Positions 1 through 64,000 of a stretch of DNA of 64,000 nt are shown piece after piece. Source of the stretch: Clostridia bacterium. Lineage in GTDB: Bacteria > Bacillota > Clostridia > Christensenellales > Aristaeellaceae. The first letter of the stretch is position 1, and each line of letters begins with the position of its first letter. Both the position numbers and the translations under genes were made by a program. The DNA lies in assembly GCA_017550745.1 (NCBI GenBank), contig JAFZOG010000040.1, positions 1-64,000 of the forward strand. Direction: 5' to 3'. The notes beneath the pieces are model-generated. The model had not been told where the DNA came from, searched no databases, and was given only the letters and a program-made list of their open reading frames with translations.

Positions 1-1
1 A

Positions 2-820
2 TACCTGACAGCCATTGCTGATGAAGGCACCCTGTCTGCCGCGGCGGAAAAACTGCACGTCACGCAGCCAGCCCTGACACGATCCATCCAGCGGCTGGAG
101 CAGGAAATCGGGTTAAAGCTGTTCGACCGTACAAAAAACCGCGTAACGCTGAACGAGGCGGGAGAATACACCGTGGAATGCGCCAGAATTGTTTTGGATT
201 CCGTGGCGCAAATGGAAGCGCGTTTGGAAAGCTATCGGCGAAGCATGACCACCCTCACTGTCGGTTCCTGCGCCCCAGGCCCTTTCTTCCCGCTGATTCC
301 GCGGCTTACCGCTTTGTACCAGGACATGGCGATTTCCTCCATTCTGCGATCCGAAGAAGAACTGAAAGAGGGTATGCTGAAAGGCGCGTTCCAACTGATC
401 GTCCTCACCCGTCCGTGGGAAGAGAAGGGGATTCTGTCGCGGGCGTATGTACGGGAAACGCTGATGGTTTCCCTTCCGAAGCATCATCCCCTCGCAAGCC
501 GGAAGCAGCTGCGGCTGGCCGACCTGGAAGGGCTTACCATGTTGTTATCCACCGGGCTTGGCATATGGGAAGAACTGCACACGAACAAAACGAAAAACGT
601 CTACTATATTGTTCAAAACGACAGGAAAGCGCTCAAAGACCTGATTGCCGCCTCTGATCTGCCCAATTTCGTTACCAATCTGTCTTTACGCTATCATATC
701 TCCGCTGTGCCTGAGGGGCGCGTTGCCCTTCCTCTTAATGATCCTGAAGCCGCTGTTCAGTTCTATGTTTGCGTGCGTCAAAAGAACCGGAAACTCCTGG
801 ATGACGTTACTGGATTGTAA
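2..820 (+). CDS. LysR-family transcriptional regulator (5' truncated)
   Basis: The frame is already open at base 2, so the true start lies upstream of the window. The first visible residues form a LysR winged helix-turn-helix (DEGTLSAAAEKLHVTQPAL, then SIQRLEQEIGLKLFDR), which binds DNA as a dimer or tetramer. A linker helix and a substrate-binding-like effector domain follow. About 272 residues are visible, close to the usual 290-300, so only some 10-20 N-terminal residues are missing. The effector and target genes cannot be deduced because the divergent neighbour is outside the window. The family call is firm; the specificity is unknown. Confidence 0.9.
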   Translation, partial: YLTAIADEGTLSAAAEKLHVTQPALTRSIQRLEQEIGLKLFDRTKNRVTLNEAGEYTVECARIVLDSVAQMEARLESYRRSMTTLTVGSCAPGPFFPLIPRLTALYQDMAISSILRSEEELKEGMLKGAFQLIVLTRPWEEKGILSRAYVRETLMVSLPKHHPLASRKQLRLADLEGLTMLLSTGLGIWEELHTNKTKNVYYIVQNDRKALKDLIAASDLPNFVTNLSLRYHISAVPEGRVALPLNDPEAAVQFYVCVRQKNRKLLDDVTGL

Positions 821-1123
821 TGTTCTGATACAAGCGTCTGCTGTTTTCTAAAGATGATCGTTTCCTTTCTCATTTTCCCACAGGATGAAAAAAGGCACAA
901 GGTATCCGGGAGTTCACATGTTCATATATACCGTTGCCATTCAGCGAACAATGGCATTAAGTTCCAAATAATGGTAATACGATTCTTAATCGTCACAGCA
1001 AGAGAGAATAAAAACCTAACCTCTTCGGGGGCCTTTTCTTGTGGGCAGTAGTGTGGGTAGTAGTCAAAAGTCAGAGTAGGTAAGGCAAAATAATAACCAT
1101 TTTTGACAAATTCATCAGAGGTA
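821..1123. other. Intergenic stretch without a supported gene
   Basis: This stretch between the LysR gene and the tRNA terminator is AT-richer than its surroundings. Open frames of 65-100 codons cross it on both strands. They have no convincing start, no ribosome binding site and no recognisable motif, and one runs into the antisense of the tRNA. A remnant of something integrated at the 3' side of the tRNA is possible, but nothing recognisable remains. Confidence 0.4.
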
Positions 1124-1165
1124 ACAAAAAACCCGCAAACCCTTACATTTATAAGAGATTGCGGG
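1124..1165 (-). terminator. Rho-independent terminator of the tRNA-Arg gene
   Basis: Read on the minus strand, CCCGCAA (1165-1159) pairs with TTGCGGG (1138-1132) and is followed at once by six T residues. It starts 12 bases beyond the 3' end of the tRNA, as expected for a single-gene tRNA transcript. Confidence 0.75.
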
Positions 1166-1177
1166 ATGTTCTTTGTA

Positions 1178-1251
1178 CGCGCCCTGGGGGATTCGAACCC
1201 TCGACCTTTTGATTCGTAGTCAAACACTCTATCCAGCTGAGCTAAGGGCGC
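1178..1251 (-). tRNA. tRNA-Arg (anticodon ACG)
   Basis: The minus strand folds into a full cloverleaf. The acceptor is GCGCCCT/AGGGCGC, the D-arm contains AGCTCAGCTGGATAGAG, the anticodon loop CTACGAA sits between TTTGA and TCAAA, and the T-arm is GAGGGTTCGAATCCC. The anticodon ACG (wobble A, read as inosine) decodes CGN arginine codons. The discriminator is G and CCA is not encoded, so it must be added after transcription. A terminator follows directly. Confidence 0.96.
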
Positions 1252-1321
1252 ACATCACATTTCAGCTGTTCTTGCAAACAGCTTTATGATTATAGCATGG
1301 TCTTGCGAAAAATGCAAGGGT

Positions 1322-1363
1322 TTTTTATAAATTCAAAGAACATTTTTATAAATTCAAAGAACA
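1322..1363. repeat. Two tandem copies of a 21-bp AT-rich unit
   Basis: Two exact adjacent copies of a 21-bp unit run from 1322-1342 and 1343-1363; each starts with five T and ends AAAGAACA. They directly abut the large palindrome at 1363-1446. Function is unknown; slippage or replication errors at the palindrome border could have made them. Confidence 0.8.
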
Positions 1364-1446
1364 TTTTTAAAAACCGTAAATTCCCAGACTAACGTCCACC
1401 CCCTCGTCCACTGTGGACGTTACTTTGGGAATTTACTTTTAAAAAT
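1363..1446. repeat. 84-bp nested inverted repeat (long hairpin)
   Basis: Three nested arms are visible. ATTTTTAAAA (1363-1372) pairs with TTTTAAAAAT (1437-1446), GTAAATTCCCA (1376-1386) with TGGGAATTTAC (1426-1436), and AACGTCCAC (1391-1399) with GTGGACGTT (1413-1421). The AT-rich outer arms would act as T-runs on either strand, so it could be a strong bidirectional terminator; a small MITE-like element is the alternative. No protein is encoded. Confidence 0.7.
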
Positions 1447-1473
1447 ATTTTTAGTGCCCCGGCGATTTTCACC

Positions 1474-1502
1474 TTTCAGGCAATATCAAAATATGCTATA
1501 AT
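1474..1502 (+). promoter_or_regulatory. Possible promoter upstream of the AI-2E permease
   Basis: A perfect TATAAT box (1497-1502) lies 17 bases after a poor -35 match (TTTCAG, 1474-1479). A transcript starting here would have about 390 bases before the permease start. Confidence 0.35.
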
Positions 1503-1900
1503 GGATTTTGCACCAGTTAAAGAAGGATACGGTCATCACGGGACAAATCCATCATCATCCGGCGCGATTGCCGCCAGCGGCGAGATCAAAAGCCTTTACC
1601 GCTCCGTGGCGCGCACTGCCCGAAATATAGCGGGGAACATAAAACAGGTGGAAAAGCAAAACACAATCATCAGCAAGCTCCAAAACGGCCTGAACCTCGT
1701 GCTGGCCGACGCGAGCGAAAGCTGTGACAAAAACACCGGAGACCATGTGCGCAAAACCGCCCCTTACGCCGATGTGGCCACGCAAAGCAGCAATACCCGC
1801 TTCGATCCCAACGTCGTACCGGCTTTCGGGCACGACGCAGGCGAAGCGGAAGCCATCAGGCACAGGTGCTGTAATTCCTTGACGGTCAGGAGGGAAAAAG
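1503..1900. other. Unassigned ~400-bp stretch with a doubtful open frame
   Basis: Between the TATAAT box and the permease start lies a stretch that is open on the plus strand for 142 codons from 1501 and partly open on the minus strand. The plus frame has no ribosome binding site, and its ATG overlaps the -10 box. The translation shows no known motif, signal peptide or membrane segment. It could be a degenerate gene or a long untranslated leader. I see no riboswitch fold that I can name. Confidence 0.3.
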
Positions 1901-1901
1901 C

Positions 1902-3134
1902 ATGCAGGATCGGGAAAATTCCCTGGTGAAATGGTTCGGCGAACGACGGCCGGTGCGGCTGATGCTGCTGGCTGCCCTGCTGGCGCTGGGCGTGATCCAT
2001 GTCGAATTTATCATCAATACCGCCCAGATGCTGTGGCGCGTGGCCACCCCGCTGATTGCAGGCGCGGCCATCGCGTATATCCTGGAGATCATCATCAAGC
2101 GGCTGGAAAAGATCGTGTTTCCCCACACCAAAAACCGCTGGCTGGAAAAGAGCCGCCGCACCGTCTGTATCCTGCTGTCCTTTGTGCTGCTGCTTTCTTT
2201 GGTGGGGCTGGTGGTCTTCACCGTCATTCCCGGCCTGGTCGACGCCTTTACCCTGCTGGGCCAGGAACTGCCGAACTACTTCTCCGACTTCAAGGAATGG
2301 CTGACGGCCACCTTTCAGGACGTGCCCCAGGCTACGGCATATCTGAACGAGTTGAACCTGGAATGGGACACCGTGCAGGAAAGGGTCGTCAACTGGGCAT
2401 TGAACGGCATGATCCAGGGCCAGCTTTTGTCCTCCACCGTCACGGTGATCGGCGCGGTGACGGGCGGCATCGCCAACTCCTTTATCTCTGTCATTTTCGC
2501 CCTGTTCCTGCTGGGCGACAAGGAAAACCTGCACCGGCATTTCAACCGCGTGATGGACGCGGCGGTTTCGGAGCGCGCCAGCCTGCGGACGCATCACGTG
2601 CTCACCACGGCGAACCGCTGTTTTTCCGGCTTCATTGTCGGCCAGAGCGTGAACGCGCTGATCACGGGCATCCTCACCTGGCTGGGGATGCGCATTTTCC
2701 GCATGCCCTACGCGCTGATGGTGGGCGTGCTCAGCGGCACCGCTTCCCTCATCCCGATCATCGGCGGCTATATCGGCGCCGGGCTCGGCACATTCCTGGT
2801 GTTCACGGCCAGCCCCTCCATGGCGCCCTGGTTTCTGCTCTTTATCGTTACGCTGCAGACCGTGCAGGGGAATCTGCTTTATCCCCGCCTGGTCGGCAAT
2901 TCCGTCGGCCTGCCCAGCCTGTGGGTGCTGGCCGCGGTATGCGTCGGCGGCGGGCTGGGCGGCATCGGCGGCATGGTGGTCGCCGTGCCCAGCACCGCCA
3001 CGGCTTATGCCCTGCTCCGCGACTGGGTACAGAAGAAAAACCGGGATAACAAGTGCCCTCCCGCACCTCGGGAAAAAACGCCTGATCCGCTCCTTTCGGG
3101 AGCCGGGCGGAAGGACAAACCGCGCCGCGCATAA
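1902..3134 (+). CDS. AI-2E/PerM-family membrane transporter
   Basis: This 410-residue polytopic membrane protein belongs to the UPF0118/PerM (AI-2E exporter) superfamily. Two N-terminal helices (about residues 18-70) are followed by a soluble amphipathic segment (about 130-170). A C-terminal bundle carries the family motif around NLLYPRLVGNSVGLPSLWVL and the GGGLGGIGGMVVAVP stretch. AGGAGGG about 10 bases upstream supports the ATG at 1902. Members export autoinducer-2, move Na+/H+ or support sporulation, so the substrate cannot be named. The charged tail (about residues 375-410) is probably cytoplasmic. A paralogue lies at 47.8 kb. Confidence 0.88.
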   Translation: MQDRENSLVKWFGERRPVRLMLLAALLALGVIHVEFIINTAQMLWRVATPLIAGAAIAYILEIIIKRLEKIVFPHTKNRWLEKSRRTVCILLSFVLLLSLVGLVVFTVIPGLVDAFTLLGQELPNYFSDFKEWLTATFQDVPQATAYLNELNLEWDTVQERVVNWALNGMIQGQLLSSTVTVIGAVTGGIANSFISVIFALFLLGDKENLHRHFNRVMDAAVSERASLRTHHVLTTANRCFSGFIVGQSVNALITGILTWLGMRIFRMPYALMVGVLSGTASLIPIIGGYIGAGLGTFLVFTASPSMAPWFLLFIVTLQTVQGNLLYPRLVGNSVGLPSLWVLAAVCVGGGLGGIGGMVVAVPSTATAYALLRDWVQKKNRDNKCPPAPREKTPDPLLSGAGRKDKPRRA

Positions 3135-3208
3135 TGTTACAAAGATGTCGCATATATGAAAGAACGTATAAGCAAACGTAAAAAAATATAAAAATCGCCG
3201 GGTTTTTC

Positions 3209-3236
3209 TTGACAAAATCCCGATCTGTGGTAGAAT
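3209..3236 (+). promoter_or_regulatory. Promoter of the zinc/metal uptake operon
   Basis: A perfect TTGACA (3209-3214) is separated by 16 bases from TAGAAT (3231-3236). An imperfect inverted repeat at 3199-3222 (CGGG plus T-tract against A-tract plus TCCCG) overlaps the -35 box. It is a reasonable place for a metal-sensing repressor, although it does not match the Bacillus Zur box. Confidence 0.75.
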
Positions 3237-3267
3237 CGCATGGAGATCAGGAAAGGAGGGAACCAAA

Positions 3268-3567
3268 ATGAGCGGTAACAAACGCGTGTTTGCCCTGCTG
3301 CTTTGCATCGGCATGGCGCTGATGCTGCTTGTTTCCTCCGCCTATCTGGTCAGCGTTTCAGGACACCACTGTGATGGGGACGGCCACTGCGAAATCTGCG
3401 AAGTGGTGATCCGGACTGAAGCGCTGCTTTCAGGCTTTGTTTTCTGCCGGGCGGCTCTTGCGTTTTTTGCGTATATGACCATGCGCCGGGAGGAAAAGCT
3501 TGAAAGAAGACCGACTTTTGCGCTGCCGCTGACCCTGGTAGGCCGGAAGGTACAGCTGAACAATTGA
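3268..3567 (+). CDS. Small membrane protein with a His/Cys metal-binding-like motif
   Basis: The 99-residue protein has a hydrophobic N-terminal segment (about residues 8-30), then the short motif HHCDGDGHCEIC (about 33-44), then a second hydrophobic stretch (about 50-70) and a basic tail. AGGAGGG precedes the ATG. The His/Cys cluster lies between two membrane segments and the gene is first in a zinc-uptake operon. A role in binding or sensing Zn2+ outside the membrane is therefore inferred. I know no characterised homologue. Confidence 0.7.
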   Translation: MSGNKRVFALLLCIGMALMLLVSSAYLVSVSGHHCDGDGHCEICEVVIRTEALLSGFVFCRAALAFFAYMTMRREEKLERRPTFALPLTLVGRKVQLNN

Positions 3568-3700
3568 TTTTCCTTGCCCGCGGGAACGCGATACCGTCCA
3601 AAAACACGGTTTGCCCATGTTTTTTCGGTGTTTTGCGTGTCCGTGTATTTTTATGCGCATTTTCGAAAAGCAAAAAGAAAATCAATTGGAGGAAATAATC

Positions 3701-4726
3701 ATGAAAAAGTTTGCTGTGCTGCTGACAGCCATCGCACTGCTGCTGAGTATCTGTATTCCCGCCGCCGTGACGGCTGAAAACAAAACCGTAAAAATCGTAA
3801 CGACCATCTTCCCGATCTATGACTGGGTGCGGGAAATCGCCGGGAGTGAAACGGACATGGAGCTGACCATGTTGCTGGACTCCGGCGTCGATCTGCACAA
3901 CTACCAGCCCACCGCCCAGGATATTCTGAAAATCGCCCAGTGCGACCTGTTCATTTTTGTGGGCGGTGAATCCGACGAATGGACGGAGGACGTGATCGCC
4001 ACCGCCCAGAACAAAGACATGATCGCGATCAGCCTGCTGGATGCCCTGGGTGAGGACGTGAAGGAAGAAGAAATCGTGGAGGGCATGGAGCATGAGCACC
4101 ACCACGATGAGGACGAAGACCACGACGAACACCACCACGACGAGCATGACCACGACGAGCATGAGCATCATCACGAGGATGAAGAAAAAGAATTTGACGA
4201 GCACGTGTGGCTGAGCCTGCGGAACGCGGAAAAGCTGACCAAAGCCATTGCCGATGCGCTGTGCGAAATCAACCCCGATGCTGCTGAAATGTACCAGGCG
4301 AATGAAGAAAAGTATCTGGAAAAGCTGATCGCCCTGGACGCGGAATATGAAGCCGCGGTGAAGGAAGCCGCATACAAAACCGTCCTGTTCGGCGACCGCT
4401 TCCCCTTCCGCTATATGATGGACGATTACGGCCTCACCTACTTTGCCGCCTTCACCGGCTGCTCCGCCGAAACGGAAGCCAGCTTCCAGACCATCCTGTT
4501 CCTGGCCCAGAAGCTGGATGAGCTGGGCCTTCCCGCCGTGCTGACCATCGAGAACCCCAAGACCCGGATGCCGGAGACCATTGTTTCCTCCACCCAGGCA
4601 AAGAACCAGAAGATCCTGTCCATGAACTCCATGCAGGGCGTGACCGCCCAGGAAGTAAAGGAGGGCGTGACTTACCTGTCCGTAATGGAAAGCAACCTGA
4701 CCGTCCTCAAGGAAGCGCTGAACTGA
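3701..4726 (+). CDS. znuA: Zinc/manganese ABC transporter substrate-binding protein (ZnuA/AdcA-like)
   Basis: This 341-residue exported protein (signal peptide about residues 1-24) captures Zn2+ or a related metal for the ZnuBC permease. The chosen ATG has GGAGG nine bases upstream; upstream in-frame starts lack one. Visible features are the first ligand loop DLHNYQPT, an acidic, very His-rich loop (about residues 129-166) typical of zinc-binding cluster A-I proteins, and DEHVWLSLRNA with the second ligand. The usual third-histidine region reads GDRFPFRYMMDDYG, so that histidine is absent; GCSAETEAS follows. This is a variant binding site. The operon continues with znuC and znuB. Confidence 0.92.
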   Translation: MKKFAVLLTAIALLLSICIPAAVTAENKTVKIVTTIFPIYDWVREIAGSETDMELTMLLDSGVDLHNYQPTAQDILKIAQCDLFIFVGGESDEWTEDVIATAQNKDMIAISLLDALGEDVKEEEIVEGMEHEHHHDEDEDHDEHHHDEHDHDEHEHHHEDEEKEFDEHVWLSLRNAEKLTKAIADALCEINPDAAEMYQANEEKYLEKLIALDAEYEAAVKEAAYKTVLFGDRFPFRYMMDDYGLTYFAAFTGCSAETEASFQTILFLAQKLDELGLPAVLTIENPKTRMPETIVSSTQAKNQKILSMNSMQGVTAQEVKEGVTYLSVMESNLTVLKEALN

Positions 4727-4747
4727 CAGCTTAAACTTATATCATAC

Positions 4748-4778
4748 GGAGAGCGGGGAACTTTGCTCCCTGCTCTCC
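4748..4778 (+). other. Intercistronic hairpin after znuA
   Basis: GGAGAGC (4748-4754) pairs with GCTCTCC (4772-4778) with further inner pairing, but no T-run follows. It probably stabilises the znuA message or partly attenuates downstream expression. Confidence 0.5.
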
Positions 4779-4811
4779 TGTCTGCCTTAAGCGATAGAGG
4801 TATATTCCCCG

Positions 4812-5246
4812 ATGAAAAAACGTTTTTGCCTGTTATTGATCCTTACCCTGATGCCGCTCCTGCTCCCTGCCGCGCGGGCGGAAACGATCGACCTTGATCT
4901 GTCCCAAATGAGCGGAACGGTAGCTTATGCCCAGATTTACCAGATGATGTATGAGCCGAACGCCTATCTTGGAAAAATCGTCCGCGTCACCGGCTTTTTC
5001 GATGTGTTTGAGGACCGGGATACCGGTATGGTGTATACCTCCTGCGTTGTCCCGGACGCCGCCGCCTGCTGCCTCCAGGGGATCGAGTTCGTCTGGGCGG
5101 GAGAGCACCCGTGGCCGGAAGCATATCCGGAGCCCGGCGCTTCCCTGACCGTCACCGGCCGCTTTGAAACCTATCTGGAGGACGGCTGGATGTATGTGCG
5201 CCTGGCGGACGCGGAAGTGGAATGGCTTGATGGAACCTACAGATAA
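4812..5246 (+). CDS. Secreted OB-like domain protein in the zinc operon
   Basis: The 144-residue protein has a clear signal peptide (residues 1-23, ending AARA). The mature part is one compact domain with the pattern IYQMMYEPNAYLGKIVRVTGFF, a Cys pair (AACCLQGIEFVW), and a final strand GASLTVTGRFETY. This recalls the OB-like domain of YcgQ/TIGR03943-type proteins. The same pattern recurs twice in the lipoprotein at 6830-7576, so the two genes are paralogous. Position between znuA and znuC suggests help with extracellular metal handling; the function is unknown. Confidence 0.72.
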   Translation: MKKRFCLLLILTLMPLLLPAARAETIDLDLSQMSGTVAYAQIYQMMYEPNAYLGKIVRVTGFFDVFEDRDTGMVYTSCVVPDAAACCLQGIEFVWAGEHPWPEAYPEPGASLTVTGRFETYLEDGWMYVRLADAEVEWLDGTYR

Positions 5247-5260
5247 CGGAAGGATGTAAC

Positions 5261-5974
5261 ATGTCGCAGCTGATGATAGAAAACCTGTCCCTGGGGTACG
5301 AGGGCCACGCGATCCTCTCCGGCCTGAGCTTTTCCGTGAACGCCGGGGATTACCTTTGCATCGTCGGGGAGAACGGCTCGGGAAAATCCACCCTGATGAA
5401 AACCATCCTGGGGCTGCAAAAGCCCCTGGGCGGAACGATCTCCTTCGGCGACGGGCTGAAAAACAACGAGATCGGTTATTTGCCCCAGCAGACGGCGGCC
5501 CAGAAGGATTTCCCCGCCACGGTATGGGAGATCGTGCTGTCCGGCTGCCAGGCGCGGGCAGGGATGCGGCCTTTCTACGGCAAGGCCGAAAAGCAGATGG
5601 CGAAGGACAATATGCAAAAAATGGGCATTACCCAGTTTGCCGGGCGCTGCTACCGGGAGCTGTCCGGCGGCCAGCAGCAGCGGGTGTTACTGGCAAGAGC
5701 CCTCTGCGCCACCCGGAAGCTGCTGCTGCTGGACGAGCCCGTTTCCGGCCTCGACCCCAAGGTGACGCTGGAAATGTACCAGCTGATCGAGCGGCTGAAT
5801 CGGGAAGAAAAAGTCACCGTCATCATGATATCCCATGACATCAGCGCCGCCGTCAAGTACGCCAGCCACATCCTGCACGTGGGCCATGAGATGTTCTTCG
5901 GGCCCACGGCGGAATACCTGCGCAGCGCCATTGCCGGGCGCTTCCTGGCAGCGGAAGGGGGCGAAAAAGCATGA
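5261..5974 (+). CDS. znuC: Zinc/manganese ABC transporter ATP-binding protein
   Basis: The 237-residue ATPase powers metal import together with ZnuB. It shows Walker A GENGSGKST (about residues 36-44), Q-loop YLPQQ, signature ELSGGQQQR (about 132-140), Walker B KLLLLDEP and the switch histidine in MISHD. The length is normal for the metal (MZT-type) family. It starts 14 bases after the upstream gene and overlaps znuB by four bases (ATGA), indicating translational coupling. Confidence 0.94.
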   Translation: MSQLMIENLSLGYEGHAILSGLSFSVNAGDYLCIVGENGSGKSTLMKTILGLQKPLGGTISFGDGLKNNEIGYLPQQTAAQKDFPATVWEIVLSGCQARAGMRPFYGKAEKQMAKDNMQKMGITQFAGRCYRELSGGQQQRVLLARALCATRKLLLLDEPVSGLDPKVTLEMYQLIERLNREEKVTVIMISHDISAAVKYASHILHVGHEMFFGPTAEYLRSAIAGRFLAAEGGEKA

Positions 5975-6825
5975 GCGTTTTTCAGCAATTGGAAATGTAC
6001 CTGCGGATGCCCTTCGTCCAGTACGCGCTGATCGTGGGCACGCTGATCGCTTTGTGCTCCTCCCTCCTGGGCGTAACGCTGGTGCTCAAACGCTTCTCCT
6101 TCATCGGCGACGGGCTTTCCCACGTAGCGTTCGGCGCCATGGCCATTGCGGGCGTGCTGCACATCATGAACGAGATGCTGTTCGTGCTGCCGGTGACGGT
6201 GGTCTGCGCCGTGCTGCTGCTGCGCTCGGGCCAGAACGCGAAAATCAAGGGCGACGCGGCGATTGCCATGATTTCCGTCGGCGCGCTGGCTGTGGGCTAC
6301 ATGCTGCTGAACCTGTTTCCCACGTCCAGCAACGTGTCCAGCGACGTGTGCACCAGCCTGTTCGGCTCCACCTCCATCCTGACGCTTACACAGCTGGAGG
6401 TGTGGCTGTGCATCGGCCTGTCCGTGGCGGTGGTGGTGATTTTCCTGCTGTTTTACAACAAGATATTCGCCGTCACCTTTGACGAGGATTTCGCCCGGGC
6501 CGCGGGCGTGCGGGCGGAGACGTACAACCTGCTCATCGCTGTGGTGGTGGCGGTCATTATCGTGCTGGCCATGAATCTGGTGGGCTCCCTGCTGATTTCC
6601 GCGCTGATCATTTTCCCGGCGGTCAGCGCCATGCGGCTGTTCAAAAGCTTCAAGAGCGTCACCGTCTGCTCGGCGGTGCTGTCCGTCAGCTGCGCGCTGA
6701 TAGGGATGCTGGTGTCTATCCTGGGCAGCACACCCGTCGGCTCCACCATCGTGGCGGTGGACATCGCCGCGTTCCTCATTTTTTCCCTGATCGCCAAGGT
6801 GGCTGCGCGTCAAAGAAAGGGCTGA
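5971..6825 (+). CDS. znuB: Zinc/manganese ABC transporter permease
   Basis: This 284-residue integral membrane protein of the ABC-3 family has about eight transmembrane segments. The family pattern FIGDGLSHVAFGAMAIAGVL lies near residue 45, and there is a typical NLVGSLLISALIIFPAVSAM segment in the second half. It forms the translocation channel fed by ZnuA and driven by ZnuC. Its start overlaps the znuC stop. Confidence 0.93.
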   Translation: MSVFQQLEMYLRMPFVQYALIVGTLIALCSSLLGVTLVLKRFSFIGDGLSHVAFGAMAIAGVLHIMNEMLFVLPVTVVCAVLLLRSGQNAKIKGDAAIAMISVGALAVGYMLLNLFPTSSNVSSDVCTSLFGSTSILTLTQLEVWLCIGLSVAVVVIFLLFYNKIFAVTFDEDFARAAGVRAETYNLLIAVVVAVIIVLAMNLVGSLLISALIIFPAVSAMRLFKSFKSVTVCSAVLSVSCALIGMLVSILGSTPVGSTIVAVDIAAFLIFSLIAKVAARQRKG

Positions 6826-6829
6826 TTTC

Positions 6830-7576
6830 ATGGTAAAGAAAACCAAATGGTATCTTGTTGCAACGCTGATCGCCGTCGTTCTGCTCTGCTCCGCCTGCTC
6901 CGGCGGGGGCGGCGCTTCCGGAAGCGCCGGTGTTAAAACGACAGCGGAGGTTCCGGTGATTCTGAACCAGGCGGAATACGTGCTGTACCAGAATATTTTT
7001 TACAACGACTACGGCCCCCAGTACGACAATACGCCGGTAACAAAAAACGGCGTCTTCGCCGTGATCCAGGACGGTTACAGCCAAAAGACCCGTTACTATG
7101 TATGGGGTTATCTGGACAACACCCAGTGCTGCGACTGGCAGTGGGAAATCGTGCCGAAGGATACGAAAAACCTGCCCGCCCCCGGCTCATTGGTCACGGT
7201 GACAGGCACCTTCGCCAAAAATGAAGCCGAAGCGCTGGACGGCTACTGGATCAAAGACGCGGAAATCACCACCGTCACCGCCTACGCGGGGCAGACGGCG
7301 GATCTGAACATGCTGGCCATGAGCGACACGCTGGAGCGCGTGCAGATGTACAACATCATGTACCGCGCCGAATACTTTGATGGCAAAACCTACCTGGCTT
7401 ACGGCCGCATCGCCTCGGGCAGCATGCTGCAGGATCCCTACTACGACGGCTCCTGGCAAATTCCCTTCACTTCCGCCGAAAGCACCGCTTCCCTCGCCAT
7501 CGGAACCAGCGTGCGCCTCTCCGGCAAGGTCATAAGCGGAACGCTGGCGGAAAGCACGGTCACGGTCACGCAGTAG
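6830..7576 (+). CDS. Lipoprotein with two OB-like domains, last gene of the zinc operon
   Basis: The 248-residue protein has a lipoprotein signal with lipobox LCSAC (Cys about residue 24) and a Gly/Ser linker. Two tandem domains follow. The first (about 40-150) contains the Cys pair QCCDWQW and GSLVTVTGTF. The second (about 160-248) contains MYNIMYRAEYFDGKTYLAYGRI and resembles the protein at 4812-5246. It lies four bases after znuB and is probably anchored on the outer face of the membrane next to ZnuA. The biochemical role is unknown. Confidence 0.75.
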   Translation: MVKKTKWYLVATLIAVVLLCSACSGGGGASGSAGVKTTAEVPVILNQAEYVLYQNIFYNDYGPQYDNTPVTKNGVFAVIQDGYSQKTRYYVWGYLDNTQCCDWQWEIVPKDTKNLPAPGSLVTVTGTFAKNEAEALDGYWIKDAEITTVTAYAGQTADLNMLAMSDTLERVQMYNIMYRAEYFDGKTYLAYGRIASGSMLQDPYYDGSWQIPFTSAESTASLAIGTSVRLSGKVISGTLAESTVTVTQ

Positions 7577-7620
7577 CCCGCAAGACGGTATGAATGAAAG
7601 CAAATATCTATGAACGCTAA

Positions 7621-7657
7621 AAAATCAGTCAGGCGTGGCCGCTGACTGATTTTTTTC
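7621..7657. terminator. Bidirectional terminator between the zinc operon and metY
   Basis: AAAATCAGTCAG (7621-7632) and CTGACTGATTTT (7642-7653) form a perfect 12-bp stem. T-runs follow in both directions, serving both convergent transcripts. Confidence 0.9.
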
Positions 7658-7666
7658 CTTTTGGTT

Positions 7667-8950
7667 TTATACCTTTTCCAGCGCCTGGGCAATATCGGCA
7701 ATCAGATCGTCCGCGCTTTCCAGGCCGCAGCTCATGCGCACCAGCCCCGCGGGGATGCCCGCGGCTTTGAGCTGCTCTTCGCTCATCTGGCGGTGGGTGG
7801 TGGAGGCGGGGTTCAGGCAGCAGGTGCGGGCGTCGGCCACATGGGTTTCAATGGCCGCCAGGCGCAGGCTGTTCATGAACACGGAGGCAGCTTCCCGCCC
7901 GCCTTTCAGTTCAAAGCTCACCACGCCGCAGGAACCGTTGGGCAGGTATTTCTTCGCCCGCTCGTGATACTTGTCTCCCGGCAGGCCGCAGTAACTGACG
8001 CTGGCCACCTTGGGATGCTGCCGTAAATACTCCGCCACGGCCTGCCCGTTTTCGCAGTGCCGCGCCATGCGCACGTGCAGGCTTTCCAGGCCCAGGTTCA
8101 GATAAAAAGCGTTTTGAGGGGACTGGATGGAGCCGAAGTCCCGCATCAGCTGGGCGGTGCATTTTGTAATAAAGGCCCCGGCATTGCCGAACTTTTCCGC
8201 ATAAGTGATGCCGTGGTAGCTGTCGTCCGGGGTGCACAGGCCGGGGAATTTGTCCGCGTAAGCCATCCAGTCAAACTTCCCGCTGTCCACGATGGCGCCG
8301 CCCACGCCCACCCCGTGGCCGTCCATATACTTCGTGGTGGAGTGGGTCACGATGTCCGCACCCCACTCAAAGGGGCGGCAATTGACCGGCGTGGCAAAGG
8401 TGTTATCGATGATCAGCGGCACGCCGTGGGCGTGGGCTGCCCTGGCAAACTGCTCGATGTCCAGCACCGTCAGGGCGGGGTTGGCGATGGTTTCGCCGAA
8501 CACCAGCCTGGTATTCGGGCGGAACGCCGCGTTCAGCTCCTCATCCGTGCAGTCAGGGGACACAAAGGTGGTCTCGATGCCCATCTTTGCCATGGTGACG
8601 CTGATCAGGTTGAAGGTGCCGCCATAGATACTGGACGAGGCCACCATATGGTCGCCGCAGGAAGCCAGGTTGAACATGGCGAAGAAATTCGCCGCCTGGC
8701 CCGAGGAGGTCAGCATCGCCGCCGTGCCGCCCTCCAGCGCGGCGATTTTCGCCGCCACATAATCGTTGGTGGGGTTTTGCAGGCGGGTGTAAAAATATCC
8801 GCTGGCCTCCAAATCAAACAGCTTCCCCATGTCCTCGCCGGTATCGTATTTAAAAGTCGTGGACTGAACGATGGGAATCTGCCGCGGCTCGCCGTTGCCG
8901 GGCGTGTAGCCGCCTTGAACGCATTTGGTTTCAATGCGGTAATCGCTCAT
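7667..8950 (-). CDS. metY: O-acetylhomoserine sulfhydrylase (aminocarboxypropyltransferase)
   Basis: The 427-residue cytosolic PLP enzyme of the Cys/Met metabolism family makes homocysteine from O-acetylhomoserine and sulfide. Typical motifs are SGYFYTRLQNPT, the PLP-phosphate pocket SSGQAANF, IIDNTFATP and the PLP lysine in HSTTKYMDGHG (about residue 207). The length matches MetY (about 425-430) rather than MetB/MetC (about 380-400). It is transcribed alone from a strong promoter with a short leader, so no SAM riboswitch or T-box fits upstream. Confidence 0.92.
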   Translation of the reverse strand: MSDYRIETKCVQGGYTPGNGEPRQIPIVQSTTFKYDTGEDMGKLFDLEASGYFYTRLQNPTNDYVAAKIAALEGGTAAMLTSSGQAANFFAMFNLASCGDHMVASSSIYGGTFNLISVTMAKMGIETTFVSPDCTDEELNAAFRPNTRLVFGETIANPALTVLDIEQFARAAHAHGVPLIIDNTFATPVNCRPFEWGADIVTHSTTKYMDGHGVGVGGAIVDSGKFDWMAYADKFPGLCTPDDSYHGITYAEKFGNAGAFITKCTAQLMRDFGSIQSPQNAFYLNLGLESLHVRMARHCENGQAVAEYLRQHPKVASVSYCGLPGDKYHERAKKYLPNGSCGVVSFELKGGREAASVFMNSLRLAAIETHVADARTCCLNPASTTHRQMSEEQLKAAGIPAGLVRMSCGLESADDLIADIAQALEKV

Positions 8951-8988
8951 ACATATCCCTCCTTGGAAATCTTTGACGTTTCCAATCC

Positions 8989-9017
8989 ATGATAGTCAAA
9001 AACCAAATCCCTGTCAA
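8989..9017 (-). promoter_or_regulatory. Promoter of the O-acetylhomoserine sulfhydrylase gene
   Basis: On the minus strand, TTGACA (9017-9012), a 17-base spacer and TATCAT (8994-8989) give a near-consensus sigma-A promoter. The leader is about 30 bases with GGAGGG before the start. Confidence 0.85.
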
Positions 9018-9152
9018 GCAGGATACAGAAGAAAGACAGGCGCATCACCCCCTGTGCCGCTCCCTCCCGCTGATTTTCCGCTTGAATATCCCGCGCGTTT
9101 GTGATACCCTGTTTTATGGGACCGTGCCGTGGATGAAATGGGAGGATGAAAC

Positions 9153-10169
9153 ATGCGGATACGCTCGGCCGATTGCGTTTTTCTCATGCTTGCTTTGCTT
9201 TCAGCGCCTTTCCGGGCGGCAGCTGATACCCTGGCCCTGCCGGAAGGCTTGGAGGTGATCAGCAGCCTCAGCTTTGCCGGCCTGAAGAAAGACAGGGTCG
9301 TTTTCCCCGAAAGCGTCCGGTACATCGCGGACGACGCGTTTCAGGACGCGGAGTTCGTCGGCTCCGGCGTGGCCGGCAGCTACGCTTATTACTGGTGCGT
9401 GGATCACGGCATCGCCTGGGCGCCCTTGGAAAAGGCGGAAACGGAAAAAAAGCCGGACACGGAAGTGAACTATTCCGGCAGGACGATCTGGCAGCGTTTC
9501 CCGCAGAAGTATTATCTGAAAGCCACGGTCATCAACAACAGGCGCGATTCGAACGCGGTGTTTGAGGTGAATAAGGTTCAGTACAAAATCAACATCACGT
9601 TCCATATCGACGAAGTGTTCAATAAGGCGTCCGAACAGACCAAGCTGAATTATATAGAAATCCTGCTGAAAGGCTGGGACGGCCCCGACGAGGAGGACGA
9701 CAGCTTCGAAAGCTTTGAAAAAGACACGCAGGGATACACCAAGGTGTACCAGGCGAACTGGCTCACCAAAAAAGCCTATAACGTGAAAGAACTGATGTAC
9801 GACGAGCAGGGCAGCCCAGCCGTCCGCTACGATGAGGACCTGGGAGAATATGTCGAACGCTACAACCACCTCGACCTGCGCCCGGACGTGTGGGAAGGCG
9901 CGGCCATCACCATCGATACGGGAAAAAACACCGTTTCGATCTACCATCCCGGCGATCTGGAAAGGAATTACCGGGTGTACAATTTATTGGACGTAAATAA
10001 TTATTGCGCCGTCACCGCCGGCACCGGCAACCTGATCATGGCCGCGGACGGCAGGCCCTGTCAGAAGCTGCGCGTGAAAATCACCGCCTCCTTCAACAAT
10101 ACCTCCCGCATCGCGCTGCATGAAAGCGTCATCGACAACGTGTTCGTCAGCGTGGTTGACAAAGATTGA
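9153..10169 (+). CDS. Secreted hypothetical protein with an LRR_5-like N-terminal segment
   Basis: The 338-residue protein has a signal peptide (residues 1-24, ending AAA). The mature N-terminus (about 25-80) reads like one or two BspA-type leucine-rich repeats (LPEGLEVISSLSFAGLKK, then FPESVRYIADDAFQDAEF). The rest (about 110-338) matches nothing I recognise and looks beta-rich. GGGAGGA precedes the ATG. It is transcribed towards the thioesterase gene with only a short gap. It is probably extracellular; the function is unknown. Confidence 0.7.
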   Translation: MRIRSADCVFLMLALLSAPFRAAADTLALPEGLEVISSLSFAGLKKDRVVFPESVRYIADDAFQDAEFVGSGVAGSYAYYWCVDHGIAWAPLEKAETEKKPDTEVNYSGRTIWQRFPQKYYLKATVINNRRDSNAVFEVNKVQYKINITFHIDEVFNKASEQTKLNYIEILLKGWDGPDEEDDSFESFEKDTQGYTKVYQANWLTKKAYNVKELMYDEQGSPAVRYDEDLGEYVERYNHLDLRPDVWEGAAITIDTGKNTVSIYHPGDLERNYRVYNLLDVNNYCAVTAGTGNLIMAADGRPCQKLRVKITASFNNTSRIALHESVIDNVFVSVVDKD

Positions 10170-10183
10170 AAAGGGGTGAAACC

Positions 10184-10627
10184 ATGACCGAGCTGACCAC
10201 CAGCGTGCAGATCATTCTGCCCCAGCACTGCAACGGTTATAAAAAGCCCCGCCTGTTCGGCGGGCAGATGATGGCCTGGATCGACATTGTCGGCGCGGTG
10301 GCAGCGCGGCGCTACGCCAAACGCGCCGTGACCACCGTATGCGTGGACAGCCTCACCTTCATCGCTCCGGCATACCTTAACGACACCATGGTGCAGGAAG
10401 CCTGCGTGGTGTGGACGGGCCGCACGTCCATGGAGGTCAGGGTGGACAGCTTCGTGGAGCAGCTGGACGGCACCCGCACCATGGTCAACCGCGCCTACGC
10501 CGTGTTCGTGGCCATCGACGACGAAGAAAAACCTATCCCCGTGCCGCCTTTCCAGCCTGAAACAGAGCTGGAACGCATGGAATACGCCGCCGCCCAGGAA
10601 CGCAGAAAGAAACGGCTGGAAAAATAA
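10184..10627 (+). CDS. Acyl-CoA thioesterase, hotdog fold
   Basis: The 147-residue cytosolic hotdog protein of the acyl-CoA hydrolase type (YciA/BACH-like) cleaves acyl-CoA thioesters. The hotdog helix is seen in RLFGGQMMAWIDIVGAVAAR (about 23-42), followed by VTTVCVDSLTFIAPAY, which matches the usual VDxxxFxxP pattern. AAGGGGTG precedes ATG 10184; a TTG 18 bases upstream overlaps the previous stop and is less likely. The exact acyl chain is unknown. Confidence 0.88.
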   Translation: MTELTTSVQIILPQHCNGYKKPRLFGGQMMAWIDIVGAVAARRYAKRAVTTVCVDSLTFIAPAYLNDTMVQEACVVWTGRTSMEVRVDSFVEQLDGTRTMVNRAYAVFVAIDDEEKPIPVPPFQPETELERMEYAAAQERRKKRLEK

Positions 10628-10667
10628 ATTGCGCTTGAATTCTTTTGTGAAGGGCGCTTTAAGTCAG

Positions 10668-10804
10668 TAAAGGGATTAGGGATTAGGGATCAGGGGAGAA
10701 CCCACCCTGTCATTCTAAGCAATGTCATCCCTTCGACTACGCTCAGGATGACAGACGTGGTTGTTCGCCTAATTCCTAATCCCTGATCCCTATTCCCTGA
10801 TCCC
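10668..10804. repeat. Dispersed inverted-repeat element, copy R1
   Basis: Terminal arms made of runs of AGGGATTAGGGATCAGGG type face their complement. In the middle lies TGTCATCCCTTCGAC followed by CGCTCAGGATGACA, which form a stem. Related copies lie at 18.6, 45.6, 54.0 and 58.0 kb. There is no coding capacity; it looks like a non-autonomous MITE-like or REP-like element. Confidence 0.75.
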
Positions 10805-10805
10805 A

Positions 10806-11888
10806 TCAAACGCTTTTCCCCGTTCTCTTTTTCCGCTCCATTCTGCGGATGCGGTTGATATGGCGCTCAAAGTCGCCGTTATCCATCAGCTGGGCAAGGA
10901 CATACTGTTCAAAGGCGGGCACAGTGCAGGAATAGAAGCCCACGGCTGCGGCAAAAAGGGGAATCAGGCGGGGGGGAAGGACCATATAGCCCACGCGGAT
11001 GGAAGGCGAAACAGTGCGTGAAAACGTGTTCAGGTAGATCACGTTTTCTTTTTTTGACCGGGAAAACACGGTTTCCTCCGGCTTGCGCAGGAGAGAAAAC
11101 TCCGACTCAAAATCGTCCTCCACGATGAAGCGGTCATTATCTTCAGCCCAGTGGATGTATTCCCGGCGTTTCGACGCGCTGGCGGTAACGCCGCTGGGGA
11201 AGCTGCGGTAAGGCGTGATGTGCAGTACGGATGCGCGGGTGGCGCTCAGCGCGGCGGACCGGATACCGTCGTGCTCCAGCGGCAGCAGGTCGCAGGCAAC
11301 GCCCTTGGCCCGGTAAACCTGCTCGATTTTCTCATACGACGGGCTTTCGATGGCGTACACCTTCCCCCGCCCCAGCATTTCCACCACCAGGCCGTACAGG
11401 TATTCCGCGCCGGAGCCGATCACGATCTGCTCCGGGGCGGCGGCCATGCCGCGGTTGCGGGCCAGGTAGCGGGAAATGGCCTGGCGCAGGGCGTCGCAGC
11501 CCGTGTTGGGAGATTTGTTCAGCAGCGTTTCCCCATATTCGGTCATCACCCGGCGCATGGTGCGGGCGAGCACGGAAAAGGGAAAGCTGTTTTCCCGGTC
11601 GGAAGCGTATCCAGCCGGGGCGGCAGGACGCAAAGGGCGCGGAGATACCTGGGCAAACCCGTCCAGCGGACGGTAAATCACATAGTATCCGCTGCGGGGG
11701 CGGGACTCGATGTACCCTTCCTGGCAAAGCAGCTCATAGCTGTGCTCCACCGTGATCGCGCTCAGGCCGTCCTCCCGGGCCGTCTCCCGCCGGGAGGGCA
11801 GCCTTTCCCCGTATTCCCATACGCCCTGGGTGATCTTGTCCCGGATTTTTTCATATAATTGCAGGTAAGCCGGTTTTTGATTGTTCAT
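10806..11888 (-). CDS. MocR/PdxR-like GntR regulator with aminotransferase-like domain, short and lacking the PLP lysine
   Basis: The 360-residue protein carries a GntR winged helix (about residues 1-70) and a class-I aminotransferase-like domain. Family motifs are SPNTGCDALRQAISRYLARN, IVIGSGAEYLYGL and FIVEDDFESEF. Where MocR proteins normally have the PLP lysine (TFSKxxxP), this one reads NTFSRTVSPS, so residue 291 is Arg. The C-terminus stops about 100 residues earlier than the usual 450-480. It may sense its ligand differently or be decaying. It is divergent from an ECF S-component gene, a layout known for vitamin B6 regulators. Confidence 0.83.
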   Translation of the reverse strand: MNNQKPAYLQLYEKIRDKITQGVWEYGERLPSRRETAREDGLSAITVEHSYELLCQEGYIESRPRSGYYVIYRPLDGFAQVSPRPLRPAAPAGYASDRENSFPFSVLARTMRRVMTEYGETLLNKSPNTGCDALRQAISRYLARNRGMAAAPEQIVIGSGAEYLYGLVVEMLGRGKVYAIESPSYEKIEQVYRAKGVACDLLPLEHDGIRSAALSATRASVLHITPYRSFPSGVTASASKRREYIHWAEDNDRFIVEDDFESEFSLLRKPEETVFSRSKKENVIYLNTFSRTVSPSIRVGYMVLPPRLIPLFAAAVGFYSCTVPAFEQYVLAQLMDNGDFERHINRIRRMERKKRTGKSV

Positions 11889-12001
11889 CTGGCCTTATGT
11901 TTTTCTCCTGTTCTGGCACTTTTTTTATATCCAATTTCAGTATATACTACATCCGTTCTCCGGTCAAGGGGCTGGAAACACTTTAGAAGGAGATGATCAA
12001 C

Positions 12002-12544
12002 ATGAAGAATCAGGACAAACGGGTATTGAATACGGTGCTGGTCGGCGCGCTGGCCGCGATGGTGTATGTGGTCACGCTGTTCCGTTTCCCGCTTTTGGGG
12101 TCTAAGGTGCATTTTGCCAACGCGGTCTGCCTGCTGGCCGGACTGCTGCTGGGGCCGGTTCCCGGGGGGATCGCCGCCGGATTGGGGTCGGCGCTCTATG
12201 ACCTGACCATGTATAACGAAGGCATCGTCAATCTGCTGATCACCTTTGTCAGCAAGTTCGCCATGGCCTGGGTATGCGGGATGCTGGCGGGCAAAGCGGA
12301 TGAAAAGCAGCCCCTGCCCCGGATCCTGATCGCCTGCGTGGTCGGGGCGCTCACTTATGTGGCCCTGTACATGCTCAAAACCGGTGTGTACGGCCTGATC
12401 GCCGGAAACATCTGGGCTCCCATCGCGAGCAAATTCCCCGCTTCCATCATCAACGCCGCGGTCGCCATGGTCGCCGCGCCCATCTTCTACCATGCCCTGC
12501 GCCCCGCGCTGAAGGCGGCGGGCATTCTTCAGGCCAAGGCATAA
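12002..12544 (+). CDS. ECF transporter S component (vitamin uptake; possibly vitamin B6)
   Basis: The 180-residue membrane protein has about five or six helices. It shows the S-component pattern VHFANAVCLLAGLLLGPVPGG followed by GSALYDL. S components bind a vitamin and associate with the shared EcfAA'T module, which is not in this window. AGAAGGAG nine bases upstream selects ATG 12002 over an in-frame ATG that overlaps it. The divergent MocR-like gene suggests, by inference only, a pyridoxine-type substrate (PdxU-like); riboflavin or thiamine are alternatives. Confidence 0.8.
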   Translation: MKNQDKRVLNTVLVGALAAMVYVVTLFRFPLLGSKVHFANAVCLLAGLLLGPVPGGIAAGLGSALYDLTMYNEGIVNLLITFVSKFAMAWVCGMLAGKADEKQPLPRILIACVVGALTYVALYMLKTGVYGLIAGNIWAPIASKFPASIINAAVAMVAAPIFYHALRPALKAAGILQAKA

Positions 12545-12629
12545 AATCCTTCAAAAGCCGGAACTTTTTCCGTTCTCCGCCGTCTATATCTATGTGCGGA
12601 TGAAACATCCACGGAAAGGAGAATGATCC

Positions 12630-13067
12630 ATGAAAAAGTTTTTGCTGATCTGCCTTGCCCTGTGCCTGCTTGTTCCCTCGGTCTTTGCTGAAGAAGAGGC
12701 GTCCTTCCTCTCCCTGACAAAGCTGGATGAAACCCAGGACCTGCTGGACAGCGGCGTGACCATCGAAAAGGTGTATTATACGGACGGCTACGGCTTCTCC
12801 ACCAGCGAATTCACCACCACCGACCCTGAGGAAATCGCCGCGCTGTGGACAGCCCTGACAATGATGGAATTGGGCGAACCGTCGTACACGTTCATTACAG
12901 ACTGGTATCCGCAGATTGTTTTCTATCTTTCCGACGGCACCCACCGCAATGTATGCTTCGACGCGCATTGGCTGGAAATCAGCGGCATGGAGAACTACTG
13001 CGTCCTCAACGATGAGCCCTTCTGGACGCTCACCGCCTGCCTTGTGCGTAAATACATGGGAGAATAA
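12630..13067 (+). CDS. Small secreted hypothetical protein
   Basis: The 145-residue product has a clean signal peptide (residues 1-20, ending VFA). The mature domain of about 125 residues is acidic, with alternating hydrophobic stretches (QIVFYLSDGT, CFDAHWLEISG). No known motif is seen. GGAAAGGAG precedes the ATG. It stands alone between the ECF gene and a terminator. Function is unknown. Confidence 0.65.
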   Translation: MKKFLLICLALCLLVPSVFAEEEASFLSLTKLDETQDLLDSGVTIEKVYYTDGYGFSTSEFTTTDPEEIAALWTALTMMELGEPSYTFITDWYPQIVFYLSDGTHRNVCFDAHWLEISGMENYCVLNDEPFWTLTACLVRKYMGE

Positions 13068-13078
13068 AACGCGGACGC

Positions 13079-13111
13079 AAAAAGAGCGCCGAAAGCATCG
13101 ACGCTCTTTTT
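13079..13111. terminator. Bidirectional terminator
   Basis: AAAAAGAGCG (13079-13088) pairs with CGCTCTTTTT (13102-13111). It separates the small secreted protein gene from the convergent antiporter gene. Confidence 0.8.
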
Positions 13112-13117
13112 GATTGT

Positions 13118-14287
13118 TTATTTCGCGGCTGGGATTTCTCCGGCCTTGGTGAGGGCAACCTTGGTGATCACCGGGCCGATCAGTTCAAACACCAGCACCC
13201 CCGCCAGCACGATGGTATTCACCTGGGAACCAAGCGTCGGAAACCGGGCGGACACCAGCGCGGACATACCGATGGCGACACCGGCCTGGGGCAAAAGTGT
13301 CAGGCCCAGGTAATTGCGGATATTCCTGTCCGCCTTCACGCAGACCGCGCCGAGCATCGTGCCGCCCCACTTGCCGATGGAGCGAAGCAGAAGATACGCA
13401 AGGCCGATCAGGCCCACGCTGGGCAGTACGGACAGATCCAGGTCAGCGCCGGACAGCACGAAGAACAGCAGGAACAGCGGCGGCGTAAAGCGGTCGCACT
13501 GCTCCATCAGCACCTCGCGCTGCTGGCTCAGGTTCACCATCATGGCCCCGATCATCATGCACACCAGCAGGGAGGACAGGTTCAGGATGTCGCACAGGCC
13601 CACGCCTGCCAGCACAAGGGCGATGGACAGGGCCAGCTTGTTGCCCCGGCTGGCAAAAAACCTGGCTCCAAAGGCCAGCAGCCAGCCCAGCGCAGCGCCC
13701 AGGGCGAAGCTGCCCACAATCTCAACGAGGGGGGACAGCAGCATGCCGGACACGGTAACGGCCCCGCCCAGCATAGCCTGGGCAACGGAAGCGGAAATGC
13801 TGAACACCATCAGGCCCAGGGCGTCGTCCATGGCCACCACGGGCAGAAGCATCTGCGTCACCGGGCCGTGGGCCTTGTACTGCCGCACCACCATCAGCGT
13901 GGCGGCGGGAGCGGTGGCCAAAGCAATCGCGCCCAGCAGCAGGGCCAGGGGCACGTCCACGCCGAAGAGGATCAGGCCCGCGTCCACGCACGCCGCCGTG
14001 GCGACGCCCTGGAAAACGGTGATGGTCAGCGGCGCTTTGCCGATCTTTTTCAGGTAGCTGAGTTTAAACTCGCCGCCGATGGAATAAGCAATGAAGCCCA
14101 GGGCAGCTTCGGAGATGATCCCCATGGACTCCGCCTGCTCTTTGGAAAGAACGCCCGCAACGCAGGGGCCGATGATCAGGCCCGCCACCAGGAAGGCGGT
14201 CACGTTGGGCAGCTTAACAAGTTTTGCGGCGCGGCTCATGACGAGGCCCGCCATCATGGTAATGCCGACAAGCAGCAGTGTGTTCAT
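13118..14287 (-). CDS. Cation:proton antiporter, CPA2 family
   Basis: The 389-residue membrane protein has about 11-13 helices in the Na+/H+ exchanger (KefB/NapA-like) fold. The transport core around LPVVAMDDALGLMVFSIS, with the paired Asp, is the expected ion-binding motif of electrogenic CPA2 members. No TrkA-N or TrkA-C domain follows, so gating may rely on the upstream PII-like protein, whose stop overlaps this start by four bases. It probably exports Na+ or K+ in exchange for protons. Confidence 0.88.
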   Translation of the reverse strand: MNTLLLVGITMMAGLVMSRAAKLVKLPNVTAFLVAGLIIGPCVAGVLSKEQAESMGIISEAALGFIAYSIGGEFKLSYLKKIGKAPLTITVFQGVATAACVDAGLILFGVDVPLALLLGAIALATAPAATLMVVRQYKAHGPVTQMLLPVVAMDDALGLMVFSISASVAQAMLGGAVTVSGMLLSPLVEIVGSFALGAALGWLLAFGARFFASRGNKLALSIALVLAGVGLCDILNLSSLLVCMMIGAMMVNLSQQREVLMEQCDRFTPPLFLLFFVLSGADLDLSVLPSVGLIGLAYLLLRSIGKWGGTMLGAVCVKADRNIRNYLGLTLLPQAGVAIGMSALVSARFPTLGSQVNTIVLAGVLVFELIGPVITKVALTKAGEIPAAK

Positions 14288-14625
14288 TTCTTCTTTTCCA
14301 GTCCTTCCACCATCGTCAGCGGCATGGCGAACATGATGCCGCTGTCGGGCACGTCCAGCCCGCCTGTCACCTGATTGACGACCTTCCGCGCCACGTCCAC
14401 CTGCTCGTCCCGCAGTACCATGAAAATGGTCTTGCTGCTGCGGTGCTCCGGCTCCATGATGGCCCGCAGGCCGTAAAAGATGGGCATTTCATCCTCCGTA
14501 TGCAGGATGCGGGCCATACCCTTGCTGTCCAGCACCGTCGCGCCCCGCAGCCCCTGATCGCTGAATTCCTGCAATAAATGCTCCAAGTGCTCGGTTCGGT
14601 TCAATACGAATACGAATACCTGCAT
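14284..14625 (-). CDS. PII-like regulatory protein coupled to the antiporter
   Basis: The 113-residue protein has the ferredoxin-like pattern of the PII superfamily: strand MQVFVFVLNRTEHLEHLLQEF, the helix/strand GATVLDSKGMARIL, and KTIFMVLRDEQVDVARKVVNQV. The classical T-loop tyrosine motif is absent, as in transporter-associated PII-like proteins such as SbtB or CutA relatives. The four-base overlap with the antiporter strongly suggests that it controls that transporter, perhaps through a bound nucleotide. The ligand is unknown. Confidence 0.75.
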   Translation of the reverse strand: MQVFVFVLNRTEHLEHLLQEFSDQGLRGATVLDSKGMARILHTEDEMPIFYGLRAIMEPEHRSSKTIFMVLRDEQVDVARKVVNQVTGGLDVPDSGIMFAMPLTMVEGLEKKK

Positions 14626-14749
14626 CGTTCATCTTCCTTTCCTGTGATTTGCGCTTCCGCGCGGTTCCTTATTGTATGCCTGTTTCCACGGAAATGCAAG
14701 CGATTCTGCGTCGAATCATGAAAAAACAGAGCTGGTAGTTCCGTTTCGG

Positions 14750-16231
14750 TCATGGATGATACAGCTTTGCGGTCTGGTACTGCGGGTCGCAGGTCAGGTT
14801 GATTTTCAGGCGGCGGAAAATGTTTTCGTCCACAGCCGACAGGATCACGGTGGAATGCGCTTCGCAGCCCTCCAGCTTTTTGAGCTGCGCCATGGCCAGC
14901 GCCGCGTTGGGATCGGTGGCGGCGCAGATGGAGAGCGCCACCAGGATCTCGTCGGAGTGCAGGCGGGGGTTGTGATTCCCCAGATACTCGCATTTCAGGG
15001 TCTGTATGGGCTCGATAACGGAGGGAGAAATCAGGTGCAGGCGCTTTTCAATGCCGCCCAGCATTTTCACCGCGTTCATCACCACGGCGGCGGAGGGGCC
15101 CAGCAGGTCGCTGGTTTTCCCGGTGACGATCCGGCCGTCCTGCAGCTGAATGGCCAGGGCCGGTTCACCGGTGGCTTCCGCTCTTGCCCGGGCCGCGCCG
15201 ATCACGGGCCGGTCATCGTCGCTCAGGTGCATGGATTGCAAAAGCGCCTGTAATTTTTCCACCTCGTGGGCTTCCGCGTGGCCCGTGCGCAGGCCGCAGC
15301 GGGCGGTGTAATAGCGGCGGATGATTTCCTGGCAGGCGGCTTCCCGGCATATATCGTCGTCGATGATGCAGTTGCCCACCATATTCACGCCCATGTCCGT
15401 GGGGGATTTGTAGGGAGATTTGCCGAAAATGTATTCAAACAGCGCGTTGAGCACCGGGAAGATTTCGATGTCCCGGTTGTAGTTCACCGTGGTTTCCTTG
15501 TACGCCTCCCAGTGGAAGGGATCGATCATGTTCACGTCGTCCAGGTCGGCCGTGGCGGCTTCGTAAGCCAAATTGACCGGGTGCTTTAACGGCAGGTTCC
15601 AGATGGGGAAGGTTTCAAACTTGGCGTAGCCCGCGTTGATGCCGCGCTCATGCTCCTGGTACAGCTGGCTTAAGCAGGTGGCCATTTTGCCGCTGCCGGG
15701 GCCGGGGGCCGTCACCAGCACCAGGGGGCGGGAGGTTTCGATATAATCGTTGCGGCCGAAGCCGTCCTTGCTGACGATAAGGCGGATGTTGTAGGGATAG
15801 CCCTCGATGGGATAATGGCGGTACACCCGAAGGCCCATTTCTTCCAGCCGCGCCTTGAATGTCACCGCGGCGTGCTGCTCCTGCCAGCGGGTAATGACCA
15901 CGCTGCCCACATACAGCCCGATGGAACGGAAGGAGTCGATAAGGCGCAGCACGTCCGCGTCGTAGGTGATGCCCAGGTCGCCGCGCAGCTTGTTCTTTTC
16001 AATATCGTCGGCGTTGATGGCGATCACCAGCTCAGCCTGGTCCTTCAGGTTCAGCAGCATGGACATCTTGCTGTCCGGACGGAAGCCCGGCAGCACGCGG
16101 GAAGCGTGGTTGTCGTCAAACAGTTTTCCGCCCAGCTCCAGGTACAGCTTGCCGCCGAACTGGCCGATCCTCTCCCGGATATGCTCCGACTGCATGGCGG
16201 TGTATTTGTCGTGGTCAAACCCGATGCGCAT
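14750..16231 (-). CDS. DUF1846 family protein
   Basis: The 493-residue cytosolic protein matches the DUF1846 family over its full length (usual length about 490-505). Characteristic stretches are MRIGFDHDKYTAMQSEHI at the N-terminus, RPLVLVTAPGPGSGKMATCLSQLY with a P-loop-like GPGSGK, and NMVGNCIIDDD in the middle. Structures of this family are known but the biochemical role is not established. It appears to be monocistronic. GGAGGG lies upstream of the ATG. Confidence 0.9.
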   Translation of the reverse strand: MRIGFDHDKYTAMQSEHIRERIGQFGGKLYLELGGKLFDDNHASRVLPGFRPDSKMSMLLNLKDQAELVIAINADDIEKNKLRGDLGITYDADVLRLIDSFRSIGLYVGSVVITRWQEQHAAVTFKARLEEMGLRVYRHYPIEGYPYNIRLIVSKDGFGRNDYIETSRPLVLVTAPGPGSGKMATCLSQLYQEHERGINAGYAKFETFPIWNLPLKHPVNLAYEAATADLDDVNMIDPFHWEAYKETTVNYNRDIEIFPVLNALFEYIFGKSPYKSPTDMGVNMVGNCIIDDDICREAACQEIIRRYYTARCGLRTGHAEAHEVEKLQALLQSMHLSDDDRPVIGAARARAEATGEPALAIQLQDGRIVTGKTSDLLGPSAAVVMNAVKMLGGIEKRLHLISPSVIEPIQTLKCEYLGNHNPRLHSDEILVALSICAATDPNAALAMAQLKKLEGCEAHSTVILSAVDENIFRRLKINLTCDPQYQTAKLYHP

Positions 16232-16355
16232 CTTTCGTGTCCCTCCCTCATGGCCTGCTTTCGCGATGGCTGCGATACAACTTCCAGATTATATCATGCC
16301 AAAGCCGGCGAAACAAGCGTAAACACGGTATCTTTTTTATCGCTGCCTCTTCGGT

Positions 16356-16682
16356 TCATTTCCTGATAAACTTTTCGTCCGCCGCGTTTTCTTCGATGCT
16401 TGCGAACCGCTCCACAGTCATATGCAGGTCATATTTTTCCCGCAGTTTTGCAACCGTCGCCATCATCGGGCTGGCGTGGTGGGCGTCGATCGCCGCCTGA
16501 TCCGCCCAGGAGTCAATGAGCAGCACCGTTTCCGGATCGTCAAAGGAGACGTAATATTCATACCGCAGATTGCCGCGCTCGGAGCGGATGCGCTCCACGG
16601 TCCCGCCTGCGGTCATTTCCTCGGCAAAGGCCCGGGCAGCGCCGTTTTTGCCTGTATAGCGCAGATTGACTGTAATCGCCAT
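16356..16682 (-). CDS. Antibiotic biosynthesis monooxygenase (ABM)-domain protein
   Basis: The 108-residue small cytosolic protein shows the dimeric alpha/beta barrel of the ABM/quinol monooxygenase family (YgiN-like). Visible elements are NLRYEYYVSFDDPETVLLIDSW and AAIDAHHASPMM, with the His pair typical of the active-site side. GAGGTG seven bases upstream supports the ATG at 16682; a GTG nine bases earlier falls inside the ribosome binding site. Substrate unknown. Confidence 0.82.
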   Translation of the reverse strand: MAITVNLRYTGKNGAARAFAEEMTAGGTVERIRSERGNLRYEYYVSFDDPETVLLIDSWADQAAIDAHHASPMMATVAKLREKYDLHMTVERFASIEENAADEKFIRK

Positions 16683-16904
16683 TTTCTTCACCTCAATATC
16701 TGTTCCATCGGTTTTCCCTTGATCAGCCTGTCCGGCTGCCGGATCACCCCGTCCGCTTCTTACATGCCTGCTCCTTTCATTTAAACGACGCTCCCATTAT
16801 ACAGGATGGAAAGAAGGAAGGGAATGGGCTGGTTGGCAGAATGGAAAACCGATTCGGTCATGCGGAAAACAATGTTCAGGTTTACTATTCACCTATTTAG
16901 AAGA

Positions 16905-17075
16905 GACCAAGCAGCATTTCCGGCGGGGGTGTCGGGGGAGCTCCCCCGACTGTAATCCGCAGGCGGCGGCGTACACGCCGCCGCCTGCGGATAGAAAATC
17001 GAAGGGCTGCGGCCCTTCGATGCATCCCAGGGGTTTTTCGACAATCTGAGCGGAATCCCGATTCCGCTTTCATTC
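16905..17075. repeat. Array of four consecutive palindromes (hairpin-array repeat, copy 1)
   Basis: Four perfect or near-perfect palindromes follow each other. They are GTCGGGGGAGCTCCCCCGAC (16931-16950), a 38-bp palindrome centred on GTAC (16954-16991), TCGAAGGGCTGCGGCCCTTCGA-type (16999-17020) and CGGAATCCCGATTCCG (17051-17066). The region has no coding potential. Part of it, ending CCGCCGCCTGCGGAT, recurs at about 51.44-51.47 kb inside a similar array. It is a dispersed structured repeat of unknown role. Confidence 0.75.
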
Positions 17076-17144
17076 GTACCATTCAGTGTTAGCTGAATGG
17101 CAACTGATCAGGCAAAGATTTTCCCAAATCATGCAGGCGCGCTC

Positions 17145-17173
17145 TTGCGGACGGCTGGATTTTCAGGTATAAT
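17145..17173 (+). promoter_or_regulatory. Promoter of the diguanylate cyclase gene
   Basis: TTGCGG (17145-17150), a 17-base spacer and a perfect TATAAT (17168-17173). The transcript would have a leader of about 110 bases in which I see no recognisable riboswitch. Confidence 0.6.
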
Positions 17174-17291
17174 GATATGGATGGTTACAGAAGTTTTTGC
17201 TCGGCTTTGAATACAGAATCACGGCGTTCATAATATGCGGCCCCAAATGCGTCCCGGCCATCATCCGGCCAAGCAAAAGGAGATTCCGCCC

Positions 17292-18563
17292 ATGAAAGAT
17301 ATCCTGCTGATCATGCCGCAGGGGGAACTGCTGGAAACGCTCTCTTCCCTGCTTTCCTCCGAGTATCGGCTGCTGTGCTTTGACCGGCTTCCCGATGGCG
17401 GGAATGCCCTTGACGATCCAAATCTCGCCGCGGTGCTGGTGGATTTGGCGCATGAAAAAGAGCGCGGCCTGGCCATCGCAAAAAAGATGATGGGGTATTC
17501 CGCCTTTTTAAAGCACCCCATCCTGGGGCTGACGGCTTCTCTGCCCGGGGAGGAGGAAGCCGCATTGGTCGAAAACGGCTTCTTTGACATCATTCCGCTT
17601 CCCTGTCCAAAATCGCTGCTCCTCAAAAGGATCCAAAGCGCCATCCGGGCGTCGGACTCCATCACATTCCATGAAGTGGAGAGGATGCTCAAGCAGCTGC
17701 CGTCCAATATTTTCCTGAAGGATACCGAAGGCCGCTATGTTTTTTCCACCCAGTACTGGCATCATCTGTACCACGCGGACGACACGAACTGGTCCATTCG
17801 CGGCAAGACGGACATGGAAATCCGCAAGGATAAGGAAAACGCGAAAAAGGCCATGGAGGCGGACAGGAAGATCCTGCAGACCGGGAACGGCACAAGCTAC
17901 ATCATCGAGGAAAAACAGGACGGGATGGACGAGTTTCTGGAATTGATCAAGCGGCCCGTCTATGACGCGGACGGAAAAATCTCCGGCATCATCGCGCTGA
18001 TCAATAATGTGACCGAGCAGCACCTGCTCAAGCAGGAGCTGGAAAAGCGCACCCAGATCGACCCGCTTACGGAATTGCTCAACAAGCCCACCACCGAAGA
18101 ACACATCCGCATGATGCTGAAAACCGCCGGGAAGGATTGGAAAAACGGGGCGCTGATGATGCTGGACGTGGACAATTTCAAGAACGTGAACGACTCCCAT
18201 GGCCATGCGGTGGGCGACCATGTGCTCGCCAGGATTGCCCGGATCATCCACAGCAATTTTCGGGTGATGGATGTGACGGGGCGCATCGGCGGGGATGAGT
18301 TCATGGTGTTCCTGCGGAATATCAAGGAGACGGAGGCGGTGTGCAATTCGGCCCGCAGGATTCAGCAGCAGGTGCGCGCCGCGTTTCCCGAGCTGCCGGG
18401 AGGAATCTCGATTTCCATCGGCATCGCGCTGTACCCGGCCCACGGCGTCACTTTCGAAGAGCTGTACCGGGCGGCGGATGCAGCCCTGTACGAAGTAAAG
18501 AATCGCTGCAAGGGCAATTTCCATGTCTATGGAGAGGGAGCGGAAGAAAAGCCCGAACCATAA
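17292..18563 (+). CDS. REC-like/PAS/GGDEF diguanylate cyclase
   Basis: The 423-residue protein starts with a response-regulator-like domain (about 1-115), continues with a PAS domain (about 125-245, SNIFLKDTEGRYVF) and ends with GGDEF (about 260-415). GRIGGDEF is intact (about residue 331), and RVMD five residues before it forms the RxxD inhibitory site. It should make cyclic di-GMP and be product-inhibited. The REC-like part has LVDLAHEKER where a phosphoacceptor would sit but is divergent, so phosphorylation is uncertain. The ATG is preceded by AAAAGGAGA. No EAL partner is nearby. Confidence 0.9.
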   Translation: MKDILLIMPQGELLETLSSLLSSEYRLLCFDRLPDGGNALDDPNLAAVLVDLAHEKERGLAIAKKMMGYSAFLKHPILGLTASLPGEEEAALVENGFFDIIPLPCPKSLLLKRIQSAIRASDSITFHEVERMLKQLPSNIFLKDTEGRYVFSTQYWHHLYHADDTNWSIRGKTDMEIRKDKENAKKAMEADRKILQTGNGTSYIIEEKQDGMDEFLELIKRPVYDADGKISGIIALINNVTEQHLLKQELEKRTQIDPLTELLNKPTTEEHIRMMLKTAGKDWKNGALMMLDVDNFKNVNDSHGHAVGDHVLARIARIIHSNFRVMDVTGRIGGDEFMVFLRNIKETEAVCNSARRIQQQVRAAFPELPGGISISIGIALYPAHGVTFEELYRAADAALYEVKNRCKGNFHVYGEGAEEKPEP

Positions 18564-18571
18564 ATCCTTTC

Positions 18572-18822
18572 ATACTGTTCTCAAATCAAATAAGCAATAA
18601 AAAGCACAAACACTCATACATGTCATCCCGAGCGAAGTGGAGTGAGAACGAAACGGAGTCGAGGTATCTATAAGTTGGTTTATTACGCTGCTTTAGATCC
18701 CTCAGCTCCGCTTCGCCAGGTCCTTCGACTCCGATGCGCTCCGCTCAGGATGACATCGCTTCGGTCGGGATGACATTGCTTATAGGCTATTCTAAATTGC
18801 TTATCTAACTTGAGAACAGTAT
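18572..18822. repeat. Dispersed inverted-repeat element, copy R2 (251 bp)
   Basis: The 27-bp terminal inverted repeats (18572-18598 and 18796-18822) match at 24 of 27 positions; the left one starts ATACTGTTCTCAA. Inside lies TGTCATCCCGAGCGAAGTGG with the opposing CGCTCAGGATGACA, the same core as copies R1, R4 and R5, plus a third partial core copy near 18.76 kb. Long arms and lack of coding sequence suggest a MITE-like element. Confidence 0.8.
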
Positions 18823-18835
18823 CACAAGATATATA

Positions 18836-18873
18836 AAAGAAACGCTCCCGTTCATGTTGGAGCGTTTCTTTTT
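18836..18873. terminator. Bidirectional terminator
   Basis: AAAGAAACGCTCC pairs with GGAGCGTTTCTTT with T-runs on both sides. It ends the minus-strand TPR gene. Confidence 0.8.
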
Positions 18874-18880
18874 GATGGAT

Positions 18881-19582
18881 CTACTTTTTTATTTCCGCCA
18901 ATTCCTTTTGGATCATTTCTTTGGTGGCGTAGTTCAGCGGGGAGAAGCGGCCTTCCAATGCCTTTTCCAGTTTTTGGGCGGCAGCTTCCAGATTTCCCTC
19001 CTCCTTGTCATACTGGGCCAGGAAATAGAGCGTGTCGATCTGGCTGTCCTTGATTCCGATGGCTTTGTCGAAGTACTCCTTTGCCTTTTCCTTATCGTTC
19101 AGCAGCCGGTAATAGGTCTGGCCCAGGTTGTCCAGCACGATGGGGTCCTCGTCGTCATAATCCAGGGCTTCCTGGTTGTATGCCAGCGCTTTTTCCGCGT
19201 CCCCCGCCTCGATGTACAGCCAGCCCAGGGACTGGTAAGTCAAGCCGCATGGGGCCTTCCGGTGGGAGGCTTCCAGCAGCTGAATGGCTTTTTCGATCTC
19301 GCCCAGCTTATACTGCGCCACGGCGTAGTTCATAAAAAGCTGCTGCTTGCGGCCCGCGTCCAGGTCGGGGGCTTTTTCCGCCTTTTTCAGGATTTCCTTG
19401 ACCTTGAGGTAGTTATCCTCGCCGCCTTCGCGGAGCAAAAGCACGCTGAAAGGCAGCATGTACGCTGCGGAAAAATAGCCGGCGCTGTACATTTCCTCAT
19501 ACAGCTTCCTCGCCTCCGCCACATTGCCTTTTTGCTGCGCCATCAGCGCTTTGCGCGCCTTAAAGCTGTCCAGAATGCCCAT
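18881..19582 (-). CDS. Tetratricopeptide-repeat protein
   Basis: The 233-residue, almost entirely helical protein has about five to six TPR units; clear ones are LTYQSLGWLYIEAGDAEKALAYNQEAL and PIVLDNLGQTYYRLLNDKEKAKEYFDKAI (shown in part). There is no signal peptide, so it is cytosolic. It starts one base after the YprB-type nuclease gene and that protein also ends in TPR units, so the two probably act together. The binding partner is unknown. Confidence 0.8.
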   Translation of the reverse strand: MGILDSFKARKALMAQQKGNVAEARKLYEEMYSAGYFSAAYMLPFSVLLLREGGEDNYLKVKEILKKAEKAPDLDAGRKQQLFMNYAVAQYKLGEIEKAIQLLEASHRKAPCGLTYQSLGWLYIEAGDAEKALAYNQEALDYDDEDPIVLDNLGQTYYRLLNDKEKAKEYFDKAIGIKDSQIDTLYFLAQYDKEEGNLEAAAQKLEKALEGRFSPLNYATKEMIQKELAEIKK

Positions 19583-19583
19583 A

Positions 19584-20705
19584 TCAATCCTGCCTCCTTG
19601 CTTTTTTCATCAAACGCTCATACCGCCTTTGCAGCGCTGCCATATCGCTGCCCGGCTGGTCGGCGGCCAAAATGATGGCCCTGCGCGTGTACTCCACCGC
19701 GGCGGGGATATCCTTGGTTTTATGCTCGCAGATTTTGGCCAGGGCGATCAGGGGCGCCGCGCCGCCCTGCCTGTCCGCCGCCATGCGGCGGTAGATTTGC
19801 GCGGCCTCGGCATAGTTGCCTTCCCGCCGGTAGGTCTCCGCCATGCGGCCCCGGGCCAGGATGGACATGCTGCCCCTGTCCGCCGCCCGGTAGCACATCC
19901 GCGCGCCTTCGGCCCTCCCCCGCTTTTCATATACCCGGCCCAGGCTGAATAAATCCTCCGGCTGTTCCGCCAGCAGCGGCGCGTCGTGAAGCCGGATCAG
20001 CCTGTCCAGGATGTGGGCCAGGGAAATGATGTCCTGCGCGTTGTGGGCCAGCACATCCTCCAGCAGGGAAAAATCCCCCGTTTTCAAAAAACTGAAGTAC
20101 CGCTCCGGCACCAGCGCCCCCGGCAGATCGTCCTGCCGCCGCATCCCCAGCACCGCTTCTTCCAGGCTGGAAAGATTGCAGTGCTTGAGCCGCAGCTTCC
20201 AAACCCGGCGGCTGGCGGGCAGCAGATCCACATGGGGCTTTGAAACGTACATTTCACGCATCCGCTGCATGGTAAACCGGGTTTCCAGCAGGGGCAGGTC
20301 GAAGGTGGCGCCGTTAAAGGTACACAGGATTTTTCCCTTTGCCATCTCCTCCGCCACGTGGGAGAGCAGCAGCGGTTCCTCGTCGTAGTCCCGCATCAGG
20401 TATTGCCGCACCACGAAGCCCGCTTCGTCAAAATAGCCCACGCCCACCAGAAACGCCACCGTGCCCGCCCCATGGGACAGGCCCGTGGTTTCCGTATCCA
20501 GAAAGCAGATATCCTCCCGCCGGAAGTCCCGGCAGGGCGTGCCCTGCACCAGCTCCAGGCTGGTGCCGGAAACCGCCTGGGGCAGTGCGAAGCAGGAAAG
20601 CGCTGTGCGCGTCTGCCGGACCATGCAGTCCAGCGGCAGGGGCTTTTTCTGCGCAGCAGGCTTGGGCCCTGCCGCGGCCTTCAGTTTATCGCGCAATGAC
20701 AGCAT
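19584..20705 (-). CDS. YprB-type RNase H-like exonuclease with C-terminal TPR repeats
   Basis: The 373-residue protein has an RNase H-like 3'-5' exonuclease domain (about residues 60-235). FLDTETTGLSHGAGT gives the first two acidic residues, LCTFNGATFDLPLLETRF the second motif, and LAHNAQDIISLAHIL the third acidic site. TPR-like helices fill about 245-370. The fold matches YprB (RNase_H_2), encoded in many Bacillota and thought to process nucleic acids; the substrate is not established. The TPR neighbour one base downstream suggests an operon. Confidence 0.85.
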   Translation of the reverse strand: MLSLRDKLKAAAGPKPAAQKKPLPLDCMVRQTRTALSCFALPQAVSGTSLELVQGTPCRDFRREDICFLDTETTGLSHGAGTVAFLVGVGYFDEAGFVVRQYLMRDYDEEPLLLSHVAEEMAKGKILCTFNGATFDLPLLETRFTMQRMREMYVSKPHVDLLPASRRVWKLRLKHCNLSSLEEAVLGMRRQDDLPGALVPERYFSFLKTGDFSLLEDVLAHNAQDIISLAHILDRLIRLHDAPLLAEQPEDLFSLGRVYEKRGRAEGARMCYRAADRGSMSILARGRMAETYRREGNYAEAAQIYRRMAADRQGGAAPLIALAKICEHKTKDIPAAVEYTRRAIILAADQPGSDMAALQRRYERLMKKARRQD

Positions 20706-20726
20706 ATGGTCCTGCCTATCTTCCGG

Positions 20727-21539
20727 TCAGTAAAAAATCGAATATTCTTCTTCTCCGTACTCATTCACGTTTACCACCACGGCGTCCCTTACCCGGGCGC
20801 GCCAGATGATCAGCTCGTGGAAATCGCCGCCCCGGGCCTCGTAATCCGCCACGTAGTTTTGCCATTCCTCGGTGAATTCCTCCAGGGACAGGTGGTTTTC
20901 CATGATGTACGCCGCCGCTTCCCTGCCCACATAGCGGAAATGCCAGGGCTCAAACTTGATGGAAGTGATGTCCTCCTTGTCCTCCATATAGCGCAGGATG
21001 AAGCCGAATTCATGGCAGTGCTCCAGCATCCACTGGGCCTCCGCCGTCTTGGCGAATTCCTTGTTCATGCCGTCCTTCTGGGTCCAGGCGTAATTGAGGA
21101 TGTCCGCCCCCAGGCCGGTCTGGTGGTCGCTGGAGCCGGGATAAGCCACCAGCCCGTCGTCCCGGCCCATTTTCTGCAAGCGGTTGTTGTACATGGTTTT
21201 CTGGGTCTGATAGCTGCGGTAAGCGCTCTTTAAATACAGGGTATAGCCCGCTTCCGACGCGGCCTCAAACATTTCGTTCAGCGCGTCGTTCGCCGCCTTC
21301 CGCAGTTCCATCGCGCCGACGCCCGAAGCGCGGCGGACAGTGGTTTTCACCAGGTCGCCGGGCACATAGCCGCTGTCCAGCAGGTGGGAGCGGTTGGCGA
21401 GGGTGATGTACTGGTCAAAATCGTAAACCGTTTCCGGTTCCAGCGGAAAATCCCAATCGGGAAAAGCTGCCGCCCGGGCGCTGATCAAAAAGGTCAGCGA
21501 CAGGGCGAAACAAATGAACCGGGCCGTTGCTTTTCTCAT
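20727..21539 (-). CDS. D-alanyl-D-alanine carboxypeptidase, VanY/M15B family
   Basis: The 270-residue secreted zinc peptidase (signal peptide about 1-25) trims the terminal D-Ala from peptidoglycan stem peptides. Catalytic motifs are intact: KSAYRSYQTQ, SSDHQTGLGADI with the zinc His and Asp, and FEPWHFRYVG with the last ligand. It overlaps the upstream paralogue by four bases (ATGA), so the two are co-translated. The length is normal for VanY-type enzymes. Confidence 0.9.
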   Translation of the reverse strand: MRKATARFICFALSLTFLISARAAAFPDWDFPLEPETVYDFDQYITLANRSHLLDSGYVPGDLVKTTVRRASGVGAMELRKAANDALNEMFEAASEAGYTLYLKSAYRSYQTQKTMYNNRLQKMGRDDGLVAYPGSSDHQTGLGADILNYAWTQKDGMNKEFAKTAEAQWMLEHCHEFGFILRYMEDKEDITSIKFEPWHFRYVGREAAAYIMENHLSLEEFTEEWQNYVADYEARGGDFHELIIWRARVRDAVVVNVNEYGEEEYSIFY

Positions 21540-22225
21540 GGCGCGCTTTCACCTTCATCCATCGTTACTTCATAGCTTTCCGACCGCAGGGCGACGTATT
21601 CTTCCAGGGGAATATCCATTTCATAGATCCGTTTGGCGTGGTCCCTGCCCACATAACGGATATGCCAGGGCTCGTCGGCGTAGCCGGTGACTGCTTCCCA
21701 TTTGCCCTGATACCGGACGATGAAGCCGAACCGCCAGGCGTTTGCCGCCACCCACTGTCCTTCCGGCGTCTGCCCGAAGGCAGTGGAAAGGCGGGTTTCC
21801 TTTTTGGTGCCCAGGTCCATGGCCAGGCCGATCTGATGCTCGCTGCACCCCTGGGGCGCCACCGTGCGCATGGCAGTCTGCCGGTCCACCTTTTCCAGCT
21901 TTCTGGCAAAGATGGCTGTCTGCTGGCCGTAGCTTCGATACCCGGATACGGCGGCCAGATACAGCCCCGCTTCCTTTGCCGCCGCAAACATTTCTTCCAG
22001 CGCCGCCGCCGCTTCGGGACGCATCCGGGTGGCTTCCCCGCCGCCTAACACTTTGGGCTCCACCAGATCCCGGGGATAATCGTCCTTGCCGATGGGGTGC
22101 TCCCGGTTGACCAAAAACAGATTGCCGCCGAAGGCCAGCTCCGGATCCGCCGCTTCCTCCGAAAAAGCGGCGAAAGGAAGAAAAACAAAGGCCAGCGCCA
22201 TGAAAAAACAGAAAATACGATGCAT
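21536..22225 (-). CDS. D-alanyl-D-alanine carboxypeptidase, VanY/M15B family (second copy)
   Basis: The 229-residue secreted paralogue of the next gene has a signal peptide (about 1-22) and all active-site motifs: VSGYRSYGQQ, CSEHQIGLAMDLG and DEPWHIRYVG. It is shorter in the C-terminal part. The pair may divide work between different substrates or growth phases. Nothing else of a vancomycin-resistance cluster (vanS, vanR, vanH, vanA) is present, so housekeeping wall remodelling is the likely role. Confidence 0.9.
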   Translation of the reverse strand: MHRIFCFFMALAFVFLPFAAFSEEAADPELAFGGNLFLVNREHPIGKDDYPRDLVEPKVLGGGEATRMRPEAAAALEEMFAAAKEAGLYLAAVSGYRSYGQQTAIFARKLEKVDRQTAMRTVAPQGCSEHQIGLAMDLGTKKETRLSTAFGQTPEGQWVAANAWRFGFIVRYQGKWEAVTGYADEPWHIRYVGRDHAKRIYEMDIPLEEYVALRSESYEVTMDEGESAP

Positions 22226-22240
22226 CCTGGGCTCTCCGCG

Positions 22241-24022
22241 TTATTTCTGGATCATGCCGCCGTACCGGGCGGCGATCTGCCCGGCGGCGTCCCGGCCCAG
22301 CATCACGGTGACCCGGGTGCCGGTATCCCCGTATTCCTCGGACAGCACCCGGCCCTTCTTCCGCAGCTCCGCCACCACGCCGTATTGGTCAAAGGGCACC
22401 AGCAGGGTCATTTCCTGCTCGGCCTTGCGAAGCTCCGCCGCGATGGCGGACAGCAGCCGGTCAAGCCCAAAGCCGGTCTGGGCGGAGATGTGCAGCGCCC
22501 CCGGCATGATGGGCAGGATATCCTGATCGGAGGGCGTCAGGTCGCACTTGTTCAGCACGTCGATGCGGGGCTGGGTATCCGCGCCGATCTGGGAAAGCAC
22601 TTCCTCCACCACCGCGTGCTGTTTCGGCGTATCGGGGCTGGACGCGTCGGACACGATCACCAGCAGGTCGCTGAGCGCCGCTTCCTCCAGGGTGGACTTG
22701 AACGCTTCCACCAGTTCATGGGGCAGCTTGCTGATAAAGCCCACCGTGTCCACCAGCAGAAATTCACCGCCGTCCGGCATCTCCACCCGGCGGCTGACCG
22801 CGTCCAGGGTGGCAAACAGCTTGTTTTCCGTATACACGCCCGCGCCGGTGACAGCGTTCAGCAGGGTGGATTTCCCCGTGTTGGTATAGCCCACCAGGGA
22901 AACGATGGGGATGGCGTTCTTTTCCCGGCTCTTGCGGCGAAGCCGGCGCTGCTTCTGCAGGTCGTCCAGTTCCTGCTTCAGCCGGTTGATCTGCTCCCGG
23001 ATGCGGCGGCGGTCGATTTCCAGCTTGGTTTCGCCGGGGCCGCGGGTGCCGATGCCGCCGCCCAGCCTGCTCAAAATCAGCCCTTGCCCGATCAGCCGCC
23101 CGGAACGGTATTTCAGCTGGGCCAGCTGCACCTGCAGCTTGCCCTCCCCGCTCTGGGCCCGCTGGGCAAAAATATCCAGGATCAGGGTGGTGCGGTCCAC
23201 CACCTTCACACCGATGATATCCTCCAGGTTCCTGGTTTGGGCCCCTGTCAGCTCGTCGTCGAAAATCACCACGTCCGCCTCGTACGCCTGGGCGTCCAGC
23301 TGCAATTGCTGGGCCTTGCCGCTGCCGACGAAGGTGGCGGTATCCGCCTTGGGGCGCTTCTGGAAAAACCGGGCCACCACCTGCGCCCCGGCGCTCTCCG
23401 CCAGGGCGGCCAGCTCATCCAGGGACTTTTCGCTGTCAATGCCGACCAGGACGGCTTTCTCAGGCGGTTCGGCGGTGTCGGGGCCGTCTCCCTGCAAGAC
23501 CCGCCTGTCAGACAGCTGGATTTCCTGCATCCAGGCTTCCTGGGGCAGCTTGCGAAGCGGCACGATCTCCGTCTCCTCCACGCCGGGCACGCCGTTGGCC
23601 TTTTCGGTGAGGAACGCGGCGCTGACGCCGGTGATATGCCCGTTCTCCGCCACGCCTACGGCGCACATGCTGTCCAGCATCATGGAGCGCAAAGCGGCGA
23701 TGTCCACGTCCGACAGCCTGGCGCTCCCGCCCGGATGGGTGTGGATGCAGCGGACGCAGGAAAGCCGCTTGCTGTTCCGGCGCAGGCGCAGATCCATCAG
23801 CGGCACGCTGTCCGCCACGCCCACGATCACGTCCAGCACGTCCCCGTCCCGGCTCACATACACCGCGATTTCCCGGTTCAGAGCGCACGAATGCCGCGCA
23901 AGCTCGGTCAGGAGGTCGCGCGGCGCGTATTCATTCCATTCAAAGGGGCAGTCGTAGATGGCTTTCAGTTCTGCAAGCTGTGAATCCCGGATGCCCGTAA
24001 TATTGCCATGTACTTCCGGCAT
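22241..24022 (-). CDS. hflX: GTPase HflX with N-terminal JAMM-like extension
   Basis: The 593-residue protein is longer than HflX of E. coli (about 426). Residues about 190-590 are canonical HflX: GSGKAQQLQ, GPGETKLEIDRRRI, the G1 loop VGYTNTGKSTL, G3 VDTVGF and G4 NKCD. HflX rescues or splits stalled ribosomes. The extra N-terminal domain (about 1-170) contains Glu51 and CIHTHPGGSARLSDVD, which fits the JAMM metalloprotease pattern (His94, His96, Ser104, Asp107). Clostridial HflX proteins commonly carry this extension, but its activity is not established. Confidence 0.92.
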   Translation of the reverse strand: MPEVHGNITGIRDSQLAELKAIYDCPFEWNEYAPRDLLTELARHSCALNREIAVYVSRDGDVLDVIVGVADSVPLMDLRLRRNSKRLSCVRCIHTHPGGSARLSDVDIAALRSMMLDSMCAVGVAENGHITGVSAAFLTEKANGVPGVEETEIVPLRKLPQEAWMQEIQLSDRRVLQGDGPDTAEPPEKAVLVGIDSEKSLDELAALAESAGAQVVARFFQKRPKADTATFVGSGKAQQLQLDAQAYEADVVIFDDELTGAQTRNLEDIIGVKVVDRTTLILDIFAQRAQSGEGKLQVQLAQLKYRSGRLIGQGLILSRLGGGIGTRGPGETKLEIDRRRIREQINRLKQELDDLQKQRRLRRKSREKNAIPIVSLVGYTNTGKSTLLNAVTGAGVYTENKLFATLDAVSRRVEMPDGGEFLLVDTVGFISKLPHELVEAFKSTLEEAALSDLLVIVSDASSPDTPKQHAVVEEVLSQIGADTQPRIDVLNKCDLTPSDQDILPIMPGALHISAQTGFGLDRLLSAIAAELRKAEQEMTLLVPFDQYGVVAELRKKGRVLSEEYGDTGTRVTVMLGRDAAGQIAARYGGMIQK

Positions 24023-24050
24023 GGTCTCTCCTTCTGTAACCGGAAGGAAA

Positions 24051-24434
24051 TCAGTCGATGGATTCCTCCGGATGATTCTTCAAATAGTCCTCCACCGCCG
24101 CGTGAATGGCCTCCTCCGCCAGCAGGGAGCAGTGCATTTTTACGGGGGGCAGGCCGTCCAGCGCTTCCGCCACGGCCTTGTTGGTGAGGGCCAGGGCTTC
24201 CTTCAAGGTCTTGCCCTTCACCATTTCCGTGGCCATGGAGGAGGTGGCAATGGCCGCGCCGCAGCCGAAGGTCTTGAATTTCACGTCCTCAATCACGCCG
24301 TTTTCCACCTTCAGATACATGCGCATGATGTCGCCGCATTTCGCGTTGCCCACGGTGCCTACGCCGTTGGCGTCGGGGATTTCACCCACATTGCGCGGGT
24401 TTTCAAAGTGGTCCATTACTTTTTCGCTGTACAT
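24051..24434 (-). CDS. nifU: Iron-sulfur cluster scaffold protein NifU/IscU-like
   Basis: The 127-residue IscU-type scaffold has the three conserved cysteines in NAKCGDIM, FGCGAAIATSS and KMHCSLLAEEAI. It assembles [2Fe-2S] clusters from sulfur supplied by the cysteine desulfurase encoded upstream. The length is that of the single-domain scaffold, without the NifU ferredoxin and C-terminal domains. The order Rrf2 regulator-nifS-nifU is the common clostridial arrangement. Confidence 0.95.
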   Translation of the reverse strand: MYSEKVMDHFENPRNVGEIPDANGVGTVGNAKCGDIMRMYLKVENGVIEDVKFKTFGCGAAIATSSMATEMVKGKTLKEALALTNKAVAEALDGLPPVKMHCSLLAEEAIHAAVEDYLKNHPEESID

Positions 24435-24578
24435 GGCGGTTTCTCCTTTAATTTATTTGTAAAATCATATCAAGCGGTGTTCTGGCAGCAAGCAGGAGGG
24501 AGGAGGTTAATATTGTTGAATCACCAAGCGTTTGTCTTTCGTTCATTTTCCTTTATAAAAACCTCCTGCCTCTTCTTC

Positions 24579-25757
24579 TCATTTTTTACCGTTTACAAAA
24601 TCATCGTACATGGGGCTCATGGAGCGCAGGGTGGTCACGATCTGGGGCAGCACCCGCAGCACCTCGTCCACCTCTTCCTCCGTGGTGGTGTCGGTGAGGC
24701 TCAGGCGCAGGCTGCCGTGGGCCACCTCGTGCGGCAGGCCGATGGCCAGCAGCACATGGGAAGGATCCAGGCTGCCGCTGGTGCAGGCGGAGCCGGAGGA
24801 GCCGGCAATGCCCGCCAGATCCAGGCGCAGAAGCAGGGCTTCCCCTTCGATGTACTGGATGGACACGTTCACATTATTGGGCAGGCGGTACAGCGGATGG
24901 CCGTTCAGGCGGGTGTGGGGGATGGTGTCCAGAATGCCCTTGATCAGCTTGTCCCGCAAAAAGGTTTCCCGGATGCCGTTTTCTTCGAGGTTGGCAATGG
25001 CCTTTTCCAGCGCCGCCGCCGTGCCCACGATGCCGGGAACATTTTCGGTGGTGGCGCGTTTTCCCCGTTCCTGGGCCCCGCCGTGCATGAACTGGTCCAC
25101 CTTGGTGCCGGTGCGGATGTACAGCGCGCCCACGCCCTTCGGGCCGTGGAACTTATGGCCGGAGAGAGAAAGCATGTCCACGTTCCAATCGTCCACATGC
25201 ACGGGGATCGCGCCCACGGCCTGCACCGCGTCGCAGTGGAAGGGGATCTTATGGGCCTTGGCGATCCTGCCGATCTCGGGAATGGGCTGGATGGTGCCGA
25301 TCTCGTTGTTGGCAGCCATGATGGAAATCAGAATGGTCTGGCCGGTGATGGCCGCTTCCACGTCGGCGGGGTTCACCCGGCCGAACTCGTCCACGGGCAG
25401 GTAAGTCACCTCAAAGCCCTGCTTTTCCAGCCACTGGCAGGTATGCAGCACGGCGTGATGCTCGATCTGGCTGGTGATGATGTGGTTGCCCTTCTTCCGG
25501 TTGCCGAAGGCTGTGCCCTTGATGGCCCAGTTATCGCTTTCAGAGCCGCCGGAGGTGAAATAAATCTCAGCGGGCTTGGCGCCCAGGGCGCTTGCCACGG
25601 TGCGGCGGGCGTCCTCCAGCAGCTTCCGGGCGTCCCGGCCGGTGGAATGGATGCTGGATGCGTTGCCGTAATGCTCCCCGAAGCAGGGCAGCATGGCGGC
25701 CAGGGCTTCGGGACAGATGGCGGTGGTGGCGGCGTTGTCCAGATAAATGCGGTTCAC
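24579..25757 (-). CDS. nifS: Cysteine desulfurase NifS/IscS
   Basis: The 392-residue PLP enzyme converts cysteine to alanine and passes persulfide sulfur to the NifU scaffold. The N-terminus MNRIYLDNAATT is diagnostic, the PLP lysine lies in SLSGHKFHGPKG, and the persulfide-forming cysteine lies in GSSGSACTSGS, the group I (IscS/NifS) loop. About 145 bases separate it from nifU, but no terminator is visible between them. GGAG upstream supports the start. Confidence 0.95.
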   Translation of the reverse strand: MNRIYLDNAATTAICPEALAAMLPCFGEHYGNASSIHSTGRDARKLLEDARRTVASALGAKPAEIYFTSGGSESDNWAIKGTAFGNRKKGNHIITSQIEHHAVLHTCQWLEKQGFEVTYLPVDEFGRVNPADVEAAITGQTILISIMAANNEIGTIQPIPEIGRIAKAHKIPFHCDAVQAVGAIPVHVDDWNVDMLSLSGHKFHGPKGVGALYIRTGTKVDQFMHGGAQERGKRATTENVPGIVGTAAALEKAIANLEENGIRETFLRDKLIKGILDTIPHTRLNGHPLYRLPNNVNVSIQYIEGEALLLRLDLAGIAGSSGSACTSGSLDPSHVLLAIGLPHEVAHGSLRLSLTDTTTEEEVDEVLRVLPQIVTTLRSMSPMYDDFVNGKK

Positions 25758-25894
25758 GTTCAGTCGCTCCTTTTTGTATGTTCAGGTTCTTTTAGCAAGT
25801 TTGAGGACGAGAGTACAAAGTGCAGAGTTCAGATTTATTTACTCGGCCAATTTCAGATTCCGTTTCTTTCGCACTATATCATCTGTACTCTAAA

Positions 25895-26305
25895 TCAACT
25901 TAAGTTATTTTCCACCATATCCTCCAAGGTGATGCCGTCCAGCAGGCCGTTGACCTGGCCGGTGAGGTAGGCCCAGACGCCCTTGGCGGGACAGTGGCCG
26001 CTGCGCTCGCAGGTGTGCTCCGGTTCGCTTACGCAGTCGGAAAAGTTCAGGGGCCCTTCCATGGCCTCGATGATGTCCCGGGCGGTGATTTGGGACGGCT
26101 CCCGGCTGAGCTGGTAACCCCCCTGCGCCCCCCGCACGGACTTGACCAGGTCGGCCCGGCGCAGCGTACCCAGCAGCTGCTCCATATATGCTTCCGGCGT
26201 GCCCAGTGCGGAAAACGCTTTCAGGCTTTGAGGCCCTTCCCCCTCGTGCTGCGCCATGAAGATCATGGCGTACAGGCCGTATTTTCCTCGGGTTGACAGT
26301 TTCAT
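25895..26305 (-). CDS. iscR: Rrf2-family regulator, IscR-like
   Basis: The 136-residue winged-helix regulator has the Rrf2 N-terminus MKLSTRGKYGLYAMIFMAQH and the IscR-type cysteine pattern (Cys at CVSEPEHTC and GHCPAKG), expected to bind an [2Fe-2S] cluster. It probably senses cluster status and represses the downstream nifS-nifU genes and itself. A palindrome over the predicted transcription start supports autoregulation. A CymR-like cysteine-responsive role is less likely because the cluster cysteines are present. Confidence 0.88.
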   Translation of the reverse strand: MKLSTRGKYGLYAMIFMAQHEGEGPQSLKAFSALGTPEAYMEQLLGTLRRADLVKSVRGAQGGYQLSREPSQITARDIIEAMEGPLNFSDCVSEPEHTCERSGHCPAKGVWAYLTGQVNGLLDGITLEDMVENNLS

Positions 26306-26322
26306 GAAAGACCTCCCTCCTG

Positions 26323-26347
26323 AATCCCGACTAATTTCATCGGGTTT
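26323..26347 (-). promoter_or_regulatory. Candidate Rrf2/IscR operator
   Basis: AATCCCGA and TCGGGTTT form the two halves of an imperfect palindrome with a nine-base centre. It sits just downstream of the -10 box of the isc promoter, over the expected start of transcription. Confidence 0.6.
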
Positions 26348-26355
26348 CCTGGGTA

Positions 26356-26384
26356 ACTATATCATGAACTGTTTTCCTTGTCAA
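26356..26384 (-). promoter_or_regulatory. Promoter of the Rrf2-nifS-nifU operon
   Basis: On the minus strand, TTGACA (26384-26379), a 17-base spacer and TATAGT (26361-26356) lead to a short leader with GGAGGGAGG before the regulator gene. Confidence 0.8.
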
Positions 26385-26402
26385 TACCTTTTTCTTAAAG
26401 GA

Positions 26403-26699
26403 AGCTGGGTTGATATTGACGCAAATCACGCCAACAAAAGATTTCCTTTAATTACGCCGGCGGCAGCAATTGAAATCGATCATAAGCCCTATTTTATGGG
26501 CGTGGGCATCAGGCAAATTCAATATGGCGATCATCGGTATTATATGCACAATGTCGTAGCAGAAGATATTGAAACCCTAAACAAAAACGGAGGGAATTCC
26601 GTTAAACAAATCCGGGCGGCACAAAGTGTCGGAGACCGGACAGCGGAAAACCCTCACAATATATATTATACTGAAAGACATCGCAAAATGCAAGCATAA
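26403..26699 (+). pseudogene. AT-rich gene remnant, about 98 codons, without start codon
   Basis: An open frame runs from the isc promoter region to the stop at 26699 with no plausible start or ribosome binding site. The translation contains coherent protein-like text (RFPLITPAAAIEIDHKPYFM, GDHRYYMHNVVAEDIETLN, AENPHNIYY). It resembles the C-terminal domain of phage- or plasmid-linked proteins, though I cannot name the family with certainty. Base composition is clearly more AT-rich than all neighbours. It is best read as the 3' end of a horizontally acquired gene whose front is lost. Confidence 0.5.
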
Positions 26700-26716
26700 A
26701 ACCGGGCAAATTCCCA

Positions 26717-26744
26717 TTGACAAACACACAGAATCTGCTATAAT
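26717..26744 (+). promoter_or_regulatory. Promoter of the MarR-ABC exporter operon
   Basis: A perfect TTGACA (26717-26722) and a perfect TATAAT (26739-26744) are separated by 16 bases. Confidence 0.88.
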
Positions 26745-26745
26745 G

Positions 26746-26772
26746 TTAAACGGTTAATGATTAAACGCTTAA
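26746..26772 (+). promoter_or_regulatory. Candidate MarR operator
   Basis: A 27-bp palindrome built from TTAAACGGTTAA and TTAAACGCTTAA halves (22 of 27 positions symmetric) lies right after the -10 box, over the transcription start. This is the expected place for autorepression by the MarR protein encoded next. Confidence 0.7.
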
Positions 26773-26797
26773 TTTATTTCAGAAAGGAGCGGAAGCC

Positions 26798-27289
26798 ATG
26801 AATTACTGGGAAGCCGTGGGGGCCATGCACCGGCTGGAACTCCTGCGGCGGATACAGGCGCGTTCCGTGATGGGCGATTCGGGGCTGCATCCCGGCCAGC
26901 CGCGGCTGCTGCAATTCATCTGGGATCATCCGGGATGCACCCAGAAGGAAGCGGCGGACGAACTGGACGTGACCCCCGCTTCCGCGGCGGCCAGCCTGAA
27001 ACGGCTGGAAAAGGCAGGCTTCGTATTTCGGCAGCCTGATGAAAAGGACACCCGGCGCAATCAGCTGTTCATCACCGACATGGGCGTCGCCCAGATGGAG
27101 GAACACAAGCGCCAGTTCGCACTTTTGGACGAAAAGATGTTCCGGGGAATGGATGAAGCCGAAGTGGAAGCTTTCCGCCGCGCCTGTGAAAAAATGTTCG
27201 ACAACCTGGCTGACGAAAGCTGCCGCCATCTGACCATCTGGAAGCTGGCCCAGAAGGCCCACGAAAACGAGGAGGGAAAAGACGCTTGA
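26798..27289 (+). CDS. MarR-family transcriptional regulator
   Basis: The 163-residue winged-helix repressor has the recognition region CTQKEAADELDVTPASAAASLKRLEKAGF and the wing VFRQPDEKDTRRNQLFIT (given in part), both typical of MarR. It is first in an operon with a heterodimeric ABC exporter, so it probably derepresses the exporter when a drug or other ligand binds. AGAAAGGAG precedes the ATG. Its stop overlaps the TTG start of the next gene. Confidence 0.9.
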   Translation: MNYWEAVGAMHRLELLRRIQARSVMGDSGLHPGQPRLLQFIWDHPGCTQKEAADELDVTPASAAASLKRLEKAGFVFRQPDEKDTRRNQLFITDMGVAQMEEHKRQFALLDEKMFRGMDEAEVEAFRRACEKMFDNLADESCRHLTIWKLAQKAHENEEGKDA

Positions 27290-29049
27290 GCCAAGAGAAA
27301 AAGAAAAAAGACAGCATCCTCAGCCTGCTGAAATACGCGGGCAAATACAAATGGCCCCTGATGCTGTGCCCCGTGGTAATGATCGGGGAGGTGGCCATGG
27401 AAACCTACATCCCCAAGCTGATTCAAAGGCTGATCGACGAGGCCATTCCCTACAGCGAGCAAAACGGGGAAATCTCCCAGGTGCTCCTGTGCGGGGGGCT
27501 GATGATCGTGATGGCGCTGATATCCATGTGCTTCGGCATGGCGGGCAGTTACCTGGGCGCCAAGGGCGGCATGGGCTTTGGCCGCAACCTGCGCCAGGCG
27601 CTGTTTGAAAAGATACAGACCTTTTCCTTTAAGAATATCGACAAGTTCTCCACCGCGTCCCTGGTGACGCGCATCACCACCGACGTGAACCAGACCCAGA
27701 ACACCCTCATCATGCTGGTGCGCATGGCGTTCCGTTCGCCCATCATGTTCCTCATGTCGCTGATTTACGCGCTTCAGATGAACCCCTCGCTGACCACCAT
27801 CCTCTTTATCGCCGTGCCGCTGCTGGCTGCCGGGATCATCATCATTATGCGCAACGCTTTCCCCCGCTTCCAGATCATGATGAAAAAATACGACATCATG
27901 AACCGCGAAGTGCAGGAAAACCTGATCGCCATCCGCGTGGTCAAGGCGTTCGTGCGCTCCGAGTTTGAAAAGAAAAAGTTCGGCGCGGCGGCGGACGACG
28001 TGACGAAGGCCCAGCGCAGCGCCGAAAAAGTGGTGCTGTGGAACGGGCCGATGATGCAGATCCTGATGAACGGCTGCATCGTGGCGGTGCTGTGGTTCGG
28101 CGGGCAGCAGATCATCCGGGGAGAAATGGGCGTTGGCGCGCTGCTCACCTTCATCACCTACATCACCCAGATTCTGATGGCGCTGATGATGCTGTCCTTC
28201 CTGTTCCTGGGCATCGTGCTTTCCCGCGCTTCCATTTCCCGTATCCTGGAGGTGCTGCATGAAGAGCCCGATATCGCAAATCCCGAGAACGCCGTAATGG
28301 AAGTCAAGGACGGCGAGATCGAATTCGACCATGTGGGCTTCTCCTACGCAGGCGATCAGGATAACCTGGTTTTGCAGGACATCAGCCTGCATATCCGGTC
28401 CGGCGAGACCATCGGCCTCATCGGGGCCACCGGCTCTGCGAAAACCAGCCTGGTGTCCCTGATCCCCCGCCTGTACGATGTGACGTGCGGCACGCTGAAG
28501 GTGGGCGGACGCGACGTGCGGGATTACGACATCCACGCCCTGCGCGACCAGGTGGCCATGGTGCTGCAAAAGAACGTGCTGTTCTCCGGCTCCATCAATG
28601 AAAACCTGCGCTGGGGCAGCGAGCGCGCCACCGATGAGGAGATCACCGCCGCCTGCCAGGCGGCCGCGGCGGACGATTTCGTCCGCTCCTTCCCGGACGG
28701 CTATGAAACCGACCTGGGGCAGGGCGGCGTGAACGTATCCGGCGGCCAGAAGCAGAGGCTGTGCATCGCCCGGGCCCTGCTCAAGCGGCCCAGGATCATG
28801 ATCCTGGACGACGCTACCAGCGCCGTGGACACCGCCACCGACGCCCGCATCCGGGAAGCCCTGCGCTCCCATATGCCGGAAACCACCAAGATCATCATCG
28901 CCCAGCGCATCACCTCCGTCATGGACGCCGACCGGGTGGTGGTGCTGGACAACGGCAGGATCGCCGACGTGGGCACCCACGACGAGCTCCTGGCCCGCTG
29001 CGAAATCTATCGGGACGTGTACCTGTCCCAGCAGAAGGGGGTGGCTTAA
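27286..29049 (+). CDS. ABC exporter half-transporter A (degenerate ATP site)
   Basis: The 587-residue protein combines six transmembrane helices (about 20-310) with a C-terminal ATPase domain. The ATPase motifs are partly off consensus: Walker A GATGSAKTS (Ala in place of the last Gly), Walker B MILDDAT (Asp in place of the catalytic Glu) and IAQRI (Gln in place of the switch His). The signature NVSGGQKQR is intact. This is the pattern of the degenerate-site subunit of heterodimeric type IV exporters (TM287/288, BmrCD). TTG start with GAGGAGGG upstream; the partner follows one base later. Confidence 0.9.
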   Translation: MSQEKKKKDSILSLLKYAGKYKWPLMLCPVVMIGEVAMETYIPKLIQRLIDEAIPYSEQNGEISQVLLCGGLMIVMALISMCFGMAGSYLGAKGGMGFGRNLRQALFEKIQTFSFKNIDKFSTASLVTRITTDVNQTQNTLIMLVRMAFRSPIMFLMSLIYALQMNPSLTTILFIAVPLLAAGIIIIMRNAFPRFQIMMKKYDIMNREVQENLIAIRVVKAFVRSEFEKKKFGAAADDVTKAQRSAEKVVLWNGPMMQILMNGCIVAVLWFGGQQIIRGEMGVGALLTFITYITQILMALMMLSFLFLGIVLSRASISRILEVLHEEPDIANPENAVMEVKDGEIEFDHVGFSYAGDQDNLVLQDISLHIRSGETIGLIGATGSAKTSLVSLIPRLYDVTCGTLKVGGRDVRDYDIHALRDQVAMVLQKNVLFSGSINENLRWGSERATDEEITAACQAAAADDFVRSFPDGYETDLGQGGVNVSGGQKQRLCIARALLKRPRIMILDDATSAVDTATDARIREALRSHMPETTKIIIAQRITSVMDADRVVVLDNGRIADVGTHDELLARCEIYRDVYLSQQKGVA

Positions 29050-29050
29050 G

Positions 29051-30940
29051 ATGCCTCCGCATGGACCCATGAGAGCGCCCGCCAAGCCCAAGAACGCCAA
29101 GGGCACCTTCCGCCGCCTGGTTTCCTACCTGGCCCCGCAGAAAGGCAAGCTGCTGCTGGTGGCCGGCTGTATCGTGGTCAGCACCGCCGCCAGCGCCACG
29201 GGCACCTTCCTGCTCAAAGACGTGGTGAACAGCTACATTACTCCCCTGATCGGCCAGGCCGCGCCGGACCTGATGCCCTTCGCCCGGTTCCTGCTCCTGA
29301 TGATGGGCATGTATCTGGCGGGGGCGGTGACCACGCTGGTGTACAACCGCCTGATGATGCTGGTGTCCACCGGCACGCTGAACAAAATGCGCAAGGATAT
29401 GTTCCTGCACATGGAGGACCTTCCCATCCGCTACTTTGACCAGCGCACCCACGGCGAAATCATGAGCCGCTACACCAACGACACCGACACCATGCGCGAA
29501 TTCTTAAGCCAATCCTTCCCGCAGGCGGTGTCCAGCTTCTGCTCGGTGCTGTTTTCCTTCTGTTATATGATCAGCCTGAACATATGGCTAACGCTGCTGG
29601 TCATCGTGCTGATGCCGGTGATCCTGTTGATCACCAAGGTGATCGGCAAGAAATCCGGGGCCAACTTCGTGGCGCAGCAGAAGGCAGTGGGCGAGCTGAA
29701 CGGCTTCGTGGAAGAAACCATCGAGGGCCAGCGTGTGGTGCAGGTGTTCTGCCACGAACAGAAGTCCATCGACGCCTTTGAGAAAAAGAACGAGAACGTC
29801 CGCATGGCCGGTACCCGCGCCAACATCTTCGCCAGTATATTAGGCCCCATCATGAACAACCTGGGCCACTGCAACTACGTGATCATCGCCCTGGTGGGCG
29901 CCATCATGATCATCAACGGCTACACCAACACCGGCGTGCTCATTTCCTTCCTCACCTTTACCCGCCAGTTCAGCATGCCCATTTCCAACCTGGCCCAGCA
30001 GATGAACGTCATCATGATGGCCCTGGCCGGCGCGGAGCGCATCTTTGAAATGCTGGACGAGCCCGTGGAGGAGGACAACGGCTATGTGACCCTGGTGCGG
30101 GCGAAGAAGGACGAAAACGGAAACATCGTGGAGTGCCCGGAACGCACCGGCATGTGGGCCTGGAAGCATCCCCACAAGGCGGACGGCACCGTGACCTACA
30201 CCGAATGGAAGGGCGACGTGGTGTTTGAGGACGTGACCTTCGGCTACGTGCCCGAAAAGACGGTGCTGCACAACATCTCCCTGTACGCCAAGCCCGGCCA
30301 GAAGATCGCCTTTGTCGGCTCCACCGGCGCGGGCAAGACCACCATCACCAACCTCATCAACCGCTTCTACGACATCCAGGGCGGCAAGATCCGCTACGAC
30401 GGCATCAACATCGAGAAGATCAGGAAGGACGACCTGCGCCGTTCCCTGGGCATGGTGCTGCAGGACACCCATTTGTTCACCGGCACCGTAAAGGAAAACA
30501 TCCGCTACGGACGCCTGGACGCCTCCGACGAGGACATCGTGAAAGCGGCGAAGATCGCCAATGCCGACTTCTTCATCACCCATCTGCCCGACGGCTACGA
30601 CACCATGCTCACCGGCGACGGGGCCAACCTGAGCCAGGGCCAGCGCCAGCTGCTGGCCATCGCCCGGGCCGCCGTGGCCGACCCGCCCGTGCTGATCCTG
30701 GACGAGGCCACCTCCTCCATCGACACCCGCACCGAAGCGCTCATTGAAAAGGGCATGGATCAGCTGATGAAGGGCCGCACCGTGTTCGTCATCGCCCACC
30801 GCCTGTCCACAGTGCGCAACTCCCAGGCCATCATGGTGCTGGAAAACGGCGTCATCATCGAGCGCGGCAACCATGAGCAGCTTCTGGCCCAGAAGGGCAA
30901 ATATTATCAGCTTTATACCGGCATGTTTGAGCTGTCGTAA
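29051..30940 (+). CDS. ABC exporter half-transporter B (canonical ATP site)
   Basis: The 629-residue partner of the preceding gene has six transmembrane helices (about 25-330) and an ATPase domain with a full catalytic set: GSTGAGKTT, NLSQGQRQ, LILDEATSSID and VIAHRLS. An insertion of about 40 residues (around 340-390, WAWKHPHKADGT) sits between the membrane part and the nucleotide-binding domain, as in clostridial members of this group. Together the two form a multidrug- or lipid-type exporter probably controlled by the MarR protein. Confidence 0.92.
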   Translation: MPPHGPMRAPAKPKNAKGTFRRLVSYLAPQKGKLLLVAGCIVVSTAASATGTFLLKDVVNSYITPLIGQAAPDLMPFARFLLLMMGMYLAGAVTTLVYNRLMMLVSTGTLNKMRKDMFLHMEDLPIRYFDQRTHGEIMSRYTNDTDTMREFLSQSFPQAVSSFCSVLFSFCYMISLNIWLTLLVIVLMPVILLITKVIGKKSGANFVAQQKAVGELNGFVEETIEGQRVVQVFCHEQKSIDAFEKKNENVRMAGTRANIFASILGPIMNNLGHCNYVIIALVGAIMIINGYTNTGVLISFLTFTRQFSMPISNLAQQMNVIMMALAGAERIFEMLDEPVEEDNGYVTLVRAKKDENGNIVECPERTGMWAWKHPHKADGTVTYTEWKGDVVFEDVTFGYVPEKTVLHNISLYAKPGQKIAFVGSTGAGKTTITNLINRFYDIQGGKIRYDGINIEKIRKDDLRRSLGMVLQDTHLFTGTVKENIRYGRLDASDEDIVKAAKIANADFFITHLPDGYDTMLTGDGANLSQGQRQLLAIARAAVADPPVLILDEATSSIDTRTEALIEKGMDQLMKGRTVFVIAHRLSTVRNSQAIMVLENGVIIERGNHEQLLAQKGKYYQLYTGMFELS

Positions 30941-31006
30941 CAAACGGCGCATACGGTCCGCACGAATGGGCATCCTGTAAAAGAGAACGGAAAAGGAGGC
31001 TTTTTC

Positions 31007-31441
31007 ATGATCGAACAGGATACCGTGCGGCTGCTGCGGGAATGCGACGCAGGCGCGAAAATGGGCGTGGACTCCCTGAACGACGTCATCGAACGGGTGG
31101 AAAACAGGACCTTTCAGCAGGCGCTGGTCAAATCCAGGGAAGCCCACGAAGCGCTGTCCGGCGAGATCCGCGCAGAACTCGGCAGATACCAGGACGAGGG
31201 TAAGGATCCCGCCGCCATAGCGTCCGCCATGAGCTGGCTCAAAGCCCATGCGGAAATGGCCATGGACGCTTCCGACGCCACAGTGGCCGACCTGATGACC
31301 GACGGCTGCAACATGGGCGTCAAGTCCCTGAGCAAGTACCTGAACCAGTACCAGGCCGCGGACGAAAAATCAAAAGGCCTGGCCAAGCGCCTCATCATCG
31401 AGGAGGAACACCTGGGGCAGCAGATCAGAGCGTACCTGTAA
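31007..31441 (+). CDS. Ferritin-like four-helix protein (DUF2383-like)
   Basis: The 144-residue all-helical cytosolic protein has no signal peptide. Spacing of acidic residues and histidines (VIERVENRTFQQALVKSREAHE and LIIEEEHLGQQI) resembles the ferritin-like DUF2383 group. A complete di-iron site is not obvious, because classic ExxH pairs are only partly present. AAAGGAGG precedes the ATG. It lies after the ABC exporter but may be separately transcribed. Confidence 0.6.
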   Translation: MIEQDTVRLLRECDAGAKMGVDSLNDVIERVENRTFQQALVKSREAHEALSGEIRAELGRYQDEGKDPAAIASAMSWLKAHAEMAMDASDATVADLMTDGCNMGVKSLSKYLNQYQAADEKSKGLAKRLIIEEEHLGQQIRAYL

Positions 31442-31476
31442 CAAAAAAGAAACCGTTCAAGCTGTTTGTTTCATTC

Positions 31477-31511
31477 GCAGGCTGTCGAAAACACAGTTTT
31501 CGACAGCCTGC
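31477..31511. repeat. Perfect 16-bp inverted repeat
   Basis: GCAGGCTGTCGAAAAC (31477-31492) and its exact complement (31496-31511) surround a three-base loop. No T-run follows, so it is a weak terminator at best. The TTTTCGACAG sequence also occurs in the hairpin arrays at 17.0 and 51.3 kb, so it may be a small relative of that repeat family. Confidence 0.75.
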
Positions 31512-31547
31512 TGCCATTTGTATCCAAAATCTTTTGGATCAGACGGC

Positions 31548-31576
31548 TTGTATTTTGCCTGATAATCTGATAGAAT
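31548..31576 (+). promoter_or_regulatory. Promoter of the EF-G paralogue gene
   Basis: TTGTAT (31548-31553), a 17-base spacer and TAGAAT (31571-31576). Confidence 0.65.
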
Positions 31577-31647
31577 AAATAAGGTATATGATTCGCGATG
31601 CGTTTATGCGTAATAGAGAATCAAATGAATTTTTAGGGGGAACCGAC

Positions 31648-33729
31648 ATGCCAGACTACACCACTGAGAACATTCGCAATATTACCTTGATCGGCCACGG
31701 CAGCAACGGCAAAACCACGCTGACGGAAGCGATGCTTTACGCTGCGGGCCATGTGGACCGCCAGGGAAAGGTGGAAGACGGCTCCGCCACCACCGACTTT
31801 GATCCCGAAGAAGTGAAGCGCGGCATTTCCATCAGCGCCGCCATCGCCCCCGTGGAATGGAAGGGGACCAAGATCAATGTGATCGACGTGCCCGGATACT
31901 TTGATTTCATCGGCGAAATGATGGGCCCCCTCCGGGTGGTGGAAACCGCCGGTATCGTGGTGGGCGCTGTCAGCGGCCTGGACGTGGGCGCTGAAAAGGC
32001 CTGGAGTTACAGCCAGAAGAACGGCGTGTGCCGCATGTTCATCATCAACCGCATGGACGCCGAAAACGCCAATTATATGAAAGTGGTGGACCAGCTGCGG
32101 GATAAGTTCGGCTCCTCCGTGGTGCCCATGCTGCTGCCCATCGGCCAGGGCGCGTCCTTCAAGGGCGTGGTCAACGTGCTGGAAAACAAGGCGTATGAAG
32201 GCACCGGCAAGGGCCTGAAGGAAGTGCCCGTGCCCGGCGATATGGCCTCCGCCATCTCCACCGCCATGGAAGAAATCACCGAAGCCGCCGCCGGCGCTGA
32301 CGACGACCTGATGATGAAGTACCTGGAAGGCGAAGAGCTGACCCATGACGAGATCCTCTCCGGCTTCCGCGCCGGCATGGCCAACGGCACCATCGTGCCC
32401 GTGGTCGCCGTTTCCGCCCTCACCGGCGTCGGCGTGGCCAAGATGCTGGACGTGATGAGCGTCTATCTCCATTCCCCCGCCCACGCCAAGGCCCAGGGCG
32501 AAAACCCCAAGACCGGCGACAAGGCCGAGCGCGCCTGCGCAAACAGCGAACCCTTCTCCGCCCTGGTATTCAAGACCGTGGCCGACCCCTTCGTGGGCAA
32601 GCTGAGCCTGTTCAGGGTCATGTCCGGTTCCATCACCCCCGCCACCGCCCTGTACAACGCCAACGCCGACAAGGCTGAAAAGGCCGGCGGCCTGTTCACC
32701 ATGCGGGGCAAGAAGCAGACCAGCGCGAACCTGCTCAACGCGGGCGACATCGGCGCGCTGTCCAAGCTGCAGTTCACCAATTCCGGCGATACCCTGTGCG
32801 ACGCCTCCGCGCCCATCAGGTATCCCGCCATCGACTTCCCCATCCCCTGCATTTCCAAAGCGATTTCCGCCGCCAAGCAGGGCGAGGAAGACAAAGTGTT
32901 CTCCGGCCTGTCCCGCCTCCAGGAAGAAGATCCTTCCATCAAGGTGGAAAAGAACACCGAGACCACCGAGACCCTCGTATCCGGCCAGGGCGAACAGCAC
33001 CTGGAAGTGATCCGGAACAAGCTGGCCAGCAAGTTCGGCGCCAACGCCGTGCTCAGCGACCCCAAGATCCCCTACCGCGAAACCATCCGCAAGAAGGTGG
33101 CCTGCCAGGGCCGCCACAAGAAGCAGTCCGGCGGCCACGGCCAGTTCGGCGACGTGTGGATCGAGTTCTCCCCCATCGGCGACACCAATATCGACTTCGA
33201 GTTCGAGGACGCGGTTGTGGGCGGCGCCGTGCCCAGGAACTTCATCCCCGCCGTGGAAAAGGGCCTGCGCGAAAACATCCGCAAGGGCGTGCTGGCGGGC
33301 TATCCCATGGTCGGCCTCCATGCCAAGCTGTACGACGGCTCCTACCACCCCGTGGACTCCTCTGAAATGGCCTTCAAGACCGCTGCCCGCATCGCCTACA
33401 AGAAGGGCTGCACCGACGCCAGCCCCGTGCTGCTGGAGCCCATCATGCACGTGGAAGTGTTCGTGCCCGACGAGTACATGGGCGACATCATGGGCGACAT
33501 GAACAAGCGCCGCGGCCGCATCATGGGCATGGATCAGGTGGACGGCCAGCAGCGCGTCACCGCTGAAGCCCCCATGGGTGAAATGTTCAAGTACGCCACT
33601 GACCTTCGGTCCATGACCCAGGCCCGCGGCTCCTTCACCATGACCTTTGAGCGGTATGAGGAGATGCCCTCCGACGCCGCCAAAAAGATCATTGAAAGCG
33701 CTCAGAAGGAAGAGGAAGAGGAAGAATAA
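31648..33729 (+). CDS. Elongation factor G paralogue (EF-G2-like translational GTPase)
   Basis: The 693-residue protein has the five EF-G domains but belongs to the paralogous branch, not main FusA. The P-loop is GHGSNGKTT instead of GHIDAGKTT. The switch II motif is DVPGYFDF, so the catalytic His is replaced by Tyr84. G4 is INRMD instead of NKMD. Domain IV has GRHKKQSGGHGQFGDV. Such paralogues can replace EF-G poorly or act in special conditions. GGGGGAA upstream selects ATG 31648. No ribosomal-protein operon surrounds it. It ends in a poly-Glu tail. Confidence 0.88.
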   Translation: MPDYTTENIRNITLIGHGSNGKTTLTEAMLYAAGHVDRQGKVEDGSATTDFDPEEVKRGISISAAIAPVEWKGTKINVIDVPGYFDFIGEMMGPLRVVETAGIVVGAVSGLDVGAEKAWSYSQKNGVCRMFIINRMDAENANYMKVVDQLRDKFGSSVVPMLLPIGQGASFKGVVNVLENKAYEGTGKGLKEVPVPGDMASAISTAMEEITEAAAGADDDLMMKYLEGEELTHDEILSGFRAGMANGTIVPVVAVSALTGVGVAKMLDVMSVYLHSPAHAKAQGENPKTGDKAERACANSEPFSALVFKTVADPFVGKLSLFRVMSGSITPATALYNANADKAEKAGGLFTMRGKKQTSANLLNAGDIGALSKLQFTNSGDTLCDASAPIRYPAIDFPIPCISKAISAAKQGEEDKVFSGLSRLQEEDPSIKVEKNTETTETLVSGQGEQHLEVIRNKLASKFGANAVLSDPKIPYRETIRKKVACQGRHKKQSGGHGQFGDVWIEFSPIGDTNIDFEFEDAVVGGAVPRNFIPAVEKGLRENIRKGVLAGYPMVGLHAKLYDGSYHPVDSSEMAFKTAARIAYKKGCTDASPVLLEPIMHVEVFVPDEYMGDIMGDMNKRRGRIMGMDQVDGQQRVTAEAPMGEMFKYATDLRSMTQARGSFTMTFERYEEMPSDAAKKIIESAQKEEEEEE

Positions 33730-33875
33730 TCCCCTTCCTCCCCTGCTTCCGCAGGATGAGATGTCCGATTCTCCCGATGACTCACAGATTCTTCATCTGT
33801 GTCAGAAGTTGTTTGTGGCTAAGTTTACACCCGAACTGAACGACCATTCAATTTGACAGCAAAGGAGAAGACACC

Positions 33876-34766
33876 ATGAAAAAATCGATTTGGATCGTCC
33901 TGCCTATCATCATTATCGCCATCGTCCTGGTAGCCGTTTTCGCAGGCCAGCGCAACACCCTGTCCGCCCAGATCGCGCAGCTGGAATCCGATAAAGCAGA
34001 TTTGTCCAAGCAGCTGACGGCGGCTTCCTCTGACGCCGCCGCGCTGAAAGAAGCCCAGGATCAGGCGGCCGCCCTGAACGATAAGCTGGCAGAAGTGACC
34101 AGCAAGGTCTCCGAAGCGGAAGACCGCGCCGCCGCCGCCGAAAGCAAGGTGGCCGCGGCGGAAAGCAAGGTAACAGCGGCGGAAAGCAAAGCGCAGGAAG
34201 TGGCTGAACAGCTGACCAGCGTCACCACCGAGCGCGACACCCTGCAGACCAACGCTGCCGCCGCCGCCGAACAGCTGACCACCGGTATCCGCCAAGCCCA
34301 GACCGCGCTGGAAGCCCTGGTGGGCCCCACGGAAGACGAGCTGTCCCAGACCAAGGCGCAATTGGCTTCTTATGTGGAAGCCTACGACCAGGCGACCATG
34401 GAGCTTCAGCAGGCGCAGGACGCCTTGAACACCGTCCTGGGTGAGCGCGATGAGCTGAAGATTTCCCTGGAAAATGCCGCTGCCACGATTTCGAACATGG
34501 AATCGTTGACAGAAGCGGCGAAGGTGGCAAAGGCCAGCGTGGTCGTCACCGATGCTAACGGCATTGTGGTGAAGGAATACGAGGACATCTCCGAAGTCCT
34601 GCTCTCCGAACTGCAGCCCGGCTGCTCCATCACCATCATCGTGTACAACGCTGCCGGTGAAAAGATAGTGGAATATGACGTTCCTTATATTGCCGCAGCC
34701 GAGGAAACTCCCGAAGAGGAAGCTCCCGTGGAAGAAGCTCCCGCTGAGGAAGGCCCCGCTGCATAA
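33876..34766 (+). CDS. Membrane-anchored coiled-coil protein
   Basis: The 296-residue protein has one N-terminal transmembrane segment (about 5-24), then a long Ala/Glu/Lys-rich coiled coil (about 28-215) with several AESKV(A/T)A repeats. A small beta-like domain follows (about 220-265, VVVTDANGIVVKEYEDISEV) and an acidic Pro/Glu tail of PVEEAPAEEG type. The topology suggests an extracytoplasmic rod fixed to the membrane. The role is unknown; spacing or scaffolding in the envelope is a guess. Confidence 0.7.
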   Translation: MKKSIWIVLPIIIIAIVLVAVFAGQRNTLSAQIAQLESDKADLSKQLTAASSDAAALKEAQDQAAALNDKLAEVTSKVSEAEDRAAAAESKVAAAESKVTAAESKAQEVAEQLTSVTTERDTLQTNAAAAAEQLTTGIRQAQTALEALVGPTEDELSQTKAQLASYVEAYDQATMELQQAQDALNTVLGERDELKISLENAAATISNMESLTEAAKVAKASVVVTDANGIVVKEYEDISEVLLSELQPGCSITIIVYNAAGEKIVEYDVPYIAAAEETPEEEAPVEEAPAEEGPAA

Positions 34767-34783
34767 ATTGTCTGACAAATAAA

Positions 34784-34824
34784 TTCACCCGCATGATTGG
34801 AAACAGTCATGCGGGTGTTCTTTT
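34784..34824 (+). terminator. Terminator after the coiled-coil gene
   Basis: CACCCGCATGATTG pairs with CAGTCATGCGGGTG and is followed by TTCTTTTT. Confidence 0.85.
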
Positions 34825-34873
34825 TCCAGTGCTGTATTTCCTTTTTGTATTCATCATCGGAGCGAAGCCAGGG

Positions 34874-35674
34874 TCATTCCGCTTCTTCCCCCGCGGCGAG
34901 GATCGCTTCGATGTCGGCGGGGGACAGGAGGATCACCGTATTTCCCTGTCCTGCTTTGGAGGGTAACATCGGCGGATAATAGAAAGCGATATAATTGCCC
35001 GATTGGGATGCGGCGAAATCATGGGTGGGAGAAAACTCGATTTCAAAATCCTCATAGGAAGGCGTTTCCGTTTCGGCCAAGTCCGGGTGCCCAAGGAACG
35101 CTCTGTACAGGATGGGCATCAGCGCTTCCGCAACGGAGGAAGAGGAGCCTTGAATGATATGCGCGATTTCGGGATAATCCTCCGGGCGCACGTCCTCCAG
35201 CTGTTCCGGGTCAACGCCCGCCTGGATGAGAATCACCCCCCGGAGGGTCAGGGTCTCCCCCGCGTACATTCCGCCCACGTCGAAGGTCAGCGGTTCAAGG
35301 GAATAAACGGTTTCCTCACCCATGGTCTGGGAACGGAGCTGGACAATGGAAAGGAGCTTTCCGTTATTGCACGCCACCGTGAAATCGTGCTTCACTTCGT
35401 TTTTGCCGTCAAACCGCATTTCCGGCGCGTTGGCAAACATGGGCAGCACCAGCCGGGTCATTTCATCCAGGGCCATTTGATAGGTATCGTTAATGAGCGC
35501 GGCGGTGTAATCGTCCCCGACGATTCGCGGATAGGCATACGTGAAATGGTACACCCAATTGCTTTCGTCCGGCAGAAACAATTCCCCTTCGTTCCGCTCC
35601 ACCGTCAGTTCGGCAAAGGCGCAGGCTGCGCAGAGCAGGAGCGCCAGCGCTGACAGCGCGGCCCGCTTAGCCAT
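34874..35674 (-). CDS. Secreted protein, DUF3298/RsiV-like
   Basis: The 266-residue protein has a signal peptide (about 1-21, ending AFA) and an extracellular domain. The C-terminal part contains FAASQSGNYIAFYYPPMLPS and VILLSPADIEAIL, reminiscent of the DUF3298 domain of RsiV/PdaC-type proteins. The start overlaps the upstream gene by eight bases. No transmembrane helix or anti-sigma domain is present, so it is not an anti-sigma factor itself. Function unknown. Confidence 0.65.
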   Translation of the reverse strand: MAKRAALSALALLLCAACAFAELTVERNEGELFLPDESNWVYHFTYAYPRIVGDDYTAALINDTYQMALDEMTRLVLPMFANAPEMRFDGKNEVKHDFTVACNNGKLLSIVQLRSQTMGEETVYSLEPLTFDVGGMYAGETLTLRGVILIQAGVDPEQLEDVRPEDYPEIAHIIQGSSSSVAEALMPILYRAFLGHPDLAETETPSYEDFEIEFSPTHDFAASQSGNYIAFYYPPMLPSKAGQGNTVILLSPADIEAILAAGEEAE

Positions 35675-36785
35675 TGGAAACGCCCCAGATCGTCAGGGAA
35701 TTGCGGATGATTTCCGCATAGAAGGCATATTCCGCCTGGCGCTCCGCGGGAAAGGCCATGGTCACGGTGTACACATAATTCTTGAGCTCGGACACAAAGA
35801 CCAGCGTATACTTTCCTTCCGTCTCCTCGCTGAAAAAGTCAAATTCCCGCTGCTGGCTGATCTTCGCGCCTACATGCTCGGTCATGTACTGGGCCAGCAC
35901 GTCGTCATAGGTTCCTTGCTTATCCTGAACAGCAATGGTCAGCGCCGCTGTGCCGTCCGCGGTCTGCCATACCCGGTTGGCCGGCGTATCGTCCGCCACC
36001 CCCAGGATAGCGGGCAGGTTCACGGAGTATTCCATCTCTTCATTGCCAAATTCAGGCCACTTGCTCAGATCGCCGTCCTGATAAGCGGGGGAGAACGCAA
36101 AGCTGTTCAGCGTGTAGCCAAAAGCGTTTTCAGGGGCGCTGCGCAGGGAGATGCGGGCATTGCGTTCCCAGGCCATCGCTTCCTCCGGGATATCCTGGAC
36201 GTCCGTGCGGATCTGCGCGTCCTTCATGGAAAAAACGTCGCACAGGATTTCAACGTCCGTCCCGTCAAACTCGGCGGAATAGATATACACGCCGTAATCG
36301 CACAGGGCGGCATACTTGAGGTTCAGCTCTCCGCCCGCGTACCAGGTGCGCATCTGATTGTCCGCCTTGACCTGGGCGGCCGTTTCCTGGTCATGGTACG
36401 TGACGGTGTACGCGCTGTTTGTGAATACGCGCTGATATAAATCCTGCGCCTCCGCTTTGCCCAGGGCGACGGTTTCCTGCCCGCCCGCCTCCTCTTCACA
36501 GGGCAGCACACCGGCCTTGATACCCCAGGCCAGCACGCAGCTCACCAGTAAATCAGAGGGAAGCTCATCCTTTGCCAGGCCGGGGATCACCGGGGCCGCG
36601 GCAGGTTCGGCCGGCGTAATCTGTAAAATGGCGGCGTTCACGATCAGCTCGGTCAAAGACAGCAGCTTTTCATCCACCGTCACTTCCACAGCTTTCGCGT
36701 CCCGGGTGGGAGCGGCCAGGGCGGGCGCCGCGGAAATCAGCAGGCAGACAGCCAGCATGAGAGTGACAGCTTTTTTCATGTTCAT
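35667..36785 (-). CDS. Secreted hypothetical protein
   Basis: The 372-residue exported protein has a signal peptide (about 1-25, ending ALA). The mature part has two regions: about 40-130, helical, and about 150-372, beta-rich, with stretches such as YTLVFVSELKNYVYTVTMAFP near the end. That last part resembles DUF1795/PsbP-like folds only loosely. AGGAGG seven bases upstream supports the ATG. It overlaps the DUF3298-like gene, so the two are probably co-produced at the cell surface. Confidence 0.62.
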   Translation of the reverse strand: MNMKKAVTLMLAVCLLISAAPALAAPTRDAKAVEVTVDEKLLSLTELIVNAAILQITPAEPAAAPVIPGLAKDELPSDLLVSCVLAWGIKAGVLPCEEEAGGQETVALGKAEAQDLYQRVFTNSAYTVTYHDQETAAQVKADNQMRTWYAGGELNLKYAALCDYGVYIYSAEFDGTDVEILCDVFSMKDAQIRTDVQDIPEEAMAWERNARISLRSAPENAFGYTLNSFAFSPAYQDGDLSKWPEFGNEEMEYSVNLPAILGVADDTPANRVWQTADGTAALTIAVQDKQGTYDDVLAQYMTEHVGAKISQQREFDFFSEETEGKYTLVFVSELKNYVYTVTMAFPAERQAEYAFYAEIIRNSLTIWGVSNG

Positions 36786-36858
36786 CTCGATTCCTCCTGT
36801 TTTTACCTGATAATTTGGATCGTCCGGCAGATCCGGACAGTGCCTGCGAAAGATACCG

Positions 36859-38226
36859 TCATCCTTTTTCGCGCACCGGGCCGTTGGCGTCGGGCTCCTT
36901 TTCCTCCCGCTGGCCGATCATGGTCACCGTGGCCCATTCCACGCGCCTGTCCACGATTTCCTCCGCGCGGATGCGCAGGCCGTAGCACTCCACCACCGGA
37001 TGGGTGCCGTCCTTGGGAATGGTCATCATCCGGCTGAAAATCAGCCCGCCCAGGGATTCAAAGCCCTCGCCGGTGGGCAGGTCCAGGCCCAGCGCGTCGT
37101 TGATCACCTCGATCAGCGCGCCGCCCGCGATGCGGTACTGGTTATCGCCGATCTTCTGGATCTCCTGGGGCAGGGGCTTGTCATACTCGTCGTAGATGTT
37201 GCCCACGATTTCCTCCAGCAGGTCCTCCATCGTGATCAGGCCGCTGGTGCCGCCGTACTCGTCCACCACGATGGCGATGTGGGTCTTGTTTTTCTGCATG
37301 TCCCGGAACAATACGTCCGTGCGCACGGATTCCGGCACAAAATACGCGGGGCGCAGGATCTCCCGCAGCGTCTTTTTCCCGCCGGTGGAGAGGGCCAGCA
37401 GATAGTCCCTGGTGGTAAAGGTGCCCAGCACGTCGTCCAGGTCTTCTCCGTACACCGGGAAGCGGGAAAGGCCGCTTTCCAGAATGGTTTTCATGATTTC
37501 TTTGTTGCCGGCGTCCACCTGGAGGGCCGTCACGTCGGTGCGGTGGGTCATGCAGTCGGCGGCGGTCATGTTGTTGAACTCGAAAATGTTCTCGATCATG
37601 TCCCGCTCGTTTCCCTCGATGGCGCCCTTTTCCTCGCCCATGTCCACCATCATGCGGATCTCGTCCTCGGTGACCTCCTCCTCGTTGGCGGCAGGGTCGA
37701 TGCCGAAAAGATGCAGCACCCCGTTCACCGATTTTGTGAGCAGCCAGACCACCGGCTTCATCGCCTTCGCCGTGCAGTCGATGATGTTGGCCGCGGCCCG
37801 GGCCACCTTTTCCGGCTCCTTCATGGCCACCCGCTTGGGCACCAGCTCGCCGAAGACGAGGGTGAAATAGGAAAGGATCAGGGTGATGAACACCACGCAC
37901 AGGGTGTTCAGCGTGCCCCGGGAAATGAGGGTAAAGCCCCAGGTATCCCGGATCAGGCCCACCAGCGGGGCGGCAAAGTTATCCGCCGCGAAAGCGCTGC
38001 CCAGGAAGCCCGCCAGGGTGATGGCGATCTGGATGGTGGACAGGAACCCGGAGGGCTCCAGGATCATCTTCAGCAGCTTTTGAGATTTTTTATCTCCTTC
38101 CTCGGCCTTGTGGCGCAGCTTCGTTTCGCTCAGGGAAACCACCGCGATTTCCGCGGCCGCGAAAAAGGCGTTGATGGCAATCAGCACGACCTGGATCAGC
38201 AGTAAACCGCCTATGGGGGTATCCAA
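36859..38226 (-). CDS. CorC/HlyC-type membrane protein (CNNM, CBS-pair, CorC_HlyC domains)
   Basis: The 455-residue protein has a DUF21/CNNM transmembrane domain with four helices (about 1-190, SETKLRHKAEEGD loop), a CBS pair (about 215-335, DCMTHRTDVTALQVDAG and IVVDEYGGTSGLITMEDLLEEIVG) and a C-terminal CorC_HlyC domain (about 350-435). Proteins of this family are Mg2+ or Na+/Mg2+ exporters; hemolysin names in databases are historical. Length and domain order are typical. It has its own likely promoter. Confidence 0.92.
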   Translation of the reverse strand: MDTPIGGLLLIQVVLIAINAFFAAAEIAVVSLSETKLRHKAEEGDKKSQKLLKMILEPSGFLSTIQIAITLAGFLGSAFAADNFAAPLVGLIRDTWGFTLISRGTLNTLCVVFITLILSYFTLVFGELVPKRVAMKEPEKVARAAANIIDCTAKAMKPVVWLLTKSVNGVLHLFGIDPAANEEEVTEDEIRMMVDMGEEKGAIEGNERDMIENIFEFNNMTAADCMTHRTDVTALQVDAGNKEIMKTILESGLSRFPVYGEDLDDVLGTFTTRDYLLALSTGGKKTLREILRPAYFVPESVRTDVLFRDMQKNKTHIAIVVDEYGGTSGLITMEDLLEEIVGNIYDEYDKPLPQEIQKIGDNQYRIAGGALIEVINDALGLDLPTGEGFESLGGLIFSRMMTIPKDGTHPVVECYGLRIRAEEIVDRRVEWATVTMIGQREEKEPDANGPVREKG

Positions 38227-38287
38227 ACAATAATCACTCCGTTTCGATCATCGCGCGCATGGTAAACCGCCGTGGTTTACACGCAAA

Positions 38288-38316
38288 ATTATAGCATACC
38301 CGCCGCAGGTTTTCCA
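38288..38316 (-). promoter_or_regulatory. Promoter of the CorC/HlyC-type gene
   Basis: On the minus strand, a perfect TATAAT (38293-38288) lies 17 bases after TGGAAA (38316-38311). A small hairpin (GTAAACC/GGTTTAC, about 38262-38281) follows in the leader. Confidence 0.55.
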
Positions 38317-38357
38317 CACAAAAATGAAAAGAAATTGTAACAATATGATGGTTTTCC

Positions 38358-38387
38358 TTGTTTCATCCCGCGCTGATATGGTATACT
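38358..38387 (+). promoter_or_regulatory. Promoter of the small membrane protein gene
   Basis: TTGTTT (38358-38363), an 18-base spacer and TATACT (38382-38387), divergent from the CorC/HlyC promoter. Confidence 0.6.
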
Positions 38388-38428
38388 GTCGGTGGTTTCA
38401 AAAGCGAGTACTTGACGAGGCGCTGCGA

Positions 38429-38806
38429 ATGAAGGCTTGGACGCATCGACCCATGGGACGGTTCCTGATCCTGCTGGCGGCCGCCGGGCTGCTGCAGGTC
38501 ATGTTTCATTTGTCCCTGGGGGTAGCGGGCGACGGCGGGGCGCTGCTGCTCCTGTTCAACATGTACGTGCTGCTGCCTGCCGCGTCGGTCCTGCTCCCGT
38601 TCTGGGCGGGCAAAGGCGGCGTACACGCCTTCGCGGCGTTTTTCCCCATCGGCGGCGCGGCGCTGATTTTTTCTTCCATTCCGGCCTGGCTCTGCGTGCT
38701 GTGCATGCTTATGTCTCTGGTGGCGGCCGTGGCGGGGCAGGAATGGACAAAACGAAATGAAACGGAGAAGAAAAGCCATCATGGCGGAAGAAACCAGAAA
38801 CGGTAA
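38429..38806 (+). CDS. Small polytopic membrane protein
   Basis: The 125-residue protein has about four hydrophobic segments (about 10-30, 35-52, 58-80, 85-103) and a basic C-terminal tail. GACGAGG eight bases upstream supports the ATG at 38429. No family is recognised. It overlaps the next gene and is probably co-translated with it. Confidence 0.6.
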   Translation: MKAWTHRPMGRFLILLAAAGLLQVMFHLSLGVAGDGGALLLLFNMYVLLPAASVLLPFWAGKGGVHAFAAFFPIGGAALIFSSIPAWLCVLCMLMSLVAAVAGQEWTKRNETEKKSHHGGRNQKR

Positions 38807-39329
38807 AAAAACCGGCATATGGGGCAGCGTGTTTTTAGGGCTCGGCGCGCTGCTGCTGATGGGGGTGGTGTATGTGGCGGCCATCCTGCTGCAAATGCCG
38901 GATGAAGAGGCTAACGCGCCATCGACGCCTCTCACCCGGATGCAGCCCGCCGCCATGAACGACGCCCAGGCGCTGGCAGCGCTGTTCGGCGCGCCGCTGC
39001 CCTGCCTGCCCGGCTACGCCATGGCGGGCAGCGGAACAAACGCCGATTATGAGGGAAGCGTGGCCCGGGTCGCCACGCTGCAGTACAGCGGGGTCACCAT
39101 CACCGCCGTGCGTCCCGCCGCCGCCGCGCCGCTGCTGCTGCGAAAAGAGCTTTCCGTGGAAATGCAAAGCGGCCTGAGCGTTCTGAATCTGCCCGCCCTG
39201 TCAGCGTCCAAAGGGAACGCGCGGTGCGTCTATCTTTCCGGCGCGGACGCGGCATACGCTGTTTACGCGCCGCAGGCGGCGCAGGAGGATTTTCTTTCCA
39301 TGCTGGAAAAACTGGCATGGACAGAGTAG
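38781..39329 (+). CDS. Single-pass membrane protein, hypothetical
   Basis: The 182-residue protein has one transmembrane helix (about 12-36, SVFLGLGALLLMGVVYVAAIL) and an outside domain with an Ala-rich linker. Text such as QALAALFGAPLPCLPGYAMAG and VYLSGADAAYAVYAP shows no motif known to me. The start is uncertain: ATG 38781 has GGAG 13 bases upstream, and ATG 38757 (eight residues more) is equally possible. Both lie inside the previous gene. Confidence 0.6.
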   Translation: MAEETRNGKKTGIWGSVFLGLGALLLMGVVYVAAILLQMPDEEANAPSTPLTRMQPAAMNDAQALAALFGAPLPCLPGYAMAGSGTNADYEGSVARVATLQYSGVTITAVRPAAAAPLLLRKELSVEMQSGLSVLNLPALSASKGNARCVYLSGADAAYAVYAPQAAQEDFLSMLEKLAWTE

Positions 39330-39366
39330 CCCGGAACCTTACAGGAGATCGTGAGGGGGAAACAGG

Positions 39367-40035
39367 ATGAAACAGCTTTTCATGCAGGCGATGGTGAAAT
39401 TTTTCAGCGGCGCGGCGATCATGGGCCTGCTGATTTTCGTGCCCGCGGGGACGCTCGGCTACTGGCAGGGCTGGCTGCTGATGGGCATTTTATTTATCCC
39501 CATGTTCATCGCGGGGCTGATCCTGATGAAGAAAAACCCTGAGCTGCTGAAAAAGCGCTTGAACGCCAAAGAGGAAGAAAAGGAACAAAAACAGGTGGTG
39601 CTGTTCAGCGCCTTCATGTTTCTGGCCGTGTTCATCCTGGCCGGGCTTAACTTCCGGTTTGGCTGGTTCGTGCTTTCAGACGGAGCGGTTTGGACAGGCG
39701 CGGCGGTCTTTTTGATTTCGTATGCGCTCTACGCGGAAGTCCTGCGGGAGAACGCCTATCTGTCCCGTACCATTGAGGTGCAGAAGGAACAGAAGGTGAT
39801 CGACACCGGCCTGTACGGCGTGGTGCGCCATCCCATGTACGCCGCCACGCTGTTCATGTTCCTGTCCATGGGGGTGGTGCTTGCCTCCCCGCTCTCCTTC
39901 CTGGTGACGCTGCTCTATCTTCCCATCATCAATAAACGCATGGCCAACGAAGAAGAAGTGCTGAAGCAGGGCCTGGCGGGGTATGCGGAATACATGGAAA
40001 AGGTGCGGTATCGGGTGATCCCGTTTTTGTGGTAA
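39367..40035 (+). CDS. Isoprenylcysteine carboxyl methyltransferase (ICMT)-family membrane protein
   Basis: The 222-residue membrane methyltransferase has about five helices. The SAM-binding C-terminal signature is clear: GLYGVVRHPMYAATL, then NEEEVLKQGLAGYAEYMEKVRYRVIPFLW in which the Glu-Glu pair is typical (partly quoted). Bacterial members of the ICMT/PEMT group methylate lipids or unknown small molecules; the substrate is not known. GAGGGGG precedes the ATG. An alpha/beta hydrolase gene follows closely. Confidence 0.85.
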   Translation: MKQLFMQAMVKFFSGAAIMGLLIFVPAGTLGYWQGWLLMGILFIPMFIAGLILMKKNPELLKKRLNAKEEEKEQKQVVLFSAFMFLAVFILAGLNFRFGWFVLSDGAVWTGAAVFLISYALYAEVLRENAYLSRTIEVQKEQKVIDTGLYGVVRHPMYAATLFMFLSMGVVLASPLSFLVTLLYLPIINKRMANEEEVLKQGLAGYAEYMEKVRYRVIPFLW

Positions 40036-40053
40036 AAGACAGGGAGAAAAGCG

Positions 40054-40773
40054 ATGGGCAAGCATCCTGGAACAGCGGTGATTTTCATTCATGGGATTCA
40101 GGGAAGGCCGGAGCAGTTCGATTTTCTGATCGCCTCCCTTCCTAAGGACGTAAGCGTCCACGCTCCCCTGCTGCCGGGCCACGGAGGCAGTATCCGGGAT
40201 TTTAAGCGAACCGGAAAAGAAGCGTGGCTGGATTGCGTCCGGCAGGAAATCGCCCAATGCCTCGACGCCTATGACCGGGTGTTCTTTGTCGGCCATTCCA
40301 TGGGGTGCCTGCTGGGTTTGCTGGCAGCGCGGGCATTGAACGCCGGGCTTTCCGGGATGCTGCTGCTGTGCTGTCCCTTCAGCATCCGGCTTACCCCCAG
40401 ATACCTGTACAACAATATTTTGTCGGCAGTGACCCGAGGAAATACCAAAGACCCTTTCATACGCGCCGCTTGGGAAGCGACCAATATTCATGAGCGAAAT
40501 CTCTTTCGCTACCTGGGCGCTTTCCGTCCCTTCCTCGATTTGTTCACGCTGATGAAGCAGGCAAGGCACCTTCCGCCGGGCTGGAGGTTTCCCATCCTGT
40601 TCTGCTTTTCCCAGCGGGATGAAATCGTCAGCCCCGCTTCCGCTAAAATCGCGGAAGCAGCCGCCGGAACCAAGGCGCTTTCCCTGTCCGGCTGCGGGCA
40701 TAACTATTTTACTTCGGAAGCCAGGAGCACGCTCATCAGGGAATTAGGCCGCCTGCTGACATCCCGGAAGTGA
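40054..40773 (+). CDS. Alpha/beta hydrolase
   Basis: The 239-residue cytosolic hydrolase has the nucleophile elbow GHSMG (Ser about residue 79), an oxyanion strand VIFIHGIQGRPEQF, the acid in CFSQRDEIV and the catalytic His in GCGHNYF. It is close in style to monoacylglycerol lipase or carboxylesterase (YvaK/Est30) proteins. It starts 18 bases after the methyltransferase stop, so an operon is likely, perhaps acting on the same lipid-like compound. Confidence 0.85.
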   Translation: MGKHPGTAVIFIHGIQGRPEQFDFLIASLPKDVSVHAPLLPGHGGSIRDFKRTGKEAWLDCVRQEIAQCLDAYDRVFFVGHSMGCLLGLLAARALNAGLSGMLLLCCPFSIRLTPRYLYNNILSAVTRGNTKDPFIRAAWEATNIHERNLFRYLGAFRPFLDLFTLMKQARHLPPGWRFPILFCFSQRDEIVSPASAKIAEAAAGTKALSLSGCGHNYFTSEARSTLIRELGRLLTSRK

Positions 40774-40783
40774 AAAATTTTTA

Positions 40784-40812
40784 TTTTCTATTACGGACTT
40801 CTATGCTATAAT
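40784..40812 (+). promoter_or_regulatory. Possible promoter of the CotH gene
   Basis: A perfect TATAAT (40807-40812) lies 17 bases after a weak TTTTCT (40784-40789). Confidence 0.45.
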
Positions 40813-40880
40813 GACACCGCGGATATCGACGAAAGAGACAGTCTTTGATCGATTCACGGATTTCAAGGAGGATACGCTTT

Positions 40881-43800
40881 ATGGCAAACTCCCGGCGTAA
40901 AGTCAGCCGCCGCAGAGCCAACCGGAAGGATTACCGCGCCTTGCTTTTGTTCATTTTGGCGGTGAGCCTTGCGTTTATCGTGCTGGTGATGCCCAAGAAT
41001 CCCATCGCCAAGGCCGTGAACGTCACGGCGGACGGCACGGCGAGCGTTCACGCGGGCCTGCGCATCAGCGAGGTGATGACCGATAACGCCTCCGCCCTGC
41101 CGGATGAAAGCGGCAAGTTCGGCGACTGGGTAGAAATCGAAAACACGCTGGATACGCCCATGAACATCAAAGGCGTGGGCCTGTCCGACCGCTCGGACAG
41201 GATCAAATTCCTTTTCCCGGATGTGACGCTGAATGCGAAGGGCCGGGTGGTGGTTTTTTGCGACGGCCTGAACAAGGACGATCCCCACGGCGAATTCCAC
41301 GCCAAATTCAAGCTCAGCTCCCTGGGCGATTCCGTATTCCTTTTTGACGCCAGCGGCACCGCGCTGGACAGCGTGAAGGTGCCCACCCTGAACGCGGACG
41401 AATCCTACGCCCGGGACGAACAGGGCAATTGGCAGAAGACCGGCGCTTACTCTCCCGGCTATCCCAACACCCAGGAGGGCTACGACAGCTACCTGGCCGC
41501 ATACGCCGTGCATCCCAACACGCTGATGATCAACGAGGTGGTGCCAACGCCAAAATCCGGCCTGCGCGACGAGGACGGGGACCTTTCGGACTGGGTGGAG
41601 CTGTACAACGCCGGCAGTAAGGACATTAACCTGGGCAACTACGCCCTCTCCGACGACGAGACAAAGCCGGTGAAATGGCCCTTCCCCAAGGACGCCGTCA
41701 TTCCCGCGGGCGGATATTACATCGTGTTCTGCTCCGGGAAAAACAAGGTAGAACAGGAAACCCGCTATCCCCACACCAATTTCGGCATCAACAACGAGCA
41801 GGATACCATCGTGCTGTCCACGCTTTTAGGCGAGCTGGTGGACCGCGTGGTGGTGAACAACGTGGGCAAGGACATGAGCTACGGCCGGGACGACAGCGGC
41901 AACTGGAAAGTGTTCACCCTGCCGACCCCCGGCGCGCCCAATAACCAGTACGGCGCGGACAGGGCCGACCGGTACCTGCGGGCGCTGAATCCCACGGGGG
42001 TGTATTTTTCCGAGGTCGTGTCCTCCGCGAACCAGGTCAAGGCCTTTTCCGACGCTTCCGCCTGCGATTTCGTGGAGCTGTACAACAGCTCCGATCAATC
42101 CTGGGACATGAGCGGATGGGGTCTGAGCGACAACATCAACTGGCCCCACAAATGGACGTTCCCCCAGGGGACGTCCATTTTCCCAGGGGAATACAAGGTC
42201 ATCCTGCTGGACGGCACCGACGCCAGCGTGACCGGAAGGCTGAGGACCTCCTTCAAGCTCTCCCGCGCGGGCGGCGAAATGCTGACCCTGTCCGACGCGG
42301 ACGGCAAGGTGCTGGACAGGCTGTATCTGCCGGAAATCCCCACAGACGTTTCCTACGGCAGGACGGCGGGGGGCAGCGGTTTTTTTTATTATGACACGCC
42401 CACCCCCGGCGCGGAAAACAGCATGGGCTTTGCGGGCTTCGCCGCCAAGCCGGTATTTGACCATCCCAGCGGGATTTACTACGGCGAGCTGAAGGTGGCC
42501 CTTTCCGCCGACCCCGGTGTCACCATCCGCTACACCGCCGACGGCTCCATCCCCACCCTGGAAAACAGCCAGATCTATACCGAGCCCATCGAAATCATCG
42601 GCACCAAGGTCATCCGCGCCCGGTGCTTCCAGGAGGGCCGCCAGCCCTCGGAAACCGCTACCGCCAGCTTTTTTATGGAGCTGTACCACACGCTGGACGT
42701 GGTGTCGCTGGTATGCGACCCGCAGGAGCTGTGGAACCCCGAAACCGGCCTGCTCAGCACAGAGCAGGACCACAGCAGCCGCAACAGGAAAAACCCGAAC
42801 GCCGCGGAGGTTTTGAAGCAGACCATCGGAGATGACGGGAAGAAAAAATCCATCATTCCTTTCCAGACGCCCGTGTACCGTTCCTACGGCAAGGACGACC
42901 GGCCGGGCTACATTGAGTTTTTCGACCATGAAACGGGAAAGAGCTACATTTCCCAGGGCATCAAAATGGACCTGATGGGCGACTATTCCCTGGATATGCC
43001 CCAGAAATCCTTCAAGCTGCGGGCACAGGCCGCCCTGGGCGAAAAATACTTCAATTACCCCTTCTTTGAAGAACGCGACTACACCTTCTACAAGTCCCTG
43101 ACCCTGCGCAATTCGGGCAACGACAACGTATGGACGCGGGTGGCGGACGGCGTGCAGACCCGGCTGGTGGACAAATACCTGAATTCAGACCTGCTCACCT
43201 TGGCCTGGAAGCCCGTGGTGGTGTACCTGAACGGAGAATACTGGGGCCATTACAATCTGCGCGAACGCAAGGACCGCTTCTCCATCGCCCAGCACGAGGG
43301 CCTGGATTTCGACAAGGACGCCGAGCTGATCGAAAATATGACCATCCTGCGCGCCGGCTGGGGCGTGGTGCAGGGCAGCAACGCGGAATACCGGGCCATG
43401 CTCAAGGAGATCGAAAAGCTGAAGCCCAATGCCAGCCCTGCCGACCTGCAATACCTGTACGACCACATCGACATTGACAGCTATATCGACTGGTACGCCA
43501 TCAAAATGTACTTCGGCGATTCCGACCCCGGCAACATCATGTTCTACAAAATCCCCGGCGGCAAATGGAAGTGCCTGCTGTTCGACCTGGACTACGGCCT
43601 GTTCAATTCCAGCTTTGACAGCCCGAAAAGCTATCTGAAGGAAAAGGGCATGGGCCAGCAGAACATCAACAACACCATCTTCCGCAAGATGATCGAAAGT
43701 GACGAGATCCGCGATAAGTTCCTCAGCCGCCTGGGCGAGATCTTCCAGACCCTCACCACCGAAGTGATGCAGAAAGAACTGGACGAGTGCACCGCGCTGA

Positions 43801-44054
43801 TCGAGCCGGAGCTGTACAAGCACTATCAGAAGTGGGCCGGGGAGCCGGACACCCGCATCCTGAACATGGACTCCCCCTCCTCCGCCAGCGGCTCCATCCG
43901 CTACTGGCAGCAGCGCGTAGACCGCCTTCGCAACACGGTCATGGTGTACCGCCCCTTCCGCTTCTGGGGCATGGTGCAGACCCAGTTCAACCTCACCAAC
44001 GATCAGATGATCGCCTACTTCGGCCCCCGCCCCGTCGACCCGGACCAGAAGTGA
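40881..44054 (+). CDS. Membrane-anchored lamin-tail/CotH kinase-like protein
   Basis: This 1057-residue protein is the largest in the window. A basic N-terminus and one transmembrane helix (about 19-38) put the rest outside the cell. Three lamin-tail domains follow (about 60-175, 214-340, 372-500; each with an ISEV or INEV start and a DWVEL/DFVELYN motif). Next is a chitobiase/FN3-like domain (about 528-595, VTIRYTADGSIPT). A CotH domain closes it (about 655-1020; NGEYWGHYNLRERKD, then KCLLFDLDYGLF). CotH proteins are atypical kinases that phosphorylate proteins or polyglutamylate. AAGGAGG selects this start. DUF4956 and VTC genes follow. Confidence 0.9.
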   Translation: MANSRRKVSRRRANRKDYRALLLFILAVSLAFIVLVMPKNPIAKAVNVTADGTASVHAGLRISEVMTDNASALPDESGKFGDWVEIENTLDTPMNIKGVGLSDRSDRIKFLFPDVTLNAKGRVVVFCDGLNKDDPHGEFHAKFKLSSLGDSVFLFDASGTALDSVKVPTLNADESYARDEQGNWQKTGAYSPGYPNTQEGYDSYLAAYAVHPNTLMINEVVPTPKSGLRDEDGDLSDWVELYNAGSKDINLGNYALSDDETKPVKWPFPKDAVIPAGGYYIVFCSGKNKVEQETRYPHTNFGINNEQDTIVLSTLLGELVDRVVVNNVGKDMSYGRDDSGNWKVFTLPTPGAPNNQYGADRADRYLRALNPTGVYFSEVVSSANQVKAFSDASACDFVELYNSSDQSWDMSGWGLSDNINWPHKWTFPQGTSIFPGEYKVILLDGTDASVTGRLRTSFKLSRAGGEMLTLSDADGKVLDRLYLPEIPTDVSYGRTAGGSGFFYYDTPTPGAENSMGFAGFAAKPVFDHPSGIYYGELKVALSADPGVTIRYTADGSIPTLENSQIYTEPIEIIGTKVIRARCFQEGRQPSETATASFFMELYHTLDVVSLVCDPQELWNPETGLLSTEQDHSSRNRKNPNAAEVLKQTIGDDGKKKSIIPFQTPVYRSYGKDDRPGYIEFFDHETGKSYISQGIKMDLMGDYSLDMPQKSFKLRAQAALGEKYFNYPFFEERDYTFYKSLTLRNSGNDNVWTRVADGVQTRLVDKYLNSDLLTLAWKPVVVYLNGEYWGHYNLRERKDRFSIAQHEGLDFDKDAELIENMTILRAGWGVVQGSNAEYRAMLKEIEKLKPNASPADLQYLYDHIDIDSYIDWYAIKMYFGDSDPGNIMFYKIPGGKWKCLLFDLDYGLFNSSFDSPKSYLKEKGMGQQNINNTIFRKMIESDEIRDKFLSRLGEIFQTLTTEVMQKELDECTALIEPELYKHYQKWAGEPDTRILNMDSPSSASGSIRYWQQRVDRLRNTVMVYRPFRFWGMVQTQFNLTNDQMIAYFGPRPVDPDQK

Positions 44055-44124
44055 CGGAAAAGAGGGCAGCTGCGTTCCGCTTTGGAGCGCCCCGCGCTCT
44101 TCCCGCATTTTCTTCATCAGCCGA

Positions 44125-44154
44125 TTGACGAACAGCCTAAAATAGTGATACTAT
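44125..44154 (+). promoter_or_regulatory. Promoter of the DUF4956-VTC operon
   Basis: TTGACG (44125-44130), an 18-base spacer and TACTAT (44149-44154). The two genes can be expressed independently of CotH. Confidence 0.7.
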
Positions 44155-44185
44155 ACAACCAGACAAAACAGGAGGATGAAACCAT

Positions 44186-44881
44186 ATGAACGGAAACCTG
44201 ACCTTTAACGATATCGCCAACGGTACCACCTTCGCGGATTGGTTCGCCGACCAGCTTTCCAATTTCACCCCCTTCAACGTGGTGATCGCGCTGCTGGTAG
44301 CGCTGGCGGCGGGGCTGGTCATCGCCGCCGTGTATAAGGCCACTTACCGGGGCGTGCTGTATTCCCCCTCCTTTACGCTGACGCTGATCCTGCTTTGCCT
44401 GGTCACCACCCCCGTGGTCATGGCCATCGGCAGCAATGTGGCGCTGTCCATGGGCATGGTGGGCGCGCTGTCCATCGTCCGTTTCCGCACCGCGGTAAAG
44501 GATCCGCTGGACACCGCCTATATGTTCTGGGCCATCACCATGGGCATCCTGGTGGGCTCCAACGCTTACGTCATCGCCATCGTGGCGCTGCTGGGCATCG
44601 GGGGCATCCTGCTGGCCATCTCCTTCTTCCGCCTGCGCGCGCCCAACTGCTACCTGCTGGTGCTCCACTACGACGAAGGCGCGCAGATCGATATTGACAA
44701 CAACCTGAAGCGCAAGGTGAAGAACTACCGTCTCCGCTCCAAGACCATCACCAAGTCCGGCGCTGAAATGACTGTGGAAATCAGGCTCGACCGGCACACC
44801 AACATCGTGTCTGAAATGCTGGATGTCAACGGCGTGTACGACGCCACGCTGGTGGCCTGCCAGACTGAAGCGGGGGCGTAA
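44186..44881 (+). CDS. DUF4956 membrane protein
   Basis: The 231-residue protein has four helices in the first two thirds (about 30-50, 62-85, 95-110, 118-150). It shows the DUF4956 signature MGMVGALSIVRFRTAVKDPLDTAYMFWAITMGI (quoted in part: GALSIVRFRTAVKDPLDT), then a cytosolic alpha/beta domain. It resembles the ACT-like tail of MgtC-type proteins. DUF4956 genes are regularly found beside VTC polyphosphate polymerase genes, as here (three-base gap), so a joint membrane complex is likely. AGGAGGA precedes the ATG. Confidence 0.88.
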   Translation: MNGNLTFNDIANGTTFADWFADQLSNFTPFNVVIALLVALAAGLVIAAVYKATYRGVLYSPSFTLTLILLCLVTTPVVMAIGSNVALSMGMVGALSIVRFRTAVKDPLDTAYMFWAITMGILVGSNAYVIAIVALLGIGGILLAISFFRLRAPNCYLLVLHYDEGAQIDIDNNLKRKVKNYRLRSKTITKSGAEMTVEIRLDRHTNIVSEMLDVNGVYDATLVACQTEAGA

Positions 44882-44884
44882 AAT

Positions 44885-45586
44885 ATGGCCCTTCCCCTTC
44901 GCCATGAATTAAAATTCCTCATCACGCGCACCCAGCTGGAGGTGGTGCGGCATACCGTGGGGCACGTGCTGAAGCTGGATCCCAACGCCGCGCGGAACGG
45001 GGGCAGCTACCACATCCGCTCCCTGTATTTCGACACGGTGTTTGACGACGCGCTGTACGACAAAATCGCAGGCGTGAAAGACCGCGACAAGTACCGCATC
45101 CGCATCTACAACCTGACGGACAAAAACATTTTCATGGAATGCAAAACCAAGGTGGGCAGCCTGATCTCCAAACGCTCCGTGAAAATCAGCCGCGACCTGG
45201 CGGAACAGCTCATCGCCGCCGACCCCGCGGGCCTGGAGAGCACGCAAAGCGGCCTGCTGCGGGACATCTACCGGGAAATGCGCACGCGCCTCCTCCATCC
45301 CGTTGTGATCGTGGACTACGAACGGGAGGCGTACATCCACACCTGCGAGGAAGTGCGCATCACCTTCGACATGCGTGTGCGCAGCGGTTTAAACAGCATC
45401 GACCTGTTTAACCCCCAGGTGCCTACGGTGCCGGTGCTGGAGCATGACGAAACCATCCTGGAAGTAAAGTACAACCGCGTCCTTCCCCCCTATATCCGCG
45501 ACGTGCTTACCTGGGCCTGCCCCGAAGCCGTCCAGACCGCCGTTTCCAAGTATACCCTCTGCAGGCAGTATGAGGGGAAAGAGTAA
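44885..45586 (+). CDS. VTC-domain polyphosphate polymerase-like protein
   Basis: The 233-residue protein is one tunnel-fold VTC domain. Visible substrate-binding features are RHELKFLI at the start, SYHIRSLYFDT, KYRIRIYN with the paired Arg, MECKTKVGSLISKRS with the phosphate-binding Lys/Arg, and the metal-site Glu in ILEVKYN. Yeast Vtc4 makes polyphosphate from ATP with this fold. Here the SPX domain and membrane helices are absent; DUF4956 probably provides the membrane part. No polyphosphatase is nearby. Confidence 0.88.
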   Translation: MALPLRHELKFLITRTQLEVVRHTVGHVLKLDPNAARNGGSYHIRSLYFDTVFDDALYDKIAGVKDRDKYRIRIYNLTDKNIFMECKTKVGSLISKRSVKISRDLAEQLIAADPAGLESTQSGLLRDIYREMRTRLLHPVVIVDYEREAYIHTCEEVRITFDMRVRSGLNSIDLFNPQVPTVPVLEHDETILEVKYNRVLPPYIRDVLTWACPEAVQTAVSKYTLCRQYEGKE

Positions 45587-45589
45587 ACG

Positions 45590-45695
45590 AGGGATTAGGG
45601 AATAGGGATCAGGGATTAGTTTTAATGCCTTGTAACAATGCGTAATAGCACATCTGTGCCCTCATATTTCCAATCCCTATTTCCTATTCCCTAAC
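45590..45695. repeat. Dispersed inverted-repeat element, copy R3 (short)
   Basis: The arm with GGGATTAGGGAATAGGGATC (45591 onward) faces AATCCCTATTTCCTATTCCC (45672 onward). The arms match those of copy R1 at 10.7 kb, but the central TGTCATCC core is missing, so this looks like a core-less or deleted version. Confidence 0.7.
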
Positions 45696-45717
45696 GAACG
45701 AAAGGAGGCCTCCGCCC

Positions 45718-46818
45718 ATGACCCAAGCCGCCGCCCATTTCAAGTGCCCCTGCTGCGGCGCGGCGCTCACCTTCGGCAGCCAGAGCCAGCAATTGGACTG
45801 CGCCAATTGCGGCAATTCCTTCCCGCTGGAAGCCGTCCAGCAGGCCGCTGAGATCGACGTACAGAATACCACCGACGAGCAGATGCAATGGCAGTTTTCC
45901 AGCGCTTCCGCTTTTGACGAGGCGGAAACCAGCCACCTGAGAAGCTTCCGCTGCCAGAACTGCGGCTCGGAGATCGTGGCGGATGAAACCACGGCGGCCA
46001 CCGAATGCGTATACTGCGGCAGCCCGTCCATCCTGCCCGGCGTGCTCTCCGGCGCATACCGGCCCGACGCGGTGATCCCCTTCCAGAAAAGCAAGAAGGA
46101 AGCCATGGACGCCCTGCGCAGCCACTGCAAGGGCAAAAAGCTGCTGCCCAACAGCTTTATCAACGAAAACCAGATCGAAAAAATCACCGGCGTATACGAG
46201 CCCTTCTGGCTGTTCCAGGCCGACGCGGAGGGCGACTGCACCTTCAACTGCACCCGCGTCACCGCCCATCGCCAGGGCCAGTACGAAGTGATCAACACCG
46301 CCCATTTCCTGGTGCGGCGCGGCGGCGGCATGAGCTTCAAGCAGGTGCCCGTGGACGCCTCCACCAAGATGGATGACACGCTGATGGAATCCATCGAGCC
46401 CTATGACAGCGACAAAGCCGACGGCTTCAGCGTGGCGTACTTAAGCGGCTACCAGGCCCAGCGCCACGACGTGGAGGCGGACGACTGCAAGTCCCGCGCC
46501 AACGAACGCATCCGCCAGAGCGTGCTGTCCGTGCTGCGGAACACGGTGGTCGGCTATTCCAGCGTGATGCCGGTAAACACCCAGGTGCAGCTCCATCACA
46601 GCAGCGTACGCCAGGTGCTTATGCCCGTGTGGCTGCTGAACACCCGCTGGCAGGGAAAAACCTACACCTTCGCCATGAACGGCCAGACCGGCCAGTTCGT
46701 CGGCGACCTGCCCACAGACAACGGCAAGTTCTGGAAGTATCTGCTGGGCATCGGCCTTGGCATCGGCGCGGCAGCTTACGGCGTCGCTTACCTGCTGTTT
46801 ACGATGGGGGTGCTGTGA
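45718..46818 (+). CDS. Zinc-ribbon membrane protein (TFIIB-type zinc ribbon)
   Basis: The 366-residue protein begins with two zinc ribbons: FKCPCCGAAL/LDCANCGNSF (about 10-40) and FRCQNCGSEI/ECVYCGSPS (about 78-105). A central beta-rich domain follows (about 115-330) and one or two C-terminal transmembrane helices (about 342-366). In many Bacillota this family is encoded next to TPM-domain proteins, as here with a one-base gap. Function is not established; a membrane-associated assembly factor is a guess. GAAAGGAGG precedes the ATG. Confidence 0.82.
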   Translation: MTQAAAHFKCPCCGAALTFGSQSQQLDCANCGNSFPLEAVQQAAEIDVQNTTDEQMQWQFSSASAFDEAETSHLRSFRCQNCGSEIVADETTAATECVYCGSPSILPGVLSGAYRPDAVIPFQKSKKEAMDALRSHCKGKKLLPNSFINENQIEKITGVYEPFWLFQADAEGDCTFNCTRVTAHRQGQYEVINTAHFLVRRGGGMSFKQVPVDASTKMDDTLMESIEPYDSDKADGFSVAYLSGYQAQRHDVEADDCKSRANERIRQSVLSVLRNTVVGYSSVMPVNTQVQLHHSSVRQVLMPVWLLNTRWQGKTYTFAMNGQTGQFVGDLPTDNGKFWKYLLGIGLGIGAAAYGVAYLLFTMGVL

Positions 46819-46819
46819 G

Positions 46820-47590
46820 ATGAAAAAAGCGCTTTTGATCGTGCTGCTGCTCCTGCTCCTCGTCTCCCCCGCTCTGGCTGAAAACAGCCGCGTGGTGGAC
46901 GAGGCCGACCTGTTTTCCGCTTCCGACGAGCAGCAGCTGGAGTACGCCATCGCCCAGCTCCGGGAAACCTACAAGTTTGACGTGCTGATCCTCACCATGC
47001 AGAGCATCGGCGACAGGCAGGGGGATTATTACGCCGCCGATTATTTCGACGCCAACGGCTACGGCGAAGGCAAGAACCATGACGGCGTCTGCTTCTTCTA
47101 TGTCACCCAGGGCGACAAATACGGCAACACCCTGTTTTTCGTGAAAACCGGCTCCGGCGAAAAGATCTTTACCGATGCCGTGGACGATGATATCTTCATG
47201 CAGATTCGTCCCTACATGGTGCAGAAAAACTATGCCGCCGCCGCCGCAAAATACCTGGTGGAAGTGGAAGGCTATCTGAACGCCGGCAAGCCCATCAACC
47301 GCGTCAACCGTTTGCTGCCTGTTTTCGCGGGGGTCGGGCTGGCGATCGGGGCCATCACCGCTTTCGTATTCAAGGGGCAGATGAAGACCGTGCGCCGCAA
47401 GGCCGGGGCCATGTCCTACGTGCGGGACGGCTCCTTCCGCCTCTCCCGCCAGCAGGATATCTACCTCTACACCACCACCGTCCGCCGCCGGATCCAGACC
47501 GATAATAACCGCGGCGGCGGCGGTGGCAGCCATGGCAGCTTTTCCGGCTCCTCCGGCACCCACCATTCCAGCAGCAGCTACAAGGTATGA
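46820..47590 (+). CDS. TPM-domain protein (YgcG-like)
   Basis: The 256-residue protein has a signal peptide (about 1-20), a TPM domain (about 25-150; VVDEADLFSASDEQQLEYAI and a central KTGSGEKIF), one transmembrane helix (about 165-185) and a tail ending in Gly/Ser/His-rich SHGSFSGSSGTHHSSSS, which is typical of the family. TPM proteins are membrane-attached with a periplasmic or outside domain. They have been linked to photosystem repair or phosphatase activity in other organisms; the role here is unknown. Confidence 0.85.
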   Translation: MKKALLIVLLLLLLVSPALAENSRVVDEADLFSASDEQQLEYAIAQLRETYKFDVLILTMQSIGDRQGDYYAADYFDANGYGEGKNHDGVCFFYVTQGDKYGNTLFFVKTGSGEKIFTDAVDDDIFMQIRPYMVQKNYAAAAAKYLVEVEGYLNAGKPINRVNRLLPVFAGVGLAIGAITAFVFKGQMKTVRRKAGAMSYVRDGSFRLSRQQDIYLYTTTVRRRIQTDNNRGGGGGSHGSFSGSSGTHHSSSSYKV

Positions 47591-47610
47591 TCCCTTCAAG
47601 AGCGATCACC

Positions 47611-47645
47611 GCCAGAATCCGTCAACCGGATTCTGGCGTTTTTAC
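47611..47645 (+). terminator. Terminator of the zinc-ribbon/TPM operon
   Basis: GCCAGAATCCG pairs with CGGATTCTGGC and is followed by GTTTTTAC. Confidence 0.85.
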
Positions 47646-47680
47646 TTGGCAAGGAAATTTTTTCAACGGGAAAAATCCGC

Positions 47681-47709
47681 TTGTTTCAGGATGCAAAGTT
47701 TGATATAAT
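47681..47709 (+). promoter_or_regulatory. Promoter of the second AI-2E-family gene
   Basis: TTGTTT (47681-47686), a 17-base spacer and a perfect TATAAT (47704-47709). Confidence 0.78.
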
Positions 47710-47762
47710 GAAGGCACTGAAAAAACCAGCGGCGCGGCGAACCGAGCGAATGGGGGAATACA

Positions 47763-48992
47763 ATGAAACTGGAGGAGAACAAAAAGTATATCAAAATTGC
47801 CGTCACAGGCATTGCAATCGCTCTGGGTTCGTGCGTCTGCCTTTTTGCTTTTTACCGCTTTGAGGAACTGCAAAGCGTATTCGGCAAGGTGTTTTCCATT
47901 CTCCGCCCCTTTATCTACGGCGGGGTGCTGGCTTTTCTGCTCACGCCCATGTGCCGGGAATTGGAAATCACGCTGGAAACCTGGCTGGGGCCTGAAAAGC
48001 AAAAAAGGAGCAAAGCGCTGTCCATCCTGTTCTCCCTCCTGTTCGCCATCGCCATCGTCAGCATCCTGAGCCTGATCGTGGTGCCCCGGGTGGTGCGCAG
48101 CCTGGTGGGGGTGGTGAACGCTTTGCCGGGGCAGCTCGTTTCTCTCAACAAGCAAATCGACGAGCTGCTGGCGGATCAGCCGGAATTGCAGGAACAATGG
48201 GAAGGCTTCTCCAGGCAAATCATCAATGAAATCGAGGTCTGGCGCAACAAGGATCTGATCCCGCTGGCGCAAACCGTGCTGTCCGGTACCGCCACGTATG
48301 TGACCGGTTTGCTGGTATTCATCAAGGATATTCTGCTGGGCCTGGTCATCTCAGTCTATCTGCTGGCCACGCGGGATCAGTTCGCGGCCCAGGCCAGGCT
48401 GCTGGTCCGCAGTATTTTCAACGACCGGTGGGCGGATCATATCGCGGGCGAGATGAACTATGTGAGCCGGATGTTCACCGGCTTTTTCACCGGAAAACTG
48501 CTGGACAGCCTGATCGTGGGCGTCCTGTGCTTTATCGGGTGCCTGATCATGGGCTTTTCCTCTCCCATCCTGATCAGCGTGATCATCGGCGTCACGAACA
48601 TCATCCCCTTCTTCGGCCCCTTTATCGGCGCCGTCCCCTGCGCTATCCTGCTGCTGCTGTCCAATCCCGTCCACTGCCTGATGTTCATCATCTTTATCCT
48701 GGTGCTTCAGCAGCTGGACGGCAACGTGATCGGGCCCAAGGTGCTGGGCAACACCACCGGGCTGTCCGGCTTCTGGGTCACTTTCGCCATCCTGCTTTTC
48801 GGCGGCCTGTGGGGGCTCACCGGCATGATCGTGGGGGTGCCGCTGTTCGCCGTGATTTACGATATGGTGCGCAAGCTATGCTACCGCAGCCTGCGCAAAA
48901 AGAATAAGGGCGATTTGATCCAGAATTACCAGGATACCTTCCACCCAAAGCCTGAGCTGAAGCCTAAAAAAACAGCGGAAAAGCAAAAATGA
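47763..48992 (+). CDS. AI-2E/PerM-family membrane transporter (second copy)
   Basis: This 409-residue protein belongs to the same superfamily as the one at 1.9-3.1 kb and is of nearly identical length. It has N-terminal helices (about 15-60), a soluble segment (about 105-160) and the family core IGPKVLGNTTGLSGFWVTFA followed by GLWGLTGMIVGVPLFAV. It is transcribed alone. The Lys-rich tail (about 375-409) is cytosolic. The transported substrate is unknown; the family name does not prove autoinducer export. Confidence 0.88.
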   Translation: MKLEENKKYIKIAVTGIAIALGSCVCLFAFYRFEELQSVFGKVFSILRPFIYGGVLAFLLTPMCRELEITLETWLGPEKQKRSKALSILFSLLFAIAIVSILSLIVVPRVVRSLVGVVNALPGQLVSLNKQIDELLADQPELQEQWEGFSRQIINEIEVWRNKDLIPLAQTVLSGTATYVTGLLVFIKDILLGLVISVYLLATRDQFAAQARLLVRSIFNDRWADHIAGEMNYVSRMFTGFFTGKLLDSLIVGVLCFIGCLIMGFSSPILISVIIGVTNIIPFFGPFIGAVPCAILLLLSNPVHCLMFIIFILVLQQLDGNVIGPKVLGNTTGLSGFWVTFAILLFGGLWGLTGMIVGVPLFAVIYDMVRKLCYRSLRKKNKGDLIQNYQDTFHPKPELKPKKTAEKQK

Positions 48993-49175
48993 CGCCTTCC
49001 CCGCTCCGAAAACCGCATGCATCATGAAGGCCGGGGGCCTGTGGAATCATTCGCCGGAAGATGGTGTTTTTCACAGCAAATGGTTTTTTCTTATAGGAAA
49101 TCGGCGGCAAAAAATAAAAAAACCAAAAAATTGTGTAAAAACGGTTTCTTTTAAGCGAAAAAAGATCAGGTTTGC

Positions 49176-49204
49176 TTGACAGCGCGGTATTTCTGCACTA
49201 CAAT
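49176..49204 (+). promoter_or_regulatory. Promoter of the large surface protein gene
   Basis: A perfect TTGACA (49176-49181), a 17-base spacer and TACAAT (49199-49204): one of the strongest promoters in the window. Confidence 0.88.
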
Positions 49205-49265
49205 ATTCTCTATGGTGATGTGTTTTTCAAGCGCTCCGTGCGCTGTTGGAAGGAGGGATAGGGCA

Positions 49266-51218
49266 ATGAGCTTTGCCCGCAGCATCTTACGACCCGCAGC
49301 ATTTCTTATCTTGCTGTTCATCCTCGTCTTCTCGGTGTCCGCCTCGGCTTTTGCCGCGGAGGCTGATCCTGTAGTGTTTACCATGCGCATATCTCCGGAG
49401 CAGCTCAGCGAGCCGGGAGAGGTGGCCGTGTCCCTGACCGTGTCGAATCCTACCGCCGAGGATATGACCACCCCCGTTACCCTGTACGACCCGGACGGAA
49501 ACGTGGTCGCTTCCTTTGGGGACGGCGGCTCTTATGTGCTCACCGCCGGCGCTTCCCTCTCCTGGGAAGGCAAGTGGAGCGTGACGCAGGCGCAGCTGGA
49601 CGCGGGCTCAGTCACCTTTGAAGTGCGCTATCATCTGGAGGATGATTCCGGCGCGCTGGCCGAAATCGTCCGCCAGGCAAAGGCCGCCGTCAAGTTCCAG
49701 GGCGACCGGGCCAACCTGACCGTAAACCGCTCCATCACCCCCGAGGTGGTCCGCTCCGGCGGCCAGGTCTCCGTGTCTTATGAGTTGATCAACAGCGGCA
49801 ACGTGCAGCTGTCCGACATCAAGGTGCAGGAGAGCATCAGCAAGACCTCCAAAACCGTGAAGACCCTGGCGCCGGGAGACCGCACGACGGTGGAATTCAC
49901 CTCCCGCATCGGCAACGCCGACCTCAAGAGCAAAGCGGTCATCACGTATAAATCCGCGGGCCAGAGCAAAAACGAAACCGTTGATATCGAGGAAACGGTG
50001 ATCCCCCTCGCCAAGCCCAACCTGAAGCTCGAGCTTTCCAGCCCCTCCGACTCCGTGAACGTGGGCGAAAAAGCCACGCTGGTCATCACCTTTATCAATG
50101 AGGGCAACGTGGCCTATACGAACGTATCCGTCACCGACGCCAAGGCAGGAGAGCTGGTTACCGGCCTTTCCATTCCCGCGGGCGAGACCGTCACGCAGGA
50201 AAAACAGTTCATCCTGACCGAGCCTGTCACCTTTAAAGCCACGGCCACCCTGCCGGACAACACCGGCGAAACCAAGAAGCTGACCTCCAATGAGCTGCGT
50301 ATCGGCGTGTACGACCCGGAAAAGCAGCTGCTGTTGACGCTGAACCTGACGTCTGATCAGGACACGGTTTCCCGTCTGCCCGCGGATGTGAAATTCCACC
50401 TCAAGGTGACGAACAACAGCAATATCAAAGCGGAAAAAATCGCCATCTCCCATGGAAATACCGCCATCTACACCATCGCTTCCCTGGAGCCGGGCGCCAG
50501 CGTGACGCTGGACCGTGACGTGCGCATCCCGCAGGCGGGCCAGTTCCGCTTCACCGCCACACTCAAGGACTCCCTGAACAACGACGTGCGGTTTGAATCC
50601 AACACCATTCACATCTCTTATGCCCAGACCACGGCGGAACCCACCATGGTGCCCGTCGTGACCGTTGCGCCGCCGGAGTATGTGTCCAGCGCGCCTGTGG
50701 ATCCGCTGCTGACACAGGGCAGGGACGTGCTGCGGATGGTCATGCTGGGGCTGATGGGCATCTTCGGCGCCGCGCTGGTACTGTTTGCCATCAGTTCGCT
50801 GGTGCGCCTGAACAAATACCGCAAGTCAAAGGCCGCCTACGACCATCTCGACCTGGCCGAACGCCGCGATTATACCGAGCCCATGGAAGACGACTTCGAC
50901 GATGAAGACGCGGTGGAAACGCGTCAGGAAGAGCCGGATACCGTCGAGAAGGAAGATCTCAAACCGGATTACAATAATATAGACTTGAAAAAAGCGACGA
51001 TCCTGCCCCATGAAAAGCTGCTGCGGTCCGCGGCAGAGAGCGACGCGGCAAAAGCTCCCGCCCAGGAGGACATGCCCGCTGTGGATACCCAGGGCGCTTA
51101 CCGCGTGACCCGCGCCGCCAATGAAGTTCAGCCTGCCGTTTCCAGGCCGCAGGAACAGCCCGAAACCCAGGATTCCCACCGCCGCCGCCGCGCTTCCCGC
51201 AAGGTGGACGAAGAGTGA
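49266..51218 (+). CDS. Membrane-anchored surface protein with CARDB/DUF11-like repeats
   Basis: The 650-residue protein has a signal peptide (about 1-31). Four beta-sandwich repeats follow, three with the pattern of adhesion-type or NPCBM/CARDB domains (VSYELINSGNVQLSDIKV, VITFINEGNVAYTNVSV, FHLKVTNNSNIKAEKIAI). A transmembrane helix comes near 500-525 (VMLGLMGIFGAALVLFAISS), then a cytosolic acidic tail of about 120 residues. The tail has no enzyme motif. GGAAGGAGG upstream of ATG 49266 and the strong promoter suggest abundant production. Confidence 0.78.
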   Translation: MSFARSILRPAAFLILLFILVFSVSASAFAAEADPVVFTMRISPEQLSEPGEVAVSLTVSNPTAEDMTTPVTLYDPDGNVVASFGDGGSYVLTAGASLSWEGKWSVTQAQLDAGSVTFEVRYHLEDDSGALAEIVRQAKAAVKFQGDRANLTVNRSITPEVVRSGGQVSVSYELINSGNVQLSDIKVQESISKTSKTVKTLAPGDRTTVEFTSRIGNADLKSKAVITYKSAGQSKNETVDIEETVIPLAKPNLKLELSSPSDSVNVGEKATLVITFINEGNVAYTNVSVTDAKAGELVTGLSIPAGETVTQEKQFILTEPVTFKATATLPDNTGETKKLTSNELRIGVYDPEKQLLLTLNLTSDQDTVSRLPADVKFHLKVTNNSNIKAEKIAISHGNTAIYTIASLEPGASVTLDRDVRIPQAGQFRFTATLKDSLNNDVRFESNTIHISYAQTTAEPTMVPVVTVAPPEYVSSAPVDPLLTQGRDVLRMVMLGLMGIFGAALVLFAISSLVRLNKYRKSKAAYDHLDLAERRDYTEPMEDDFDDEDAVETRQEEPDTVEKEDLKPDYNNIDLKKATILPHEKLLRSAAESDAAKAPAQEDMPAVDTQGAYRVTRAANEVQPAVSRPQEQPETQDSHRRRRASRKVDEE

Positions 51219-51227
51219 ATATTTTAT

Positions 51228-51560
51228 AAACGGAGTGTGGAAATATGAAATCCCCACTCCGTTAGCGGGTGTCGAAAAAGTTTTTTCGACACCCTTCGAA
51301 TGAAAATGGAATCGGGATTCCCTTTTCATTCGATGCATCCATTTCCTGCAAAAATGGGTTTTCGACCTCCCAAGGAGGCCGAAAACCCTATTTTTGCGGT
51401 CGGAAATGGATAGCGGAAGCAGCTTTCAGCTGCTCCTCGGCGACGTACACGCCGCCGCCTGCGGATTGTTGATGAAGGGGTTGTGACCCCTTCATACTTC
51501 CCCAGAATACTTTGTCGACAGTCTGAAACGGAGTATGGAAATATGAAATCCACACTCCGT
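51228..51560. repeat. Hairpin-array repeat (copy 2) bounded by a duplicated hairpin
   Basis: Two copies of a 35-bp hairpin sequence (51228-51262 and 51526-51560; stem ACGGAGTGTGGA-type/CACTCCGT) bracket an array of further palindromes. These include GGGTGTCGAAAA/TTTTCGACACCC (51267-51294), GGTTTTCGACCTCC-type around 51357-51387, GCAGCTTTCAGCTGC-type near 51420 and TGAAGGGG/CCCCTTCA near 51473-51494. The stretch ending GCCGCCGCCTGCGGAT repeats part of the array at 16.9 kb. The right hairpin, followed by TTTTTATTTCTTTTTTT, is a probable terminator for the upstream gene. Confidence 0.75.
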
Positions 51561-51564
51561 ATTT

Positions 51565-52632
51565 TTATTTCTTTTTTTCGACGCTGTGGATCATTTCCAG
51601 CACCGGCAGCGTGCCGTCGGCGGGCGGCGAAGCTTTCAGATTGCGGATGAGGCTGTCCCTGTCCTTTTGCAGCGCCAGAATGGCTTCGTACAGCGTGTCG
51701 GCGGTCATATTCTCCTGGGCCAGCACATGGCACAGGCCGCGCTTACGGAAGGATTCAGCGTTCAATATCTGGTCGCCGCGGCTTGCTCCCTTGGGATAGG
51801 GCACCAGCAGCATGGGCTTATGCAGCGCCTGAAACTCGCAGATGGCATTGCTTCCCGCCCGGGAAAGCACCAGATCGGCGCAGGCCAGGGCGTCGGGCAG
51901 GTCGTCGGTGAGGAACTCAAACTGTTTATACCCCGGCAGGGTGTTCAGGCTTTCATCCAGGTTTCCCTTGCCCGTCAGGTGCAGCACATCCATGGTGTCC
52001 AGCAGCTTGGGCAGCGCTGCGCGAAGCGCTTCATTCACCCGCTGCGCGCCGATGGAGCCGCCCATCATGATCAGGATAGGCCGCTTGCCGGAAAAGCCGG
52101 ACAGCTTTAAGCCGCCCTCCCGGGTGCCGGAAAAAATCTGGGGCCGCATGGGCGTGCCGGTACACGCCGCCTTGTCCCCCAGGGCCTTGGCGCATTCCGG
52201 GAACGTGGTGGCGATGCGTCTGGCGAATTTCGAGGTGATTTTGTTGGCCAATCCGGGCGTCAGATCGCTTTCGTGGCACACCACGGGCACCCCGTGCAGC
52301 CACGCCCCGATCACCACCGGAACGGAAACGAACCCGCCCTTGGAAAAGCAAACGTCAGGCTTCAGTTTTCCCATCAGCCGCCCGGACTGGAACGCCCCCG
52401 CGACGACCCGGAAGGGATCGGTAAAATTCTTCCAGTCAAAATACCGGCGCAGCTTGCCGCTTTTGACCGCGTGATAGGTCACGCCGTCCAGGGTCATCAT
52501 TTTATGCTCGATGCCTTCCTCCGTGCCGATGTAATGCACGTCATAGCCTTCCCTGAGCAAATGCGGCAGAATGGCCAGATGGGGGGTCACATGCCCCGCC
52601 GTGCCGCCGCCGGTCAATACAATGCGCTTCAA
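51565..52632 (-). CDS. murG: MurG, lipid II synthase
   Basis: The 355-residue GT-B glycosyltransferase adds GlcNAc to lipid I on the inner face of the membrane, the last cytosolic step of peptidoglycan precursor synthesis. Signatures are GGGTAGHVTPHLA at the N-terminus (loop 1), the acceptor-side FSKGGFVSVPVVIGA and the donor-side MMGGSIGAQRVNEAL plus SRAGSNAICEFQAL. Length is normal. It stands alone rather than in a dcw cluster, with its own promoter. Confidence 0.95.
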   Translation of the reverse strand: MKRIVLTGGGTAGHVTPHLAILPHLLREGYDVHYIGTEEGIEHKMMTLDGVTYHAVKSGKLRRYFDWKNFTDPFRVVAGAFQSGRLMGKLKPDVCFSKGGFVSVPVVIGAWLHGVPVVCHESDLTPGLANKITSKFARRIATTFPECAKALGDKAACTGTPMRPQIFSGTREGGLKLSGFSGKRPILIMMGGSIGAQRVNEALRAALPKLLDTMDVLHLTGKGNLDESLNTLPGYKQFEFLTDDLPDALACADLVLSRAGSNAICEFQALHKPMLLVPYPKGASRGDQILNAESFRKRGLCHVLAQENMTADTLYEAILALQKDRDSLIRNLKASPPADGTLPVLEMIHSVEKKK

Positions 52633-52682
52633 CGCTTCTTTCCTCCCTGCCGCCCCGCCTGACGGATGGGGCTTCTGCTTAT

Positions 52683-52711
52683 ATTATATCAAAACGGGCC
52701 GGAAGATACAA
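52683..52711 (-). promoter_or_regulatory. Promoter of murG
   Basis: On the minus strand, TTGTAT (52711-52706), a 17-base spacer and a perfect TATAAT (52688-52683). Confidence 0.75.
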
Positions 52712-52768
52712 CACGCAAATAAAGCCGCCGCGTGGCATCAGCCAAACAGCAGCTTTCCATCGGCGCTG

Positions 52769-53044
52769 TCAGCCTTGCAGCCCGCGGGACTGGCGGTCCA
52801 TGTCCTCGATCACGATGTCGTGGATCTCGCCCAGGGTAGCGCAGTATTTCAGCACGTTCCAGGGCTCATTGCTGTGGAAATGGATTTTGATCAGCTCGTC
52901 GTCGCCTACCACCAGCAGGCAGTCGCCGGGCAGGTTTTCAATGAAGTAATCGCGGATCACGTCTTCGTCCAGGTCGTGGCCTTCAATGAGCAATTGGGTA
53001 TCGTAACGGGGATCGATCATGGCGGATGCCTCACTTTCTTTCAT
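52769..53044 (-). CDS. Stand-alone DAK/FakA C-terminal-like domain protein
   Basis: The 91-residue protein matches the C-terminal part of the DAK-like (DegV-associated, FakA/YloV) proteins: YDTQLLIEGHDLDEDVIRDYF, GDCLLVVGDDELIKIHFHSN and LGEIHDIVIEDMDRQ. The kinase (DAK2) domain itself is absent. In FakA this region takes part in binding the FakB fatty-acid carrier. Alone it may be a regulator or a remnant. The ATG has an AAAGAAAGTGAG context and the start is not certain. Confidence 0.75.
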   Translation of the reverse strand: MKESEASAMIDPRYDTQLLIEGHDLDEDVIRDYFIENLPGDCLLVVGDDELIKIHFHSNEPWNVLKYCATLGEIHDIVIEDMDRQSRGLQG

Positions 53045-53108
53045 TCAGCATGGATGCGTCAGGGGCTCGGCGTTTACACGATTCAGCAGCCTTCCGGGAA
53101 AGGCCGCA

Positions 53109-53951
53109 TCATGATCCGCTTTCCCCCGGCTCAATGCAGATCCTGGTTCTTCTCGCTTCTCCGGACAGGATCTTCTGGATGGGATTTCGGGCGTGGGAGA
53201 TGATGACCTCCACGCCGGTCTTTGCGCTGCGCAGGGCATATTCCAGCTTTGCCCCCGCGCCGTTGGCGCCCGCCCGGGAAGCGCCGACACAGTGGGCCTG
53301 CCATTCGTGGACGGCCGCTTCCAGCCTTTGCCCGTCCGGCGCGGTGATTTTCTTCACCAGCGTGGCGGGGTCCTTGGGATCGGCGTAAATACCGTCCGTG
53401 GAGGTAAGCAGGATCAGCTTCTTCGTTTGCACCAGCTCGGCGATGACCGCGGCGGTTTCGTCGTTGTCCACGCACTCCACCACCTGCGCGTCCGGGTTCC
53501 TGGACTGGAGGGTAGCCAGCTCCATCTTCCGGTTTTCCTCGTCGCTGACGCAGTCGTTGTAATTGATGATGGGAATGGCCCCCTGGGCCGCCGCCCGCTG
53601 CAAAAGCCCGAACAGGTGGGCGCGCTTCTGCGGGTCGTTGAAATGGTTGTGCTCCACCAGCACCTGGCGCACGCCGTATTCCGGCTTGATAAAGCGGCGG
53701 TAGTTCTCCATCAGGATGGCCTGGCCCTGGGCGGAATAGTCCGTCTTGTTCTGCTCCGGATCGCCGGTGAGGGTGCAGCCGGTGCGCTTGTAGTAGTCAA
53801 GCCGCCCGATTTCCGTGGCTCCGGAGGATACCAGCAGCATCCCGGGCCGCAGCTCGCTGCTGAGCCTGGCGAAAATGTTGTAGTCGATGTCGTTGTCTTC
53901 CCGGCGGATCAGCGCCATGGAACCGATTTTGATCACTAATTCAATGCCCAT
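53109..53951 (-). CDS. Glutamate-5-kinase-like amino acid kinase
   Basis: The 280-residue protein has the amino-acid kinase fold: N-terminal KIGSMAL, LLVSSGATEIGR, INYNDCVS and the C-terminal nucleotide loop LLTSTDGIYADPKD. It looks like ProB without the PUA domain, so it would phosphorylate glutamate in proline synthesis. No proA lies nearby, and the usual KxGSS start is altered to KIGSM, so another substrate is possible. ATG 53951 with AAGGAAA upstream is preferred over an ATG 39 bases earlier that has no ribosome binding site. Confidence 0.72.
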   Translation of the reverse strand: MGIELVIKIGSMALIRREDNDIDYNIFARLSSELRPGMLLVSSGATEIGRLDYYKRTGCTLTGDPEQNKTDYSAQGQAILMENYRRFIKPEYGVRQVLVEHNHFNDPQKRAHLFGLLQRAAAQGAIPIINYNDCVSDEENRKMELATLQSRNPDAQVVECVDNDETAAVIAELVQTKKLILLTSTDGIYADPKDPATLVKKITAPDGQRLEAAVHEWQAHCVGASRAGANGAGAKLEYALRSAKTGVEVIISHARNPIQKILSGEARRTRICIEPGESGS

Positions 53952-54001
53952 GCTTCTGTTTTCCTTCGATGAAATGTTTCTATCATTCACTTCAAGGAGA
54001 T

Positions 54002-54236
54002 TTTAGGTGAGTAAAGGGATGAGGGATTAGGCAGTAGGCAATAGGCAGTAGGAAAACCAACTTTGCTGTCATCCTGAGCCGCCACTATGCGGATGTGGCG
54101 AGCGAAGGACCTCCCTCGTTCTCTGTGAAGTTGCTTTTTACGAGGGAGGTTCTTCACACGCGCCATCTGTATAGGCGCGGCTCAGAATGACAGGTCGGGT
54201 TCCCTGCCCAAATCCCTAATCCCTTACTCACTTAAA
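54002..54236. repeat. Dispersed inverted-repeat element, copy R4 (about 235 bp)
   Basis: The left arm (54002-54028, TTTAGGTGAGTAAAGGGATG onward) and the right arm (54211-54236, ending CTTACTCACTTAAA) are inverted copies. The interior has TGTCATCCTGAGCCGCC and the opposing GGCTCAGAATGACA, as in R1, R2 and R5, plus two further inner hairpins (CGAGGGAGG and GCGCC arms). No coding sequence. Confidence 0.8.
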
Positions 54237-54260
54237 GTGCCTTTTTTTCACGTCAACTCG

Positions 54261-54860
54261 CTATAAAACTGCGCGTATAGCCGCCAGCAGGTCGCCGTAT
54301 TCCTCAAACGCGGGGAGCTCGGGATGGTCCTGCTTGATCTGCTCGGTGCTGCGGAACAGGAACCCCGCCTTGCTGGCCTGGATCATCGCCAGGTCGTTGT
54401 AGCTGTCGCCCGCGGCGATGGTATCAAAGCCCACGGTTTGCAGGGCCTTCACAGTGGCCAGCTTGGACTTTGCTACCCGCATATGATAGCCCGTCACCTC
54501 GCCGTCAGGGGCCACCTCCAGCGTGTTGCAGAAAATCGTGGGCCAGCCCAGCTTCTTCATGAGGGGAGAAGCGAACTGGGTAAAGGTGTCGCTCAGGATC
54601 AGCACCTGGGTCTCCTGGCGCAGCGCGTCCAGGAATTCCTTGGCGCCGGGCATGGGATCGACGGTCTCGATCACCTGTTTGATTTCGTTCAGGCCCAGGC
54701 CGTGCTCCTTCAGAATGCCGATGCGCCACTTCATCAGCTTATCATAGTCCGGCTCGTCCCGGGTGGTGCGTTTCAGTTCGGGGATGCCGCTTGCTTTGGA
54801 AAACGCGATCCAGATCTCCGGCACCAATACCCCCTCTAAATCCAAACAAACGATATTCAT
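54261..54860 (-). CDS. thrH: HAD phosphatase ThrH (phosphoserine phosphatase/homoserine phosphotransferase)
   Basis: The 199-residue HAD-family enzyme has motif I CLDLEGVLVPE, motif II LILSDTF, motif III Lys in RVAKSKLATV and motif IV AAGDSYNDLAMI. The sequence and length match ThrH, which dephosphorylates phosphoserine and can transfer phosphate to homoserine. It ends serine biosynthesis or links it to threonine synthesis. It starts four bases downstream of the AAA-protein stop, so the two may be co-transcribed. Confidence 0.9.
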   Translation of the reverse strand: MNIVCLDLEGVLVPEIWIAFSKASGIPELKRTTRDEPDYDKLMKWRIGILKEHGLGLNEIKQVIETVDPMPGAKEFLDALRQETQVLILSDTFTQFASPLMKKLGWPTIFCNTLEVAPDGEVTGYHMRVAKSKLATVKALQTVGFDTIAAGDSYNDLAMIQASKAGFLFRSTEQIKQDHPELPAFEEYGDLLAAIRAVL

Positions 54861-54864
54861 GATC

Positions 54865-55986
54865 TTATTCCTTTCCGGTTTCTTCTTTCTCCTTTGGCTT
54901 TTCGCCCGCCTCGGCCTTTTTATCCTCCAGGGCGGCGCGCAGATCCTCCGATTTGAGGCACATCAGGGTATCCTTGTTGATCTCTTCTTTCCCTGATGCC
55001 AGCCGGTCGGCCTGGGCGGCGATAGCGCGCTCAAACAGGTTGCGCACGCCGCGGGCATTGCCGAAGCTGTCCACGTTCCTGCTTTCGGTTTCCAGGATGC
55101 CCCGCAGGGTTTCCTCCGCGCCTTCGCCCAGCGTGTAGCCGCTCTTGCCGCAGCGCATGTTGAAGATGCCCACCATTTCGTCCACGGTGTAATCCGGGAA
55201 GAACATAAAGCGGTTGAAGCGGCTTTCCAGGCCGGGATTGGAATGAACGAACGCCTGCATCAGCTCCGTATATCCGGCCACGATCACCACCAGATCCTCC
55301 CGGTGATCCTCCATGGCCTTGAGCAGCGTGTCCACCGCCTCCTGGCCGTAGTCTGTGCTGCCGCGGTTGGTGAGGGCGTAGGCTTCGTCGATGAACAGCA
55401 CGCCGCCCATGGCCTTTTTGATCACCTCATCCGTTTTGATGGCTGTCTGGCCCACATAGCCCGCCACCAGCCCGGAACGGTCCACCTCCACCAGATGGCC
55501 CTTGGAAAGCACGCCCAGGCTCTTATAGATGCGGCTCATCAGCCGGGCCACCATGGTTTTGCCCGTGCCGGGATTGCCGGAAAACACCATGTGCAGCGAC
55601 AGGTCGGGCGTGGGCAGGCCGTGTTCCTTCCTGGCTTTGCAGATTTCGATCCAGTTCACCAGGCTGTCGACTTCGTCCTTGATGGTATTCAGGCCGATGT
55701 AGTCATGCAGCTCCTTTTTCAGGTCCTCTATGCTCTCGGCGGGGGTTTCCTCTTCTTCCTTTTTTTCTTCCTGCTTCTCTTGTGTTTTTACGGCCTGGGT
55801 CTTCGCTTCGGCAGGATTGAAATCCGCCGCCGGGAATGCAGGCGGCAGATTCGTTTCTCCCTCGCCGTCCTGCATTGATACGGGCTTAATGCCCCATAAA
55901 TCCTCGCTGAGCAGCTGCATCCGCTGGCGCAGCAGGCCCTGCATGATTTCATTTTGCATCTGGATGATTTCGTCTTTCCGATCCAT
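54865..55986 (-). CDS. AAA ATPase, CbxX/SpoVK-like
   Basis: The 373-residue protein has an N-terminal coiled region rich in Gln/Met and Glu/Lys (about 1-95), and one AAA+ domain (about 100-360). It shows Walker A GNPGTGKT, the pore-like loop SGLVAGYVGQTAIKTDEVI, Walker B GGVLFIDEAYAL and an arginine finger region NPGLESRFNRF. This is the CbxX/CfqX/SpoVK family of remodelling ATPases; in spore formers SpoVK acts in the mother cell. AAGGAG upstream supports ATG 55986; a longer in-frame start has no ribosome binding site. The tail is Lys/Glu-rich. Confidence 0.88.
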   Translation of the reverse strand: MDRKDEIIQMQNEIMQGLLRQRMQLLSEDLWGIKPVSMQDGEGETNLPPAFPAADFNPAEAKTQAVKTQEKQEEKKEEEETPAESIEDLKKELHDYIGLNTIKDEVDSLVNWIEICKARKEHGLPTPDLSLHMVFSGNPGTGKTMVARLMSRIYKSLGVLSKGHLVEVDRSGLVAGYVGQTAIKTDEVIKKAMGGVLFIDEAYALTNRGSTDYGQEAVDTLLKAMEDHREDLVVIVAGYTELMQAFVHSNPGLESRFNRFMFFPDYTVDEMVGIFNMRCGKSGYTLGEGAEETLRGILETESRNVDSFGNARGVRNLFERAIAAQADRLASGKEEINKDTLMCLKSEDLRAALEDKKAEAGEKPKEKEETGKE

Positions 55987-56041
55987 GCGCTCCCGCTCCT
56001 TTTCTTCCTTCGAAACGCCGGCGCCATTTCCGGCTTCATTT

Positions 56042-56070
56042 ATTGTACAGCGCTTTGCCGCTTTAATCAA
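56042..56070 (-). promoter_or_regulatory. Promoter of the AAA ATPase gene
   Basis: On the minus strand, TTGATT (56070-56065), a 17-base spacer and TACAAT (56047-56042). Confidence 0.65.
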
Positions 56071-56118
56071 GGCTTTCGGAGAAATTACGGCGATTTCGAA
56101 AAAAACAAAAAACCGGGG

Positions 56119-56147
56119 TTGACAAAATGATAATCTTAGTGTACTAT
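56119..56147 (+). promoter_or_regulatory. Promoter of the YtrA-ABC operon
   Basis: TTGACA (56119-56124), a 17-base spacer and TACTAT (56142-56147). Confidence 0.85.
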
Positions 56148-56168
56148 GTATATAGTTCACTAATGAAC
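56138..56168 (+). promoter_or_regulatory. Candidate YtrA-type operators
   Basis: A 24-bp palindrome (56138-56161), AGTGTACTAT facing ATAGTTCACT, covers the -10 box. A second one, GTTCA/TGAAC (56155-56168), overlaps its right half. They fit dimeric GntR/YtrA binding and autorepression. Confidence 0.7.
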
Positions 56169-56186
56169 ACGGAAGGAGGAGGGCAA

Positions 56187-56549
56187 ATGGAGTTTGACAC
56201 CACGCGGCCCATCTGGTTCCAGGTCATGAACGCGCTGGAAATGGACGTGGTCACCGGGGCCAGAAAGCCGGGAGAGAAGCTGCCTGGCGGACGGGATTTA
56301 GCCCTCGCCTACGGCATCAACCCCAACACGGCGGCCAGGGTGTACCAGGAGCTGGAAAAAGCGGGGCTGTGCGAAACCCGCCGGGGTATGGGTACCTTTG
56401 TGACGGGGAACGGGGAGAAAATCGCGGCGATCAGAGACGCAATGATTCAGCAAACGGCAGCGCAATTCCTGGAAAAAATGGCGCGGTTCGGCGTGCCGCC
56501 TGAGGACGCGGCCCGAATCATCTTAAAGGAGGAAAGCAAGGATGCTTGA
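56187..56549 (+). CDS. GntR-family regulator, YtrA subfamily
   Basis: The 120-residue protein has a GntR winged helix (about 8-75: PIWFQVMNALEMDVVTGARK, LPGGRDLALAYGINPNTAARVYQELEKAG, given in part) and only a short C-terminal dimerisation stretch. That is diagnostic of the YtrA subfamily, which controls ABC transporters in response to envelope stress. GGAAGGAGG lies upstream; the stop overlaps the ABC ATPase start by eight bases. The strong operator palindromes precede it. Confidence 0.9.
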   Translation: MEFDTTRPIWFQVMNALEMDVVTGARKPGEKLPGGRDLALAYGINPNTAARVYQELEKAGLCETRRGMGTFVTGNGEKIAAIRDAMIQQTAAQFLEKMARFGVPPEDAARIILKEESKDA

Positions 56550-57240
56550 AAGCAAAGAAGTAACCAAAATGTTTGGCTCCAAAACAGCGGTGGACCACAT
56601 CAGCATGACGCTGGAAAAGGGGCATATTTACGCCATGCTGGGCCCCAACGGCAGCGGCAAAACCACCTGGATGAAGCTGGCGGCGGGGCTGCTGAAGCCC
56701 ACCTACGGCATGGTGTGCTTCAACGGCGAGCCGGTGAGCATCGAAAGCCGGAAGCATGTGGCCTATATGTCCACGGAACCTTATTTCTACAACTGGATGA
56801 CGGTGAAGGATGTAGGAAAATATTACCAGGATTTCTTCGAGGATTTTTCCTATGACCGTTACCTGAACCTGCTCAAGCAGATGGAGCTGACGGAAAACCT
56901 GAAAACCAAGGCCCTGTCCTCCGGCATGATGGCGAAGCTGAAAATCGCCGTCACCATGGCCCGGGACGCGGACGTGTACATGCTGGACGAGCCCTTCAAC
57001 GGCATCGACCTGCTGGCCCGGGATGAGATCCGCGCCTGCATCGTGGGCTACGCCAACGAGGAAAAGCTGCTGCTTCTGTCCAGCCATCTGGTGGAGGAAA
57101 TGGAAGCCATCGCCGACCGGGCGGTGTTCATCAAGGAAGGCAAGCTGGTGGAGAACGTCGATCTGGAAGAGATGCGCACGCAGCAGGGCGTTTCCATGGC
57201 GGACCGTTACCGCCAAATCTACGGACATACGGAGGGCTGA
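56542..57240 (+). CDS. ABC transporter ATP-binding protein (YtrB-like)
   Basis: The 232-residue ATPase has Walker A GPNGSGKTT (about residues 34-42), Walker B VYMLDEPFNGID and the switch His in LLLSSHLVEE. The signature is unusual: ALSSGMMAKLKIA instead of LSGGQ. Such changes are common in small YtrB/DrrA-like exporters. It overlaps the YtrA gene and is followed four bases later by the permease gene. It probably exports or removes an envelope-active compound. Confidence 0.9.
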   Translation: MLESKEVTKMFGSKTAVDHISMTLEKGHIYAMLGPNGSGKTTWMKLAAGLLKPTYGMVCFNGEPVSIESRKHVAYMSTEPYFYNWMTVKDVGKYYQDFFEDFSYDRYLNLLKQMELTENLKTKALSSGMMAKLKIAVTMARDADVYMLDEPFNGIDLLARDEIRACIVGYANEEKLLLLSSHLVEEMEAIADRAVFIKEGKLVENVDLEEMRTQQGVSMADRYRQIYGHTEG

Positions 57241-57244
57241 AGCC

Positions 57245-57991
57245 ATGTTCAAGCTGATGAAATATGAGTTCCGGAAAACCTGGATCACCAAGCTGATTGT
57301 GCTTGGCATCACCGCCGCGGCGGAAGCGGCGTTTTTGATCAATCTGTATACGAACAATGAAAACAGCCTGGCCGCTTCCATCGGCATCCTGACGCTGATC
57401 GCCATTTTCGGCATCCTGGTGATCGGCCTGCAGAGCGTGATCACCCTGCACCGGGACATGAACACCAAGCAGGGCTACATGCTGTTCATGACGCCCAACA
57501 GCTGCTACAAAATCTTAGGCGCGAAGGTGCTGGAAAACGGCCTGTCCATTCTGGTGGGCGGCGCGTTCTTCTTCGGCCTCGGCGCGCTGGACGTTACGCT
57601 GCTCTTTGCCAAGGAAGGCCAGCTGAACCAGATTTGGGAGATGGTTCAGGAAGTGCTCCGCACATTCAACGAGCAAATCCCCCTGACCGCGGACGCGCTG
57701 GCGGCATTTACCTTCAATCTGCTGACGAGCTGGATCTGTACTGTCGTGACCGCTTACCTGGCGGATGTCATCAGCTCCGCGCTGCTGAACGGCAAATCCT
57801 TTAACGGCATTATCAGCTTCGTGATCTTCCTGGCGCTGAGCTGGGGCACCGAATGGCTGAACGGCATCTCCACAAGGAATATCCAGGATGTGATTACATC
57901 CTTGGTCATACAGGGAGGAATTTCGCTGCTGACAGCCGCGGTGATGTACGTCGTCACCGCCCAGATCATGGAAAAGAAACTGAGCGTGTGA
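57245..57991 (+). CDS. ABC transporter permease of the YtrA operon
   Basis: The 248-residue membrane protein has about six helices. The N-terminal MKYEFRKTW motif is typical of ABC-2 type permeases. A hydrophilic segment around residues 80-90 (MNTKQGYMLFMTPNSCYKIL) is seen in lantibiotic/multidrug ABC-2 members. It partners with the ATPase encoded just upstream. A terminator follows directly. Confidence 0.83.
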   Translation: MFKLMKYEFRKTWITKLIVLGITAAAEAAFLINLYTNNENSLAASIGILTLIAIFGILVIGLQSVITLHRDMNTKQGYMLFMTPNSCYKILGAKVLENGLSILVGGAFFFGLGALDVTLLFAKEGQLNQIWEMVQEVLRTFNEQIPLTADALAAFTFNLLTSWICTVVTAYLADVISSALLNGKSFNGIISFVIFLALSWGTEWLNGISTRNIQDVITSLVIQGGISLLTAAVMYVVTAQIMEKKLSV

Positions 57992-58001
57992 GCCTCAAAG
58001 A

Positions 58002-58036
58002 GCCGACCGGCGGGAAAACGCCGATCGGCCCTTTTT
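58002..58036 (+). terminator. Terminator of the YtrA-ABC operon
   Basis: GCCGACCGGCG pairs with CGCCGATCGGC and is followed by CCTTTTTGG. Confidence 0.85.
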
Positions 58037-58039
58037 GGT

Positions 58040-58250
58040 TCTTCACGGAAAGATAGGGAAAAAAAGTGAGCCTGCATTGTCATCTTGAGCGGAGTGGAGC
58101 GAGAGCGGAACGGAGTCGAAAGATCTGTAGGTTGGCTTAACGATTCACTGACAGATCCCTCGACTATGCTTCCCTCTGGCTCGGCTTCGCTCGGGATGAC
58201 ATCGTAGGGTTGTAGTTTGATGGAACATTTCCCTATCAATTCGTGAAGAG
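58040..58250. repeat. Dispersed inverted-repeat element, copy R5 (about 210 bp)
   Basis: The left arm TTCTTCACGGAAAGATAGGGAAA (58039-58061 region; 20 bases or fewer identical) faces TTTCCCTATCAATTCGTGAAG (58228-58248). The interior has TGTCATCTTGAGCGGAGTGG and the opposing CGCTCGGGATGACA, as in R1, R2 and R4. It sits between the terminators of two convergent transcription units. Confidence 0.8.
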
Positions 58251-58278
58251 CCCCTTTTTTCTTACAATCCCAAAACGC

Positions 58279-58308
58279 AAAAAACCACCCTGATCAGCGG
58301 TGGTTTTA
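58279..58308 (-). terminator. Terminator of rpmB
   Basis: AAAACCACC (58281-58289) and GGTGGTTTT (58299-58307) flank a short loop. On the minus strand six T follow. Confidence 0.85.
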
Positions 58309-58325
58309 TTGCGGTGCGTTTTCCA

Positions 58326-58562
58326 TCAGGCTTCTTCCGCAGCGGTATCGACAGCGGGAGCAACGAAAGCCTGCATCGCGCCGGACTTGCGCAGGGTGCG
58401 CAGGCAGCGGGTGCACACGTTCAGGCGAACGGGGCGGCCGTCCACGATCACGCGCAGAGGCTGTACGTTGGGAGCCCAAGTACGGCTGCTCTTGCGGTTG
58501 GAGTGGCTCACGTTATGGCCCGTCATCAAGCCCTTTTCGCACACTTCACAAAACTTGCCCAT
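58326..58562 (-). CDS. rpmB: 50S ribosomal protein L28
   Basis: The 78-residue protein binds 23S rRNA in the large ribosomal subunit. It carries the zinc-ribbon form, with FCEVCEKG near the start and NVCTRCLRTLRK later, so it is the C+ paralogue type. The central GHNVSHSNRKSSRTWAPN is the L28 signature. GGGGAGGT precedes ATG 58562; a longer in-frame start would extend into the leader. An Ala/Glu tail of about ten residues is added. Monocistronic with its own promoter and terminator. Confidence 0.95.
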   Translation of the reverse strand: MGKFCEVCEKGLMTGHNVSHSNRKSSRTWAPNVQPLRVIVDGRPVRLNVCTRCLRTLRKSGAMQAFVAPAVDTAAEEA

Positions 58563-58642
58563 TGTAATTACCTCCCCGGGGAATTGGTCATGGGTGCCGC
58601 GCCCCGTTTGACGCGTATCACCTTTTTCATGACAGCTTGAAT

Positions 58643-58671
58643 ATAATATCATATCCGCGGTAAAAATGCAA
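58643..58671 (-). promoter_or_regulatory. Promoter of rpmB
   Basis: On the minus strand, TTGCAT (58671-58666), a 17-base spacer and TATTAT (58648-58643). Confidence 0.7.
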
Positions 58672-58813
58672 GCATTTTTTCAAAAACGTCAGAAAGAAGC
58701 CGATTACAATTCTATTACAAAAATATGAACACCAGGGAGCCTGCGTTCCCCCGCCCGCGCAGGCAGATCCTTGCCAGATAAAGCAAACGGAGATATAATG
58801 GAAGCGCAGGGAG

Positions 58814-59338
58814 TCAGGAATCAAAGAATTCCCGGCCGCCGTTGACCTTCAGCCTTTCCGTTTTGGGATACTCAAATATCCTGCTTTTGTCGGCATGGGT
58901 CAGATAATCCACGTATCTTTCCGCTTCCCACTTTGCCATCGGCAGGTCGTGCATCAGGTACTTGCCGCAGTTTTCCGGCGTCGCGCCGGGCACCTCGCCC
59001 TCATATTCGCTCATATACCGGAAGGCTTCCAGGATGATCGGATACATGTCGGCGGCGGCAGGCCGTCCTTTCACGATGATGTAGAAACCCGTAAGGCAGC
59101 CCATCGGCCCCCAGTAAATGAGCTTGTCCTTCCATTCCGGATGGTTCCTCAGGTAAGTGGCGACGACGTGCTCCATGGTGTGCATGGCGGCAGGGGCAAT
59201 TTCCGGCTCCCTGTTGGGCCGCTTCAGCCGGACATCGAAGGTGGTGACCGTCTCGGCGCCGAGGGTATCCACCCGGCTCTCAAAGATGCCGGGAATGATT
59301 TTCGTATGATCCACTGAAAAACTGGGAATCAGATCCAT
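58814..59338 (-). CDS. luxS: S-ribosylhomocysteine lyase LuxS
   Basis: The 174-residue metalloenzyme cleaves S-ribosylhomocysteine to homocysteine and DPD, the precursor of autoinducer-2. The metal ligands His53 and His57 (AMHTMEH) and Cys124 (ENCGKYL) are present. So is the catalytic Cys81 (GPMGCLTGFY). AAGGAGG selects ATG 59338 over an upstream in-frame start. It returns homocysteine to methionine synthesis; metY at 7.7 kb is another homocysteine source. mtnN/pfs is not in this window. Confidence 0.96.
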   Translation of the reverse strand: MDLIPSFSVDHTKIIPGIFESRVDTLGAETVTTFDVRLKRPNREPEIAPAAMHTMEHVVATYLRNHPEWKDKLIYWGPMGCLTGFYIIVKGRPAAADMYPIILEAFRYMSEYEGEVPGATPENCGKYLMHDLPMAKWEAERYVDYLTHADKSRIFEYPKTERLKVNGGREFFDS

Positions 59339-59389
59339 GGTGCAGTCCTCCTTGATCATCGTCCATTTTTGCAATCTGTTACAGGGCAT

Positions 59390-59418
59390 ATTATAGGCGA
59401 TAAAAAGACCCATGGGAA
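59390..59418 (-). promoter_or_regulatory. Promoter of luxS
   Basis: On the minus strand, TTCCCA (59418-59413), a 17-base spacer and a perfect TATAAT (59395-59390). Confidence 0.65.
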
Positions 59419-59520
59419 GATAGAAAACGGTAACCGGATACGACATTTTCCAGGCCGGATCAGCCAAGCGGAAGATGGGCAGGCTTATTCGTGACCTGAG
59501 CCCGGAGGGAGGCAGGACGG

Positions 59521-60093
59521 TTGAACGCTGATAAAAACGCGCTGCGCAGGCGGATGCTGGCGGAGCAGAAAGCGCTGCCGGACGATTATGTCCTTAAAGC
59601 AGGCGAAGCCATGGAGCAAGCGGTGTTATCGCTGGCGCAGTATCGCCTTGCCCGCGCTGTTTTCCTCTATCTCAGCATGCCGAAAGAACCGGCCACCTCC
59701 CGGATCCTGCGGCACGCCCTGGAAAGCGGCAGGGAGGTCTACGTTCCCAAATGCGTAAACAGCCGGGAAATGCTGGCGGTCCGCCTGCGAAGCCTGGCAG
59801 GGCTTGCCCCTGGTCGGTATGGCATCCCGGAACCCCAAAGCGTCGAAGAATCAAGAACGGCTGACAGTCTGGATCTGATCCTGGTTCCCTGCGTCTGCGC
59901 GTCGCAGGACGGCAGGCGTCTGGGACACGGCGCCGGGTATTATGACAGATTCCTGGCCGGAAAGGCGGAAAACGCGGTCTGCCTCTGCTTTCACAGGATG
60001 CTGCGGGATGACATCCCGGTATTGGGAAACGACGTCCGCATGCCCGCCGTACTGACGGAGCGGGGGATGTTCGTCAATCAGCCACCGCGGTGA
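59521..60093 (+). CDS. 5-formyltetrahydrofolate cyclo-ligase
   Basis: The 190-residue enzyme (YgfA/MTHFS) uses ATP to convert 5-formyl-THF to 5,10-methenyl-THF, recovering the folate cofactor. Seen are the N-terminal LRRRMLAEQKALP with the basic nucleotide-binding stretch, the substrate loop VFLYLSMPKEPAT and the C-terminal ATP site QDGRRLGHGAGYYDRFL. The start is TTG, supported by GGAGGGAGG. It lies between luxS (divergent) and the T-box leader and seems monocistronic. Confidence 0.93.
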   Translation: MNADKNALRRRMLAEQKALPDDYVLKAGEAMEQAVLSLAQYRLARAVFLYLSMPKEPATSRILRHALESGREVYVPKCVNSREMLAVRLRSLAGLAPGRYGIPEPQSVEESRTADSLDLILVPCVCASQDGRRLGHGAGYYDRFLAGKAENAVCLCFHRMLRDDIPVLGNDVRMPAVLTERGMFVNQPPR

Positions 60094-60121
60094 AAAACAA
60101 ATGAAATACAGCGGCATGATA

Positions 60122-60150
60122 TTGACAAAACAGGCCCGCTGTGTTACGCT
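60122..60150 (+). promoter_or_regulatory. Promoter of the T-box/ior operon
   Basis: A perfect TTGACA (60122-60127) lies 17 bases before a weak -10 TACGCT (60145-60150). Transcription would start near 60157, just before Stem I of the T-box. Confidence 0.6.
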
Positions 60151-60156
60151 TTCAAG

Positions 60157-60431
60157 CGATAAAGCAAACCTTTGAAGCGAAAGTCAAACCGGAAGGAGCG
60201 CCCGCAGAGAGCGGGGGCAGCTGAAAACCCGCGGAAGGCTCGCCGGCAAATGGGTCGCTGAGGGAAAGGGGAACGAAAGCAGCGGCATGCTTTTCAGTAT
60301 CCGGACCGTGTGCCCGCGTTAAGGGCAGAGGATGTGTCGGCATCCTCGCAAGAGTGGACCCAAAGCGGTTCAGCAAAGGTGGTACCATGGGTTTGTGTAT
60401 ACAGGCTCGTCCTTGATGGGACGGGCTTTTT
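60157..60431 (+). promoter_or_regulatory. T-box riboswitch leader, Trp (UGG) specifier
   Basis: Stem I is closed by AGCGA (60176-60180) and TCGCT (60255-60259). Above the specifier loop come CCGG/CCGG and GAGC/GCTC helices, then an AGAGA bulge and an apical hairpin. The loop's 3' side reads CAAATGGG, which places UGG (60251-60253) as specifier, followed by the expected purine. The conserved T-box sequence AAAGGTGGTACC (60375-60386) precedes the terminator hairpin GCTCGTCC/GGGACGGGC with a T-run (60405-60431). Uncharged tRNA-Trp should cause read-through into iorA. Confidence 0.88.
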
Positions 60432-60482
60432 CATTCCCGCCACGCTGAATACGGACAATACAAACCGAGGGAGGGAGCGCAA

Positions 60483-62285
60483 TTGCATTGTGAATTCCTG
60501 ATGGGCAATGAAGCCATTGCCATGGGCGCCATCGCCGCCGGGGTAAACCTGGTCTGCGGCTATCCAGGCACGCCCAGCACCGAAGTGCTGGAAACGGTGG
60601 CGAAGCATCGGCCCGAAGGCACCTACGTGGAATGGTCGGTGAACGAAAAAACAGCCATGGAAATCGCAGGCGGGGCGGCCTATTCCGGGGCCCGCGCGCT
60701 GGTGACCATGAAGCAGATGGGGCTGAACGTGGCCTCCGATCCCTTTATGTGCCTGAGCTATATTGGCGTAAAGGGCGGGCTGGTGGTGCTGGCGGCGGAC
60801 GACCCCGGCCCCATTTCCTCCCAGACCGAACAGGACACGCGCACCTTCGCCGCGTTCGCCAAAGCGCCGGTGTTCGATCCTGCATCCGCCCAGGAAGCCT
60901 ACGACATGATCCAGGCGGCGTTTGATTTTTCCGAAAAGTACCAGACGCCGGTGATCCTGCGGCCCACCACCCGCGTGTCCCACGGCTACGCCTCCATCCG
61001 GGTGAAAGACCCGGAGGAATATTATGTAAACCGGCCCGAGGGCTTTGTGAAAGACACTGCCCGCTGGGTCATCTTCCCCAGGCAAAGCTATCAGAACCAC
61101 CTGAAAATCGAGAAGCGCAACGCGGAATTGCAGGCCGTTCTGTCAGACAGCCCTTTCAATCCGATCCTGCCCGGTCCCGCCGGCGCGAAAAAGGGCGTTG
61201 CCGCCTCCGGCATCAGCTTTACCTACGCCATGGAAGCCCGGCAGCAGCTGGGCGAAATGCCCCTGTTCAAAGCAGGCGTTCCCTTCCCCTTCCCGGAGGA
61301 AGCCGCTGTGCGCTTCCTGTCAGGGTTAGACGAGGTGCTCTGCCTGGAGGAGCTTGACCCCGTGATCGAGCGGAGCCTGATCTACGTCTGCGGCAAGTAC
61401 GGCCTGAAAACGAAGATCCTTGGCAAGCAGACCGGCCACATGCCCGCCGCCGGGGAAAACACCCGGGACGGTGTGCTGGCGGCGATGGCCTCCTTCCTGG
61501 GCCAATCCCTGCCCGCCCTGCCCGATTTGAAGCTGCCTCCCCTGCCGGTGCGCCCGCCGGTGCTGTGCGCCGGGTGCCCTCACCGGGCGTCCTTCTACGC
61601 CGTCAAGCAGGCCATGAAGGGGCAGAAAACCATCTTCTGCGGCGACATCGGCTGCTACACCCTGGGCAACGCCCAGCCTTTGGACATGGTGGACACCTGC
61701 CTGTGCATGGGCGCGGGCCTCGGCATTGCCCAGGCCGTGAACCATCTGGACGGGGAAACCGAATGCTTTGCCTTCGTGGGAGATTCCACCTTCTTTGCCT
61801 CCGCCATTCCCGGGGTGGTGAACGCGGTCTACAATCAGGCCCAATTCACCCTCATCGTGCTGGATAATTCCACCACCGCCATGACCGGCCACCAGCCCCA
61901 TCCCGGCACCGGCAAAACCATGATGGGCGAAGCCGTGGCCAGGGTGAGCATCGAAAGCATGCTGCGGGGCGCAGGGGTTTCACACGTGGAAACCGTCGAC
62001 CCCCTCCGCCACGCCCTGGCGGTGGAAGCGGTAAAGCGCGCGGCCGCGCTGCCAGGCGTCAAGGCCGTGATCTTCAAATCCCCCTGCGTGGTGCTGGCCA
62101 AGCCCCAGGGCCGGGTCACCGTCGATCCCGGCCAGTGCATCGGGTGCAAAAAATGTATCCGGGAAATCGGCTGTCCCGCGCTGTTTTTCGCGGATGGCAA
62201 GGCCGCGGCCGATCCCGCCCTGTGCACCGGCTGCGGGCTGTGCGCGCAGCTGTGTCCTGCAAAGGCGATCCAGGGAGGTGAATAA
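60483..62285 (+). CDS. iorA: Indolepyruvate:ferredoxin oxidoreductase, alpha subunit
   Basis: The 600-residue subunit, with IorB, interconverts arylpyruvate plus CoA and arylacetyl-CoA plus CO2, using ferredoxin. The N-terminal pyrimidine domain has GYPGTPSTEVLE. The TPP domain (about 350-530) has CAGCPHR, GDIGCYTLG and GDSTFFASAIPG with NSTTAMTGHQPHP. The tail has two [4Fe-4S] motifs (CIGCKKCIREIGCP, CTGCGLCAQLCP). Length is normal. The TTG start at 60483 has GGGAGGGAG upstream; ATG 60501 is the alternative. Confidence 0.95.
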   Translation: MHCEFLMGNEAIAMGAIAAGVNLVCGYPGTPSTEVLETVAKHRPEGTYVEWSVNEKTAMEIAGGAAYSGARALVTMKQMGLNVASDPFMCLSYIGVKGGLVVLAADDPGPISSQTEQDTRTFAAFAKAPVFDPASAQEAYDMIQAAFDFSEKYQTPVILRPTTRVSHGYASIRVKDPEEYYVNRPEGFVKDTARWVIFPRQSYQNHLKIEKRNAELQAVLSDSPFNPILPGPAGAKKGVAASGISFTYAMEARQQLGEMPLFKAGVPFPFPEEAAVRFLSGLDEVLCLEELDPVIERSLIYVCGKYGLKTKILGKQTGHMPAAGENTRDGVLAAMASFLGQSLPALPDLKLPPLPVRPPVLCAGCPHRASFYAVKQAMKGQKTIFCGDIGCYTLGNAQPLDMVDTCLCMGAGLGIAQAVNHLDGETECFAFVGDSTFFASAIPGVVNAVYNQAQFTLIVLDNSTTAMTGHQPHPGTGKTMMGEAVARVSIESMLRGAGVSHVETVDPLRHALAVEAVKRAAALPGVKAVIFKSPCVVLAKPQGRVTVDPGQCIGCKKCIREIGCPALFFADGKAAADPALCTGCGLCAQLCPAKAIQGGE

Positions 62286-62286
62286 C

Positions 62287-62880
62287 ATGCGTAAAAACAT
62301 CGTGCTGTGCGGCGTAGGCGGCCAGGGCACCGTGCTGGCTTCCCGGCTCATTTCCGCCGCGGCCATGGCCAAGGGCATTCCCGTCATGAGCGCCGAAACC
62401 ATCGGCATGGCCCAGCGCGGCGGCAGCGTTTTCAGCCATCTGCGCCTGGGCGAGGGCGTGTATTCCCCCATGATCGCCAAGGGCGAGGCCGACCTGATCC
62501 TGGCCTTTGAGCCGGGCGAGGCGGTGCGGATGCTGCCGTACCTGAAGAAAGGCGGGCAGGTGGTGGTTTCCTCCCGGCCTGTGATGCCCGTGACCGCCAC
62601 CCTGAAAAGCGAGCCCTACGCGGCACAGGCCATGATCCGCTTCCTCCGGGAGCATGTCAAAAACGTGATGGTGGTGGACGCCGAAGCGGCCCTCAGCGAC
62701 GTTGGGTCCCCCAAGGTGCTGAACCTGATCCTGTTGGGAGCGGCGGTTCAAAGCGGGGCCCTGGGCCTCACCGAGGACGAAATCAAAGCCGCCATCCTGC
62801 AAAAAATCCCCGAAAAATTCCACGCCCTCAATTTCCGCGCCCTGGCGTGGGCAAAGCAGGGTGCTTCTTCATCCCCATAA
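62287..62880 (+). CDS. iorB: Indolepyruvate:ferredoxin oxidoreductase, beta subunit
   Basis: The 197-residue gamma-domain subunit of the 2-oxoacid:ferredoxin oxidoreductase family binds the CoA side and pairs with IorA. It has the start GVGGQGTVLASRLISAAAM, the AQRGGSVFSHLRLG motif and the C-terminal NLILLGAAVQSGAL. AGGGAGGTG precedes ATG 62287, one base after the iorA stop, so the two are tightly coupled. Confidence 0.95.
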   Translation: MRKNIVLCGVGGQGTVLASRLISAAAMAKGIPVMSAETIGMAQRGGSVFSHLRLGEGVYSPMIAKGEADLILAFEPGEAVRMLPYLKKGGQVVVSSRPVMPVTATLKSEPYAAQAMIRFLREHVKNVMVVDAEAALSDVGSPKVLNLILLGAAVQSGALGLTEDEIKAAILQKIPEKFHALNFRALAWAKQGASSSP

Positions 62881-62921
62881 ATCCCTGAACCCAAATCATA
62901 TACAGAAAGAAGGCACAGAGC

Positions 62922-64000
62922 ATGCGGATCTCAAACGAACAATTGGCCCAGGTAAACCACCAGATCGAAGCGCTGCGCTCTGCGGGCAGCTTCTACGGCA
63001 GGAAGCTGGAAGCGGCGGGCATCCAGTCCGTCAGCACCCCCGAAGCGTTTGAACAGCTGCCCTTTTCCGAAAAAAGCGACCTGCGCGACGCTTATCCCCT
63101 GGGCCTGATGACCGCGCCGGAAAAGGACATCGTGCGCATCCATTCCTCCTCCGGCACCACCGGCCTGCCCGTCATCATCCCCTACACCCGGAAGGATGTG
63201 GAGGACTGGGCCATCATGTTCGCCCGCTGCTACGAATACGCGGGCATCACGCCCATGGACCGCATCCAGATCACCCCGGGCTACGGCCTGTGGACCGCGG
63301 GCATCGGCTTCCAGAACGGCGCGGAAAAACTGGGCGCCATGGCCATCCCCATGGGCCCCGGCAACACGGAAAAGCAGCTGCAGATGATGCAGGACATGGG
63401 CTCCACCGTGCTCTGCTCCACCTCATCTTACGCCCTGCTGCTGACGGAAGAAATCGAAAAGCGCGGCCTCAAAAGCAAGATCAAGCTCAGGAAGGGCGTC
63501 ATCGGCTCCGAGCGCTGGAGCGATAAGATGCGCAAACGCATCGCCGACGGCCTGGGCATCGAGCTGTACGACATCTACGGCCTCACCGAGATCTACGGCC
63601 CCGGCATCGGCATCAACTGCAAATACAACACCGGCATGCACTACTGGGACGATTATCTCTACATCGAAATCATTGATCCGCATACCTTAAAGCCCGTGCC
63701 GGACGGGGAAATGGGCGAGATCGTAATCACCACGCTGGTAAAGGAAGGCGCGCCCCTCATCCGCTACCGTACCCACGACCTGAGCCGCATCATTCCCGGC
63801 GAATGCCCCTGCGGAAGCAGGCACCCGCGCCTGGACACCATCATGGGCCGCACCGACGATATGATGAAGATCAAGGGCGTCAACGTGTTCCCCAGCCAGA
63901 TCGAGGAAATCCTGCAAGGCTTCCCCGAGGTCAGCAGCGAATACCAGATCCGCATCTCCCACCTGGACGGCAAGGACACCATGCGCATCTACGTGGAAAC
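62922..64000 (+). CDS. paaK: Phenylacetate-CoA ligase-like (aryl acid activation), 3' truncated by the window
   Basis: About 359 residues are visible and the frame is open at the window end (full length about 430). The adenylate-forming fold is clear: HSSSGTTGLP (P-loop, about 75-84), a Gly-rich GYGLWTAGIGF stretch, YGLTEIYGPG (A5) and IRYRTHDLSRI with GRTDDMMKIKGVNVFP (A8). It should form phenylacetyl-CoA or indoleacetyl-CoA from the acid and ATP. It follows iorB by 41 bases in the same operon and would supply the substrate for IorAB running in the carboxylating direction. Confidence 0.92.
   Translation, partial: MRISNEQLAQVNHQIEALRSAGSFYGRKLEAAGIQSVSTPEAFEQLPFSEKSDLRDAYPLGLMTAPEKDIVRIHSSSGTTGLPVIIPYTRKDVEDWAIMFARCYEYAGITPMDRIQITPGYGLWTAGIGFQNGAEKLGAMAIPMGPGNTEKQLQMMQDMGSTVLCSTSSYALLLTEEIEKRGLKSKIKLRKGVIGSERWSDKMRKRIADGLGIELYDIYGLTEIYGPGIGINCKYNTGMHYWDDYLYIEIIDPHTLKPVPDGEMGEIVITTLVKEGAPLIRYRTHDLSRIIPGECPCGSRHPRLDTIMGRTDDMMKIKGVNVFPSQIEEILQGFPEVSSEYQIRISHLDGKDTMRIYVE

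Follow-up and report, generated by a model that had tools for sequence, protein, structure and literature searches.

Indolepyruvate:ferredoxin oxidoreductase (IOR) is usually listed under tryptophan catabolism, and its genes are normally taken to indicate Trp degradation and a source of gut indoleacetate. In the aryl-acid pathway of methanogens, IOR works toward the arylpyruvate from an activated aryl acid, and rumen anaerobes reportedly make tryptophan from indole-3-acetate, an observation attributed to Allison and Robinson in 1967. For Bacteroides, the available part of one report describes IOR with an AMP-forming arylacetate-CoA ligase, and its authors suggest biosynthesis on the basis of the ligase chemistry (PMC13285125). 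Apart from that report, as far as its available part goes, we found no literature on bacterial genes for the rumen conversion of indoleacetate to tryptophan. Trp T-boxes, in the available text on trpXYZ of Streptococcus suis (PMC9382623) and in TBDB (PMC7778990), combine a UGG specifier, a UGGN bulge, and a terminator/antiterminator.

The window analyzed here, a 64,000-nt stretch of a Clostridia bacterium contig, carries a leader of this kind in front of an IOR-ligase operon, with all features on the forward strand. We hypothesize, with a probability of roughly 0.8, that the operon is a tryptophan-supply module with which Trp-short cells would activate indole-3-acetate and carboxylate it reductively to indolepyruvate. 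The proposed IOR direction is shared with methanogens, but here the operon is bacterial and has a Trp-sensing leader, and trpP, trpB2, or trpS is linked to it in relatives. The physiology proposed is that of Allison and Robinson, to which the window adds candidate genes and a control circuit. The enzyme pair is of the same kind as in Bacteroides, where the suggestion of biosynthesis rests on ligase chemistry in the available text, which discusses no regulation (PMC13285125); the window operon adds the Trp-sensing leader. Its T-box would control an oxidoreductase and a CoA ligase, whereas trpXYZ, in the available account, controls uptake (PMC9382623).

The first gene, iorA (60483..62285), encodes a 600-aa IOR alpha subunit that passes the TIGR03336 cut-off (719.6 bits; cut-off 650.9). 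The second (62287..62880) encodes a 197-aa putative IOR beta subunit with a POR domain over cut-off (PF01558, 120.1 bits); it scores under the IOR beta equivalog TIGR03334 (175.8 vs. 205.8), and we call it IorB-like because of its partner and position. The third encodes a 411-aa PaaK-type AMP-forming ligase, putatively an arylacetate-CoA ligase (62922..64000 in the window). The gene continues for 157 bases past the window edge and ends at contig base 64157; the contig itself ends at 64294. Its AMP-binding (PF00501) and AMP-binding_C_2 (PF14535) domains both score over cut-off, and the nearest solved chain by sequence is 4r1l, a phenylacetate-CoA ligase (E 1.1e-105); the PaaK equivalog TIGR02155 scores under its cut-off (383.9 vs. 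646.3), hence the label PaaK-type and not PaaK. These assignments confirm the gene order given in the earlier note, a UGG T-box followed by iorA, iorB, and an aryl-acid CoA ligase gene. The window operon contains no aminotransferase gene.

The leader RNA lies at 60163..60417, downstream of a sigma-70-type promoter-like site (60122..60150) that was identified by eye and is unscored (TTGACA at 60122-60127, a 17-nt spacer, and TACGCT at 60145-60150). A cmscan of 60080-60500 matched the T-box model RF00230 over model positions 1-219 of 219 (53.4 bits, E 5.1e-11). The covariance search thus recovered the T-box, but at a score below the Rfam gathering score of 93 bits, and a whole-window scan at that score does not list the leader. 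The 93-bit cut-off is strict for this genome, because only 2/16 of its own T-boxes found at E <= 0.001 pass it. Leaders of the same operon elsewhere exceed it (93.1 bits at locus L164 and 107.7 at L234).

The leader is conserved in relatives, and its helices covary. In Stem I, 63/66 cells are paired and 8/11 pairs changed on both sides, which was matched by 0/500 shuffles. The antiterminator (60376..60414) consists of AAGG/CCUU and AUGGGU/GCUCGU helices flanking the T-box bulge UGGU (60380..60383); over 7 sequences, 70/70 cells are paired, with a covariation score reached in 0/500 shuffles, and the number of its pairs changed on both sides, 3, was equaled in 77/500. An intrinsic terminator read by eye, GCUCGUCC-loop-GGACGGGC-UUUUU (60405..60431), overlaps the antiterminator, and a hairpin at this position is present in both the minimum-energy and the centroid folds. 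The minimum free energy of the leader is unremarkable (z -0.70; 20/100 shuffles fold as well). The locus therefore has the T-box architecture of a Stem I with specifier loop, a UGGN-bulge antiterminator, and an overlapping terminator (the last by eye). Together, the full-length model match, the covarying helices, and the two same-operon leaders over 93 bits bear out the complete T-box leader that had been described here.

We read the specifier by a rule that places the codon 6 nt 5′ of the GAG (or variant) motif closing the base of Stem I. On T-boxes of the window's own genome, whose downstream gene names were assigned by eye for calibration, the rule decodes valS GUC, alaS GCC, metG AUG, and pheS UUC as expected, and it also fits serS UCC, asnB AAC, cysE UGC, and leuA-like CUC. 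Applied to the window, this calibrated rule gives UGG (60251..60253, Stem I specifier loop), the codon originally proposed, and AAAUGG is invariant in 6/6 aligned ior leaders. The alternative registers AUG and GGU were rejected, because the single 6-nt rule yields the expected codon wherever the gene behind a T-box is named.

The genome encodes a tRNA-Trp with anticodon CCA and discriminator G (found among the 30/38 tRNA matches inspected). The predicted partner of the UGGU bulge is the acceptor end GCCA of this tRNA, and the last pair would therefore be a G:U wobble at the discriminator. In the available part of TBDB, a U at the variable bulge position is common among Trp T-boxes, and 46% of them pair the discriminator by the same wobble (PMC7778990). 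With this frequency, and with a UGGC bulge in sister leaders (6/13 ior leaders), we dropped the objection that UGGU misfits a discriminator G.

A Trp specifier could also serve as a proxy for general aromatic shortage, with phenylalanine made from phenylacetate as the main product. Enzyme specificity would allow this: in the available text of PMC13285125, IOR substrates include phenylpyruvate, hydroxyphenylpyruvate, and indolepyruvate, and the corresponding acids (phenylacetate, hydroxyphenylacetate, and indoleacetate) are all accepted by a ligase of C. difficile. The rumen conversion of phenylacetate to phenylalanine is likewise known (PMC7356843, available part). However, UUC is read by 0/13 ior T-boxes, though the window's own genome has UUC T-boxes in front of pheS and an ABC transporter gene, and the genes linked to ior operons (trpS, trpB2, and trpP) are tryptophan genes. 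We consider a phenylalanine operon unlikely here; in iorAB-paaK operons that show no T-box, making phenylalanine from phenylacetate could be the chief function.

Tryptophan supply, our preferred reading, draws much of its support from relatives. The first 80 ior loci are the best 80 of 578 relatives; a class sample yielded 34 genomes with a matching iorA, from which 30 loci (29 new) were taken and the other 4 left out. We note that the two collections may hold the same genome twice. Before counting, we dropped L134 and L135, which coincide in position with L048 and L163, respectively, as well as the partial L167 and L168 (the genome's own paralogue). The same leader was sought across the resulting set, as had been suggested, and was found at 13 of 114 ior loci in at least seven families, with UGG as the specifier in 13/13. 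No T-box was seen at 101/114 (42 loci scanned by cmscan and 72 by text patterns alone, where pattern matches lacking an explanation were only partly followed). One locus at which the text pattern gave no T-box is L065 of Anaerovibrio lipolyticus DSM 3074, a cultured carrier of iorAB-paaK. The upstream flank is shorter than 250 bases at L107, L118, L119, L199, and L225, and L048 starts inside the leader.

A paaK-like ORF shares the locus with iorA in 69/84 loci, and several T-box operons contain tryptophan genes. L164 has the order T-box-iorA-iorB-paaK-trpS (trpS by TIGR00233, over cut-off), and in L231 a TrpB-like gene stands behind the T-box (T-box-trpB2-iorA-iorB-paaK). The closest relatives, L048-L050, read T-box-trpP-ecfA1-ecfA2-ecfT-iorA-iorB-paaK. 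In all, trpS is linked at one locus, a TrpB-like gene at one, and a TrpP-type ECF transporter at six (L048-L050 and L228-L230). L073, the sole match in a trpE search of the ior loci, has paaK-iorA-iorB and then a separate UGG T-box with trpE. The linkage of iorA, iorB, and paaK is conserved, and the sequences tie these genes recurrently to Trp sensing and to genes of tryptophan metabolism. This pattern suggests that the enzymes probably run in reverse here and build tryptophan from indoleacetate.

The L048-L050 arrangement also raises the idea that the T-box belonged to a transporter once located between leader and iorA, leaving a control of ior that is now meaningless. The trpP and ECF genes that follow the T-box there are missing at this place in the window, and no T-box was found at the ior locus of a congener, L163. 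Elsewhere, however, a UGG T-box lies immediately 5′ of iorA (L127, L164, L166, L216, and L233-L236), and in L231 it precedes trpB2-iorABK. On the IorA tree, built without L067 and L100, 5 changes are required to explain the T-box label, and well-supported branches force at least 4 of these. A leftover leader is therefore very unlikely. No T-box match accompanies the second IorA of the window's own genome (contig 12, 41% identity), and aromatic leader peptides 5′ of iorA show no excess over shuffles, so peptide attenuation is not general.

TRAP (MtrB) attenuates Bacillus trp genes through (G/U)AG repeats 5′ of a terminator; a TRAP-regulated leader has about 11 such triplets, 2-3 nt apart, overlapping an antiterminator, and the genome has an mtrB gene. 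L228-L230 resemble this system in having both (G/U)AG repeats and a TRAP gene, but their repeats precede trpP-ECF-iorAB-paaK, at the T-box's place. Spaced runs of 9, 7, and 4 units occur in L228, L229, and L230, compared to largest runs of 4, 5, and 5 in 1000 shuffles; the runs were noticed first and measured after, with spacing allowed to vary from 1 to 3 and one unit allowed to deviate from the consensus. Under a stricter chain definition, the runs have 5, 4, and 4 units, and shuffles of each locus reach up to 4. Triplet density in L229 is ordinary (reached by 179/2000 shuffles), and the L230 run is matched in 6/1000 shuffles and also elsewhere in its own locus. All three genomes encode TRAP (PF02081), and the single one of these TRAP proteins tested scores over the MtrB equivalog cut-off. 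Of 14 control genomes, B. subtilis alone has TRAP; in a further 14 genomes searched, TRAP was found in 5. These runs are a candidate second tryptophan sensor on trpP-ECF-iorABK.

Of the trpA-trpE set, a search for which elsewhere in the genome had been proposed, neither TrpA nor IGPS (trpA, trpC) has a match in the window's genome, a bin of 186 contigs (88.8% complete, 7.45% contamination). The same genome has further UGG T-boxes in front of genes for a TrpB-like protein and a TrpX-like binding protein (transporter). Most comparative tests thus favor the link to tryptophan made in the earlier note: UGG in every ior T-box, the trpS, TrpB-like, and TrpP partners, the TRAP-like leaders, and the missing trpA and trpC. 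Among T-box-carrying genomes tested, trpA is missing in 8/10 and present in G361 and G409, a count made without the genomes of L049, L050, and L127 and without G047, which has trpA and a partial IorA. In the class sample, trpA occurs in 25/34 genomes with iorA vs. 152/357 others; overall, the module tends to occur alongside the ordinary tryptophan pathway, not in its absence. Among 60 relatives, the association of iorA with trpA loss is not significant (trpA lacking in 6/6 vs. 46/54, p 0.58). The module is not simply a replacement for a lost tryptophan pathway.

The 25/34 count, like the usual listing of IOR, favors a catabolic role in which IorAB oxidizes indolepyruvate to indoleacetyl-CoA and the ligase frees indoleacetate, the scheme known from the oxidative fermentation of aromatic amino acids. 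Such an oxidative arylpyruvate pathway has been characterized in a Clostridium (PMC13285125, available part). However, under a TRAP-like leader or a T-box that senses uncharged tRNA-Trp, degradation would then start at times of Trp shortage, and some of the operons contain trpS, trpB2, or trpP. The window ligase is moreover of the AMP-forming type, unlike the kinase or ADP-forming ligase that, in the available text, comes with PFOR-family oxidative clusters (PMC13285125). The AMP-forming type favors activation of the acid, as has been argued before for Bacteroides (PMC13285125, available part). We regard degradation as very unlikely.

For tryptophan supply, we infer which substrate the ligase takes, which way flux runs, and that antitermination occurs in vivo. 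Uncharged tRNA-Trp would pair with the UGG specifier and the UGGU bulge and stabilize the antiterminator, so that transcription would continue into iorAB-paaK. With ATP, the ligase would convert an arylacetate, most likely indole-3-acetate from neighboring bacteria, to its CoA ester, which IorAB, with reduced ferredoxin and CO2, would carboxylate to indolepyruvate in the reverse of the usually listed reaction. An aminotransferase encoded outside the operon would then yield tryptophan. If this is true, a rumen physiology known for decades gains candidate genes and a control circuit, and regulatory RNAs become a tool for assigning direction to reversible enzymes. Should the direction of flux be readable from the regulation, indoleacetate may be consumed through many IOR-ligase operons in Firmicutes of the rumen and gut, and metagenomes would be read differently for indole metabolites.

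The module may also be one case of a general strategy, which we consider reasonably probable, in which anaerobes without ordinary pathways use fermentation acids and CO2 to build amino acids, and the shortage signal of the particular amino acid gates the acid-activating ligase. Tryptophan would be served by iorAB-paaK under a UGG T-box or TRAP, and valine and isoleucine by MbcS-like ligases under GUN and AUC T-boxes. In that case, the leader codon would report both the direction of a 2-oxoacid:ferredoxin oxidoreductase and the substrate of its ligase. The wider strategy is suggested by Val and Ile T-boxes (GUN, AUC) on branched-chain-acid-type ligases: in the same lineage, they precede two HTH-cupin-AMP-ligase paralogues, both with branched-chain MbcS as their best family match. 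In the window's genome, a VorB-like gene lies near one of these paralogues.

A covariance-model search of the window returned a T-box leader (RF00230) at 60163-60417 (53.4 bits, E 5.1e-11). This score is under the Rfam gathering score of 93, as it is for 14 of the 16 T-boxes in the same genome. The window is bases 1-64000 of contig 75, whose full length is 64294 bases, and the 3.75 Mb assembly, in 186 contigs, is 88.8% complete and 7.45% contaminated. Downstream of the leader lie iorA, an iorB-like gene and a gene for a PaaK-type AMP-forming ligase (hereafter iorABK). The leader and genes claimed in the earlier note are present: IorA exceeds its equivalog cut-off, and IorB and the ligase pass Pfam domain cut-offs but fall below their equivalog cut-offs. 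Directly 5′ of the leader, an ORF at 59521-60093 resembles 5-formyltetrahydrofolate cyclo-ligase by eye.

From 20 aligned Stem I sequences and a decoding script, we derived a rule placing the specifier codon 6 nt 5′ of a GAG motif or its variant. The rule yields the expected amino acid for the valS, alaS, metG, pheS, serS, asnB, cysE and leuA-like leaders of this genome, with downstream genes named by eye and without family searches; the proS leader, whose anchor is weaker, decodes as CCC. Calibrated in this way, the rule confirmed the UGG (Trp) specifier that had been read in the window. The UGGU bulge is predicted to pair with the discriminator G of tRNA-Trp, the one seen among the 30 of 38 tRNA hits read, through a G:U wobble, which according to TBDB occurs in 46% of Trp T-boxes (PMC7778990).

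To compare leaders, we assembled 114 ior loci: the window, the best 80 of 578 IorA relatives (all from named genomes), 4 loci found in genomes related to that of the window, and 29 taken from 391 genomes drawn across the class, of which 34 had an IorA match, with 30 loci obtained and 29 counted. Some genomes are perhaps represented twice. Among 84 of these loci, several of which end early, 79 have an iorB-like ORF and 69 a paaK-like ORF. Thirteen of the 114, with 42 searched by covariance model and the rest by text patterns alone, carry a T-box: the window and 12 further loci (L048, L049, L050, L127, L164, L166, L216, L231, L233, L234, L235 and L236). The specifier is UGG in every one; the bulge is UGGU in 7 and UGGC in 6. 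The carrier genomes to which a family code was attached represent seven codes (f1, f23, f28, f32, f53, f66 and f90), a count that leaves out L127 (Cellulosilyticum), whose family could not be matched to the codes.

In six aligned ior leaders, the sequence AAAUGG is invariant. The Stem I helices flanking the specifier loop are paired in 63 of 66 cells, with both-sided changes in 8 of 11 pairs, and none of 500 shuffles reached equally high covariation. All 70 antiterminator cells are paired; the covariation score of this element was attained by 0/500 shuffles, and its 3 pairs with both-sided changes by 77/500. Mapping the T-box label onto the tree of IorA takes 5 changes, 4 of them forced by starred branches, with gain and loss indistinguishable and part of the count left unsure by the long branches of L164 and L165. 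At L163, from a congener, no T-box was found in the iorA leader (about 6150-6250), which keeps a similar promoter and a short hairpin with a T run.

Several ior operons are joined to tryptophan genes. L164 has the order T-box-iorA-iorB-paaK-trpS, with trpS over the TIGR00233 cut-off, and L231 has T-box-trpB-like-iorA-iorB-paaK, with the TrpB-like protein over that of TIGR01415. In L048-L050, the T-box precedes an S component, ecfA1, ecfA2, ecfT, iorA, iorB and paaK; the S components of L049 and L050 exceed the PF17099 TrpP cut-off, and that of L048 is 85% identical to L049's. At L073, paaK-iorA-iorB is followed by a separate T-box (UGG by eye) and trpE (over the TIGR00564 cut-off). At L060 and L062, iorABK lies close to a TrpB-like gene, behind which stands a second paaK. 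Upstream of this latter pair, short leader ORFs translated by eye (L060 5426-6260, L062 8643-9470) contain FYWYWF or FYWFWF and precede a hairpin and T run, which looks like aromatic peptide attenuation.

Three loci of one genus (L228, L229 and L230) have the order trpP-ecfA1-ecfA2-ecfT-iorA-iorB-paaK, and the T-box search gave no match in their upstream regions. These regions contain (G/U)AG runs of 9 triplets (L228, about 3729-3830), 7 triplets (L229, about 3324-3430) and 4 triplets (L230, about 8000-8160, minus strand), by a measure that permits spacings of 1-3 and one odd unit and was picked after the sequences were seen; the runs are weaker by stricter or cruder measures. The longest runs in 1000 dinucleotide shuffles were 4, 5 and 5, respectively; the L230 run was equalled by 6/1000 shuffles and by another run elsewhere in its locus. 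By eye, a terminator-like hairpin and T run follow the repeats. TRAP (PF02081) is encoded in each of the three genomes; it also occurs in 5 of 14 other searched genomes and in 1 of 14 controls (Bacillus subtilis only). Judged from these sequences, the leaders are candidates for a second tryptophan sensor, acting by TRAP attenuation.

Searching the window's genome for trp genes, we found neither TrpA nor IGPS. Across this genome and 59 relatives, each occurs in 8 of 60, and the 28 other genomes of its genus include 2 with TrpA and 1 with IGPS. The window's genome also has two UGG T-boxes with UGGC bulges, one preceding a TrpB-like gene and the other a gene for a TrpX-like binding protein that is below the TrpX cut-off. 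TrpA was absent from 8 of 10 genomes with an ior T-box versus 6 of 25 examined without one (p 0.0056, kinship ignored, leaving out the genomes of L049, L050 and L127). In the class-wide draw, however, TrpA is commoner with this iorA (25/34 genomes versus 152/357 others), and the module therefore is an addition to the ordinary pathway and perhaps also a replacement for it. A second IorA, on contig 12 of the window's genome (L168, 4873-6690, minus strand), has 41% identity, is over the TIGR03336 cut-off and gave no match in the T-box search; the IorA matches found in 46 of the 60 genomes mostly belong to this more distant type.

That IOR paired with an AMP-forming ligase may work reductively has already been suggested in print for Bacteroides (PMC13285125). 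In full-text literature including few subscription papers and no supplements, we found nothing linking a T-box to indolepyruvate and tryptophan, no T-box riboswitch with indolepyruvate ferredoxin oxidoreductase, and no paper joining at least four of the five terms reductive carboxylation, ferredoxin oxidoreductase, T-box, branched-chain and rumen; the papers returned by a wider search do not use the term T-box. The main text of a 2008 T-box survey (PMC2494555) contains none of indolepyruvate, ferredoxin, phenylacetate, CoA ligase or oxidoreductase. On the comparative evidence, the earlier proposal that the window operon makes tryptophan from indoleacetate when tRNA-Trp is uncharged is very probably right. 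To that proposal we add that UGG recurs across the leaders, that trpS, trpB2 (TrpB-like) and trpP genes are linked to such operons, and that there are a TRAP-like alternative and a Val/Ile parallel.

This parallel involves two T-boxes of the same genome, one Val (GUG; contig 74, L129 1868-2115, plus strand) and one Ile (AUC; contig 38, L128 10464-10767, minus strand), each 5′ of an HTH-cupin-AMP-ligase. MbcS is the top NCBIfam match of both ligases (428 and 412), far below the cut-off of 850; the Staphylococcus aureus MbcS activates 2-methylbutyrate and isobutyrate (PMC10026030), which PMC7356843 gives as rumen precursors of Ile and Val, respectively. On contig 74, a VorB-like ORF (334.5 bits versus a cut-off of 399, incomplete in the stretch examined) and the T-box are ~1.1 kb apart on opposite strands, with one 228-aa ORF between. 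The leaders are kept in relatives: of 37 distinct leaders of MbcS-like ligases read by eye, 25 are GUG/GUA/GUC (Val), 9 AUC (Ile) and 3 undecoded. The ligase was matched in 44 of 60 genomes (E <= 1e-120, some to the ligase part only), in 42/48 without ketol-acid reductoisomerase versus 2/12 with it (p 5.6e-6, kinship ignored); for the 34 better genomes, the proportions are 19/23 versus 2/11 (p 0.00055, kinship again ignored). Two further T-boxes of this genome have specifiers for aromatic amino acids. A Tyr (UAC) leader on contig 97 (L132, 2185-2420) is 5′ of a MocR/aminotransferase-fold protein, possibly an aromatic aminotransferase, whose top match, PdxR, is under cut-off. A Phe (UUC) leader on contig 1 (L131, 1501-1753) is 5′ of a gene whose product resembles the TrpX binding protein but scores under cut-off; ORFs that by eye look like a permease and an ATPase accompany it, so that the set is a possible phenylalanine transporter.
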